From positions 37,907,001-37,971,000 of the forward strand of contig NC_068560.1 of the NCBI RefSeq assembly GCF_022201045.2: a DNA stretch of 64,000 nt, written 5' to 3'. This document shows positions 1 to 64,000 of this stretch, one piece after another (the first letter of the stretch is position 1; every line of letters starts with the position of its first letter). Origin of the DNA: Citrus sinensis (lineage: Eukaryota; Streptophyta; Magnoliopsida; Sapindales; Rutaceae). Under the pieces are notes generated by a model. The model did no database searches. It was not told where the DNA came from and saw nothing but the letters and a program-made list of their open reading frames with translations. Both the position numbers and the translations under genes were made by a program.

Positions 1-277
1 GGGTAATTTGAAAAAAAAAAGTATAATTAAATTAGAGAATCACATTCAGATGATGAGTAATCCAAATATTTCTAGATTGAATCTTGAACAACCTTGAGTA
101 CAAAAATTATTCTAAAAGGTCCTCACAAATTCACTTCAATGGTAAGGGAAAAAAACTCTTCCACACACTCCCAAATCACCACATTTTATGCTTTGATTGC
201 CCAAAAATACAATAAATTTGAGAAATTTAAAGCCTACTCGCAAATCAAAAGAAACCAACTTGCATGGGTAAAATCAG

Positions 278-1609
<1,332 letters not shown>

Positions 1610-1695
1610 AATAGAAGCTAGCTAGTTTTTGAAATTTGTTTCAATATATATTTTACTGCTTAATTATCTGTGAAAACACAAGTGTTACGGAATTG

Positions 1696-1703
1696 TATTT
1701 ATA
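1696..1703 (-). promoter_or_regulatory. TATA box of the peroxidase gene
   Basis: On the minus strand this reads TATAAATA, about 90 bp upstream of the peroxidase start codon, a normal distance allowing for a 50-60 nt leader. The assignment rests on position and consensus only. Confidence 0.55.
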
Positions 1704-3429
1704 GCAAAGAGTAAGAGACAGGGAACTTGGAGTTGTTATTGGGTATAGTGGTTGTTAGAAAATTTGGTGATCAAAAACATTTGTAGTGGAGTGGCATTGA
1801 AGCATGCTCGTAAGAAGACAATTCATGTGTCACATTAATTTGTTATTCTTCTTTTTTAAAGTGACACGGGAGACAAAATAATTTTACATATTATTAGACC
1901 CTTCAGACCTGGAGGAAAGTCTTTGATAATATTTCTAAAATAATTGACGGTTCAATTCATGTCGCGTTTTTGTTGATAAAACAACCTTGCTAATAGTTAA
2001 AGTAGTTTCTAAGCAAACTGATAATTTGAGAACACAAGACATGTCAATGTCACAGTTAAGCTTATTGAGCTTTCAATGGAATGAATCGTAACATCTCCAT
2101 TACAGAATTTTCATTGAAGGTAGCTGCATTACCTGCACCAGTACTATTTCTTCATTTTTTTTTTAGCCTGATTACAGATGAAGCAAAGTGTTTCTTTACA
2201 ATCAGATTGACCCTACAAAGCTTTAGGAAGAATTAGTTGGGTGGATGGAGTTGAGCAAATAAAGACACTATTGGGTAATCAAACCTTGGGCTAGAGCCTT
2301 GGATTAATGAACAAGTTCAGTTTATTAACAATCGAATGATCCAGAAAATATCTGCTCTTATCTTCGAGGTTGACATTACATGGATCTCTTCGATTTAGAT
2401 ATGATCTAATAAGAAATTAATAGTTAATGTATGTGCAGATTTTGGTCACTCTATTAATTTTTTATCTTTGATACCTCGGTGACTAATGCAAGTAAAGTTT
2501 CAGGGGCTGTGTTGAGCTTGAGATATGAGCTAAAAGGCTGGCCAACTACTTCCTACTGACTCAATTTTTTGGAGTGTTTATGTCTTTATTATTAAAATTA
2601 TCTCATTATAGGAGCAGCTAGTTAAGAAATTTAAAAAGAAATGAACGGGTAACTTGCAGGTCAGTGGTCGCATAATTTTATTTTGCCCCCATAGAAATCA
2701 AATGCATATAACTACTTCGGTTCTGATACCATGTCAGAATTTTCTAAAATACATTTGTCTGAGTGTTAAATATTAAGTTGTTTCGTGGTGGAACTCATCA
2801 CAATTACGAAGATTAGGATAAATTTGGAAACACAATTACAATGACATGATGTATGGTATTTGTGAAAGTCATGCAGTTTCCTACTTGTGAAATTGATGCC
2901 AATTTTTTTTGTCCATCTCTTCCAGTTCCCCAGTTGATTTAGTCCACAGTGGATAATAAAAATATAGAGTTACCTTTTTTTTATATAAATAAAGGTTCTC
3001 AGCATGCCCAGTTGACATGTACTAAAAAATGAACTATAAATAACACACTACGCTGGATGATATGTGAACTTGGAAGATAAAGGTAAAAAGATTACTGATA
3101 CAACAATTACTTGTGAAAAAAAATTTACAGGCATACAATTTTTAAAAGCAAAAATTTATATATGTCGAAGCTGCAGCTTAAGTGGCTGAGCTTCTTATTG
3201 TTGTGCATGACTATTTAACATGATCTTTGAATAATTTCAGCATCAACAAATCATCAGTGGCTTCGAGTTCATGGATTGCTTCCAATTTCGTTCACCTGAG
3301 ATTTGACATTAACCGTTCTTATAGTCAGAAAAGTCATTAAAATCTGGCGGGCTGCTTCAATGAAATAACAAGGACGCCTCTGCCAATTGAAACCACAAAT
3401 CCTGTACCCTGAAGCCGTTTTCAACTTGA
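1704..3429. other. Intergenic, peroxidase-expansin interval
   Basis: AT-rich sequence between the divergently placed promoter of the peroxidase and the 3' end of the expansin gene. I see no convincing exon, RNA gene or transposon ends. The last few hundred bases should hold the expansin 3' UTR. Confidence 0.5.
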
Positions 3430-4434
3430 CTAGAACTGGATACTGCTAGCGAAAGATTGGCCAAAATGCCAGTTAGATGGCACAACATTTGGAAATATTC
3501 TTGTTTCACCATCTGTAGTAGTGACTTTGAATGATAGCGATTGGCCATTGAGATAAGCATTTGATTGCCAATTAGCTCCCCAGTTTCTTGACATTGCCAT
3601 CCAATTTGTACTTGAACCTTTGATGTATGCAGATTTAATCGATCCAGCCCCAGCCACGTTTGAAATCAATACGAGCTCAAAATAATCCCTCCCATTAATA
3701 GTGAATCTCACTCCACCAGGCTTCTTGCACGGTACCCTGCTCCGTAAAAACACCAAAATTAACATCATAAACATAATGCCGGTGGTACTAGCTATGTTAT
3801 TTCAACTGAAAGAATCTATCACTCCCGCGAATCAAGATGATACCTTTGGTACAGAACGGGCACGATCCCGCCTCTGTAAATGCCAATCTTTTGCCAAGCG
3901 GGATAAGCCATGTCAAAATGCTGGCGAGGAGGATTGCACCAGCCACCATTGTCGCTTGGAAGAGCGAAGTTAGGAGGGCAAAAGTTTGTAGCGGTAATGG
4001 TTACAGATGTACCTTTTATGCACCATCTAGTATCAGATTTATAGTCACACATGATCCGGTAGCATTGCCCACATGAAGCTCCATCGTTGAACAATGCGGT
4101 GCTCAATGCTGCTGTGCTTATTCCATACCCAGTTGAATACAAGTTGCCATACCCGCAGGCTCCCCCTATAGCCAAATGCAGATGATTTTTACATATATAT
4201 GCTCTATTAGCTATTGTAGTCTCAAAATTAAGTTCAAGTTGAAGCACAACGGTTACAAACAAACTCTAGGGATATGAAAGGAAAAATTTACGTACCCATT
4301 GTCCCTGAGGCATCGCTGCCTCCGTAGAATGTGGCATGAGCTTGGGTCCAGCCTGAAGGCGAAAAAGCTTTGATACTGACACTTAAACAGCAGAGTTGAA
4401 TCAAGATTGCAGATGTAAGCAAGGTTTTCGCCAT
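3430..4434 (-). CDS. Alpha-expansin (EXPA family)
   Basis: Secreted cell-wall loosening protein that disrupts cellulose-xyloglucan contacts without hydrolysis. Three exons on the minus strand, 4434-4296, 4165-3844 and 3736-3430, join in frame to 255 aa, the usual length. The order is: signal peptide of about 22 residues; GH45-like domain with [24 protein letters not shown], the alpha-expansin marker [15 protein letters not shown] containing HFD, and CPPNFALP; then the C-terminal carbohydrate-binding domain with [32 protein letters not shown] and [10 protein letters not shown]. Intron positions match other EXPA genes. It ends SSIQF. I cannot assign the subclade number with certainty. The gene looks intact. 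Confidence 0.93.
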
Positions 4435-6053
4435 TTCTTTCTCAAACAATGGCCAATAAAACGTTTGGAGAAAACTATTGATTCTCGGAAAGAGGGGCGT
4501 ATTTACATATATTTAGATTTGCAAGTTCAGGATGAGCTTGGATGTTTAAATAAGGAACCGACTCTTTAATGCAACAAAGCTCTTTAACATGTGATCACTG
4601 TAAGTTGGGAAATATTAAAGCAATAAATATTATTTTATGTTTTTTAAAATGAATTATCTGCTGAAGAGTTCTGATCCTCGATCAAGTATTCCCACGTTCT
4701 CTCTTACTCTTTGCCTTCCTTAACCCACATGCAATTCCCTCATATAAGATCAAAAACCGGACCAGAAAGCTCAATTGTTGTTATTTGTTTAATGAATTTG
4801 GTGGCTGCGATTTGAAGACAAACGGACAATCTTTAATATGAATTTGTTTGGATCATATGATACAAGTGCACATGGTTTTGGTTTGATCCACATGATATAA
4901 CTATGGCAGTTATTCCCTTTTCGTCTCACGCATACGCACATGACAAGAGTCACATTTTTTTCACTACATTTAATTAACGCCATGCCATGATCTGCTGATC
5001 CTTAAGAAACCATGTGATATTTGTCTATCAAATCATTGCCGTTAACTTGAAACATTTTTATTCCATTTGTGGACCACAAGACAAATTATGTATGGGTCGA
5101 CCGATAATGATATTCATTTAATATATACATTCACTTGATCCGCCATCAACACATCATACAAAATGCCAAACATCTGTCTCATTTAAAAAAATAATAGTAA
5201 TAAATTTAACTGCTGTCTCAGTTTTAAGAGAAAATTGAAACATAAAAGTTAACATAGCAAGCTTTAGGTTGTTTGATTTAATTAGAGTACAGTTCAGGTA
5301 GATTGGTTTCAGGACTCAACAAGAAGACTAAAAGAGGCCAATATTTTGACTATTTCATTTCTTTCTCCTACTAACTGCTCTCATAATATAAGCAAAGGAG
5401 AAGGAAAACAATTGATAGTTTCAACATATATAGCTAAAAAAGCTCAAACAGGGCAAACAATAGATAGGGTTAATTATTCTTGTGAACTAATAATTTACGG
5501 TTCTGTTCATCAAATTATATGGGGTTTGGCAGTTTCGGTAATCTGTGTAATATGAAGTAAATGCTTTCGATTGAAAACAAATCCTGCATTTGGATCTACC
5601 ATTTACATTAAACTTTCCATGTGAATGCGACGACAACACGGACAAGCAGCACGAGAAAGAGTAGCGTGGCGACATACATACACTTTCATGTTCGTGGACT
5701 TTCAAATAATTTAAGAGGCCAAATTCCATGCACTGGATACATACACAACTGGCCACGAGCATCCAATGTCTGCTGAGGATCAGAAAAGAGAAAGAAAAAA
5801 AAAAATGAATTCACAATGACAGCTCGCGCATTCATCATAGATGCTGCATGCATCCAAAGAAAAAGTTAAAAACCATACCATATTATACAGACGGCGATCA
5901 CAATATATTTTAGTTTCTGTAACAAGATAAAATTGTTAGGAGTTTGTAAAAGAGAATAAATAATTGGAATCATTTTATTCTATGATACAGCCAAAGCCAA
6001 AAGAACAGGGGGTGTAAAGTAGTTCGTATTTATCCATTACAAGTCATTAACTA
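4435..6053. other. Intergenic, upstream of the expansin gene
   Basis: AT-rich promoter-side sequence of the expansin gene, followed by unassigned sequence. A short minus-strand reading frame at 5487-5762 is rich in Cys and His but has no family I recognise. No transposon ends were found. Confidence 0.45.
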
Positions 6054-6310
6054 ATAAAGATGATGAAGTAAATTAGAGTTTAGAGTCTATTTGTGCTACT
6101 GTCCATGTTCTTCCTCATGGTACAAAAGTCAAGAAATCTAGTGCTTGTAGCTGAGTAACTTCTTTCTAAGAGCTCCAATATAAAGATGATGAAGTAAATT
6201 AGAGTTTAGAGTCTATTTGTGCTACTGTCCATGTTCTTCCTCATGGTACAAAAGTCAAGAAATCTAGTGCTTGTAGCTGAGTAACTTCTTTCTAAGAGCT
6301 CCAATATAAA
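6054..6310. repeat. Perfect 126-bp tandem duplication
   Basis: The unit starting ATAAAGATGATGAAGTAAAT at 6054 is repeated at 6180 with no difference that I can see across 126 bp, and the match continues a few bases past the second copy. Its lack of divergence implies a recent event, or an assembly duplication. It lies downstream (3') of the RPN3 pseudogene on the minus strand. Confidence 0.9.
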
Positions 6311-6543
6311 TTCTATCACAAGATTTTCCCTCAGAAAACCATTGCTAGTACAAATGCTGATTTTTGTCGTGGTTAGCCTAATAAAAATAAACTCCTCTGT
6401 AATGCAAAAGGCACGGAGAAAAACATCAATCTAAGACGTACATTCATCAGAAATAAAAACATATAGAGAAATGAAAAATAATTGTGTGCTTTCGGAAGAA
6501 GAAGCAGTAACGAAGATGTGAATGCAAGGTATGCAATAAAACA

Positions 6544-7376
6544 AAAGAGCACCATTCCTAAAAATCGTCATCGTCCTCCTCTGCAATATGCTTTGCAAGT
6601 TCCTTGCTCCTGTTGCTGCCTCTCTCTCCTCTTCTCGGCACTCTCCTTCTCCTTGTGCGTATAAGGCGGAAACCGCTAATGCCTGACCCGCTTCATTTTG
6701 CATGTTAAGACAGAAGGTGATTCTAAAGTCAAAGGCAATTTGAGGTTCATTTGTAGAGTAAATGTCTCCAGTCTCCTTGGACACCGTCCACGCAGTTTGC
6801 ATGATCCAATGAATAGCCATGGCTACAATGCTTTCAGCATCTGCAACTGGGTTTGCAGAGTCTAACCTCAGTTTTTTAGCAACATCAGCAAGCCAGATGC
6901 GGCAATAAGAGATGCTTCTGTTGCTTAACCCAATAATCCTAATTACATTACATTATGTCTCAGGCGAACAATAAGGTTGTGCGTCCTGTGATTATTGAAG
7001 GTGACGGAAAACTTTCGGCAACTGCCCTAAACAGTTGCAAGTCACCAATCCGTAGTTATAGTAAAACTGAAACGGTAAAGGGTAGACTCAGCTTAGGGAC
7101 ACACGGAGAGAATCGGAAATGCACATCAGAGCCAGGAACAAGGGCAAAATCGAGAAAGGCAGAGAGCTCGGGGTAGTGAGCTTCCGCCTCAGCCCCATGG
7201 CTAGGCGAATGGCATGTGAAATCCCTTTGGAGTTGATCGATGATAGCTCCTTCAAAACTCTTAAGCAAAATACTTTTAACAAACCGTAGAAATTGTAAAT
7301 TTAATTGGCGGTACTTATGTTGCAATTTTGAGGCGACAGTTGATTGTGAAGGAGTTCGATGATCTTTCATCGCCAT
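6544..7376 (-). pseudogene. RPN3: RPN3 (26S proteasome non-ATPase subunit 3) pseudogene, intronless
   Basis: RPN3 is a PCI-domain lid subunit of the 26S proteasome. Here minus-strand pieces match it in several frames: near 7376-7100 the N-terminus (MKDHRTPSQST, then SHAIRLAMGLRRKL and LSAFLDFALVPGSDVH), then, after a jump that skips the central ~60% of the protein, RIGDLQLFRAVAE and NLIVRLRHNVIRIGL near 7050-6950. The C-terminus follows without introns: CRIWLADVAKKLRLDSANPV, VSKETGDIYSTNEPQIAF, FCLNMQNEA, and HKEKESAEKRRERQQQEQ ending near EEDDDDF at about 6550. Several frameshifts and in-frame stops break it, and the conserved core has lost most residues of the PCI region's first half. Authentic plant RPN3 genes have many introns, so the exon-fused state points to a retrocopy with a later deletion. 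No poly-A or target-site duplication was found. Confidence 0.85.
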
Positions 7377-7683
7377 CTATTGAGTCATCTTTGCAATATC
7401 TCTGAATTCCATCGATCAAGATTCTTTTAGTTCAAGCTGAAAATTGAGGAAGGACAGACAAGAAGGCAGAGTTTTATGACTCTTACGCAAGACCCATGAT
7501 CAATTTCATTATTTAGTAGTCCGTCACACCACACCGATGAACAATATTAATAAATAGATGTCAATGCAGAACTAGTATCATTATTATTCGTGCTATGTAA
7601 TAAAAATTTTCTATGCATGTAATGCCGCCCCTACCAAGTTTGGCGGACGGTCCACCCCTTCAAGGGTTATACTGTATAACACT
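7377..7683. other. Short intergenic gap with a GC-richer patch
   Basis: Unassigned sequence. About 55 bp near 7623-7670 is distinctly GC-rich (GCCGCCCCTACC...), unlike the AT-rich surroundings, and lies immediately outside the next element. I do not recognise it. Confidence 0.3.
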
Positions 7684-8514
7684 TAGGGATGATAAATATT
7701 TAATTATGGATGGATAATATCCATTCAAACACAAATTCATAATTATCCATAATGGATATATCTATACCCATATCCAATATTTAATATTGGACATGGATAT
7801 GAATTTTATCCATATAGCTATGGATATCCATGGATATTTTATTTTTATTATATAAAAATAATAATATAAAATAGTTAAAATTTCAATATCAAATTTGGCT
7901 ATTAAACTATTTATATTAGTAATAATATATATATAAAATGGCGGTTCGATGGTTGGTGGCGGCGGTCCGGCAACTTTCCAGCAAATTTCGGCGGAGGACC
8001 GACGACCTTCCGGCGAAGCCGACGGTACTCCGGCGACCTTCCGGCGAGGTCCGGTGGTGTTCCGGCTCCCTTCCGACGAGATCCGGTGGTGGTCCAGCGA
8101 CCTTCTGGCGAGATCCGATGGTGGTCCGGCGACTTTCTGGTGGATGTCCATTTATAATATTAAATTAATAAAATAAAATAATAATTATTAATAGTATTAA
8201 ATAAGTTAAAAAATTAAAAGGTAATTTTAAAAACTTTAGTTTTTAATATAAGAGGAATTTAAATTTTTCACTATTTAATATAATATTTTTACAATTGTCT
8301 GTTTATTATATTTTTTATTTTATAAAATTAAAACTTTTTAAACTTGTGTTGGGTTAAACGGATATCCATTGGGTAAAAATAATTATCCATATCCATCTGG
8401 ATGTAATTTTAAAATATCAATTTCAAGATTCAAAAAATTTTGAATGGATATTATCCGATCTAATTGGATGAATATTGTGGATATCCATTATGGAGCGATC
8501 CAGTTGTCATCCCT
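7684..8514. mobile_element. hAT-like non-autonomous DNA transposon with GC-rich core
   Basis: The ends form an inverted repeat: TAGGGATGATAA at the left and TTGTCATCCCTA at the right (one mismatch in 12). Both flanks carry many copies of GGATATCCAT/ATCCATTATGG subterminal motifs, typical of hAT transposase-binding regions. The ~830-bp body is extremely AT-rich except for an abrupt ~210-bp GC-rich island at 7938-8145. No transposase coding sequence is present. I could not see a matching 8-bp target-site duplication, so the family assignment rests on the TIR and subterminal motifs. Confidence 0.65.
7938..8145. repeat. GC-rich minisatellite inside the hAT-like element
   Basis: About ten degenerate copies of a ~20-24-bp unit built around CCGGCGA and TTCCGGCGAGATCCGGTGG. 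Both strands are open in more than one frame because of the repeat. I regard those frames as by-products of the repeat, not genes. Confidence 0.75.
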
Positions 8515-9206
8515 ATTCCCTAATACCACTCATGCATAATATCCATTATTATTTAACTTTCTTATGCATTTCTTCTTCAATGGCATCCTTTTAGTTAAGA
8601 TACATGCAACTAACAATACTCGCGATTTGAGGGGCAACTGCTATGTTAGGTTCTCGTGTCCATATAGTAAAGACACCATTCTGGCCAAGAGGAAAATGTT
8701 TGTAGATTTTAATTTACAAGAGCTATGTCTTATCTTTGCAGAAGCACGAATATTCCCTGACTTTGCTCTGTTTTCAGAATCTTGCCGCTGTCAAAGGAAA
8801 ACGATCGTCCAAGCGTCTCTTCATTAACGGTAACCCTAAACCGCCAAGGCTCGTGAGTAGCATTCACCTCAGAAAGGTAACTTTGAAAACAAGACGTGTG
8901 TACCAAACACAAAAATCAAAGAATGCACTGACTCGGTCAAAACACAGAGTTAGAGTTGTACAAAAACATAACAAGTCCCTCAATCCTAAATCTATAACCC
9001 AATAAAAGGAAAAAATGAAACAAAAAAGAGGCTACCCTGGAGAGGTGATTTGTTACTACTTTGAATACTATTTTAATATCCTAAAGTTAAACACTGACAG
9101 TTGGGGACCAAAATAATTAAAAGAAATTGGAAAAGAAAATTAGACATAAAATGGATAAGGCAACACTCTCATTTGTGCATCACATTCCAGGGAGATCCAC
9201 CCAGTC
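8515..9206. other. Intergenic, downstream of the ALBA gene
   Basis: No recognisable gene. The part nearest 9206 is likely the 3' UTR of the minus-strand ALBA gene. Weak reading frames on both strands at 8560-9005 have no family resemblance. Confidence 0.4.
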
Positions 9207-11753
9207 TCATGCAGCTGCCTGGATCGGCCCATTTGCTCTATTGCCACGGCCCCTACCACGGTTTCCCCTTCCACGGCCACGACCTACATGAGAACAGATT
9301 TGTAATAAAAACCACCAAAAAAAAAAAAAAAAAAAACCAAGGCTGCTATTGGTTGGATCAGAAAGTTCCAGGAATAAAAGGTACGAATAGCTTATAATTC
9401 CTAAACTTATAAGCCAAAAAGGGCCAAAGACAGTAACTAAGTTGAGAACCAAGGCCAAACTATCCATTGTCACATTAAGTGGAAGCAATTATCATCCCTT
9501 CTAGTTTTTCTTACTAATTTTGTGACACTGCAAATACTAGAAATCCTAAATGTTCCTAGAAATCATAAATGCTCCAAGGGTACATAAGTCCAGACATTCA
9601 TGGAACTTTTGGCTTCAAAAGAATAATATAAACAGCAAGGGGAAAATGCCCTACCACTGCCTTGAGGAGGTGCTTCATAATTGTAGCCTCCATCTTGCCT
9701 TGCATCAAAATGAGGTCCATTATATCCTCCTCTCCCACGGCCACGGAAACTACGTCCTCTCCCTCGACCCCTACCTCTAGAATAGCCCCGATTATTGCGG
9801 TCCCAACCTCCATCCTCATATTCAGCAGACACAAAACCATTACCTGCAAAACGATGCAGCCATCATCAGTTGTAGAGCTGACAACTCAAATACGGGGCCA
9901 ATGTGAATATAGAATAACGGAGAAAACTACTAATCAAAACACAAAAAATGAAAGGCTTTTTGAAAGAAATGATTTTTGGCCAGAGAGGGCCAACAGCGGC
10001 AGGCCAACGGTTATGAAACCTCGCCTGATTGAACATCTAAAGCATCTACCATCTTGCTCACTAACAAAATTCAAAGGTTCCCTCAGAAATTATCATTGTA
10101 ACCGATCATTTAAGCAGTAGCCTAGTATATCACAACATTCTCAGGTCTCACTTTAACAACTAGGGATGATGTGTCTTCAAGTAGAATACCATCTACTTTA
10201 AGCAAAAGAACGCAAGAAATGAAGAGAATACAAAAGAAAAATGAATCCTATGCAATGCATATGGAATAAAAGCTTGTATGTGTCATGTCCATGTGTGCTA
10301 GCACATGTGTAACAGGAAATTCCATAGTGGCACAAAATACCTCTTCCTCTTGACCTTCCTCTACCACTCCGACCCCTACGGGGTCCATTAGGTGAGCCCT
10401 CTGCAACACAAAGGAGAACTTAACAAATGCAAACACATATATACTTGAGATCAGTATTAAATTGTCACCAGACATGTGAATACCTCCATCATAATCAAAT
10501 TCTATCAATGGCTTAACTTGTTCAGCAGGCAGTGGAGGCTGATACCTAAAAGAAAAAGTGATTCATTAGAAATAAAAACTCTCCATGGGCAAAGTCATGA
10601 TGAAATTTAAGCATGAACATCATGACACTGAAATAACAGTGCCACTACAGGGTTCATAAAGAGTAAGGGATCTAATTAGCAGAATTACCATAACAGAGGC
10701 TTAAAAGCATCTAATGCATGCACCAATATCCCATGGGAATCTAGTTCAGAAGCTACAGAGAGAAAAGGAACGAATGCAAAACTTACCCAACAGAAGACCT
10801 ATTCAGTTCCTTCTTTGAAAGAGTTATTGTAATCATTGACACATGCCTTGTGGTTTCCAACCTACAATAACAAAATAAGGAAATATATATATATATAATA
10901 CCCAAAGACAAAATAAACATAATTTCGTAAATTAGTGTTGGAATGAAGTTAAGAAAGCTCATACGGAAGAAGCCCTTCCTCCAAAGGCTCCCACGTATCA
11001 GTTATGTCCGTGGATCCAATAACTGTATTCTGATGAAGGCCAACAATTCTTCTCTGCAATATAGTACAAAGTTTAAATTTTCAGCACCAAATAATTCCTC
11101 ACAAACCCTCCTAAACTCGCAGGCCAATAACTGATAGGCAAATAAGTAAAAGATAAAAATTACTTTTATTAGCTCCACTATTGTTACAGTCTTATTGATA
11201 GCCCTTCCCATTGCCTTGAATACAATCTCATTGGAACCTCTTTCCTGCAAATAAGTGCATATTAAAATGCAAACAAATGGGGCAACAAAAGATACTGCTA
11301 ATGAGAAGCTATAAAAAGAATGCAGTGTAGAGAACTGAACTGAAATGGCCAGAATGCATAAAAACTGAATCATCATTTCAATTTCACGGCCATTCACAAA
11401 CTAATCGACAAAATTAATCACTTCGAGGCTTCCATAATGGCATTCCCCACATGTACTTGCCAATATCTACCGCAGCAAACTTCACTATTTTATTAACCCA
11501 ACGCAGTCCTAAGACCCAAACTCGACCTAGAACACCTAGAACTTCAATTCAACTACCACAAAATTTCCTCTAATTTCTAGGAACTTCTAATTTACACAAA
11601 ATTATTAACAAAATAAGAAAAAATAAAAACCTGAAGCAGAGTCATAGCATAAGTGATGTAGCTGCGCATCCTCCCTTGACTCGTAATCCGAATTTCATTC
11701 TCGTCAATCGGTGTCTCTGCTTTTGGCTTCTCCACTCTTTGGTACCGATCCAT
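9207..11753 (-). CDS. ALBA4: ALBA-domain nucleic-acid-binding protein with RGG tail
   Basis: Plant Alba proteins bind RNA and DNA-RNA hybrids; the long RGG forms (Arabidopsis At1g76010 and At1g20220, ALBA4/5) bind mRNA and enter stress granules. Eight exons on the minus strand join in frame: 11753-11631, 11244-11164, 11053-10965, 10861-10787, 10545-10484, 10400-10341, 9843-9655 and 9283-9207, for 183 aa. Residues 1-100 are the Alba fold (ENEIRITSQGRMRSYITYA, GSNEIVFKAMGRAINKTV, VSMITITLSKKEL). The rest is an RGG/GRGRGRG tail with GGYNGPHFDARQDGGYNYE, ending NGPIQAAA. A 5' UTR intron at about 12006-11763 fits splice sites but is tentative. ALBA4 versus ALBA5 cannot be told apart, so the symbol is for the pair. 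A plant telo-box (AAACCCTAA on the minus strand, near 11979) lies upstream. Confidence 0.93.
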
Positions 11754-12086
11754 CTTTCTTCACTGTACACGGTTTGCCAAATTAGGAAAAATGAAAGAGA
11801 AAGGTCATACAACGCGCAAATTTAAGGCAAACCGACAGAGAAATCGTGGAAAAGCTACGAAACAAGTAAAACTTTAGCGCAAATTTAAAAGAATAAATTA
11901 AAAAAAAATAAAGGGAGAGAGAGCGGCAACCAATCAAAGGTTAAATCGACGGTAACCAATCAGAAGGTTAAATAGAACTTAGGGTTTTGTTAGATCTTTT
12001 AGTTACCTCTTTGAAGATAAAGCGCCCTCTTCTACGGCTACGTTTCTTCTTTTATGCCCCAAGCTGGTTACTGATACTTCTTTTGC

Positions 12087-12094
12087 TTTATATA
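12087..12094 (-). promoter_or_regulatory. TATA box of the ALBA gene
   Basis: The minus strand reads TATATAAA. It lies about 80 bp upstream of the proposed 5' UTR exon and 330 bp upstream of the start codon, which agrees with a 5' UTR intron. This is a position and consensus call. Confidence 0.5.
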
Positions 12095-12452
12095 CCAGCA
12101 CACAGGCCACAGCTGTTATGAAACTACCCTAACCGACTCCTTTATCCGGTCCAACCGGGTTTCACACAAAACTCTGACCGGTTCTTCCTATGTGTCACTT
12201 CTTCAGTAATTTTTGTTCCTTTCAGAAGAATTTTATTTTATTTTTTCAACCAAAAAAAAAAAAAAAAAAATTTACTGTGTGGCCTTAACTTAAACTTCAC
12301 AAGGCATAACATAACATTTAATCATTATTTGTCTTCGTGTCTTTCATGGCTACGAGAATAAAATTAGGGAAAAAAAAATGAAACCACCGTTTGATAGTTA
12401 ACAACTTATCTCATAAGTCAACGACACTACCTTATACGTCACAACATGTTGA

Positions 12453-13089
12453 GGGTGGCAAAACGAGTAATCGATTCGCATTCAAATTGAATCATTAAAG
12501 AGTTGAGTAAAAATTTTGTTGATTTAAATTCAATTCGTTTACTAAATAAATTAAAATTTCAGGATTCGGATTTAATTTGTTTATTAAACGAATATACGGT
12601 TCAATTCGTTTAGTTGAATTAATAAACGAATTAAATCTGAATTTATTTACTCTTTGTTTATCCTATAACAAATCATAACAATCAAATTTAATAAGAATTT
12701 GTTTACAAAAATATAATTAATAAACAAATATTAAGCAAAGTAAAATATAAAGAGACCATAAATTTAACATCTTACAAAATACAAACTTATTATCATTTAT
12801 AATTATTATATTAACCTTCAATTTTTAAATTTTTTTATACATAAATAAATAATTTAATTAAACGAATAATAAATGAACTCTAAACGAATAGATCATATTC
12901 AATTAGCATGTGACACATTTATTAAACGAATCCCAAACGAATCAATATTCTCAAACCCAAATTTAATTCATTTAATAAGCAAATCGAAACAAATTCACTG
13001 AATCAATTTTTTCAAACTCAAACCCATTTAATTTACATCAAATCAAATAAACAAATCCTGACCCAAATTGTAATCGCTAACAGCGCCCC
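12453..13089. mobile_element. Putative hAT-like MITE/non-autonomous element
   Basis: The left end GGGTGGCAAAACGAG is a common start for plant hAT-like non-autonomous elements. The right end CGCTAACAGCGCCCC is only loosely complementary. Flanking 8-mers CATGTTGA and AATGTTAA could be an aged target-site duplication (two mismatches). The body is AT-rich with many TTCGTTTA/TAAACGAA motifs on both strands. There is no coding capacity. The right border is uncertain. Confidence 0.45.
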
Positions 13090-13097
13090 AATGTTAA

Positions 13098-13970
13098 GCT
13101 AACAGCAACAAAAACGCCATGCTAACCTCAAAACGAAAATAATAATAAACGAAATTCAAGTGGCGCGTTGGACGCAAAAAGTGTATATTAATGACATAGC
13201 ACCATTATAAGGTTGTGTTAGGCGTGTATGTTGGCATTGAATTACAAAATATTATGTATTTTTTACATAGTCATTTAAACAATCCGTTGTTCTAAAATTT
13301 TATTGAACGGACGTACCAGTAATGCGGTACACTCTCTTGACCTAATTTTTTTTTTCAAGAATTAATCACATCGATTAAGATTTTAATTTTTCTACAATAG
13401 AATGTCGCACTTGGCTTTTCAATTTCAAAATTATTATTCTTCGCCAATGGCTTTGTTTATTTTTAATTTTTTTCGACAAACGTAACTGTCTTTTAACTCT
13501 TGGGGTTCTCTTGAACTCAAGTCGTATGGTATTATATTCGCACTCCTTCCACCTCACCGACTCGGTCTACAAATAAAATTTTACATCCAGATTGCCATTA
13601 ACTTTTTACTTGAACCGATCATTAACCCACATTTTCACAGGCATTTGTTATCTACAGAAACCAGATAAAAAATTCCCAGTCATAGTCGAAGAACAATGCA
13701 TTAAAAATATATTGAAGGGATTATTTTCCTTGATCTTGCACTGATCCATATTCATGAAGATGGAATACATAGTAAGAACTATTTATTCAGAGACCAGGAA
13801 AGGCACAGGCACCAGCTATAACATACAAGCAGAGCAGTAAGTTCACCAACATAAACACTGGCGTACGGCTGGTCATAAATTCCCTCTGTATTCACCCATT
13901 CCACCACTTATAAACATGTAATATATCAAAGCATAAACAAGCCTTTTCAGATACCAGGCAGCTAAAGCCA
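13098..13970. other. Intergenic between the repeat and the Trx-fold gene
   Basis: I see no gene. The stretch nearest 13970 is likely the 3' UTR of the minus-strand thioredoxin-fold gene. Confidence 0.4.
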
Positions 13971-15382
13971 TCACAAGAATAAATGCAGAGGAACCTCCCT
14001 CTTCTTGCCTTTTTCGCTAAGCAATGGATCAATGACTTTTCTCCATCCATTGTAATCTAGTGGCGAGCCAGCACCAGCCAGTGAGAATCCGTTCACGAAG
14101 AAAGTAGGCGTGGCATAGACCCCTCTTGTCGCACTAAACTGCATGATGAAAGGCATTGGGTATGCATTACTAATAAAAAAAAAAAGCAGTGTAGTTGGTG
14201 ATAAAACAAGGTTACATTTCATCATGAAAGTTGATAAATCAGAAGAAACTCGTGTTAAAAGAGAAGAACTTTTGAGTTACCTTGAAGGAAACTCGAGTCA
14301 AAAGATCTGTGCTGCGGTCACTGAAGCCAGATTCAAGTGCTGAGCTGTAGGAGTTCCCGATGCCTTCAGCAGCAAACTTCACAATTTCTTTCACAACAGC
14401 AGTCCTAGTCATGTTTTGTGTTGGAGCATTGTAAAACTTCTCCTGTTGAACAATTTCCAATAAACAATTAAGTCTGCGTTTTATATACAGAACTACAAGA
14501 AAGAAGCAAACAAATTTGTCTCGAAAATAGCTAGCAAGCTTATAGGAGATGTATATACTGAGAAAATTTGCAGCAACTATAAATAAACAAGACATCAAAT
14601 GGTTCAAACCAACATCATTCACAAATTGTCAGAATTTATGTTAATGCTGAGGTTCCTAACCTGCTGTTTGAAGAACCACTCCAACAAGCAGAACGTAGCT
14701 GAAGAATTTGTTCTGTTTACAATGTGCAAAGCCCGAGAAGTAGCATATGCATTGTCATGGTAACTACGATTGTCCAAAAGAAAAATATATATATATTAGT
14801 TTTCATTCTAAACGGTCCATGCATTTGCAAAGCTAGCTTTTTTGATACCAAAAAAAAAAATATATTACGTGCGAATTCTCAAACAATGCACCATTAAACG
14901 TGGACCGATATGAGACAAAGCATATATAATTTTATGTGCCACCATAAACAATCGGTATAGACTAAGCATTAAAGATTGAACAAGCAATAAAATCAAATAA
15001 CATAAATAATTAAAATTGCTCTCCCAAAATCACCGTCCATCATAAAAATTAAAAAAAAAAATTGTAGCAAATAAGCAAACAGAGAATGAATGACTGACGG
15101 TAACGGCAAGAGATGAACGACGAGGGAAACGTGAGGGCCGTAGTGTTGAAGGGCTTGCTTGAGAGGAGGCCACGCATCCCTGCTGTCGGGACAGACCGGG
15201 TCAAAGAACGCTTCGATGATGATGGCGTCCGAGTCAACGGGGTGATTCGCGTAGAAGAACCCATCGTACTTCGCCGGCGGCGTCGACTGGGATTTTGAGC
15301 ATGAATTGAAAACGAAAAAGCAGAGCAGAGCTGATTGTAGTATCAGAGTTGCGTGATTTTTATTTGGACTTGGACTCTGCAT
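13971..15382 (-). CDS. DsbA/thioredoxin-fold secretory protein (At1g76020/At1g20225 type)
   Basis: Four minus-strand exons, 15382-15099, 14763-14661, 14442-14281 and 14138-13971, join in frame to 238 aa. Residues 1-35 form a signal peptide with a hydrophobic run (LQSALLCFFVF). The following DsbA-like fold has IEAFFDPVCPDSRDAWPPLK, HLLPLPYHDNAYATSRALHI and, near the C-terminus, GVYATPTFFVNGF with the cis-proline (TP) loop. The usual CXXC is replaced by CPDS, so one active-site Cys is kept and the second is Ser. That rules out ordinary disulfide exchange at this site, though a glutathione-type or structural role remains possible. Function is unknown in Arabidopsis as far as I know. It lies 3.3 kb upstream of the ALBA start codon on the same strand, a pairing also seen in Arabidopsis. 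Confidence 0.9.
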
Positions 15383-15684
15383 CTTCCCTCTTGTTGCGCT
15401 CTTCGATTAGTTTTTGACGGGAAGAAATGTTAAGTAATAATAAATCTTATCCTTTGTGACATTCTCATTAGCCACTGGTTAATGTATCTAGACGTGCTTT
15501 ATCGCTTGTACATTTTGTTTTTGGCCTTTTCTTTGAAGAATTGTACATTGTGTATCTACTTGCCTTTTGAGTCGCCCTCAAAGTGGCGTGGCTTTGTTAT
15601 ATGATATGACTTGGGCTTCTGTCCGCTATATATATATATATATTTTTAAATAAAAATTAATTTAAGTAGATATTTTATATGCCA
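15383..15684. other. Promoter-side sequence of the Trx-fold gene
   Basis: Short intergenic stretch. A (TA)n run lies at about 15629-15643. No clear core promoter motif was found. Confidence 0.35.
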
Positions 15685-16320
15685 ATTTTTTATTTAAAAA
15701 ATTTAGTAGTTTAGTTGTTAATGATAATTTTTATTAATAATTATAAAATTATTTTCATAGGTTAAATTTTTAATATTATATTATGAAACGAATGAAATAA
15801 AATTATTAAATAAGTAAAAAGATATTTTAAATATTTTAATATTTAAAAAAAATTCGACCTAAAGAGTTCAAAATTTGAGCTCTTGACTTATTTAGTTTTT
15901 AAAAGTTCTGCTTAAAAAAAAGCAACAATAAAATATAAAAAAAGATTTATATAATTAAATAAATACTTATTATTATTATATAAACTTTCAAATACAGCTT
16001 CCGAACTTTTCATTGGTGGAGCTTTTACATGTAAAGTTTTAACTAAGAAAATTTTAGTTGTTTGGTTGTTAATAAGCGTTTTTATTAAAAATTATAAAAT
16101 TATTTTAGTATGTAATTTTTCAAAAGTTATATTATAAAATAAATAAAATGAAATTGTCAAATAAGTAAATGATATTTAGATATTTTAGCATTTAAAAAAA
16201 AATCAACCGCTACTCCCAAAAATCAAATATTTGAGTTTTTGCTAATAATGGAAAAATAGTTTATTTAATTTTCAAAAATTCTACCTAAAAACAACAAAAA
16301 ATTTGAAAAGAGCTAATGAG
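15685..16320. repeat. Two diverged direct copies of a ~350-bp AT-rich repeat
   Basis: Blocks near 15710 and 16062 share the same series: AGTTGTTAAT, TTTTTATTAA, AATTATAAAATTATTTT, AAATAAAATGAAATTGTC-like tracts, GATATTTTA, ATTTAAAAAAAA, then TTTGAG(C/T)TTTTG and TTATTTA-TTTTT. The period is about 351 bp with roughly 75% identity by eye. It contains no genes. It may be two MITE copies or an old segmental duplication. Confidence 0.6.
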
Positions 16321-16539
16321 ATTAAATATGTATTTATGACCATTAGATAGGTCATATTAAACAAATATATTTTAAAATGGTTTGTTGCAGGTTTTATGAC
16401 TTTAAAAAGAAAAATAGTAATGAAAGAGTGTAATGAGAAAGTAATGATTTTTTTTTTTGAAAGAGAATAAATTTTTAATTCATTTTTTTTAGATTTTATT
16501 GTTCTTCTCTTTTTACTTGAATTCAAATTATCAATAGAT

Positions 16540-16735
16540 AGGAGTAATGTTATTTGTACATAAAATTATATAAAGAAAATACACATAATCACTAAAAAAT
16601 AAAAAAAATATCTTATTAAAAGATAAATTTATTCATTTAATTAATTTTACCTTTTAACATGTATCCTCATTCTATTTATTTTGTGTAATCTTTTTTAATC
16701 TAAATAATATTTTTCATAATATAAATAAAATTATT
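16540..16735. mobile_element. Possible small MITE
   Basis: Starts GGAGTAATGTTATTTGTACA, a phrase common at the ends of plant MITEs, and the right side near 16700-16735 has a loosely complementary ATAATATTTTTCATAATA. The inverted repeat is weak and no target-site duplication is clear, so this is low confidence. Confidence 0.25.
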
Positions 16736-16894
16736 TAAAAAGCACTCCAAAATCACCCGGCCAAACGACTCTAACGAAAATATTTGTTAGAGAATATGGT
16801 GACAGTATTTGTATAACCTTCTATTTTTGTTCTCAATGAGTTTTCTTCTTTTAAATTACTTTCATCTCTTTCGTCTCTTATTAAGTTAGCATGT

Positions 16895-18130
16895 GAATTA
16901 TGCCCATAAACTATTTGGTAGATTGCCTGAACGGGATGTGATCTCATTCAGTACTCTGCTTGCAGGTTGTGCGTGACAAGGTTGTGTTAATGAAGCGATA
17001 AAGCGCTTTAAAGAAATGGATGACGAATTATGCCATAATCTGTTTGATAGATTGCCTGAAAGGGGTGTGATTTCATTCAGTACTCTGCTTGTAGGTTAAG
17101 ACAGGGTTGCGTTAATGAAGCGATAAAGCTCTTTAACGAAATGGATGAATGGGAGTGGAATCTAATTTAGTGTCTTGGAATGGTATGATTGCGGGTTTAA
17201 TCACAGTGGATATTATCGAGAGGTGAAGAGGCTGTGTTTATGTTTCAAGGGACGCGCTGGGAAGGATTTAAACCTCATGGGGATAGTGTTTCTAGTGTTC
17301 TTTCTGCAGTGAGGGACTTGGAGAATTAGAAAGTTGGGTTCGAGATTCATGGCAATGTCACTAAGCAGGGTCTAGGGCAGGACAAATGGGTCTGTGGGTT
17401 GTTAATTCTCTTCGTGATATGTATGGAAAGTGTGCTTCTACGTGGAACTTGTTGGAAGTGTTTGATGAAGTGGGATGGAATTGACTATTGTGTCATGGAC
17501 CCCAATGATTGCTGGCTGCTCCCAAAATGGGAAAGCTATCGAGGCGTCGGACCTTTGGAGCATTGATGCATGTGGGATTGAGGCCAAACAAGGTTATTAT
17601 ACACTTGCTTGTCACCAGCCTCTGGAAGTGTTGCAGCATTGATGCATGGAAGGGCTGTCCTTTGCTCTTCCATCAGAATTGGATTGTCCAACGATGTTTG
17701 TGTCTAGTGCTTTGGTATGCACGTATCTCGGCCTTTTTTTTTGGGTGGGGGGACGATGCCCTCCAAAAACTTGGTTTATTGAATGCTATAATAGGGGGAT
17801 ATGCAATGCGGAAAGGCTAAAGAAGCAAAGAAGCTATGGAGATGTTTAATTTGATTTAAAGAAGTGGACTGAAGCCTGATTTTATCAGCTCTGTTTTTAT
17901 ATTATCTGCATGCAGCCGGGCTGGCCTAACAGATGAAGGCTGCAATTATGTTAATATAATGTCTAAAGAGTATGGGAATGAAGCCATGGTGATTGCCTGA
18001 TTGGTGGCACATTATACTTGCACGGTGACTCCTCTGGGCGGTGCTGGAAGGTTGAAAGAGGCATATAACATGATTGAGCAAATGACATACAAACCAAATG
18101 CTTGTATGCACATGCTTCTAGCAGGAGATG
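16895..18130 (+). pseudogene. Decayed PPR (DYW-class) gene, At1g20230 type
   Basis: Plus-strand pieces of a pentatricopeptide-repeat protein in shifting frames: LFDRLPERGVISFSTLL, VSWNGMIAGL, EAVFMFQG, GDSVSSVLSAVRDLEN, EIHGNVTKQGLGQDKW, DMYGKCAS, LLEVFDEVG, GLRPNKV, then further on a block matching YAMRKGKAKEAMEMFNL, LSACSRAGLTDEGCNYVN-like sequence and GRLKEAYNMIEQMTYKPNAC. These follow the order of Arabidopsis At1g20230 as I recall it. Numerous frameshifts and stops break it, and the E and DYW parts are absent. The first ~130 bp (16895-17024) is duplicated in tandem at 17025-17150, both copies carrying RLPER and SFSTLL. The position next to the ALBA and Trx-fold genes matches the Arabidopsis order, so this is probably the orthologue decaying in place. 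Confidence 0.8.
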
Positions 18131-18805
18131 CAATTATTTGACATTCTTAATTTTCAGGTATTAGATGCCGATAGTTGTGATAGTAGATATGATGATTTGA
18201 TCTTGACGAAAGGTTCACACAGATTGGCGATGTATTTTAGTTATGGACAAACGTGTTCTCAGTGAGGGCTTCCTTCAGAATGGTGGAACCTGTTCCACAC
18301 GACCTCAGATTCTTTATGCTTAACTTAGAACCTGTGTCTTAAGTTCAATAATATAGAACCAGATTCTAACTTCTAATAATTGTATAATGTTTTCTTGATG
18401 ACCATCCAAGTAGCCAGGTCCATTCTCTGCTTAGTGGATATTGGCAAAATCTATGGGCAAAAACTGGTCTGCAATCTCCAAAAAGATGAAAATTCCAGCA
18501 CCAAGGCACCATCTTCAACAGGCAACGGCCCACAGGTTCACTGCATCAGATCAGATGCGCTCATTTGTCAATCAAAAGGGCATTGCCCAGTGGCACACAA
18601 AGAATATAACGTATGCGTCAGCATCAGTTTTACTATTTTAGCCCATTTCTTCTCGGCCACCAAACTCAATTATTCCTTTTTCTCATATAGGCATATAGCC
18701 GTTGCCAAAGCAAAGCCAAGATAACCATTACCCAGAAACCCACCAAAAACCCGCCCACTTTCCCAGAGAGAAATCAGAATAAGTAATCCGAGATAAAACA
18801 CTACT
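18131..18805. other. Intergenic before ATL23-like gene
   Basis: Contains an unassigned plus-strand reading frame (18380-18724) that resembles no family I know, and then the promoter and leader of the RING-H2 gene. No TATA box is obvious. Confidence 0.35.
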
Positions 18806-19306
18806 ATGCGCCATGGTGTACAATACGCACCCTGTGTTTCTCCATCACCATCACCCACCTTAAACATCACCTCCGATAATAATATTCCAAATAATAACCC
18901 CACCATGATCGTCTCAGTCATCTTAGCTCTCTTCTTACCCTGCGCTGGCATGAGTCTTGTGTTTATCGTTTACTTATCTCTGCTTTGGTGCGCTAGTAAT
19001 GATAATGATAATAACGGTGATGTCCGGCTGCCGGTTAAGGCTGCGGCGGAGGGAGGCTTGTCAGCATCTGAACTGGACAAATTGCCCAAGATTTCTGGGA
19101 AGGAACTGGTGATGGGGACGGAGTGCGCTGTGTGTCTCGACGAGGTCGAGAGTGAGCAACCGGCTCGACTGGTTCCCGGTTGCAATCACGGCTTTCATCT
19201 CCAGTGCGCTGATTCTTGGCTTTCCAAGCACTCGGTTTGTCCTGTTTGTAGAGCCAAGCTTGACTCTCACTTCTTTAATGCTTTAGAAAGCGACAATCCC
19301 TGCTAG
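18806..19306 (+). CDS. ATL23: ATL-family RING-H2 E3 ubiquitin ligase, ATL23-like
   Basis: Membrane-anchored E3 ligase, intronless like most ATL genes; 166 aa. Residues ~34-63 are a transmembrane segment (MIVSVILALFLPCAGMSLVF...). The ATL GLD-type motif is GLSASELDKLPKI (~89-101). The RING-H2 runs from ECAVCLDEVES to CPVCRAKL with spacing C-x2-C-x15-C-x-H-x2-H-x2-C-x10-C-x2-C, including LVPGCNHGFHLQCADSWL, whose Trp is the E2-contact residue. The C-terminus ends ESDNPC, like Arabidopsis ATL23 (At5g42200) as I recall. The start used is the first Met; a shorter start at the MIVSV methionine would resemble Arabidopsis more closely. Targets are unknown. Confidence 0.92.
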   Translation: MRHGVQYAPCVSPSPSPTLNITSDNNIPNNNPTMIVSVILALFLPCAGMSLVFIVYLSLLWCASNDNDNNGDVRLPVKAAAEGGLSASELDKLPKISGKELVMGTECAVCLDEVESEQPARLVPGCNHGFHLQCADSWLSKHSVCPVCRAKLDSHFFNALESDNPC

Positions 19307-22300
19307 TAATTAGTTTTACAATTAATATTTATATTCAATTTCATCAGTTTTCTCTTCTGTATCTTTTTTTTTTTTTTTTTTTTGTGAATTCTGTCTACTT
19401 GTGAATGAATCAAAACATAATCTCCATTCATGTATAGCTTGATGGAAATATCGTTTTTTTTTTTTTTTTTTTTTTTTTCCCTTCCTTTGTCTAATCATTT
19501 TCCGGTGTGGAAGAAGAAGGAGAATAAAGGTGGCAGAAACAAATAGTAAAGGGGTCGGCAATGTACACGTGTAATAGTTAGCGTAGTCTTGGAGAAACTT
19601 AAGGGAAAATCCATCAGGGGTAGTCATACTTTGTTGAATGTGGACCGTCGGATTAGATTAAGACGCATTTTCGATCGCGACACGAGGGATCAAACTTCAT
19701 CACGGTCGTGGTGGTGGGGAAGTGAGTCCCTTCCCTTCCTTGTACGTTGAATGTGGGGTTAATGTATAAGTAAAAGTGTAAAACGCGAGCGCCCAGTTTG
19801 CGTTAATGGCCTAATGCGGTTGCTGTTGTGATTACTTGAACACATTGAAAATTACCATACAGTCCCTAATGCAATGCATGGGAAAAGGAAAGCGGTGGCA
19901 AAGCTGCTGGCGGTGCATCAACTGTTGGGAGTGGAAAGTGGGCAGCTTCGGTTTCGGGGCATTCAGCATGGCCACAGGCCGCAGGCACAGATGTAGGGTC
20001 GCGTGCAAGCAAGTGTTTTACTCCTCCACGCTCACCCCACCCTAAAACCACTACAAATTTGTAGCTGGAACTGAATAGAATTACAATATAACACGTGCAT
20101 ATTATGAGTATTGGATTCGTTCCATGTGAACTAATGAATGGTTTTCAAAAAATATAGCATTTTCACAGGACTCAAATGCATGTCCTGCTGTCCTGCTGCT
20201 TGATTAAAGATTATAGTATGTGCGAGAGAGCTGGTGACTGTAATGCTCAATTAACCAAATTTAATTCATATGCCATGGTCCCATTCAAATGTTACCTCTA
20301 TCATTTTTTCTATACAAAAAGTTCCACTTTTTCATTGGATTAATATGACAATTTAGGAAAAAAAAAAAGGTTCAACCTTTTTTTTTCTGTAGTTTCATTG
20401 GCAAACAGCTAAAATCCATTGTAATCATGGTGCCTTTATATATTTCAATTGTGGAGGCCCGCATGCATGAATTGCCAAAATCCATTAACCAACTTTTTCC
20501 CTTTCTCATCATATTGCGTGTGGCAAGCTGTATCTGCTTCTGCAGCCATTATCAACTTAATAAATGGATGAACAATCTGATCATCATTAACCACTTTATA
20601 TTATTTCTTGTCAAAATCATTTTTCCAGATACCATAAAAATATGGTTGGTTTCTGAAGCCAGCGCAGCGGGGGTTAGCCAAGTGTGTGATTTAATGTGAA
20701 AGTGAGATCTACAAATGGAAGATGAAATGTGAAAAAGTAAGCAAGGGACATCTAACTTTAACTCTCTGGGATTTCTTTTTCAATTTCTTTTTCTTAATAT
20801 GCCTATGATCGTCAGATTCGACTATTCGAGTAAGATAAATTGTACTTGGTGCTCTCAAATTATTTTTCAAATGGATAAGTTTTGACTTACACTTGCTGAT
20901 GGATATTGTTTGGCAAATTCAAAAGTACGATCGCCTCATAAGCCCCCACGATCTGCCTTACAATGAGAATACAACACAGAGCCCAATGAATTTAGTGCGT
21001 TTCAGTGGCCCATTTCAGAGTACAAGGAGCTCCACTTCACTCGTAGTGCAATACTGCATTAACTTAACGAGGATTATTAAGAATCATAATAATTGAGTCC
21101 CAACTTTATTCAGTGGATCATAAAATATTAATTTTGTCAACTATAAAATTTATTATTTAATAGATGAATAACATATAGTAGTTGGAACTCATTTGTTGAT
21201 ATTTCAATGATTAATTCATTTCAATGACAATTAGTTTGCTTGATAATCATATAAGTATCAAATTGACAAAAAAATTTCTTTGTTTACTCAAGTTTACTCT
21301 TGATGATAGAAGGGGGTTCTTCCCCCCCCCCCCCCCCCCTTCCCTTTTTGGGACAAACTTGTAAAATAAAATTAGATTCTTTGAATATTTTTGCCGATGA
21401 TGATAATAATAATAATACACATCCTAAATCGTAATCCCAAAACATATCCCAAATGACATAACTGCTTATGTGGCATGTCTATATCATTCAATAAAATTTC
21501 CACTCATAAATTTTTAATAGGTAATTAAAATATAATATTTTAAAAAAATATTGGGATTTGATTTTACACCAGATGCGGGCTAAGGCTCTTTTTTCTATTG
21601 AGGTTGGGTAATTACGATTTAAAAGTTACAATATTAAAGTATTTGATAAATATTAACTGTTATAATTTGAAAATAAATTTTATTTAACCTCAAACTCATA
21701 CGATAAAAAATCTATAATATTTTTGTAATTTTTGTAAATAAATATAATTTAAAAATCATATTTACTACAACTTATCAGTTCTTATTTTATAATTACAACA
21801 TTTTCTTAGATAAACTTTAATTAGTTGCCATATCGGTCACTCCTTGTGATAATCTTCTGTCCTTTTATTTATCTATTGATCTCATTTGTTAAATTGTCCT
21901 AGTAATTTATTTATTTATTTATTTTATTATTAATATTATTTGGGATATGTCCTATCCCAGATTGAGACAGCATACAACTGTTTGCAGGTATAATTACCGT
22001 AAGCTGTTCGGTCCAAAGTCGAAGGCAACTTGGTCATTTACAAGTTAGCCAAATCCTTTATTCTTACATCGATATTAAAGATGTTGCAACTATTTTCTTA
22101 GTCAATTAATTTGGAATTAACAATCCACGTTAGTTGTGAATTAAATTAAATCCATTATACAAAAAAAAAAAAAAGAGAAAAGCTATTTACATAGTAGTAA
22201 GCAGTGCGCCTCCTCCGTCAAAATTCAAAACGTTCGGTTTTCTTTATTTGCACTGATTCACGGATCTGAGCACCCCCTTTTTACTTTTAATTTGGAAAAG

Positions 22301-24946
22301 AGTCGCAAGTGTCACGCAACAAATGACCCCAATGAATAAAATTCTTCAGTCTGCTCTTCAACTTCATTGTCCGATAAAAGTTCCCGAATCAGCAAACTTT
22401 TGACTTTTCTTCTTATCGCATTCCCCCACTCGAGTCGATTATCAGGAGACACGTACGAAAAGTATTTTACTAAGGAAGATAAAATTATGGATTCTCCTCT
22501 CAAATGCAGGTATGAAACAACCTATATTCAAAATTCATTATGACACTTATCTCTTTAACTTTTAAAATGTCATATTTAACCCTCTTACATTAACAAAAGC
22601 TGACATATAGTATTGTGTTAAATATAGTAAAAAGTCAATCTAAACGCTAATTAATTTAAAAGTGAAAATGTATGATTTCTGAAAACATAAATCTTTTTTT
22701 GGGGGGGGGGGGGGGTGTCAAAGTTATTGCCCGATTTCTGTATTAAAGTGGAACCGTGAGAGCTCGCGTTCGCCAACCTTTAATGACACAAACTTTAAAT
22801 AGTGCCGGCGTGGCACCGAACACTGTACGATGAATCCACGTGTCAGATTTACAAACGCACAACGCACGGCTTCCTTGCTGGCGTTGAGGTCACGAACTTT
22901 CATTAAAAGAGGGCTGCTTTTGGCTTTTTTGCTTGCTTCGATGCGGAGTCGTGTAGGACACGTGGAATTTGGTGCTTGCGAGTTGTGACGAGGGACCTTT
23001 ATTGCTGGGCCCCATTGTTTGGATTCGAATAATGAAGTTATTGAAGTAATCCAACAACCATGGATGCAGCATGTGACACATGTCCTCTCAGTTTTACACG
23101 TGTTCTTCAACGATAAGCAATTAAGCATCTAATTATATTAGCTCCAGAAATTCGTTGCTTTTTCTTTTTTTTTTTTTTCCTTTCTTTCTTTCTTTTTTCC
23201 GAATGGCTTTCTTGCGTCACGTCAAGTTCGATGAACTCTTTGAAGTATTTCGTGCTTCTTATGCAAAAGCTTTAATTTTTTTTTTGCCAATTTCGGCCGC
23301 CTCTTTCAGACCTCTTAAATGTTGATTTCTTTATTGATTTATAAACTATTATTATTGAGTTCGAAGTTGGATTTTCTCAAATTTTTGAAAAAATTTTGTT
23401 TCCTGGTTTCATTTATTAAGTGCCTCCCTCTTTGAGATGTAGGATGAAGACAGCATTTTTGTTGTTAGAATTCTCAATTCTCTATAGCTTCTTAGGAGGG
23501 TCTCTGTCCTTATAATTGCCATGAATTATACGATAGGTTTACTTTATCCGTTTCTAGCCCTCATTTAATGATACAATTTTTTATTTGGTAATGATTTCAT
23601 TCCAGAAAAAAAAAGAAAAAAAGAAAGAGATAACTCATTACGCACGCCGCTCAACAATTTTATAATTTACATATATTTTAAATAAACTGTTGGGTTGCAA
23701 ATTGAACTTTTCATTAATCTATTTAAATATTTATATCAGACGACGACCTAAATTTCAAAAGAATCTTCGGAGACCTGTTGTTTATACTATTAATATTTGT
23801 CAAAATAATCAAGATATTTTTTTTTAATCCCAGTGAAATTAGGATGTAAATTAATCATGATTAAAGCAGACCAAAAGGGGACAAGAACAACAGTAAATTT
23901 CGGCGGATAAAGCCTAAAGAATGGTGATTTGTCACCAAATTACGAACGGGAATGACATTGTCACTTATTAACACCGCCCTTCAAATCTCTTTTACTTGAA
24001 ATTATAAATGATTCTTTTACTTTTTTGAATTTTAAGATCATATATATAAGCATGTATTGACACAAACGGCAAGTCACAGGCACTCCTCTTTTTAAGTTTT
24101 AACACATGACGCGACCAAAACTCCAAATTTATGTCACATTTCGGCCTGACGAACTACTAAAATGCGGGCCCACCAAAGAAAAGCTCCATAAACGTCGTAA
24201 GTAGTGGAGATTGGAAAATTTGCAGGCAGCTAAAAATGGACAAGTCGCCGTATATATCTAGAGCGACACTTGTAATTGCTCCACAAAGAGAAACTCTATG
24301 GTGTCTTCGTCAACGCCGTTGGATCATCCCACCAAAAAAAAATCCTTTCATTTTCTTTCTTGTGATATGTGTGACTTTTACGCTGCTGCGCTCATATTTT
24401 TCGGGAAAAAAGGAATTTCAAGAGAAAGAGAAAAGGAAAAAAGAAAAAAATACAAAAAAATGAGGGAAAGAGTCTGAGAGTGAGACAGCCAGACAGGTGT
24501 CCCCGGCAAAGTCTTTTATGACAGCACGGGACCTTTGCTACAATGGTACATCCCGCACCAGTAACATTCAACAGTAATCATACACGTGGCAGTCATTGAT
24601 TTAGTGGCGTTGACTTGTAAAAAGAGAGTCAATAATATGTCCGTCTGAAATTGGAAGGAGGTGAAGGAGCATTAAAGGTGATGGAGACTAGGAGTAGGGC
24701 AGTAGTGGTTGCCATATGAGTGCTACGTGTGAGTGCCTTGATGGGCGATGAATCAGCATCATTACAAAGAATACGGTTCCTTCCTTCTGAGGAATATTAT
24801 TTTACCATAACATCAACAACATCAAAAAGCAGCAGCAGCAGCATTTGAGCTGGGACAGTGTTAATCTTTTTGTAATACATCGAGAGAGAAATTGGAAAAA
24901 GAAAAAAAGAGAGAAAAAAATAAAATTAAAAAAAAAAAGGAGAGTG
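19307..24946. other. Large intergenic region upstream of the nucleoredoxin
   Basis: About 5.6 kb with no gene I can support. It holds homopolymer tracts (T runs near 19364-19383 and 19455-19478, 18 C at 21322-21339, 15 G at 22701-22715), six CACGTG G-boxes (19566, 20092, 22837, 22959, 23097, 24583), and a possible degraded inverted pair around 21440 (CATATCCCAAAT) and 21933 (ATTTGGGATATG) that could be the ends of an old ~500-bp MITE. The last ~150 bp before 24947 is a purine-rich (GA/A) leader. Confidence 0.45.
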
Positions 24947-27900
24947 ATGAGAAATGAAGTGAGGTTGGAGGAAGACGAGGAGCAGCTGATGACGACAAAT
25001 GGAAGCTCTATCTCTGAGCATCAGAAGATCTCAACCTCATCAAGATTTTCAAGCCTCTTGGCCTCTAAAGATCGTGACTATCTTCTCAATCAACATGGCA
25101 CTCAGGTTCTTTTTCTTCTCTCTTGTTTCTTCTCTGGCTAGCCCATATGCTCACTTGCAATGAAAAAAATATATATATATAAATAGATACATTAAAATAT
25201 AATAGCTTCTTTTCTTTTGTTTTTTGAAAACCCATGCACTGGCTTTTGAGAGGGAGAAAGTCTTTTCTGATGTCTGTTTGAGTTGCGTTATTTTCCTTTA
25301 TATATATATATATATAAGAAAATTACATGAAAAACCATGCATAGAGTCTCACTTTTTGCCTATACACAGAAAATATTTTCTACTCAGCTAATGGCTTTTT
25401 TTCCCCTTAAAATCTTGTGGAACATGTGAAAAATAGGAGTTTATCAAAGGAACTTCCCCTTACAAGAATCGAGTTTTCTTTTAGGATAAAAAGAAAAAAA
25501 AAAACGATATTGATCTGAATATTCCGGAACTCTATTATTGCCATAATATTTTACTTGTTATTAAATATTATCTATCAAAATATTTCATAAATTATCTGAT
25601 GATATACGGTGCAGAGTTTGATACAAATCAAACCTTGTGATTAAACCGAGTATAAATCTTATTTAAATATTGAATTAGAGCCTATTTTGCGACTGATATT
25701 GAGGGTTTTGGCATTCGATATAATTTTGTCGTCATGGTCCCGCAACATTGATCTTCTTTGGTTTTGTTCCATAAACTTGATGGTGGGTCTGAATTTACTT
25801 GAAAGTTAACCAAACTTCGGTGTATCATTGGTGTATACGAACTATGCTCCGTTGGTAAATATTCACTGGAAGACTCAGCTCATGTTTCAGCGACATAGTT
25901 TTATTAATATTATATTTTATGTGTGACAATTGATTTCATTCAACGGTTTATCATCTTTAAACTTAGTACATCTATATAGCTAAAGTATTATCCTTTCCTA
26001 CTATTTGTTCATATGTGTGTGTGTGTGTAAAATTGCTTCTTTAATTTGAATTTTTCAACTCTATATAGTAATAAGATTAATTGGTAAAAGATGTGTGTTC
26101 TCAAGAGAAAGCTCCATTATGAAAACACGGCAAGACATAGGATGTCTTTTCCTTGAACTAGCAGCTAAATGTACTGTTCCATGTCTAGTGCATTGTTTGG
26201 GTCCTGATTCAATTTGCTGATCTCTTTAATATATTTTTTTAATGAAATTGCTTTGCTGCTAACAATCAACCTCTAGTTATATCTCGTAACATTGAAACCT
26301 AATTCTATTCCCTTGAAAGATTCTTAATTATGTCACTGTCCCAATGGTACGTGCAACAACTAAGAAGGAGAATGACTTCCACCAAGGAAATTGGCGAGGA
26401 GGTAACTTATACTCTCCTCCTATCATGGTGAAATGTGTTCTATTTCAGGGACTCAAATTTTGACGAGTGTAGATAGATTTCCTTTTTGTTTTATGCAGAT
26501 TTTTCTAGTAATACTCGGGTGAACCTGAAAATAGATTAGAATATTATATTTCACTAAAAGTGAATGATCATAGATAAGTATATTATAAAGTACAGTTTTC
26601 CACTGTTCTTATCTTGTTGGCTACCCAACAAATGACCAAAGCCTCGTTACAAAATATTGTACTGTTTGCCTTGTTCTGGCCGTTGTTATTGTAGGGAGAG
26701 GGGTCCCTTTTGTAAGGTGATGGGGCTTATTTACAAAGATGCTAGTTGTCACAAAGCTAGTAATATACGTGCAAAATATGAAGTCTTAATCAGCACGGGT
26801 TCCCACTTTCAGAAAAAACCAAGCTGGCATGACACTTGTCGTTTCATAAATATCACCATAGCTAACGCTGTAGGCGGTACATCATTTTCTTGGCTCACAA
26901 CTTTAATTTTGTGGAATGTGAATAGGATTTTCATCCTTTAAAGAAATATACAATGTTTAACAAGTTACCTCAGTTTACCGTAGCTAAAATGCCCCGCTGT
27001 GAATTGGTTAATTACTCTTATTGCAGGTGAAAGTCTCTGATCTTGAAGGCAAGGTCACAGCCCTTTACTTCTCAGCTAACTGGTATCCGCCGTGTGGAAA
27101 CTTCACCGGAGTTCTTGTTGACGTTTACGAAGAGCTGAGGAACAATGGATCCGATTTTGAGGTTGTCTTTGTGTCATCTGATGAAGACTTGAATGCCTTC
27201 AACAACTACCGTGCATGCATGCCATGGCTAGCAGTTCCATATTCGGATTTGGAAACAAAGAAGGCCTTGAACCGAAAATTTGACATCGAAGGCATTCCTT
27301 GCTTGGTTGTGTTGCAACCTTATGATGATAAAGATGATGCAACATTGCATGATGGAGTTGAGCTCATTTACAAGTATGGGATCAGAGCTTTCCCATTTAC
27401 TAAAGAGAAGCTTGAGGAATTGCAAAAGGAAGAAAAAGAGAAGCACGAACGCCAAACTTTAATTAATTTATTAACAAACCACGACAGAGGCTATCTTTTG
27501 GGTCACCCTCCTGATGAAAAGGTATGTACTATTAAGTCTAAAGTGCTCATCTAGTACACAATTTTAGATTTTTTTTTTAAATTTGAAAAAAATTGTTACA
27601 TCATATGGCTTAGTGATTTTTTTAAATTTTGAAAAAGTTCAGAACAGTAGACCAGAGTAATTTCTAATTATATGTATATATAGACATCAATCCTTTAAAT
27701 GTCTAGACAAGTAATAAATTCTTGTCGCGAGTTGGGCAAAATTTGTTTTTGCATACATGATTGTTTTTTATTCCAATACTTAGGTCCATTGCATGTGTGT
27801 CTCATTTTTGAACAAGTAAAACGTGTTTGTCTATGCCTTGCTCCTTTGAAGCCACTTCCAAATAAAGCCAATGTGTGGATAAGAAAGAGTTCCCTCTTTT

Positions 27901-28828
27901 ATTTTTTCACCTCATTATTTATATGTAGACAGCATACACTTCCCTATCTTTTCTTGCATCATCACTTGTTGATTACTTTATACAATGATATGGACAAATG
28001 GCTCATTATCTCATGTGACAGATAGGACAGTAGTCATGATCCTGACAAGCTGCCTTCTGATAGATTCACTAAATTAAATATAATTTTTAGTCTAGTAATT
28101 GGTTAATTTTGAACCTTGAAATTTTGTAATTGGTGTAATTAAGTAGAAAATTAAGCACGAAATATAATATAATTGTGCATGCTTTTATTGTGTAGGTACC
28201 CGTATCTTCCCTGGTGGGTAAAACGGTTGGGCTTTATTTCTCAGCCAGATGGTGCATTCCATGTGAGAAATTCATGCCTAAGTTGCTCTCCATCTACCAG
28301 AAAATAAAGCAAAATCTGGTGGAAAAAGGAGATGCACTTGAGGATTTTGAAGTGGTATTTGTGTCGACTGATCGTGATCAAACATCCTTCGAATCTTACT
28401 TCGGTACAATGCCATGGCTGGCATTGCCGTTTGGAGATCCAACAATCAAAGAGCTTACTAAATACTTTGATGTGCAAGGCATTCCTTGTTTGGTGATCAT
28501 CGGTCCCGAAGGTAAAACTGTCACCAAACAAGGTAGAAACCTGATTAATTTGTATCAAGAAAATGCATATCCGTTCACAGAGGCCAAATTGGAGTTTCTG
28601 GAGAAACAAATGGAGGAAGAGGCTAAGAACTTGCCGCGATCAGAGTTTCACATAGGACATAGACACGAGCTTAATTTGGTTTCAGAGGGTACCGGGGGAG
28701 GGCCATTTATATGCTGTGATTGTGATGAGCAAGGCTCCGGTTGGGCTTACCAGTGTCTTGAATGTGGCTATGAGGTGCATCCCAAGTGTGTTAGAGCTGT
28801 GGACCGTGGCTCCATGATTCAGAGGTGA
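24947..28828 (+). CDS. Nucleoredoxin, two thioredoxin domains plus C1-like zinc domain
   Basis: NRX proteins are thioredoxin-fold oxidoreductases that reduce targets such as antioxidant enzymes in the cytosol and nucleus. Three exons join in frame: 24947-25105, 27027-27521 and 28196-28828, with a 1.9-kb first intron; 428 aa. Residues ~30-215 are Trx domain 1, ~216-375 Trx domain 2 (ARWCIPCEKFMPKLLSIY, MPWLALPFGD, VQGIPCLVIIGPEGKTVT), and the C-terminal ~50 residues a Cys/His-rich C1-like domain (CCDCDEQGSGWAYQCLEC, HPKC). Domain 2 keeps the WCxPC active site. Domain 1 reads NWYPPCGNF, so the attacking Cys is Tyr and this domain can hardly act as a dithiol redox site. Closest to the two-domain nucleoredoxin 2 type (At4g31240), but orthology was not tested. 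Confidence 0.93.
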
Positions 28829-29664
28829 CGTTCTTGTGTCAAATTGCTTGTCCTAATTGACCTGCTGGGCACCTTAATTTGGGTGATATAAAGTATAATA
28901 TATTACTTTCTAGCTTCAAGGCTGGATTAATGTTGGATTTCGTCTGTTCATTTAGCATATTACATTCATAGTCATAGTGTGATTGCCTCCCTTCCCCTGT
29001 GGCCGTGGGCATGTTTTGTGGTTTTACTGGTAGCTAAAACTGTGGATGCTGCTAATTTACTTGTTATATTTGTTTCGTGTAATAGACCATTCGATTGGAA
29101 TCTATGTATCAGAAACAGGCAAAAGTTCCTGAAAATTTGTATTGTCATAGTGGCAGGTGATCTAAACCAACCACTTCTCTGCAATAAATGATGCATTCCA
29201 TCAATATATCTATGAATTTATTTGCAGGATCCATGTGTTTGTTATCTCAATTCATGTAACAACGTGTAGTTGAATTTTTTTATATTACCACTTGGCATTT
29301 GCTTGTTGATTTTTTAAAATAGATATAGGCATGTCATTATATTATTTATTTATTGTATAACTGAAATGATACTTTAGAGGTATTTTAAAATTTATTTTCA
29401 ATCGGGTTGTTGCTTAGTCTAGCAGTTTATGCTAAAGGATTGTAATTACTAGTTGATTCAAAATACTATATTATGAACAGGTAAGGATTTCGATCATAAT
29501 TTATCTACTCAAAAGGTTACCAACGACGTAAAAAGGATTTTTATTTTACAGAAAAATATAAAATTAATTGATAAGATAATATTAAATTTTCCTGATTTAT
29601 ACAAATTTAATTGAAATTCGTTCAAAAACCTTTTAAGTGGACAATGGTTATATCATTCGTACCA
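28829..29664. other. Intergenic, 3' of the nucleoredoxin
   Basis: Likely the nucleoredoxin 3' UTR, then AT-rich sequence. Nothing else was recognised. Confidence 0.35.
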
Positions 29665-30070
29665 TTAATTGTGTAGTGCTTTGTTGTGGGAAATGAAAAA
29701 TGAAATAGTTTTTTTTGGCTTCTCTGCTTTGATTACTCTACCTTTTTTTTTCCCCCAATTTGACCCGGTTCATTGTTAAGAACTTGCGGCTGTAAGCAGC
29801 CATAAAATCGCATTCCAACAAAACTCGAGTCCACCGTCATTGATAAGTAAAATCAATCCCAATAATTATTAATTGTGTACTGCTTTGTGAGAAATGAAAA
29901 ATGAAATAATTTTTTGGCTACTCTGCTTTGATTACTTCACCTGTGTGTTTTTTTTTCCAATTTTACGTGGTTCAATGTAAAGAACTTGCGACTGTAAGCA
30001 GCCATAAAATGGCATTCCAACCAAACATCCAGCGTTCTTGATAAGCAAAATCAACCCAAATAATTATAAC
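29665..30070. repeat. Diverged ~205-bp tandem duplication
   Basis: The block from ATTGTGTAGTGCTTTGTTG (about 29667) recurs as ATTGTGTACTGCTTTGTGAG (about 29872). Shared landmarks in both copies are GAAATGAAAAATGAAATA, CTCTGCTTTGATTACT, AAGAACTTGCG(G/A)CTGTAAG and CAGCCATAAAAT(C/G)GCATT. Identity is about 85% by eye with small indels. No coding content. Confidence 0.8.
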
Positions 30071-31600
30071 CATAGCAGGCCTTATGGAATAGAGGAAGGG
30101 TATTTCGATTTAGCAAATAATTGGGGGTTTGAAAACTCTAGTCCCACTAGAGAAGACCCATAGCCATAAGCATGAGATAACCATAAAAAAATGTCTGTAC
30201 TTGGGCTTTTTTGGGAATATCAAAAAGAAAAAGGCCCAATGAAACAAAAGGGTAGGTTAGCAACAAACCAGCGGAAGCTTGTACAAACTGTTCAACTTGC
30301 TCACTCTCTCGTCTCTGAGCGTATGTAAACAAAAAAGTGAAAAAGATAATAATAATAATAATAAGAATTGAGCTACCTTGCGACGGTTGTAAGGTATCAC
30401 AACTTTGTCCTTTTTCTGAGTCAGCCAATAGATCTGATGGAAAAGTTGGTCTTTGTTCAAATGGTTATTAACATTGCAAACCCTATTGTTTATTGCAAAA
30501 TCATAAATGTCAAAAGTCTGAAAATATTTATACATATGAATCATATTATTTAAAATTTTGAAAATTTGATCCATTGACTTAACTTAAGTACTTAACCATA
30601 AAATGAGTGACATTGTAAGAATAACAATGTAATCTCACCTAAATAAAATTTTTTATGTAATACATATTTAATATAGAATAAATAAATAGAATACGCATTA
30701 AAAATATGAGTTGTTAAAGAAATTTGTGAAATAAAAAGTGTAGAAGTAAAAAAATGTACCAAGGTATAACACTTTATTATTTTACTTTTACAAAATTTTA
30801 TTATCACCTTTTTTTAGTATTAATTTACATGTTAGTTTATTTGTACATAGAACTTGTTAGCTTATATAAAATACCAACATTGCCCTTAAATTTTGAAAGA
30901 GCCATTTTGAATTTCTAAATGTGGTCCAATAAATATATATAGAAAGACTAGAAAAATAATATAAAAGAAAGTTAATTGATTTTTTAAAAAAAAGAATTCA
31001 AAAGCTTTTGAGCTTTATATTTCCTAAGAATGATCTATGTTTTTCTGTTTTTGAATATCTATGCATGTGAGATGTTTTAACAATATTTTAGTCTTAATTA
31101 AAAGTGACTAAATGGTAAATTTATTGGCTTCTCTGTATTCTTTTAAATGTAGGTGGCATTTTTTTTTCTAAATGAAGGATAATAAACCATCACAAAAAAT
31201 TTCCACAATGTTGATTTAATATTTCATTATCTTGTGCGCATAAAAATCAGTCTTTTGCGATGGAAACTAGCTGTCATTAAAAGTCATATTTCTTATAGTA
31301 ATAAATTAAGTGCTTGATAGTTGATTTTTACCTCTTATACATTCCTTTCGGCTATCATCAGTAAAGAATCAAGTGTCAACAATAGTTAAAAGATTCTTTT
31401 CAAACACTAGTATATCCTAACATATGCAAAATATTTAAACCTCTAGTTCTTTCTTGAATTTTGTAAAAATATCAGGGACTGTTATATAATTAAACCACAA
31501 AAAGTTGTGGTATGTTGCAACCGTTGCAACATAGTTTTATCCCAAAAATGAAAACGATACTCAGCACCATGCAATGGGCAAAAGAAAAGCACCAAGCACA
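30071..31600. other. Intergenic, upstream of CPK29-like gene
   Basis: AT-rich. The minus-strand frame at 30147-30428 has hydrophobic runs but no match I know. The last part is the kinase promoter. Confidence 0.35.
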
Positions 31601-31607
31601 TATAAAA
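31601..31607 (+). promoter_or_regulatory. TATA box of the CPK29-like gene
   Basis: TATAAAA about 150 bp upstream of the start codon, inside CACATATAAAAGTAC. The implied 5' leader of ~120 nt is pyrimidine-rich. Confidence 0.55.
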
Positions 31608-31757
31608 GTACTTGAAGAATAAGGAAAAGCTGGTAACCAACTCCTTATACTCTCTCGATTTGCTCGTTTAAGTCCCCCAAACTGAAACCCACCTCACCTG
31701 TCCCAAAAATTAATTCTGAAAAATAATATCTTGGTTGATCATCACCATCCTTTTTCA

Positions 31758-35942
<4,185 letters not shown>

Positions 35943-36380
35943 ATGCAGATGGAAACCAAAGATAAAAAATCAAGTGCTAATATCGAGTATATATAATAAA
36001 GCCAGTAGCTGGCAGAATCTCATTCTCAAAAGTTCTGTAAATTGAGCTGTATCGTCGCATTGATATCAGCCCATGCCTTCTTCTTCATGTCAATAAAAAC
36101 TAAATTTGCCACAAAGGTGGTTTTCAGAATAACTGGCAAGTTTTAGTAGTGCCTACTATTTACTTACCTTGGAAACAGGTCTTGGATTTTAGAAAAGAGA
36201 ACCGGAATTATCAGATTAACCCTTGTTGTTTTGGGAAATAACATTATTTCAAAACAATTTATCATTTGCGCATTTTTATCCCCAACCTTATTAACAAAAA
36301 TTAACAAATTTATTTATATATTCGATCGAAGTCTAGCCCCACTATATAATATAAAAATTAAAAACATGAAGAAGTGACTC
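35943..36380. other. CPK29-like 3' UTR and gap
   Basis: An AATAAA-like signal (AATAAA in TATAATAAAGCC near 35995 and CAATAAAAAC near 36090) follows the kinase stop codon. The rest is AT-rich and ends at the target-site duplication of the next element. Confidence 0.4.
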
Positions 36381-36802
36381 GTTAAAAAGGGTAAATTTCA
36401 TGGTATCTCTTTATTAGATTGATTTATTTTAACTTATCCTCAAAAAGTCTGAAAATTTTAATTTATCTCCTAAAATCTATTAAATTTAACTATTGATCAA
36501 TTTTGACTCAATTGAAATACGATAATACCCTTATTAATTATAGAATAGATTATCTCACTATTCTACCTATGTTAGAGAGATATCTCTTATACCATAATGT
36601 TTCTAAAATAAAATTAATTCAGAGTTTATCTGCATCACTAACAAAATCACCCTTCAATCTCTTTTTTAGAGAATAAAAAAAATCTCAATAATACATAATT
36701 TCATGTTAACCCCACCAAAAATCACTTTAAAATCTCTTTTTATGCACAGTTACAAAGAAAATCCCACCCTCAATCCATGAAGATTATCAAATTTAATAAA
36801 AA

Positions 36803-37337
36803 AGGGTTATTATCATTTCACTACTTTAAAAATTATAAAATATCAAATGACTGTAACAAGTATTGTCTCTTATTATTTTTCTACTATATCTTTACAAAAA
36901 TATCATTTTACTATTTTTCCGTTATAAATGTTAGTTGACCAGTTAGTTGACTAATAAAATACCAATTTCACCCTTCATGATTAAAAAAGAACTTGAAACT
37001 TATTTACAAAATAGATTTATAATATATTTATTAAAATGGATATAAAATACCAACATAATTTTTTTTGTTGGAATTATGATATATGGATTATAAATTTGTC
37101 TTATTATTATTTTTTAATTATGAAGGGTAAAATTGGTGTTTATTAATCAACTAATTGGTCAACTAACGGGTCAACTAACAGTTGTAATGGAAAAATAGTA
37201 AAATGATATTTGTTGTAATGGAAAAGTAATAAAATGATATTTTTATAAAAATATAATAGAAAAATTATAGGAGACAATACTTATTGTAGTCATTTGATAT
37301 TTGACAATTTTGAAAGTAATGAAATGATAATAACCCT
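36803..37337. mobile_element. Palindromic MITE nested in the MULE
   Basis: Begins AGGGTTATTATCATTTCA and ends in the reverse complement, flanked by a perfect 8-bp duplication AATAAAAA (36795-36802, 37338-37345). The arms are about 190-250 bp with ~85% identity, so the element can fold almost completely. One arm has a ~32-bp internal duplication built on AATATCATTTTA, GGAAAAGTAATAA-type sequence. It is 535 bp, with no coding content. Because both flanks lie inside the MULE, it inserted after the MULE. The superfamily (hAT versus MULE-like) is not settled by an 8-bp TSD alone. Confidence 0.88.
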
Positions 37338-37529
37338 AATAAAAAATTATAAGTTTTGAAATAAAAATCTCAAAATTTATAAAAAAGAAAAAATTTCTCT
37401 TTTTTCTTCATCTTTTTCGTTCCATTCCCTATTCATCTTCTTCTTCTTCTTCGTTCAGTTTTTTCTTTCCTCTTTCACACACTTAACAACTCCACAACCA
37501 CTTTTAATCCAAATCAGTCTAGCAAAACT

Positions 37530-37700
37530 CATGTCCATTGCCCGGCAAAACCCAACCATGCCGGGCAAAATCCATGGCCGTGCACAGCCATGCCAAGCAA
37601 ACACCATCCCAAGCAAAAACTATAACCGTGTGCGACCATTCTAAGCAAGCCCGTGGCTAATGGTCGTGCACGGCCATTCCAAATAAGCCTGTAGTCAAAT
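37530..37700. repeat. GC-rich degenerate tandem repeat inside the MULE
   Basis: Repeated phrases GGCCGTGCACAGCCATGCC, GGTCGTGCACGGCCATTCC, CCATGCCGGGCAAAATCC and CCAAGCAAAAACTATAACC, units of ~20-50 bp, much richer in GC than the rest of the element. The short minus-strand frame over it is not a gene I recognise. Confidence 0.55.
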
Positions 37701-37998
37701 GTGGCTCCAAACTTCGCCGTGAGCTGCTGTCGTGGATGTTGTGGCACTACGATGCTTGGAGAAGATAATGTACAAATATAATTTTACCCTTTCTATCGTT
37801 TGAACTACGGGGTAAGTTATATGGTTTGACTTATATGGTTTGACTACATACTTTTGAAGGTAAATTAAAATTTATTAATCTAATAAGGGGGTAAGATGAA
37901 ATTTACCCCGTTAAAAAACGTCTAAAACTCTCCTGTCTACAACATAAGCGCATTTTGTTTACATTCCATTAAGATTGGGAGATTGGCGACAAAAAAAA

Positions 37999-40678
37999 AT
38001 GACGATGCTCTCCCTTAACTCTGCATCGTGGGGCTCTGCTTCTTGCACGAAAGGTCTTCAATTTTCACCAACAAAAATCCCATTTGGTGTTTTCAAAATC
38101 CTCAGAGCTCGATGCTCTTCCAGTTCTAGCGGCGGCAATAATCGAGAGCCCATCGCCAATTATGCCGGCGTTCAATTAGAGGAAACAGTCGATACGAAAG
38201 CGGGGAAGCTGAGGCTTGACGCTTGGATCTCTTCTCGCGTTGATGGAATTAGTAGAGCTCGAGTTCAATCAAGTATCCGTTCTGGCCTTGTTTCTATCAA
38301 TGGACAAGTTGTCAGTAAGGTCTCTTTTCTTCTCTTTCTGGACTTACCTTCAATTATTTTTTTTATTATAATATTTATAATGAAAGCTGGTGGATTTTTA
38401 ATATTTTTGATTAAATGATTGTTGACTTGACTGATCAGGTTTCACACAATGTCAAGGGTGGGGATATGGTGAATTGCACTATTTCGGAATTGCAACCTTT
38501 AAGGGCTGAAGCTGAAGATATACCTTTGGATATTGTTTATGAAGATGATAATGTACTGGTTGTTAACAAGCCTGCCCACATGGTGAGCATCATTTTTGTT
38601 ATTATTATTATTATTGTTATTGTTATTATTATTTCTAAATAAACAACCACTACGGTACCCCCCACAAAAAAAAAAAAAAGAACGAAAAGGAAAAAAAGGT
38701 ATTTTTAGGATTGTGGTGTTGTGGGCATAGCTTCGGCAGAATAGAAATTTGGATTGAGCTGCTGTATCTTATCTTTCAATTTTTAAGTTATTGTAAATCA
38801 CTAGCTATCAAGTATATGTGTGAGTGAGGGGTTAGTAAAATTGACTAATAGAAGTGAATATTTACCGGACATTTACAAATGTATCCTTCATTCTATGTTT
38901 CTTATCAGGTTGTTCATCCTGCACCAGGCAATGCTACTGGCACACTTGTAAATGGAATTCTTCACCATTGCAGTCTTCCGACCCTTGCATCTTCAAATCA
39001 GGAAGCTTTTTCAGATGCAGAGGATATTTCTGATGATGAAGAGTTCAGTTCTAGTATAAGCGGGGCATCCATTCGCCCTGGGATTGTACACAGATTGGAC
39101 AAAGGCACCAGTGGATTGCTTGTTGTTGCAAAGGTGATTTTTTCCCCATTTGGTAACCACTTTTAACAAGCAAAACATAATCTATTTAAGGTTGCCCTCT
39201 GTATTGCATGTCCATGGCAGGACGAACACTCTCATGCTCATTTATCAGAACAGTTCAAGCTACATACTATTGAGAGAGTGTACATTAGTCTTACATCTGG
39301 AGTGCCCTCTCAATCTTCTGGCCGTATTGAGGTTCCAATTAGTCGTGATCCAAACAACAGGATTCGTATGGCTGCTATACCTGGATCAAATAAACACGGA
39401 CAGGCACGCCATGCTGCTAGTAGGTGATTTATGGTCCTTCACCTTTTTCTGTTTGATATTTGCAATAAGTAGCATTCTTGACGGTAGTTGGGATTTTCTT
39501 TTTCCAGTGTATTGGTTGTTCTTAACAGTTGAGTGTATTTAGACCTAGTGAGTGAGGTATATGCTGTATGAAGTCTATGAACCATTGAGAAAAGAGTATG
39601 GCGGAGGGATTCCAACAACTTCAATCTGGTCGGATCATGACAGTGTGGTTTTGCATTCTTCCATTGGCTTTGCTATGATGGTTGCATGGAATTTAATCCT
39701 TAGGATCTATCAGTCTGAGTGTTCAAGTTTCCCCTTTGACATTTACGATAGTGAAACTTGGACACTCAGACCGATAGAAAGTAGGTCCAAATGGGGCATG
39801 TGTGCTTGTTTGTGTTCTATAAATTTACTTCGATAAGATTTTTCTTACCAAGTATCCTGCCTACATTTCAACTTGTGCATTTAAGATATCACATTTACAA
39901 TGTAGACTCCTTTTATGTTTCTTCAGTTTTAAATTAGTTTGTTCATAAGAGTTGATGAATTCCAAATGTTTTCCCAAGTTATGATGCATGTTTATTAAAT
40001 TTGGTTAAACTTTTATCAGGTATAAAGTAATTGAAATTCTTGCTGGTGGTGGTTCTGCGTTGGTGGAGTGGAGATTGGAAACTGGGCGTACTCATCAGGT
40101 ACTCATGCTTTACAAATTGTTCTATATCCCAAGGATGATAAAAGTGTTTTGAATGTGTTTGCTTATCATTTTTCACATAATTTACTTTCACCCAGCTGTT
40201 ATATTGCTTCATCAAACCTCTGTGAACCCCAATTATTGAAGGCTTGACTCTTTTGTTTCACATTCAATCCTTGGGTTACAATCTTTGTAGTAGATTCGTG
40301 CACATGCCAAATACATGGGAATTCCTCTATTAGGTGATGAAGTGTACGGAGGGACAAAGAACATGGCCAAGTCATTGCTTCAGCCCAGAACTGCACCCGG
40401 CTCCCACGGAAAAGTTTTGAAATTGGTTTCTGGATTACAGAGGCCTTGCCTCCATGCCGTTGCTCTTGGGTAAAGAACAAAGCTCATCTCTGTGTCTGTT
40501 TTCCTTTTGTACATGCCTCCAGCATTTTATACAGAAGTTTTGTTACCAATTCTTTTGTAGGTTCACTCATCCACACACACGGGAAAAGATACAATTTTCA
40601 TGTCCGCCACCGGCAGATTTTGCCGAGATTTTGAGCCAGCTACGGGAAATTGGTACAGAGAAGTTATCATCAAACTAG
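37999..40678 (+). CDS. RluA-type RNA pseudouridine synthase 2, chloroplast-predicted
   Basis: Isomerises specific uridines in RNA to pseudouridine. Seven exons join in frame: 37999-38319, 38439-38582, 38909-39133, 39221-39423, 40020-40098, 40294-40469 and 40561-40678; 421 aa. A Ser-rich N-terminus (~1-50) looks like a plastid transit peptide. An S4-like RNA-binding domain ([31 protein letters not shown]) precedes the RluA catalytic domain. The catalytic motif is [18 protein letters not shown] with the essential Asp in HRLD; other conserved stretches are [28 protein letters not shown] and [16 protein letters not shown]. It matches Arabidopsis At1g76050 (pseudouridine synthase 2) in memory and in map position next to CPK29. 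The promoter space is unusually short because of the transposon 5' of it. Confidence 0.94.
39707..39777. repeat. Intronic hairpin in the pseudouridine synthase gene
   Basis: 25-bp arms (39707-39731 and 39753-39777) are complementary at 23 of 25 positions with a 21-nt loop, in the fourth intron. CTATCAGTCTGAGTG pairs with CACTCAGACCGATAG. There is no clear transposon border. It could be a MITE scar or a small-RNA-like hairpin. Confidence 0.7.
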
Positions 40679-40957
40679 CTACTTCAGATATTGTTCTCAA
40701 TTACTTGGGAAGTGGCTTACAACACAAGTTGGAGTTCAATGATTGTGAATATTTTCAGAATCAATCGTGAACGTAGGGCTATTTCCACCTTTTGGCAAAA
40801 AAATCTAGAAGAATGAATTATGAGTTCAAAGCGTCAACGGCTTAAAAAAGAATAATATATATATATATATAGTTAATCTTTAAAAGTCAGTTGTTTATAT
40901 TCTTTTAATTGTTATCAGTAAAAACTCAAGTACAAAAACACGACAGCATAAGAACTT

Positions 40958-41045
40958 TCACAAGAAGCAAAGTCGCAAGCTACTTTCCTAAGTGTTTGTG
41001 AAAATACAAAATCACAAGAAGCAAAGTCGCAAGCTACTTTCCTAA
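40958..41045. repeat. 34-bp perfect direct repeat
   Basis: TCACAAGAAGCAAAGTCGCA and the next 14 bases occur at 40958-40991 and again, identical, at 41012-41045 (54-bp period). It lies just past the pseudouridine synthase 3' end. Confidence 0.9.
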
Positions 41046-41098
41046 TGGGTAATTTTTAAGGATCTTTTCTGAAATTTGCCGTATTAACATCTAAATAG

Positions 41099-42396
41099 AG
41101 GCAAAGCTTATGTTACATTATATGTAACAAACAGCCAATGCATATGGGTGGTTAGATTTTGATATTTCTTAATCTAATGGATGAAAATAATTTTAACCTA
41201 AAATGAGGTATGGGTGTAATAGCTTTTTACAAAAAATTTTGTTTTGAATCACATATTTACTTATTTTTTCAAATAAGTCCTCATTAATTTTGTATAACTA
41301 AATGATTTTGTTAACCATCTCTTCTACATTTATTCTTAAAATTTTTAAAAGTTTTTACTATATTTTTATAAAGATCTAAATAATTATCATATTCATAAAG
41401 GTTTATAAATTCTGAATATATATTTGCACATGCATTTATAATTTCTTATCTCTCCTGAGAATAAACTAGATTTTTTTTCTTATATATATATATATAATCT
41501 AAATTTAGCATCTTGAATTATAAGAGATATTAAATGTCATAAATATATTATGACTCTAATAAATTACTAGAAAGATGTTACAATGAATAAATCATTAGAA
41601 CCTCTAATAATTTTACAAAATATATAAACTAATAAGTTACCACATTCTAACTATATACAAAGAGGATTTTCTTATGAAAAATTTTAATCATTTGATCCAA
41701 TCAATAATTCAGACATGCGGGAAAATAATCAATTAAATTGAATTTCACTATATTTATAAATAAATTTACGTTCCAAATTTATTTATAAATGAAATAGAAA
41801 AAGCAAACGATACCATATTCTAGCTATATACGAAGAGGATTTTCTTATGAAAGATTTTAATCCTCTGATCCGATCAATGATTCGGACATGCGGGAAAATA
41901 ATCAATTAAATTGAATTTCGCTATATTTATTAAATAAATTAGGAAACCCAAATTTATTTATAAATGATATAGAAAAAGCAAATGAAATGTTAGAAATTAA
42001 TAATTTTAATAAAAAAAATATAAAACAAATTAAAAAGTTAGAAGATCAAATGAGTAAAAAATTTAATAAAGTTAAACAATTAATAAAAGACTTCAACATT
42101 GAAGATAATGATATATTAAAGTAAGAAATCATTAATATAATGAATAAAAACTCAATAAATATAAGATTAAACAAGTTAGAGATTCAATAGAATAAAAACT
42201 TGGCACTTAATTTGCTATAAATATAAATGAAAAACTTAAAAAAAAAATTGAAGTACAATTGCAGTGCAGCTTGGTTGTAGCTTGGGGTTTAAAATAAAAC
42301 TTTAAAACTTATTAACTTTTTCATAATTATTAACTTTTCTGAGGATTCAAATATTTATAACTGTAACGTACAGTTGATGTAAGATAAGCTTTGCCT
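41099..42396. mobile_element. TIR element with internal duplication, family not resolved
   Basis: The left end AGGCAAAGCTTATGTTACAT and the right end, reverse-complemented, AGGCAAAGCTTATCTTACAT match at 19 of 20 bases, and TGTAAC-type bases follow on both sides. No clear target-site duplication is visible. The ~1.3-kb body is AT-rich and contains two copies of a ~173-bp block (from 41641 and from 41814) and, around 41960-42130, a lysine-rich coding-like remnant (KLEDQMSKKFNKVKQLIKDF). I do not recognise the source of that remnant, and the element looks non-autonomous and old. Confidence 0.6.
41641..41985. repeat. ~173-bp direct duplication inside the TIR element
   Basis: Both copies share CTATATAC(A/G)AAGAGG, ATTTTCTTATGAAA, GGACATGCGGGAAAATAATC-type sequence and an AGAAAAAGCAAA end. 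Identity is about 88% by eye. The second copy runs straight into the coding-like remnant. Confidence 0.75.
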
Positions 42397-44548
42397 TATG
42401 TGAATGGCACAACTTATCCAACAAAGGACAATGCGCGCCAAATTACATAATCAATTTACTGGCAAAAGTAAAAATGTGGCATGCAAAATGAAATTTAATT
42501 GCGCCTCGGCCTTGTATGTTTCAAAAATTCCCGTCAACCCCAAATGTTTCGACGTGTTGCATCATGCCCGCATTTCCGGTAATTTGAGTATTCGACAGTT
42601 ATTTTTTAGAGAACACGTTGAATTTTGGTTAAATGTCAAAAATGACCCTCATTTTGAATTGAAAAAGATTAAAGACAAACCTAATCCAACATTAATATTT
42701 ACTTTAAACGTTCTTAAATAAAGGTAGTTACACAACAATCACCATCAATTAACTTATCAAATAAATTTGATTCATCACTGTCAGTTGATACTAGTCCAAC
42801 AAATAAAAAATCTTATTTCAGTAGAAATCATGCTTAACGTCTATTCCATCCCGTAACCCACTGTAACTTCTTAATCTCCTTCTTCTTAGTTAATAGTAAT
42901 CCCCTCATTGCCAACAATGTGGTGAGCCCTATTACTTTTAGCAGGAATTTGCTACAATGATTTTACTGCCAATTGATTATTGGCACTCTGCATAATCGAA
43001 TAACCAAAAAATCATCAGTAAATAAAACTACTTAATGAAGTTGCAGAGCATTAGGGCTTAATTAGTGTTATAAACAAACAAAAACCAATATTTATGAACT
43101 TCTCAAAAAATTTCTGAAATGGATATCGTCGCTTCATTAAAATAAACCACAGTGAGGATCAACTCTAAAAATTTCAAAACAGAGTTTATTCCTAATTGAC
43201 CTCAAGACCATTGTGACTCCACATCCCTTTTTGCCAAGATCATAATCAAATTCATCTACAAAATTAAAAAATAGAATTAGAATTAGAATCAAATTCAGAC
43301 CCTTCCACCAAATCTGCAGCCAATCCATCAAAATCAAAATCAAACCGCCTGAGTGATAAGTTGATGCATTTAATTTTGATTATTGCATTAGGATTTCGAA
43401 CCCTAGAGTCATAATTCTTAAAATAATAATAATAAGTAATGAAATAGCAAGTTCGTCAAGAAGCTTCTCCAATTGTTATAATTTATGAATGTTATCTTAT
43501 GACTTGTTCCCCAATACTTGAACATTCTGATGTATAATTCACTTGAGCTGGAATAATTTGTTTCTTGTTAAAAAAAAAAAAAGAAAAAAAAAATATCACT
43601 TGATTATAGATACGCATTGCTGGTGGGCGGGGTCTCAATAGATCACCTGTGGAAAACAGGGCCATTACTCGTGGAAGGCTTGCGTTGATCTGTCCAGAGA
43701 TTGCGTCATCCCTTGGTTGCTGGGGGATGGTTTCAAATTAAATCTTGAATTTGCACTTTTTGTCCTCTGGCCCCCATTCTATTCCTGCAACTGCTTCTAT
43801 TAACAAACAAACCTTTCGGCAGGAGGATGCTTTCCCTTCCATGGTCTACTGCGCAACTGTATTGTAGACGCAAATGCCAACTCTTTCTCAATTTTGAATT
43901 ACTTTTAATGATTGATTGCTAGTTACTGAAGGCAACTCTCAAATCGTTGACGATTCTAGACTTGGAGCCAATCCATCTTGTTGGAATCACTTTGTGTGTG
44001 TATATATATGCGCAGAGCTATTGCACGTCGGCGTGTAAGAATGTGATAACAGATTAAACTTCAAACAAATGGACGAACTAGTTATTTCTGCAAAATGCAA
44101 ACTGCCGGCCAATCCAATTAACAGTTCAGGTTCAGTCAAACAACTCATAGCCATTCTCCATCCTTGAAACACAAATATAATGCTATTCGGTGACCTTCAT
44201 TTTCCTTCCCCAAACATTATTTTATCTGAAATTACAATTTCAAGCTTGCATTTCGATTCAATGACAAAGAGAGAGAAAATATTATAATTCATAATGACAA
44301 AGCACACGAAGCAGCAGTATAATAACAATTAAATCCCCCAATTCCATTTCATTACTTCCATTTTCTGTTCATTCCGCTAACAAAATAAAAAAAAAAAAAA
44401 AAGTATAGCAAAACTACATTCGATCGATAGGCAAAAGCAAAATTTACACGCGAACGAGATTATTGTTTGTGATTAAGATTTAAAGAACAACAGAACCTTA
44501 CATGAGAGACGGCATAGATTTCCGAATACCAAATCCCAAAAATCAAAA
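42397..44548. other. Intergenic, before the LYR gene
   Basis: I see no gene that I can support. A plus-strand frame at 42404-42721 has no recognisable domain. The part next to 44548 is the 3' UTR side of the minus-strand LYR gene. Confidence 0.35.
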
Positions 44549-45001
44549 TCACCGTCGATCTCCTCCTTCCTTGTCAATCTGCTGCCTTTGCTTCTCAGCA
44601 AGCTTCTCTAGAGCCGACTGCACCGCATCACGCCCTCCGATCAACAAGCGGGTCACAATTTCAGGATCCTTCTCGAACCGGGCTTCCTCGAACTCCTTTC
44701 GCACGCTCTCCCTCAATATATCTCGCCACAACACGCCACGTTCGTCGGGCCACATGAAGAATCGGGTGGCCCGAAGTATGTCTCGATAGAGACTCAAGGC
44801 CTCTCGGCGGGTGCTCGTGAGTCGCTGCCGACTCAGCATCTCTCCCTCGTCATCGTCTAGGGATTTTTTCTTCTCTCTCTTCTCCAAGTGTCTGTCTAAT
44901 AACTCCTCCAATGTGTCCGGCCCGTTGTGAACGAAACGTTGCAACGAAACGGTGTCCTTTCGTCTCTCCAGGATTGATAGACTTCGCCGCCATTTTTGCA
45001 T
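44549..45001 (-). CDS. EMB1793: LYR-motif (complex 1 LYR) protein, EMB1793-like
   Basis: LYR proteins are small mitochondrial proteins that act in Fe-S cluster delivery and assembly of respiratory complexes, usually with acyl-carrier protein. Single exon, 150 aa. The first Met is MQKWRRSLSIL. The LYR element is ALSLYRDILRATRFFMW at about residues 88-104, followed by a basic/acidic helix (ESVRKEFEEARFEKDPEIVT) and LLIGGRDAVQSALEKLAEKQ. The N-terminal ~85 residues form a longer charged extension than in minimal LYR proteins (EKREKKKSLDDDEG). The match to Arabidopsis At1g76060 (EMBRYO DEFECTIVE 1793) rests on memory and on map order. It lies divergently 1.5 kb from the PPR gene. Confidence 0.88.
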   Translation of the reverse strand: MQKWRRSLSILERRKDTVSLQRFVHNGPDTLEELLDRHLEKREKKKSLDDDEGEMLSRQRLTSTRREALSLYRDILRATRFFMWPDERGVLWRDILRESVRKEFEEARFEKDPEIVTRLLIGGRDAVQSALEKLAEKQRQQIDKEGGDRR

Positions 45002-45106
45002 CGTCAATCGCCGCCGCGCCCTTCTTTCTCGTGGTTTCTGTGACGGGGAGCAATTTTGCTGATCGATCGTTAGGAGTCAGAAGGAAACGGTGCTAAAATG
45101 CTACTT

Positions 45107-45121
45107 TGGGCCTAATGGGCC
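45107..45121 (-). promoter_or_regulatory. Paired site II (TGGGCC) elements upstream of the LYR gene
   Basis: TGGGCC at 45107-45112 and at 45116-45121, about 106 bp upstream of the LYR start codon. Site II elements are bound by TCP factors and are enriched upstream of plant mitochondrial and ribosomal-protein genes. Confidence 0.6.
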
Positions 45122-46517
45122 GGAACTTACGTGGACTTACTCTTGAGTTGAGCTGTTCAGCCCCCATTTTGCGTCTCAGTGAACCGCTCGTATCCATCAT
45201 ATCCGACGTATTCACACATGAGCCACTGCTGAATGCAGAGGGGCAGCCTATCAATCCACCGTCTGTCCGTCTGATTGATTTAACAACCTGTTAAGAGTTT
45301 TAAGTACATTAAATTGCTGAAGCTACACATATGTTTGGCATGTATCAAAGCAGGATCCGCGTAAATTTTATGCTAGTCGAACAAAAACATGAATAAACTA
45401 ATAATAAAGATCACACAGCTGATCAAATATCTCGCAAAAAGCTTTTCTGATGCTTTGATCAAATATCTCACAAAATGTTTTTCTGATGCTTTGAATTTGC
45501 TCTTGTGCCCTGATCTTCTTCACGAATTCGTACTTACTTCTTGCCAATAAATTTGACCTCCATCTTTTTTAAGGAATGGTTGTTGAATCTTGATATTAAT
45601 TCATATTGTTCCCACTTTGTTTAGTGGTGGCATCACATCGTTCAATGACACGTACTTTCAAGAATTATTGATGTCACCTATTCATATCTTGATTCAATTA
45701 ATAATAAAAGAGTGAATAATCAATTAATTTATAGAACTATTGTGTTATTTGTTTCAAGACAAGTGAGCACGCACGGCATGGATATACAACAATTTACAGA
45801 AAAAAAGGTATGGAGTATATTTTTCCCTTAATTAGCTGATTTATTAATATCCTGTGATTGTGAAGGGTTAGAATGTATAATTTCATCAGAAAAATGACTT
45901 GGATTATGATATACATAGATACGATTGCTATGGAAGTAGACCGATTGATATCATGACGATTACTGATGGATAAGGGATGCTTACGGCCATTTTTTAATTA
46001 TCTTCAAAATATATTAAGGCAGGTAGTGAAACGTGGATTTGCACCCAAAAATGAAAAAAAAAAAAAACCGTAGCTTTAACTAGAAATATCTTAGGTAACT
46101 CTCTCATTTTACTAAATACATCCATTTGCATCATTTGCAAAAGTGATGATGAAGGGCATTTGACTGGATGGATTATCATTAAACAAAAAAAAAAAAAAAA
46201 CGGCTTATTGAACCATAAGCTCGGTCATTGAGTTGCCAATCATTTTACATCATGTCCGTGTGTAGTATGCAGCCATTGGTTATAATTAAATGATGGAAAA
46301 GTGCATAATGTAAAAGTACAAGGTACGCCGTTAACGGCGTCGTATGGACTCCGCAGTTGACATTTGACTATTTCAGTAGGTTATTCTCTAAATTCCTTTA
46401 TGCCCTTGCTACATACGTCTTCAGACTTGAGGACTCGGGACAAGCTTAACCTTAAACCCTACACTACGCACGCTGGCTGCAGTAAGGGGAAGACCAAAAC
46501 AGAGTGTAATTGAAATA
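45122..46517. other. Divergent intergenic region between LYR and PPR genes
   Basis: No gene seen. It contains a ~36-bp imperfect tandem repeat (GATCAAATATCTC(G/A)CAAAA at 45421 and 45457) and a 16-bp perfect palindrome near the PPR gene. Confidence 0.4.
46325..46340. promoter_or_regulatory. 16-bp palindrome ACGCCGTTAACGGCGT
   Basis: Perfect inverted repeat about 180 bp upstream of the PPR start codon, related to the ACGGCG-rich palindromes seen near many rosid promoters. A core-promoter role is inferred. Confidence 0.5.
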
Positions 46518-48134
46518 ATGAAATTTGAAATGGCCTTAATCAAATCCAACCACCGTCTCCCATTCTCCCTCTCTCAGCAAATCCCCAAAGCTTACTCATT
46601 TTTCTCTTCTTTAGCTCCTCTTAACGAAGACGACGACGGCGACTGTGTTACAAACCCTAATTCATCTCCCGACACTCCCTTTTTATCCCCCGAAGAAACC
46701 CTAATCTCCGAGAAGTTTCACTCTCTAATCAAAGACCACCACCGCAAAAACCCTAACCCTAGCTCTAATTCTAATCCATCCCTAAACCCTGACTTCACAA
46801 TCCCCTCTCTCTCCCTCGGCTTCTCCCAAATCTCCACCGCCCATTCTATCTCCCCCTCCACCGTCCGCCACGTCATCGAGAAATCATGTGGGGTCCGCCA
46901 CGGCATTCCACTGCTCCAAGTCCTGTCCTTTTTCAATTGGGTCACGGCCCGACCCGAATTCGTCCACTCGCCCGACCTTTACCACGAAATGATCAATCTT
47001 GCTGGAAAGGTGAGGCAATTCGACTTGGCTTGGCATTTTATTGACTTGATGAAATCGAGGAATGTTGAAATTACCGTCGATACCTTCTCGATTCTCGTTC
47101 GCCGTTACGTGAGGGCTGGACTGGCTGCGGAGGCCGTGCACGCGTTTAACCGTATGGAGGAATATGGTTGTGCGCCTGATAAGATTGCATTTTCAATTGT
47201 GATTAGTATTTTGTGTAGGAAACGACGGGCTAGCGAGGCGCAGTCTTTTTTTGACAGTTTAAAAGATAAATTTGAGCCTGATGTTATTGTTTATACTAAT
47301 TTAGTTCGCGGGTGGTGTCGGGCTGGCAATATTTCTGAGGCCGAGAGGGTATTTAGGGAAATGAAGATGGCTGGGATTCAGCCCAATGTGTATACTTATA
47401 GTATTGTGATTGATGCCTTGTGTAGGTGTGGGCAAATTACTCGTGCTCATGATGTCTTTGCGGAGATGCTTGAAGTGGGTTGTGAGCCTAATTCGATTAC
47501 TTTTAATAACCTAATGCGGGTTCATGTTAAGGCCAGTAGGACTGAAAAGGTTTTGCAAGTTTATAATCAGATGAAGAGACTCGGTTGTGAAGCAGATACG
47601 ATTACCTATAATTTTCTTATTGATTGTCATTGTAAGGATGGGAAGCTTGAGGATGCTATTAAGGTGCTTAATTCAATGGTCAGGAAAGGGTGTAATCCGA
47701 ATGCAAGTACTTTCAATATGATTTTTAGGTGCATTTCCAAGTTGGGGGATGTGAATGGAGCTCACAGGATGTATGGTAAGATGAAAGATTTGAAGTGTGA
47801 GCCCAATACAGTGACTTACAATATATTGATGCAAATGTTTGCTACCTCAAAATCAACTGACATGGTTCTGAAACTGAAGAAGGAAATGGAGGAGAATGAA
47901 GTTGAGCCTAATGTGAATACTTATCGGATCTTAATTACCATGTACTGTGGTATGGGGCATTGGAACAATGCCTACAAGTATATTAGGGAGATGATTGAGG
48001 AGAAATGCTTGAAACCAGGTTCTTCAGTCTATGAGATGGTCCTGCAGCAACTGAGGAGAGCAGGACAGTTACAGAAGCATGAAGAATTGGTGGAGAAAAT
48101 GGTTGATAGGGGCTTCACTGCTCGACCTTTGTAG
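46518..48134 (+). CDS. P-class pentatricopeptide repeat protein, At1g20300 type
   Basis: PPR proteins bind single-stranded RNA in organelles and control its processing or stability. Intronless, 538 aa. Residues 1-~45 are a basic, Ser-rich presequence typical of mitochondrial targeting, followed by a low-complexity Asn/Pro/Ser linker ([15 protein letters not shown]). About eleven PPR repeats follow, from residue ~150, of 35 aa each with the P-class form, for example [40 protein letters not shown] and [18 protein letters not shown]. No E, DYW or PLS features are present. The first Met (MKFEM) is the longest start; the next, MALIKSN, resembles Arabidopsis better and is equally possible. Intact. 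Confidence 0.93.
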
Positions 48135-48946
48135 AAGTAGCTACTCATTCTGAACTCTTGAGCCCAATTATGCTTATGTAACCGTTGCTTTTCTTCTTTT
48201 ACTTCTCTCTCTCTCTTTTTTCACTTATTTGAATTTTTAAATACAATATAATTGGTCGTGCCATCTAAAGATAATGATTTCTTGACATTTTTCGTCTGAA
48301 AAGAAATACATCCCCTTCAAGTGCGGTTATTGTAATACAGCTGATACGAAATTGATACTGCCTGTCTGATTTGAGAACTCCCATTTTCCTTTTCATTATT
48401 TGCGAGTCTATAAGTAAACTATGGAAGTACTCTTCCGGGCATATGACATGTTTTTCCCGTTATTTTCTGCCAAAAAAGATGAAATACCATTTATGTTGGA
48501 CGAATTGATTCGGTTGTCCTTAGAAAATGGTAAAACAAGATCTGATGACCCAAACTATCTCTATCACCGTCAACAGTCAGTTTTGTTAACTATTCTTGGT
48601 TCAAGTTGACTACCGCCTACCGCACTCTTCATAATAAGTCATAACAGAGCAAGTAATATCAAGAAAGATTTGTTCACTATTCTTGGTTCAAGTTGACTAC
48701 AGTTCAATTCAGTTTACTAATATATGCTAAAGCAGACTGCATACAAATGTCCGCAACGCAAGAGATTCAAGAAATTCAGAAACTGTCCACTCCAAAAGAG
48801 CAGGGAAAAATTGCTGAATAAACAATACAAAGATACAGAAATTACAGCTCTACCTCTGACGGTCTACAATGCGAACAAAAGGGGAGGAATGTCAAATTTG
48901 ATAACATTCAATTCATGTTCTTCAAATACTAAAATGCCACATCTTG
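48135..48946. other. Convergent interval between PPR and LYR genes
   Basis: Both genes end here. A 23-bp near-repeat, TATTCTTGGTTCAAGTTGAC, occurs at ~48592 and ~48678. No gene was found; small frames at 48421-48609 and 48724-49008 are unassigned, the latter overlapping the LYR terminal exon on the other strand. Confidence 0.35.
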
Positions 48947-49789
48947 CTAGTGACCCTGCATGTCAAGCATCTCATCTAGACCTTTTAATCTCTCTAAACC
49001 TTCGCTAATCAAGTAACGAATCTTCTGTCTGTCCTTGCAGTCCCGATGTTTATCCATCTCTTGTCTAATTGTCTGTTTCAATTCATCTGTAAATTCAATG
49101 TAATCAGGAAACTAGAATTGCGGCAAACAAAGATGAGTTTCAAAGTTATGAACAACCGGATCAAAATTTCTCCATGAGAATTGAAAGAACATACTTCAAA
49201 CATATGATGCGAGATCAATAAACAATCATGATAGACAACTGTAGAGGACAATCCATGGTTGTCCAATTTCAAACCAGGAACAAGATACTGGTGGGACAGA
49301 TGCAGGGAAAAAGTCGTGATAATCTCTGAAGACTCAGTAGTAAAACTCCATAATTCCCAATATAATAATCCCCAAAAATAAATAAATAAATAAACAAACA
49401 AGAATCAACAAGATCACATATCATAATTTCTTTTAATTTTTTTTTTTTTTTTGATACATTCCTCCCGGGCCAAAAGATACTCAACTAAAACAACCACGAG
49501 GTGGCGTCAGTCTAAAGTCGCGCTAACATGAATTAACAATCTACCCACATAATAAAAAATAATGGCAGAGCATTGCTTAAAAACTTGGGAACGTGAATCA
49601 TTGTATGAAGCAAAGAGTTGACTGGGCAAAATGAGGTGCAAATTGCGAAGTAGGAAAAATAAATAAATCAAAGATTTCTTCACCTCTGGCATGGGGAGGA
49701 GCTCTATTAGCAGTCCTAAGAGCTTTCCTGTACAGTTTCAGAACTCGACCACGGACAATGAAATCCTGCAAATCAAAGGGGAGAACCAT
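48947..49789 (-). CDS. LYR-motif protein, LYRM2-like (At1g76065 type)
   Basis: Small mitochondrial assembly factor of the complex I LYR family. Two exons join in frame, 49789-49684 and 49086-48947, giving 81 aa. The LYR element is FIVRGRVLKLYRKALRTANR at about residues 10-30. The rest is a helical segment: DELKQTIRQEMDKHRDCKDR, then KIRYLISEGLERLKGLDEML. The length and the two-exon form fit LYRM2 relatives. In Arabidopsis an equivalent gene lies between the EMB1793 and CDSP32 orthologues, as here. The upstream sequence holds a telo-box and a GGCGCC palindrome. Confidence 0.9.
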
Positions 49790-49947
49790 AGCCGATTCTC
49801 TTCCTTGTAAATCTGATTTATTATCTCAAATTAATTACACATCCCATTGGGAAAATTTCATGAATAAATATGTGCTCTGCATAACATTTATTAAATCAAC
49901 ATACCTTTGGCTATGAGGTGAAATCAACAAGGAGGCGAAACCAAATT

Positions 49948-50012
49948 TAGGGTTTCATCAAGGCTTTCATTTTCACTGGGGAAAATTGGGTGGAGACTAA
50001 ACGGCGCCGTTT
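49948..50012 (-). promoter_or_regulatory. Telo-box and AAACGGCGCCGTTT palindrome upstream of LYRM2-like gene
   Basis: Minus strand AAACCCTAAA around 49948-49957 and the perfect 14-bp palindrome AAACGGCGCCGTTT at 49999-50012, 160-220 bp upstream of the start codon. Telo-boxes mark many plant genes of translation and organelle biogenesis; the palindrome is similar to common rosid core-promoter motifs. Confidence 0.55.
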
Positions 50013-51722
50013 CACGGTAAAAGCGGGTCGGTTACCCGTCAATTTATCACTTGATGTGATGTTTTGTAAGTATAATATTATTGTAAATTAAATTAACACA
50101 ACTTTCAAACTTATACAACCTTCATTAGTTTTTAAAAATTAGTCCCACCAAAAAGTGCGACTTTAGAATTAAAAGAAAAAAAAAAGGTAAAGAAAGGTGG
50201 GATCAAAATTATAATTTTATTTTTAAGACATTTTCATAGACCATATCCAATTGTTAATTTATAAAAATCGTATAAACAATTTTTTTTAATCTATTGGAAA
50301 ATATAATTGTGTTATCTCCTTATCTTCACAAATCACTGAATCATATGTCTGATTAAGGAGCCCTTTTATCAAATACAAGAGCCATCAAGTCAATTCTTTG
50401 ATTTGTTTTGTTTTGGGTTATAATTTGTATATATGTAGAGCAATATATATAAGCTATTTTATTTTGAATTGGGTTGCCATCACCTGAAAAATCAAATACA
50501 ATAGCCAACGTAATCCACATGTTACGAATGGAGTGTATTTGTTTGACTTCATTCAAGAGATTTCAAATTTCAAACCTGTGATGCCCAATCGAGATTAAAA
50601 ATAAAAAATAAAAAAATTAATGAAGAATATTCCTCACTTATTGCATGATTGAATTTTGAATTACAAAATTGAAGGACAGTTAGTTTTATATTCGAGCTGA
50701 CAAGCAACTACTTTTGATTTTCACTTTTTTCATATTACATCACACCTACAAGTTTACCTCACACACTAACAGCGACGTTCAAAGTATTATCCTATCACGG
50801 ATCTACCTGCGTACATATGTTTTAATATTATGTTACAGTACTTTTTACTGATTGGCACGCTAAAGTCTTCAGATATCTACTTGAATTTATTATTTTTAAT
50901 TGGAATATTACCTTACAAATCTATTGATAGAGATATTTGAAGTCTTATTAAATCGATTTTTAATACAACCTATTTGAACGAACGAAGGATCTACTCTAAA
51001 AATAAAATAAAATAAAATAAAATAAAATAAAATAAAATTTATAACCATTACTCTATAGTCTATAACGCAGCAATTTAGCCCACTGAAGATATCAAATTTA
51101 AATTTAAGTTCTATCAAGGTTACTCTCTTCATTCTCTAATTAAAATTACAATAGGGTAATAAATAATATGGGTTTGTTGCAACAAATTACCTTTGCAATA
51201 TTGATTTTTAACCTTCACGTTACAAGATATGCGTAGCTTAACAGTTAACAATAAATGACATACTTTCCCTCTTGGGTTTAATTATCTTTTGTGTCTATCC
51301 GTTAATATAGGCCACCTGTAAAGTGTAAACCCAGATGATTAGATCGAGCTTTGTTGCTTAAAATGTCATAAATTGACGGAGCAATGGTAGATGTAACTTT
51401 TATTAATTAATTAAGAGAATTAAGCCCGTGGGATTATTTCTTCGAATACAAAATTGAATTGTTTATTCGGAAAGCTGACGGAAACTTACATCTTCAAAAC
51501 AATCAAGCTGTATCAATTAATAAAATATGGGTGGGGAGTTTCATTTTATTTGACCATGTTCCCTTCTTTTCTTGACAATTTCAAAGCCACAAACATTGTA
51601 GATTCAATCGTCTTCTTCGCTTCTTGTTTATTTAGGAGCTCGCCATCAAGCAGAGCTTTAGATAAGTGATTGAAAGAATTTTACAGAGAGTGATCTGCGA
51701 TCATAGCCCAATTGTTACACAA
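50013..51722. other. Intergenic, LYRM2-like to At1g76070-like
   Basis: No gene seen. Includes an (AAAAT)n microsatellite at 50998-51038. The last ~60 bp includes an upstream in-frame stretch preceding the start codon at 51723. Confidence 0.4.
50998..51038. repeat. (AAAAT)n microsatellite
   Basis: About eight tandem copies of AATAA/ATAAA. Confidence 0.9.
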
Positions 51723-52535
51723 ATGGAGCACAAACACGGTAAAGCTTATAGCAATATCTTGAAACTGCTCCCAAAATCTTCAGTGGTCAACTTCCAAAAC
51801 CCTCTTTACAGTCCAGGCAGAGAAAAAAGGTCAGATCCTCATCATCATCATCATCACATGAACAAGACCAAGACTCATATAGGCAAAGGATTCTCAGGTC
51901 CTATGATGTCGATGTCATTAGTACCCGCTGATGCTCGAACAAGAAATTTGAAGAATAATAATCATCAAAGCCTTGCAAATCAGGAGCCCACATCACCAAA
52001 AATCTCATGCATGGGACAGATCAAGCACAAGCACAAGCAAAGGCAAAAGTTTGATAAAGCAAAGAGCTTTTCGGTTGCTAAAGAGGAGAAGAGGAATACT
52101 AGTAAAGTTTTTTCGCCTAAACAGGCCAAGAAACACCCATCCATGCTCAAGAGAATGTTTACCATGTCAAAAAGTACTGCGGCAAGAAAATCTTTTGATC
52201 AAGCTGATAATCATGATGAGAGGCGTTCACTGCCGGATAGGGCACCGGGTTTGAGCCAAATGAAGAGGTTTGCGAGTGGTCGTGACGCTTTTTCTAGCTT
52301 TGACTGGACGGCTCAACAGATTGCGCCGGAAACTGACCGTGGCGCTTATTATTCTTACGAAGAACGAGGAGACTCTGATGAAGAACAAGACGAAGATCGA
52401 GTTATTATCCCATTTTCGGCACCCATAGCCGTTGTTAAAGGAGTGGCTTTGCAGCCAAGAAAAGAAGTCAATCTATGGAAAAGAAGACCTATGAATCCAC
52501 CTGCGCCTCTTCAATTGAATTCAACGCTTTCTTAG
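51723..52535 (+). CDS. Basic plant-specific protein, At1g76070/At1g20310 type (syringolide-induced-like)
   Basis: Single exon, 270 aa, no known enzyme domain. The start Met opens MEHKHGKAYSNILKLLPKSS, a conserved N-terminal motif of this family. It is rich in basic residues and Ser, with a His tract (HHHHHH) at about residue 42, a basic low-complexity stretch (IKHKHKQRQKFDKAKSFS), an acidic patch (ERGDSDEEQDEDRV) near residue 225 and a conserved tail IIPFSAPIAVVKGVALQPRK. These fit the Arabidopsis proteins At1g76070/At1g20310, which I recall as similar to soybean syringolide-induced 14-1-1. Biochemical role unknown. The start was chosen as the first ATG of the reading frame; the upstream in-frame codon is only a GTG. 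Confidence 0.83.
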   Translation: MEHKHGKAYSNILKLLPKSSVVNFQNPLYSPGREKRSDPHHHHHHMNKTKTHIGKGFSGPMMSMSLVPADARTRNLKNNNHQSLANQEPTSPKISCMGQIKHKHKQRQKFDKAKSFSVAKEEKRNTSKVFSPKQAKKHPSMLKRMFTMSKSTAARKSFDQADNHDERRSLPDRAPGLSQMKRFASGRDAFSSFDWTAQQIAPETDRGAYYSYEERGDSDEEQDEDRVIIPFSAPIAVVKGVALQPRKEVNLWKRRPMNPPAPLQLNSTLS

Positions 52536-54316
52536 AGAAAATTGGTAATAAATTATTTTGTTTCTGTTAATTTGATTCAAGTTATATTATAAATATATGC
52601 ATGTAAATTGATGATTACTTTTTGTAATTGTATTGTTTGATGATGATAATTGATAAAGCAAGCAGCTCGGCCACCATACATAAGTCTCATAATTAATTCT
52701 AAGCTTCTTGCTGTTCAATATCTTAGCTCTTCTTTTTGCAAAAATCATCCTTTGGAACGAAGTGCTTTGGATCATCTAGGAAAAAGTCAATTAATCAAGA
52801 AAGTTCATGATCAGGTTCCTATCTTTTGTTCCATTTAAGGCAAAGATAATAATATATTGTCTTATCTAGGTAAGGGAAGCACATAAAATATGACCTTTTT
52901 TTTTTTGTCAAACTAAGAAATATAAGGAAATTAAGTTTCTCCATGCATCAGCATATTCTGTCCTTTCTTTCCCATCGTTTACAAGAAGAAAACTAAACAT
53001 TATGATGACATAGATTTTGGCTGCAGCCGCAATAGATTATCAAGTCAATTATAAAGTTGTTTCCGAGACAATAACAAGTTGTTGTGCCGACTGCAGAGTG
53101 CAGATGTACACGCACACATTAACGGAGGACTAAGCTTGTTGTTTAATTAATTACGTTGCTTGGTGCATGCCACATACCATCTGCCACTTTGACAATTATT
53201 GGATAACTTCTACCAATCTGTTACATCTTAATCAAATTTATTTTCAATTTAGAACAGTTGTATGACTCTGCTGATTAAAAAGGAGCCATCGTTTGTGAAT
53301 TGATTTTGTCCTCACCATGTGTTGATTCGTTCCTCTTTTACCTTTTCCACTTATCTTAACCGCAATGCATTCATTTATCTTTGCACGTATACCGAACCCA
53401 AATTGATGCTGGGTAAACTTTGGATTGACTTTTCACATGCCTACCCGACCCGACGATGATGTTTGTTGCCTTCTAATTACTTTGTTGAAATTGTCATCTA
53501 CGTATTTAAAACAATTTAATGGCACGACGCACGCACCTCTTGATTCATCATATTGACCATTCTTTCTTTCTTTCTTTTTTTCAAATGGCTTTTGATAGGA
53601 GAAAAAGAAAAGAGATACGTATGATTTTTTGTGGCTCGAACTTATATTATTGAGTCTAACCTAGTTTTCCGGACGACTGGTAATCACTTGATACCGTAAT
53701 ATTGACGACATAACATTTGCTTGTTTGACTAATCAGGCGCTTTGTCGTTTAAAAGTCTTTATCCTTTACACACAGCAGGCACACTTCACTTCCCTGATAA
53801 ATAATAATGCAGAATTCTTAATTATTATTATCCCACCGGCCAGCCTGTCCCTGCTTCCTGCATCTGGCCACTGTACCTACTAAGTTCATTTTTCAATTTC
53901 CATCTGTATTGCTATATTTACTGAATTTTTAAATTCCCAACTCCTAACCGACATGTCCCCTAATGTATCATCATATATAGTAAATTAACAATCAATCACA
54001 AACACGAAGCACCCGATTTGCACTTTCCTCAAGCATTACTCATCAGATGGGATAATAATACAAATTAAAAGCTCCATGATATTTTTTGTACAAATCACAC
54101 AACAAAGTCCTTCTACACACAATAAGCGAGGCATGACCAAATTTTCAATTTGAGTACTGTGATTGAAACTATTATGTGACCCTATGTCTTGTTACCCCCC
54201 ATCATGTCAATGTATGAGATAATGAGACATCGAGAAAAACTAAAATTTGCTAAAACGCCCTTTAATTCCTATATTATTATTATTTTTTGGTTTTAAGTTC
54301 ATCAAATAATTAACTT
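52536..54316. other. Intergenic, convergent genes
   Basis: Two genes end into this region. AT-rich, with CT/(TTTC)n runs near 53560. No gene, RNA or transposon was recognised. Confidence 0.4.
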
Positions 54317-55216
54317 TTAATAAGTCACACGAACTCCTTGGTATCTTAGTATCTCTCCAATGAGCTCTCCTTTACCAGAACCCACATACCTTCCACGGAT
54401 TTGACCATCTCTGATGAACAAAAATGTTGGCACTTCAACAACGTTCATGTCCCTCAAAAACTGCATGCAGCTGTCGTTCTCATCACCGTTCATTCTCGCG
54501 AAGACCACCGTACCAGCCATCTGCCTAGACAGTTTAATCACCGTTGGATACACCTTCACGCAGGGCCCACAATGCTTCAACCCCACATCAAGAACAATCA
54601 GCTTCTGATCAACCTTATGATCATCAATCAGCTTCTCAACATCCTCTTTGGAGTGAAGCTGCACCACAGCAGAATGACTGTCACCGTAATATAACACATC
54701 CCCCATGAGCTGATCGGGGCCTATTCCTTCTTCTTCATGAATTTTCTCCATGCTTTTGTAAAAGCTGAAGTGGGGAACCTTTTTTATCTTCTCTCTTTCG
54801 CAGAGCTCTTTTGTTTTTTCAGACTCATCGCCCATCACAAGAATGAATTCGACGTCGTTGCATTGCCTGCTCAGGTCAACCATAAAAGGGTAGATTTTGC
54901 TGCTGTCGAGACTGCGGCTAGCAGCAAATTCAACCACAACGAGTTTGTTTTTCGCCAATCTTAGGGCTTCGTCGAATTCTTCAATACTGTGGACTTTCTT
55001 TACTCTTTCATCCCTTGGAGCATTCTTTGTTCCTGGGGCAGCTGTGGCCTTTGTTATCAATAACTGGGTTCTGCTAGTTTTCGGTTTTGTTAAAGACTGA
55101 GGTTTGGCGAAAATAGGCGGTGAAAAAAGAGAATGAGGGGAACGTAGAGGAGTAAATTTAGGGTTTGCTGAGAGAGACAAAGGGAGTTTTAAAATGAAAT
55201 TTGTAACGACGGCCAT
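54317..55216 (-). CDS. CDSP32: Chloroplast drought-induced thioredoxin-like CDSP32
   Basis: Plastid double-thioredoxin protein induced by drought and oxidative stress that reduces peroxiredoxins (2-Cys Prx BAS1) and methionine sulfoxide reductases. Intronless, 299 aa. The N-terminal ~65 residues are a Ser/Pro/Lys-rich plastid transit peptide ([20 protein letters not shown]). Thioredoxin-fold domain 1 (~70-185) has lost the CXXC: it reads [18 protein letters not shown]. Domain 2 (~186-299) keeps the active site as [14 protein letters not shown], with cis-Pro in VVEVPTFLF. This asymmetry is the family norm. The start is the Met at 55216; an upstream in-frame extension (MTEIFII...) is probably leader. 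Location between the At1g76070-like gene and SMT2 matches Arabidopsis. Confidence 0.94.
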
Positions 55217-55989
55217 GGAATGAAGCGCCAATATCCACCCACACCCACTCCAAGCTCCAGAGATCGAGTTGGCGTTTGATTGGATAGAATTAGAGTGTTT
55301 CCAGGGATGACTGCGAGGCAAAGCAGAGACTACAGAAATATCAATAATGAAAATCTCAGTCATCGTAAATGTTGTCCACTCGTTTCATATGTGGATCATA
55401 TTATCCACAAATTCGTATCTTGGGTGGATTTTTTTTTTTTTTAAAAAAAAAAATCAGTTATTAATATCATGTAGCTGTTACCAGCTATCCTTTCATTCCT
55501 TATCTTTTTCCTGATCTTTTTATAATTTTTTTTTTTGGAGAAACTTTATAATGAGTTAATTTTAAATTATTTGTGAAATGAAATTTTTTTAAAATATTCT
55601 TCAAATTATAGTAAGCTTCAACTTATTTTTAATTTTGAAAGAAAATAAAAATTTTTAGCAACTCACTTTTATGTTTTCTTTATCTTTTAAAAAAATTATG
55701 AATAAATTTAAGTTTATAATATTTTGAAAATTATTAGTTCATGAGAGGTATTTTGAAAATTATTTTTTTTTAGAATATATATTATTATCTATACAACACA
55801 TGAGTAATAATTTGGAATAGTCATATTTAAACCATTTAAATAGTCATATTTGAACCATTTAATTTATCACACCAATACCCCTTTTTAATTAACCTCACAT
55901 GTTTTTAGAAATACACTTATTAAAGAGTAAAAAGATTAATTAAACATGAAAACATTGTTGAATTTTTTTTTTTAAAAAAAAATTATAGA
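55217..55989. other. Promoter side of CDSP32
   Basis: AT-rich, no gene. Includes the probable CDSP32 leader and promoter (55217-55450). A/T-rich inverted runs (TTTTTTTAAAAAAA) sit at 55430-55450 and again near 55970. Confidence 0.35.
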
Positions 55990-56245
55990 TTCAACATTGG
56001 TTTCTATGTCCGCGTTGGGCTTCTTCAATGGAGTCATCAGGTCCAATGTTGCACTTGCTTTTGTTCTTCTTTATGACACCGTTCTAAAGCTTATTCTTAT
56101 CCGGGTTTTGATGGTTTGTTCGCGTGCTTTGGTGATTGTTGATCACTTGCATTTTCAGTACAATGGGTTTTTGTTGAGTTGGTTGCTGCAGTCAATTTCT
56201 ATTTTATGGGGGAGGGATTTTAGTTATTCAGATTTACGTGATGGT
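55990..56245 (+). pseudogene. ALG8: ALG8 glucosyltransferase gene fragment
   Basis: ALG8 adds the second glucose to the ER lipid-linked oligosaccharide. Residues VLMVCSRALVIVDHLH, then FQYNGFLLSWLLQSIS at 56090-56200 match the conserved lumenal/transmembrane region of ALG8 (VIVDHLHFQYNGFLLGWLLLSIS in plants, recalled). Upstream LLYDTVLKLILI is a weaker match to the preceding helix. Only ~60 residues of a ~500-aa protein are present, the match ends after WGRDF, and there is no splice structure, so it is a non-functional fragment. It may have been carried by a mobile element, with A/T-rich borders at both ends. Confidence 0.72.
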
Positions 56246-58779
56246 TGTTTGAATTTTTGTATGTTGATATGATTCAAATAGTTTGGATATTATTATCATA
56301 AGTGGGTCTATCTGTTGGGTATTTGATTGAGGAAATTTGCAGGTAAAATTTTGAGTTCTGTTACATTTAACTTCTTCTTTTTTTTAAAAAAAAAAAAGAA
56401 GCTGTTTAAAAGAAAGTGATAAAATAAGAGTAATTTTTAAAATATTTAGGATTAATTGAAAAGTGAAGATTAGTGAGGGATAAATATTCGCACTCAATAA
56501 TATGGGTCAATGTTGGAAGTTGACACTTGACAGGGCCAAAAGAAGACTGTTTATATACCTGGGAGGCCCAAAACGAGCGTTGATTGGACGAAGATCTGTG
56601 ACCATTCTTGCGCCTATTGGAACAAAACATGTTCAATCTCGTTCGCCCCCAAAACCCAATTTGTTATGATAATTGAGCGGATAAACGTCAATTGTGGCTG
56701 TTGTTTGGTGGTGAAAATATTAGTATGTAAATAAACAGAAACGTTTCCAAGTTTAAGGTCAGACAACTACTTCAGAAACAACATTATAAAAGAGACACTT
56801 GGAACACCCCAGCAAGTGAATTACAAATTGCAGGTTATGGCTGTAAATGAACTCATGTCAGTTAAACTAGTTGTGCATCTTGTAACGTTTCAGTTTCGTT
56901 AATGAACTCATTTAACTGCCAAATCAGATTAAAACAGTCTGCTTTATAGGCAAGGGATTGCAAAAGCAATAGCAAGTCCAAATGATGACATTTCTGAATT
57001 AGTATCCCAAGTTTTTCCCACGGCCGCGAACACATTTTTGTCGGTTGTCACCGTTATCCGTGGTGTAAATCAGCTGAAACCACCAACAATCTTGGAAATT
57101 GCAATATTCACCTATCCAAATCCCAAGGAACCTAAGCAGAATTCTTTTTTCTGCAATTTGTTTTCAAACATGGTTGGGTATTCAGAGCTTTGGATTGCCA
57201 TGGCCCTAATCAATTAATTATCACAAATAAATTAAACGCTCCAGCACGATCTTCAAAGTTGAACAACTGCATTTAATTTATTCAAAACCTAGGTTCAGTT
57301 GGTACCGAATGGGGGCAAGCATCGCTTTCGGCTTGTAAGGCAATGCAATGCATGCATCCTTTGCTACCCACAAGGAGGACGAGTCTATTCAATCAATAAC
57401 GCAAATCACGCATGAAATTGGGAACTTCAAGAACAACGTATAAAATTAGGCCGTTATTGACCATCACAAGTAACACTAAACACACAAATTCAAAATAAAG
57501 AAACTCTGCTTGTGATCTTCCCAAAATGAATAAGAATAATAATAAAAAAAGGACTTTCCTCGCGCCAACTATACCAAATGAATGTATTACTTGAAGCTAT
57601 TCAAAATCCAAACAATCAAATATCATGCTCAAATGAAATCCATCCGAATCGTAATCAGATTTCAACAGTTCTAACATATTGATCATAGCAAATTGGCTTG
57701 CATTCTACTCAAATCTCAGCTGTAACACAACACAATTTCATGTGTTTAGTCCAAACCAATTGATTAAAGCCGAAACAAATACAAACCAATTCCCCATTAT
57801 TGGATTCAACAAGGAAATCCCATCATTTAACTAATATTGACAACACCAAGCTGTAACAAAGTCACTTGTATGCGACTGACGAAATTGGACTTGTGGCTAA
57901 TTCATGTTAAGTATTAGCTAAATGATGATTTAGCAGACGACGATACTTACCATAAGATGAGTAACAGTGCCCCATGATGCTGTCTAATTCATAGAATTCT
58001 GCCACATTCAAATGCGCACACACATTTAAAAAGAAGGATATTTATTGTAGTGAACTATTGTCAAATTATAATCATAGAAAACAAAAATTAATATTAGGAA
58101 AAAAAAAGATAATAAGGAAAGAACTTTGAAATATTCAAAAGTATAAATGGGCCCGTATGTTATGACAAAAACCCTCAAAGGTGAAAAGATTTGGCGGGAT
58201 TAGGCTTTCAGAAACAAAACGACACAGTAAAGTCCGTTGCCAGTGGTCACCACCTAAGCACTTCACTAACTTTTTGCCCGTGTCGTGAGCCAACATCACC
58301 TGTTCTCACCTGCACATTCTTGCACGTACACCGTCACCCCAGATCGCAGATCTAAACCGTTTATTTTAACTTTTTTTTTTATCACTAAATATATTTTTCG
58401 CGGAAAATACGAAATGCGCATATTCTTTCTTGAAGTCGAATATTAAAACAAATAATAATAATAATAATAATAAATCAGCTTTTCTTTCTGTTTCCATCCT
58501 TCCTGATGTTCCTCACAGATCCTAGGATTTATTAATAAACTAAATGGAAATTTCAAAAACAAAATTCTCGGCCTCTCCCCTGAAAGTAAGCTATCATCAC
58601 AACATGTTAAAATTGAAATAAAAATCCAACAACCGAATTTAAATAAAATTTTAGGCAAGGGATACATGGTGATAATTGATAAATTAAGCAAAAAATAAAA
58701 AAAAGAAAAAGAAAACCTAGGACCAAAAAGAAAAACAGGAGGAGGTGAAACAGAAACTGTAAGTCACCTCATTGATTGG
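56246..58779. other. Intergenic, downstream of SMT2
   Basis: About 2.5 kb. No gene with support. Includes the SMT2 3' UTR near 58780 and an (AAT)n run at 58455-58473. Nothing else was recognised. Confidence 0.4.
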
Positions 58780-59859
58780 CTAAGAAGATTTAGGAGGGTG
58801 AGGCTTTCTGAGGAGAACCATGTGCATCGGAGTGAAGATTCCGGTCTCACCGCCTCTGGTCAAATAATCAGCGGTCTTAAAAAGCATATCATGAACACCA
58901 ACGGTTCCTTTTGGCGCAATCCCCAAGGCCGCTAGTATTGTAACTAGAATGTGATTCCTCCAGTATGCGAAGCGGCCCATTTTGAGGCGGGTCCACCAGG
59001 GCTGGGCTGGCGGTTTGGCCAGATCCTTCTCTTTCACCACCTCGAACCCTACCCTCTTGGCTATCTCGGTAATTTCCGCGTAGCTTCTCAGCCCAGGCAA
59101 CGCATCTCCACGTTCGATACCCTGAATGATGTCCACGTGTTCTTTGTTTTCCGCTTCGTACTTGTCTGTCGTGACCCACTCGTACGACACGTATAGAGAT
59201 CCGGGCTTCAAAACCCTAAAGACCTCAGCGTACACGTCCTCCAGCTTCGGCGCGTGACATGTCGCTTCGATTGAGTACGCGCCGTCGAAGTGGTTGTCTT
59301 CAAACGGCATCTTTAGGAAGTTTCCGCATACTACTTCGCAGAGAGAATCTAATCCCGCCTTCTTGTTGTGCAGACGAGCACGATTCACTTGATACTCGTT
59401 GATTGTGATGCCGACGACATTGGCACGCGAGTGGGCGGCGATGGCACGCATGGGACCGCCGACCCCGCATCCGACGTCGAGAATGCGGTCTCCGGCCTTG
59501 ACGTCAATGAGATCGACGGCCATCTCCTCGTGGAGGCGCGTGGCGTCACGGTGGGATTTCCCGGGGATAGAGGGGGAGAAGTGGAAGGACTGGCCCCACC
59601 CCCACTCGTAAATGTCTGTGACTAAGTTGTAAAACGTGTCGACGAAATCTGGAACCTTCTCCTTGGTTGTCTCCTTCGGGCGTTTAAAGAACTTCCAGTA
59701 CTCTTTATAATTGTCTTCGACTTCCTCGGCGGAGATCGAGCCGCCGGAGAGGTTGACGGCGCGCTTGCCCTTTTGTTCGGCGGGGCCGAGTACGCAGACA
59801 AACCAGTAGAGGCCACCGGCAAGGAGAGCGCCGGTGCAAAAGAGAACGAGAGAATCCAT
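58780..59859 (-). CDS. SMT2: Sterol C-24(28) methyltransferase, SMT2
   Basis: Methylates 24-methylenelophenol to give 24-ethylidene sterols, setting the ratio of sitosterol to campesterol, at the ER membrane. Intronless, 359 aa, the usual SMT2/3 length. An N-terminal membrane anchor (LVLFCTGALLAGGLYWFVCV) precedes the conserved sterol-MT region YYNLVTDIYEWGWGQSFHF (YEWGWG). The SAM site is ILDVGCGVGGPMRAIA; other marks are SIEATCHAPKLEDVYAEV, YVSYEWVTTDKY and the C-terminal region IFTPMHMVLLRKPHPPKSS. Matches the plant SMT2/SMT3 type (Arabidopsis At1g20330/At1g76090), which the map position supports; SMT1 lacks the N-terminal anchor form seen here. Intact. Confidence 0.96.
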   Translation of the reverse strand: MDSLVLFCTGALLAGGLYWFVCVLGPAEQKGKRAVNLSGGSISAEEVEDNYKEYWKFFKRPKETTKEKVPDFVDTFYNLVTDIYEWGWGQSFHFSPSIPGKSHRDATRLHEEMAVDLIDVKAGDRILDVGCGVGGPMRAIAAHSRANVVGITINEYQVNRARLHNKKAGLDSLCEVVCGNFLKMPFEDNHFDGAYSIEATCHAPKLEDVYAEVFRVLKPGSLYVSYEWVTTDKYEAENKEHVDIIQGIERGDALPGLRSYAEITEIAKRVGFEVVKEKDLAKPPAQPWWTRLKMGRFAYWRNHILVTILAALGIAPKGTVGVHDMLFKTADYLTRGGETGIFTPMHMVLLRKPHPPKSS

Positions 59860-59912
59860 TGAGACTTGAAAAAGTTAGAAGGAGAGAGAGATGGAGTGCG
59901 AGCGTGACTGTG

Positions 59913-59914
<2 letters not shown>

Positions 59915-59954
<40 letters not shown>
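59915..59954. repeat. (GT)20 microsatellite in the SMT2 5' leader
   Basis: A 40-bp perfect GT run 55 bp upstream of the SMT2 start codon. In the minus-strand transcript it reads CA/AC repeats, in the leader or the proximal promoter. GA-rich bases lie between it and the start codon. Confidence 0.92.
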
Positions 59955-59956
<2 letters not shown>

Positions 59957-60138
59957 GAGAGAAAAAGCAAAGGCGGACTCGGGCGGCTCCTGAGTTATCC
60001 GTTTTGGCAAGGAGAACTATCGAGTGGGGTTTTTAGTTTTAAGCAGACTAGTTCCTTTCAAAAAAAAAAAAAAAAAAAAAAAGCAGACTATAATATTGTA
60101 CACGCGCTGTGCGCGTGACTTTGGGCCTTGAGCAGGAC

Positions 60139-62520
60139 CACGTGGAATCCGAACAATCAATTTGATATGTTGTGGCTCTGTTCTGAACTCCAGCTCAGCC
60201 TCAGGTCAGAGGCTGCCCCTTTTCTATTCCATGCTTATCATTTTTGCAGACATGTTATCATAATTATTTGGAGGATAAATGTAACAGAGAGCAAATAATA
60301 GAGGATTCCCACATTGAAATTATTAAACCCTCCGTTATGTTTCTGGACCGAAATCGCGGCCAGTTGCACAATTTGAGTAATCTGAGAAAACACATACAAT
60401 TACTACAAAGGGAATACGTTCATTATACACTAGCAAAATTAGTTTTATTAGGGATTTTTAATCTTGATGCAGGACAATTTACGATTACTTGGATAGGTGA
60501 GATTCGTATTTATGTTAGTTTTACTAATCATTAAAGATCATTTACGTTATTTTGAAGAGGCTTATAAAATATTTTCCTATGATAAGACCATTAAAAAATA
60601 AAATTAAAACATATAAAGGTTGCATGACCTCACCCCCACCTCAGACACTGTTTGTTGACAGTAATGAGGGATTTTCCTGACTAAATGAGGTCAATAAATC
60701 TTTATTTATCGTATTACGAGGTACTAAAAATGGTTAATTCCCTTCCTTGTAGTTGCACTCCTCAAATTATATTGATGGCCAGCGCCAGTTTCTTTTATTT
60801 TTACCAATGCATATGCAATCTATTTTGAACGTCTTGAAGATTTTTTTTTTTTTCTTTTTTTCTCCCTTTCGGGTTGTGGGGACCTTTTTCCCTTGACAGA
60901 CGGTTCTTAAGTGAACAGTTTCCTTGAGCTGTTGGCCGTCTGCTGTAGATAGTGTAACTCACAAAACCACGTGTCTATACATGATTGGAGAACGTGTTTC
61001 TGGTAGAAGATCGATCTCAATTTCGTCACCACCCACTGGAACTCGGTAGGCCAAATTACATCTGATTGCCACTCTTCTCTTTAAGGGTTAGAAGAGGACT
61101 CGATTCAAACATGTGACTGAACTGGGCAAGTAACACAATCTTTATGTTGCAGTTGGCGTACACAGAGTATGAAGAAGTGATCTCCGCGCGCGCGCAATCC
61201 GTGATCCAACCACAACGGGAGGTACGGTTGAGATCACGGTCATCGGGTCATGGATATGGATTATTAAAATAATAATAATAACAACAACAACAACAACAAA
61301 TATATACAGTTTTTGCGTTATAAGAATCTTTGGCGTGATTAAATATAATAACGAGAATTTCTCAGGCTCATTAAGTGGCATTCATTACAAACAAGAATCT
61401 TGTAATTTATTAATTTGTTTTTAACTTTTCGCACGTGCTCTCATGACATGTTCGAGATCGTTAATTGCCATAATTGGCAGGCCAATTGCCTAAAACATGC
61501 CCTTGACCGGTTGTGTCCACGTGTTTTGTCAATTGTATGTGCCGAGCAATGAACCGCTGAATTAGCAGAATAGTCAAGACTCCTGATTTACTCTTAAATG
61601 AGAGGATATTCTTTCTACCCAAATGTTGGTTGCAGACAGGCCATGCTTCAAAGCATACCAACGTGAAATATTAATTACATACGAATGGAAACGGACTTGT
61701 GTTTGTAGTTTCTCTTAATTTCTCGGCAGTCACGTGGAAGGTTCCCTTGTGATGTTGCGACCGAGTAGTAAGTAGTGAGTGGCCTGCAGCTTTCACTTTG
61801 TCGATTTGTACTTGCATCTTCCCCACATAGCATACATAGAACATGAATGACAAAAGCACTCCGAAAGATACGTTTTTGCCTTTGGATCTGTGAAATGTCT
61901 GTGAATTCACCTTTTTTTTTTTTTTTTTTACAATTTCTCCACTACATGTAAAGCGATGAAGAATATCCCCTTTTCTTTCTTTCGTAAAACAAAAAATATC
62001 TCCTCTCCCCACTTTCTCAAACCTCAAATTTATCCTCTCTCTCTCTCTCTCTCTCTCCGTGTGTAGACATTATTTTTCTCAATAATGGACATCAAGTCAT
62101 TTCACAAATCACAACGCCCTTGAGCTTTAGCTTGGGCATAAAGGTGTTTCACATTCCAGTCACCAGTGCGATTGCACGTGAAGATTTTTACTTTGTACAG
62201 GTCCATTAATTACAAAATCTTAAAAATTTGGCTTTCAATATTGAAAATACACGACGATCATTCACGGAAAAGAATCCAGAAAGTGATTATGTTGAGCCCA
62301 CGACTACGACAATTGCGACTGACAGATATGGGAAGTCAGAAGCGTGAGGATTCTTTAATTGGGTCCTCTTGTTCTAGTCCAGTGATGAGATGATGCCAGA
62401 GATATACACAACTACTTTCCACAATTACATTGAAGTCGAAAGATTCTGACGAGCGACGAGGGATGACGTTAATAAATAAGATTTGAGAATCGGCAATAAT
62501 AGGGCGAGGGCAGGCACGTG
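60139..62520. promoter_or_regulatory. Cluster of seven G-box (CACGTG) motifs
   Basis: Palindromic CACGTG at 60139, 60968, 61432, 61518, 61731, 62175 and 62515. G-boxes bind bZIP and bHLH factors (ABA and light response). The function here is inferred. Confidence 0.5.
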
Positions 62521-63199
62521 ACTCGGCCTCTTTTATCCTCATCGCCGGCTTTCCATGCTAATTGTTGAACTCCAAACCTGGATGCCGACAGGACCTCAAG
62601 TATCTTCAGACTATCAAACATAGCTGATAGAGCTTTCCGTTAAAATAACAATAATAATAATAATAACAATGATAAAAATAATTGGTGATGATAAAGATTG
62701 ATGCTGTACTGCCGTTAACACTCCTAATTTACCGTTAGGAGGCGCTCTTTCACTAATTCTTCCACCTGAGACCTTTTAAACGCACTTAAACTTTTGTCTT
62801 ACGGATGCCCAATTTGGGAGATAACCCAATGCAATTTCCGTAAGGATGAACATGAACTTTAAGTCATATTGATTGTCATCGTGATTTAGGAAAGTCAAGG
62901 TTGATTAGATTTTTTATTGTTTATCATCAAAGATTTTCCAAAATATCTGCAGCTGTTGAAAGTTGAATTCGGTGCAGATGAAGTTAATTTCGACTCCTCA
63001 CCGAATAGTTGACAGCTCCTCTGGCAGCCAGGCCAATTTTGTAACATACACCAACCGGGGTTTTCAACCGGTTTTATGAATTTTTTATATATATATATTT
63101 AAAAAAAATAGCAGTAATAATGGAAAGAAAGTAAAATTGAAACAAATATTTTTCACTACAAATGCTATGAAAAATAAAGTAAAATGAATATCTACAAGA

Positions 63200-63752
63200 G
63201 ACAAAGTTTAATTCATATTTTATAATTTTTATCCTATGCTCAATGTTTAAATATTCATATATTTCATTTTATGTTTCACATCGTATATTTTATGTGCTCC
63301 AAATTTTTCTTTTTTCCCGTTGTCTCATATTTGCATTCAAGTTTCATATCAAATATTTAGAGTTTATTAATTAGTGTTCTATATTTCACATGACAAAGTA
63401 CTAATGTTTTATGTCTACCATTGCATATTTTAATTAAAAATTTTCATATTTATTATTCTATATTTCATGTGATATTTCTAAATACCCCAAAATTTCCTTT
63501 TCCCCCAATTCATGATGGCATTCAAATTTCATATATCACGTTTAGTGTCTTATGACTAGCATTTTTATATTTCATGATACAACGTACTAATGTTTTATAT
63601 ACATTATTGTATATCTTAAGTAAAATGTTTTATTTTTTTTTATTTTACGTTTCATGTAGGATATTTCAAAATCCCAAATTTTTTTTTTCCCTCATCTTTT
63701 CATATTGGTGTTAAAGTTTTATGTATAACATTTAGTGTTTCATGTCTGGATA
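63200..63752. repeat. Degenerate ~188-bp tandem repeat, about 3 copies
   Basis: The phrases CCAAATTTTTCTTTTTTCCC (63299), CCCCAAAATTTCCTTTTCCC (63485) and CCCAAATTTTTTTTTTCCC (63673), and ACTAATGTTTTATGTCTACC (63400) / ACTAATGTTTTATATACATT (63586), recur with a period of ~186-188 bp. AT-rich, no coding content. Confidence 0.75.
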
Positions 63753-63760
63753 TACATGAG

Positions 63761-63939
63761 GGATTGAGATCCTCTCATGATATGAGTACTTCTGATCTTT
63801 TACAGATTTTGTGCCACTTGTATTTTAGTATTAATGAATGATTAAGATTTAACGATTTTTTCTTTTTCATTTATTAACCATCAATCATATTAATAATACT
63901 TGCTCAGATAAAAATCAGATCAGGAGAGGATTCTGATCC
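63761..63939. mobile_element. MITE with imperfect TIRs
   Basis: Left GGATTGAGATCCTCTCATGA and right, reverse-complemented, GGATCAGAATCCTCTCCTGA match with four mismatches in 20; element ~179 bp. No clear target-site duplication, so the family is open. Confidence 0.6.
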
Positions 63940-64000
63940 GCACAAGAGAGAGCTAATAGCATTTGAGTTGAAAACCATGATAAGGAGCCAACATCATTTT

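Follow-up and report, generated by a model that had tools for sequence, protein, structure and literature searches.

A palindromic MITE nested in a MULE beside the start codon of a Citrus sinensis pseudouridine synthase gene

Introduction

From where is a gene transcribed once a transposon, and later a second one inside the first, has come to lie between its start codon and the host DNA that once preceded it? This question is raised by a locus in Citrus sinensis (assembly GCF_022201045.2, contig NC_068560.1), of which we analysed a window of 64,000 nt (37,907,001-37,971,000 of the forward strand; all coordinates below are relative to this window). Here, a MULE lies in what was probably the short promoter or leader of a pseudouridine synthase gene, and a palindromic MITE was later nested within it, an anatomy and an order of insertion of which we are confident. 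A nested insertion beside a gene is ordinary plant transposon biology, a clear event of a fairly common sort, and for the present the locus counts as one among many near-gene transposon insertions in plants. It is nevertheless a clean case of stepwise promoter invasion, from host leader to MULE to a hairpin MITE within the MULE, in which each target site is readable and the second step has paralogous empty sites.

Maize Mu insertions favour sites near transcription starts (PMC2774946), and citrus Mutator-type (DTM) MITEs are under 800 bp long, densest in promoters and associated mainly with 24-nt small RNAs; the citrus study, with a set of 110 MITE families, describes 82 Mutator families and, for most DTM MITE families, a single amplification burst (PMC6466647). 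In the following, we describe the gene and the two elements, the order and age of their insertion, and the possible sources of the present promoter.

Results

The gene (37999..40678, plus strand) comprises seven exons, which we positioned by eye using splice signals and frame and which together encode 421 residues in a complete reading frame. Its product belongs to the RluA family of pseudouridine synthases: it contains the Pfam domains S4 and PseudoU_synth_2, matches TIGR00005 with 252.8 bits at a cut-off of 192.7, has its best solved-structure relatives in RluD, and carries HRLDKGTSG, an instance of the family motif HRLDKxTSG. The inferred protein has no acidic residue in its first 49 positions (by eye), and with an N-terminus that likewise looks transit-like by eye it is probably organellar, its plastid location being putative. 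The ATG at 37999 lies 90 bp past the end of the MULE, much as an earlier note on this DNA had put it (about 90 bp), and 81 bp past the end of the right target-site duplication (TSD); the 81 nt of residual host DNA in front of it (37918..37998, plus strand) contain no upstream ATG.

The MULE (36389..37908, plus strand) is a non-autonomous element of 1,520 bp including the nested MITE, and measured 977 bp before the latter inserted. The first 13 bases, GGGTAAATTTCAT, are shared by its two ends. Over 57 bp, the left TIR (36389..36445, plus strand) has 81% identity with the reverse-complemented right one (37852..37908, minus strand); the TIR pattern has 21 matches in the genome, among them the end of this right TIR. 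It is flanked by the duplication CGTTAAAAA (36380..36388 and 37909..37917, plus strand), which agrees between left and right in 9/9 bases. The window copy thus shows the TIRs and the 9-11-bp TSD of Mutator-like elements, and the perfect 9-bp duplication described in the earlier note is confirmed together with the matching 13-base ends.

Relatives of this element occur elsewhere in the genome, where searches with its left and right arms returned 41 and 55 matching stretches, counts to which the window contributes and in which one place can appear with several stretches. Their duplications are less clear: among the seven other copies with both ends placed, L035 has a 9-bp TSD with one mismatch, L037 has two mismatches, L041 and L042 have three each, and L034, L039 and L051 have none that is clear, so that it is mainly the window copy that speaks for a 9-bp TSD in this family. 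By eye, no transposase was recognised in the longest frames taken from 19 loci, nor in L093 (7.3 kb, C6). The latter, bounded by TIRs of this family, had been a candidate for an autonomous partner, but its frames, again read by eye, present it as a MULE relative whose interior is a Copia-like retrotransposon, and not as a source of transposase. Nor were places of MULE domains, counted among the 150 scored of 899 candidates, enriched near either family: 2/61 listed places of the outer family lay within 15 kb of a scored domain (0.92 expected), and 0/51 of the inner one (0.77 expected).

The inner element (36804..37336, plus strand) is a palindromic Mutator-type MITE of 533 bp with the ends GGGTTATTATCATTT, without a mismatch on either side, and is flanked by identical 10-bp duplications, TAATAAAAAA (36794..36803 and 37337..37346, plus strand). 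It is under 800 bp long, non-coding (its longest reading frames span 53 and 44 aa) and multi-copy, with at least 41 other places in the same genome (40 scored of 255 candidates). Its predicted hairpin has an MFE of -213.8 kcal/mol (z -19.1), a stability reached by 0/100 shuffles. The two arms of a copy are 86.5% alike on average, compared with 86.1-87.6% between copies, and the own arm was the closest one in 1/40 copies; arm homogenisation was therefore rejected, own arms being no closer than foreign ones and giving no sign of gene conversion.

The assignment to the Mutator type follows from the family as a whole. With the ends taken as GGG...CCC, 26/42 rows have a perfect 9- or 10-bp TSD, whereas AGGG ends yield perfect TSDs in only five rows at 8 bp, one at 9 and one at 10; the 42 rows come from 41 sequences, of which L087 yielded no pair, and include two in which ends were wrongly paired in L063, where two further copies were missed. 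Three of the 26 perfect TSDs (L057, L080 and L089) are simple repeats and say little. The 8-bp inner duplication reported in the earlier note, AATAAAAA, is part of the perfect 10-bp duplication given above. It does flank AGGG...CCCT at the window copy, as it would if the element were a hAT-type MITE, but at this hAT-fitting boundary a perfect 8-bp duplication is found in 5/42 rows, as against 26/42 at 9-10 bp one base further inward. Moreover, the base beside GGG covaries with the duplication (e.g. in L065, L068 and L074) and is therefore part of the target. The element is thus of the Mutator type and not a hAT, a reading to which we give hardly any credence.

The nesting also reveals the order of events, as the earlier note had proposed: the MITE inserted second, into the MULE, since it is present in 0/10 outer-family paralogs that span the insertion site. 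Ten further outer loci (L043-L052) were left out of this count, as their match stops short of the junction. Two of the spanning copies carry other changes, namely a tandem duplication of about 130-150 bp ending at the site in L040 and a small A-rich insert nearby in L038, neither of which is the MITE.

The window MITE diverges from its family majority by 7.7% and the MULE by 13.5% (L058, which repeats L054 including its flanks, was omitted from the calculation). With the rate of PMC6466647, these values correspond to upper age bounds of 13.7 My and 24.0 My. The 26/42 perfect inner TSDs imply only about 2-3% per site by hand arithmetic. With this value, and with both TSDs of the window copies perfect, the age of the MITE can be placed only roughly, at 4-14 My. 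The family divergence allows for insertions older than the Citrus radiation, in which case empty sites might be confined to plants of other genera, and their absence from relatives would be a weak refutation.

When the host flanks are joined, they form a short promoter with TATA motifs at 36315, 36343 and 36350 (36315..36356, plus strand), at distances of 155, 127 and 120 bp from the ATG, which is why the MULE probably landed close to the transcription start. These motifs are suggestive only, as one 100-180 bp upstream of the ATG was also found in 102/1000 shuffles. Today, about 1.65-1.68 kb of DNA, including a strong hairpin and numerous upstream ATGs, separates them from the start codon. We judged possible leaders by their upstream ATGs, a measure to be read with the fact that plant leaders can contain uORFs: two long-leader models have 31 and 12 of them, the last 102 nt have 0. 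In our estimate, the likeliest present start, with about even chances, is within the ~100 bp directly ahead of the ATG (37897-37998), so that the DNA immediately 5' of it would come from the right end of the MULE. The view of the earlier note, that promoter and leader must partly be transposon DNA or have been replaced by it, is supported at the level of sequence inference. A scan of 35000-42000 against Rfam at gathering thresholds gave 0 matches, and a sigma-70/terminator scan was set aside as meaningless for plant DNA.

Two other starts have to be weighed against this one. The MULE family may bring its own core promoter, perhaps a remnant of an ancestral transposase-gene promoter, and this could drive the pseudouridine synthase gene. 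A TATAAAA motif at 37378..37384 (plus strand), 41 bp downstream of the MITE end, points to the gene, and TATAWAW recurs at the aligned place in 9/11 members (eight at offset 93-96, L038 at 108 behind its small insert). Anywhere in a 76-nt zone, it occurs in 10/11 members against 0.48 expected from shuffles of a longer region, a figure that understates chance because these shuffles mix A+T-rich with pyrimidine-rich parts. The motif is followed by a pyrimidine-rich tract (37395..37480, plus strand), whose best 60 nt consist of 87-97% C/T in 11/11 members. However, shared descent accounts for part of the TATA conservation, and while the 10-bp window 37373-37382 ranks at the 96th percentile for conservation, that beginning at 37378 reaches only the 75th. 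The resulting 589-nt leader would be somewhat structured (z -3.45), with 12 upstream ATGs and no frame leading from any of them into the gene, and reading of copies by eye revealed no transposase behind the TATA motif. We consider this start unlikely. The start might also still be at the ancestral TATA motifs, which are intact 30-65 bp before the left TSD, with the MULE residing in the 5' leader or being spliced out as an intron. Unspliced, such a leader would measure about 1.6 kb and include 31 upstream ATGs and the -213.8 kcal/mol hairpin; as for splicing, a crude motif scan of 37701-37998 found one donor-like site and no acceptor-like YAG with G, A or T as the next base, and we regard a retained ancestral start as rather improbable.

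The part of the MULE at 37400-37780, C/T-rich at first and then more G+C-rich and repeat-like, resembles a leader or exon in composition, as would be expected of a Pack-MULE with a captured host-gene fragment. Yet this stretch recurs as degenerate repeats in seven aligned family copies without a conserved frame, and no host parent was identified among the matches opened; we consider a Pack-MULE very improbable.

Discussion

In the history that we favour, a non-autonomous MULE inserted in what was probably the short promoter or leader of a nuclear RluA-family gene and duplicated 9 bp, followed by a palindromic Mutator-type MITE that inserted in the MULE and duplicated 10 bp. The old host TATA motifs were thereby moved away from the ATG, with a hairpin and upstream ATGs in between. 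As with citrus MITEs generally, 24-nt siRNAs probably arise from the hairpin or are directed against it. It is doubtful, if conceivable, that the nested pair replaced the promoter of this nuclear gene for (probably organellar) rRNA modification, with a start in MULE DNA (at the right end or at the family TATA motif and pyrimidine core) and with a MITE that makes expression depend on siRNA-directed methylation. If so, Mu-suppressible alleles would have a long-lived counterpart in nature at this locus. Should transcription truly begin inside the MULE, the locus would exemplify in nature how a transposon end can serve as a housekeeping-gene promoter.

Such a role would have a counterpart in maize, where, as reportedly described by Barkan and Martienssen in 1991, transcription of hcf106 can start near the end of an inserted Mu1 element. 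At both loci, a Mutator element is found where a nuclear gene begins, one with a chloroplast function in maize and a putative one in citrus; unlike the maize one, the citrus element carries a nested MITE. A literature search with the TIR strings matched only an 11-letter string and no title on citrus or transposons, and another search found no citrus paper that joins a MULE insertion, 5' UTR, promoter and TATA. Rice OsPsbS1 is similar in that, according to PMC4178011, a MULE-type insertion lies upstream of this nuclear gene, whose product is a plastid protein, and has been proposed to affect its expression; that insertion is located 0.4 kb upstream within a 2.7-kb region, whereas the citrus MULE is 1.5 kb long and ends 90 bp upstream.

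Within Citrus, the inner element shares its length of under 800 bp and its Mutator type with the DTM MITEs of PMC6466647. The possibly active DTM63 was considered and rejected as its identity, given the DTM63 ends GGACTTG/CAGGTCC and length of ~150 bp in the same source. The outer MULE resembles CitMule (PMC4334395), a citrus Mutator-like element whose 9-bp duplications are rich in A+T and which has TC stretches close to its 5' end; CitMule is about 6.9 kb long and transposase-coding with short degenerate TIRs, whereas the outer MULE shows no transposase.

Structure and family of the outer element

The Mutator-like element (MULE) at 36389–37908 is flanked by the target-site duplication (TSD) CGTTAAAAA at 36380–36388 and 37909–37917, and its ends, both GGGTAAATTTCAT reading inward, are 81% alike across 57 bp. 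It harbors a palindromic MITE (36804–37336), and this nested insertion, whose outline the earlier note had recognized correctly, is real, if ordinary in kind. We searched the 299.7-Mb assembly of 11 contigs, in which the window corresponds to C5:37907001–37971000. A clementine EST-SSR primer pair (PMC2435559) found convergent sites at C5:38433546–38433780, with 0 and 1 mismatches and a span of 235 bp (published observed size, 204/236), and points to Citrus, or a plant very near to it, as the probable source; on the other side, only one primer of a second pair had an exact site, its partner having none with up to 2 mismatches allowed. A 34-bp terminal inverted repeat (TIR) pattern matched 21 times at ≤3 mismatches, against none for a reversed control; searches with the left arm found 41 matching stretches, and 55 came from the right arm taken together with the first part of the gene (both counts include the window). 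The ten best full copies are 80–82% identical to the window MULE. Seven other copies with both ends placed span 0.9–2.9 kb, the left end being decayed in L034, and their TSDs are mostly decayed: L035 retains 9 bp with one mismatch, L037 shows two mismatches, L041 and L042 show three, and L034, L039 and L051 have none that is clear.

As no transposase was recognized by eye in the longest frames of 19 loci, we take the outer element to be a non-autonomous MULE. MULE transposase domains are abundant in the genome (899 candidates, 150 scored), many of the 150 lying in open frames of at least 700 residues. One 7.3-kb, TIR-bounded relative (L093, C6:9332500–9340000) holds a Copia-like retrotransposon, judging its frames by eye.

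The inner MITE

The MITE carries GGGTTATTATCATTT at both ends, folds into a near full-length hairpin (−213.8 kcal/mol, z −19.1) and has relatives in at least 41 other places in the genome (40 of 255 candidates scored). Citrus MITEs are reported to give rise mostly to 24-nt small RNAs, peaking at MITE ends (PMC6466647). The 8 bp previously described as its duplication lie inside a perfect 10-bp TSD, TAATAAAAAA. With the ends fixed at GGG, 26 of 42 rows (40 fetched loci; window included) have a perfect TSD of 9 or 10 bp, three of these being simple repeats. Moving the ends one base outward, to AGGG, leaves perfect TSDs in only five rows at 8 bp, one at 9 and one at 10. On this comparison a hAT-type element with an 8-bp TSD was rejected, and the classification is corrected to Mutator-type along with the duplication length.

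Elsewhere in the family, L063 (C5:3368700–3371500) contains three copies in a row in one orientation (C5:3369225–3371011). Two copies ~1.35 Mb apart, L054 (C3:48497400) and L058 (C3:49849800), share 99.8% identity as well as the bases on their flanks, and probably stem from segmental duplication, not from separate insertions.

Order and age of the insertions

The order of insertion is readable, as had been proposed. Ten outer-family copies (L033–L042) cover the MITE site and none carries the MITE. The MULE family thus had an uninterrupted state, and the MITE arrived second; these empty sites are paralogous, from the same genome, not orthologous. Near the site, L038 has a small insert, and L040 (C3:4771500–4776500) has an internal tandem duplication of ~130–150 bp that ends where the window copy received the MITE.

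The window MITE diverges from its family majority by 7.7% (mean of 39 copies, 7.4%) and the window MULE by 13.5% (mean of 11 copies, 12.4%). At the rate given in PMC6466647, these values set upper bounds of 13.7 My and 24.0 My, respectively; the perfect TSDs would argue for a younger age. Both bounds exceed the reported start of Citrus speciation, ~8 My ago (PMC7145672). An empty site may therefore not exist in that genus, and failing to find one among its members would not disprove the insertion.

The gene and its proposed transcription start

From the ATG at 37999, 90 bp beyond the MULE, seven exons (splice sites by eye) encode a 421-residue pseudouridine synthase that scores 252.8 bits against TIGR00005 (RluA subfamily; cut-off 192.7), matches S4 and PseudoU_synth_2, and has RluD as its best solved relatives. 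Its N-terminus is free of acidic residues over 49 positions (by eye); transit peptides often lack them. Intron 4 contains a 26-nt inverted repeat (39706–39778; 92% complementary, 21 nt between arms), possibly another small MITE.

The next gene upstream on this strand, whose end looks EF-hand-like to the eye, stops at 35942. The promoter was short, since without the MULE only ~527 bp (528 counting the last stop base) separate stop and ATG, compared with ~2.06 kb today. In the joined host flanks, TATAWAW motifs precede the ATG by 155, 127 and 120 bp, and a start ~30 bp downstream of the latter two would coincide with the insertion point. This placement is suggestive only, because 102 of 1000 shuffles also give a comparable motif. 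Maize Mu insertions are reported to favor sites near transcription starts (PMC2774946), and citrus MITEs to be densest in promoters (PMC6466647).

For the present start, a transcript from ~36375 would include the hairpin and 31 upstream ATGs, and one from ~37410, below the MULE's own TATA motif, 12, whereas the last 102 nt before the ATG contain none. For this reason we place the start, with moderate confidence, within 37897–37998; the DNA directly before it would then be the right end of the MULE.

The MULE contains a promoter-like core oriented toward the gene, 41 bp downstream of the MITE end. Its TATA motif (37378) stands at the aligned place in nine of the 11 members of the family, being missing from L034 and shifted in L035; a TATA anywhere in the 76-nt zone occurs in 10 of 11, against 0.48 expected from shuffles that mix compositions and so understate chance. 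Among 10-bp windows, 37373–37382 ranks at the 96th percentile of conservation and that starting at 37378 at the 75th, with several others higher; shared descent accounts for part of this. A pyrimidine tract (87–97% in the best 60 nt) follows the TATA in all 11 members; TC stretches are also reported near the 5′ end of CitMule (PMC4334395).
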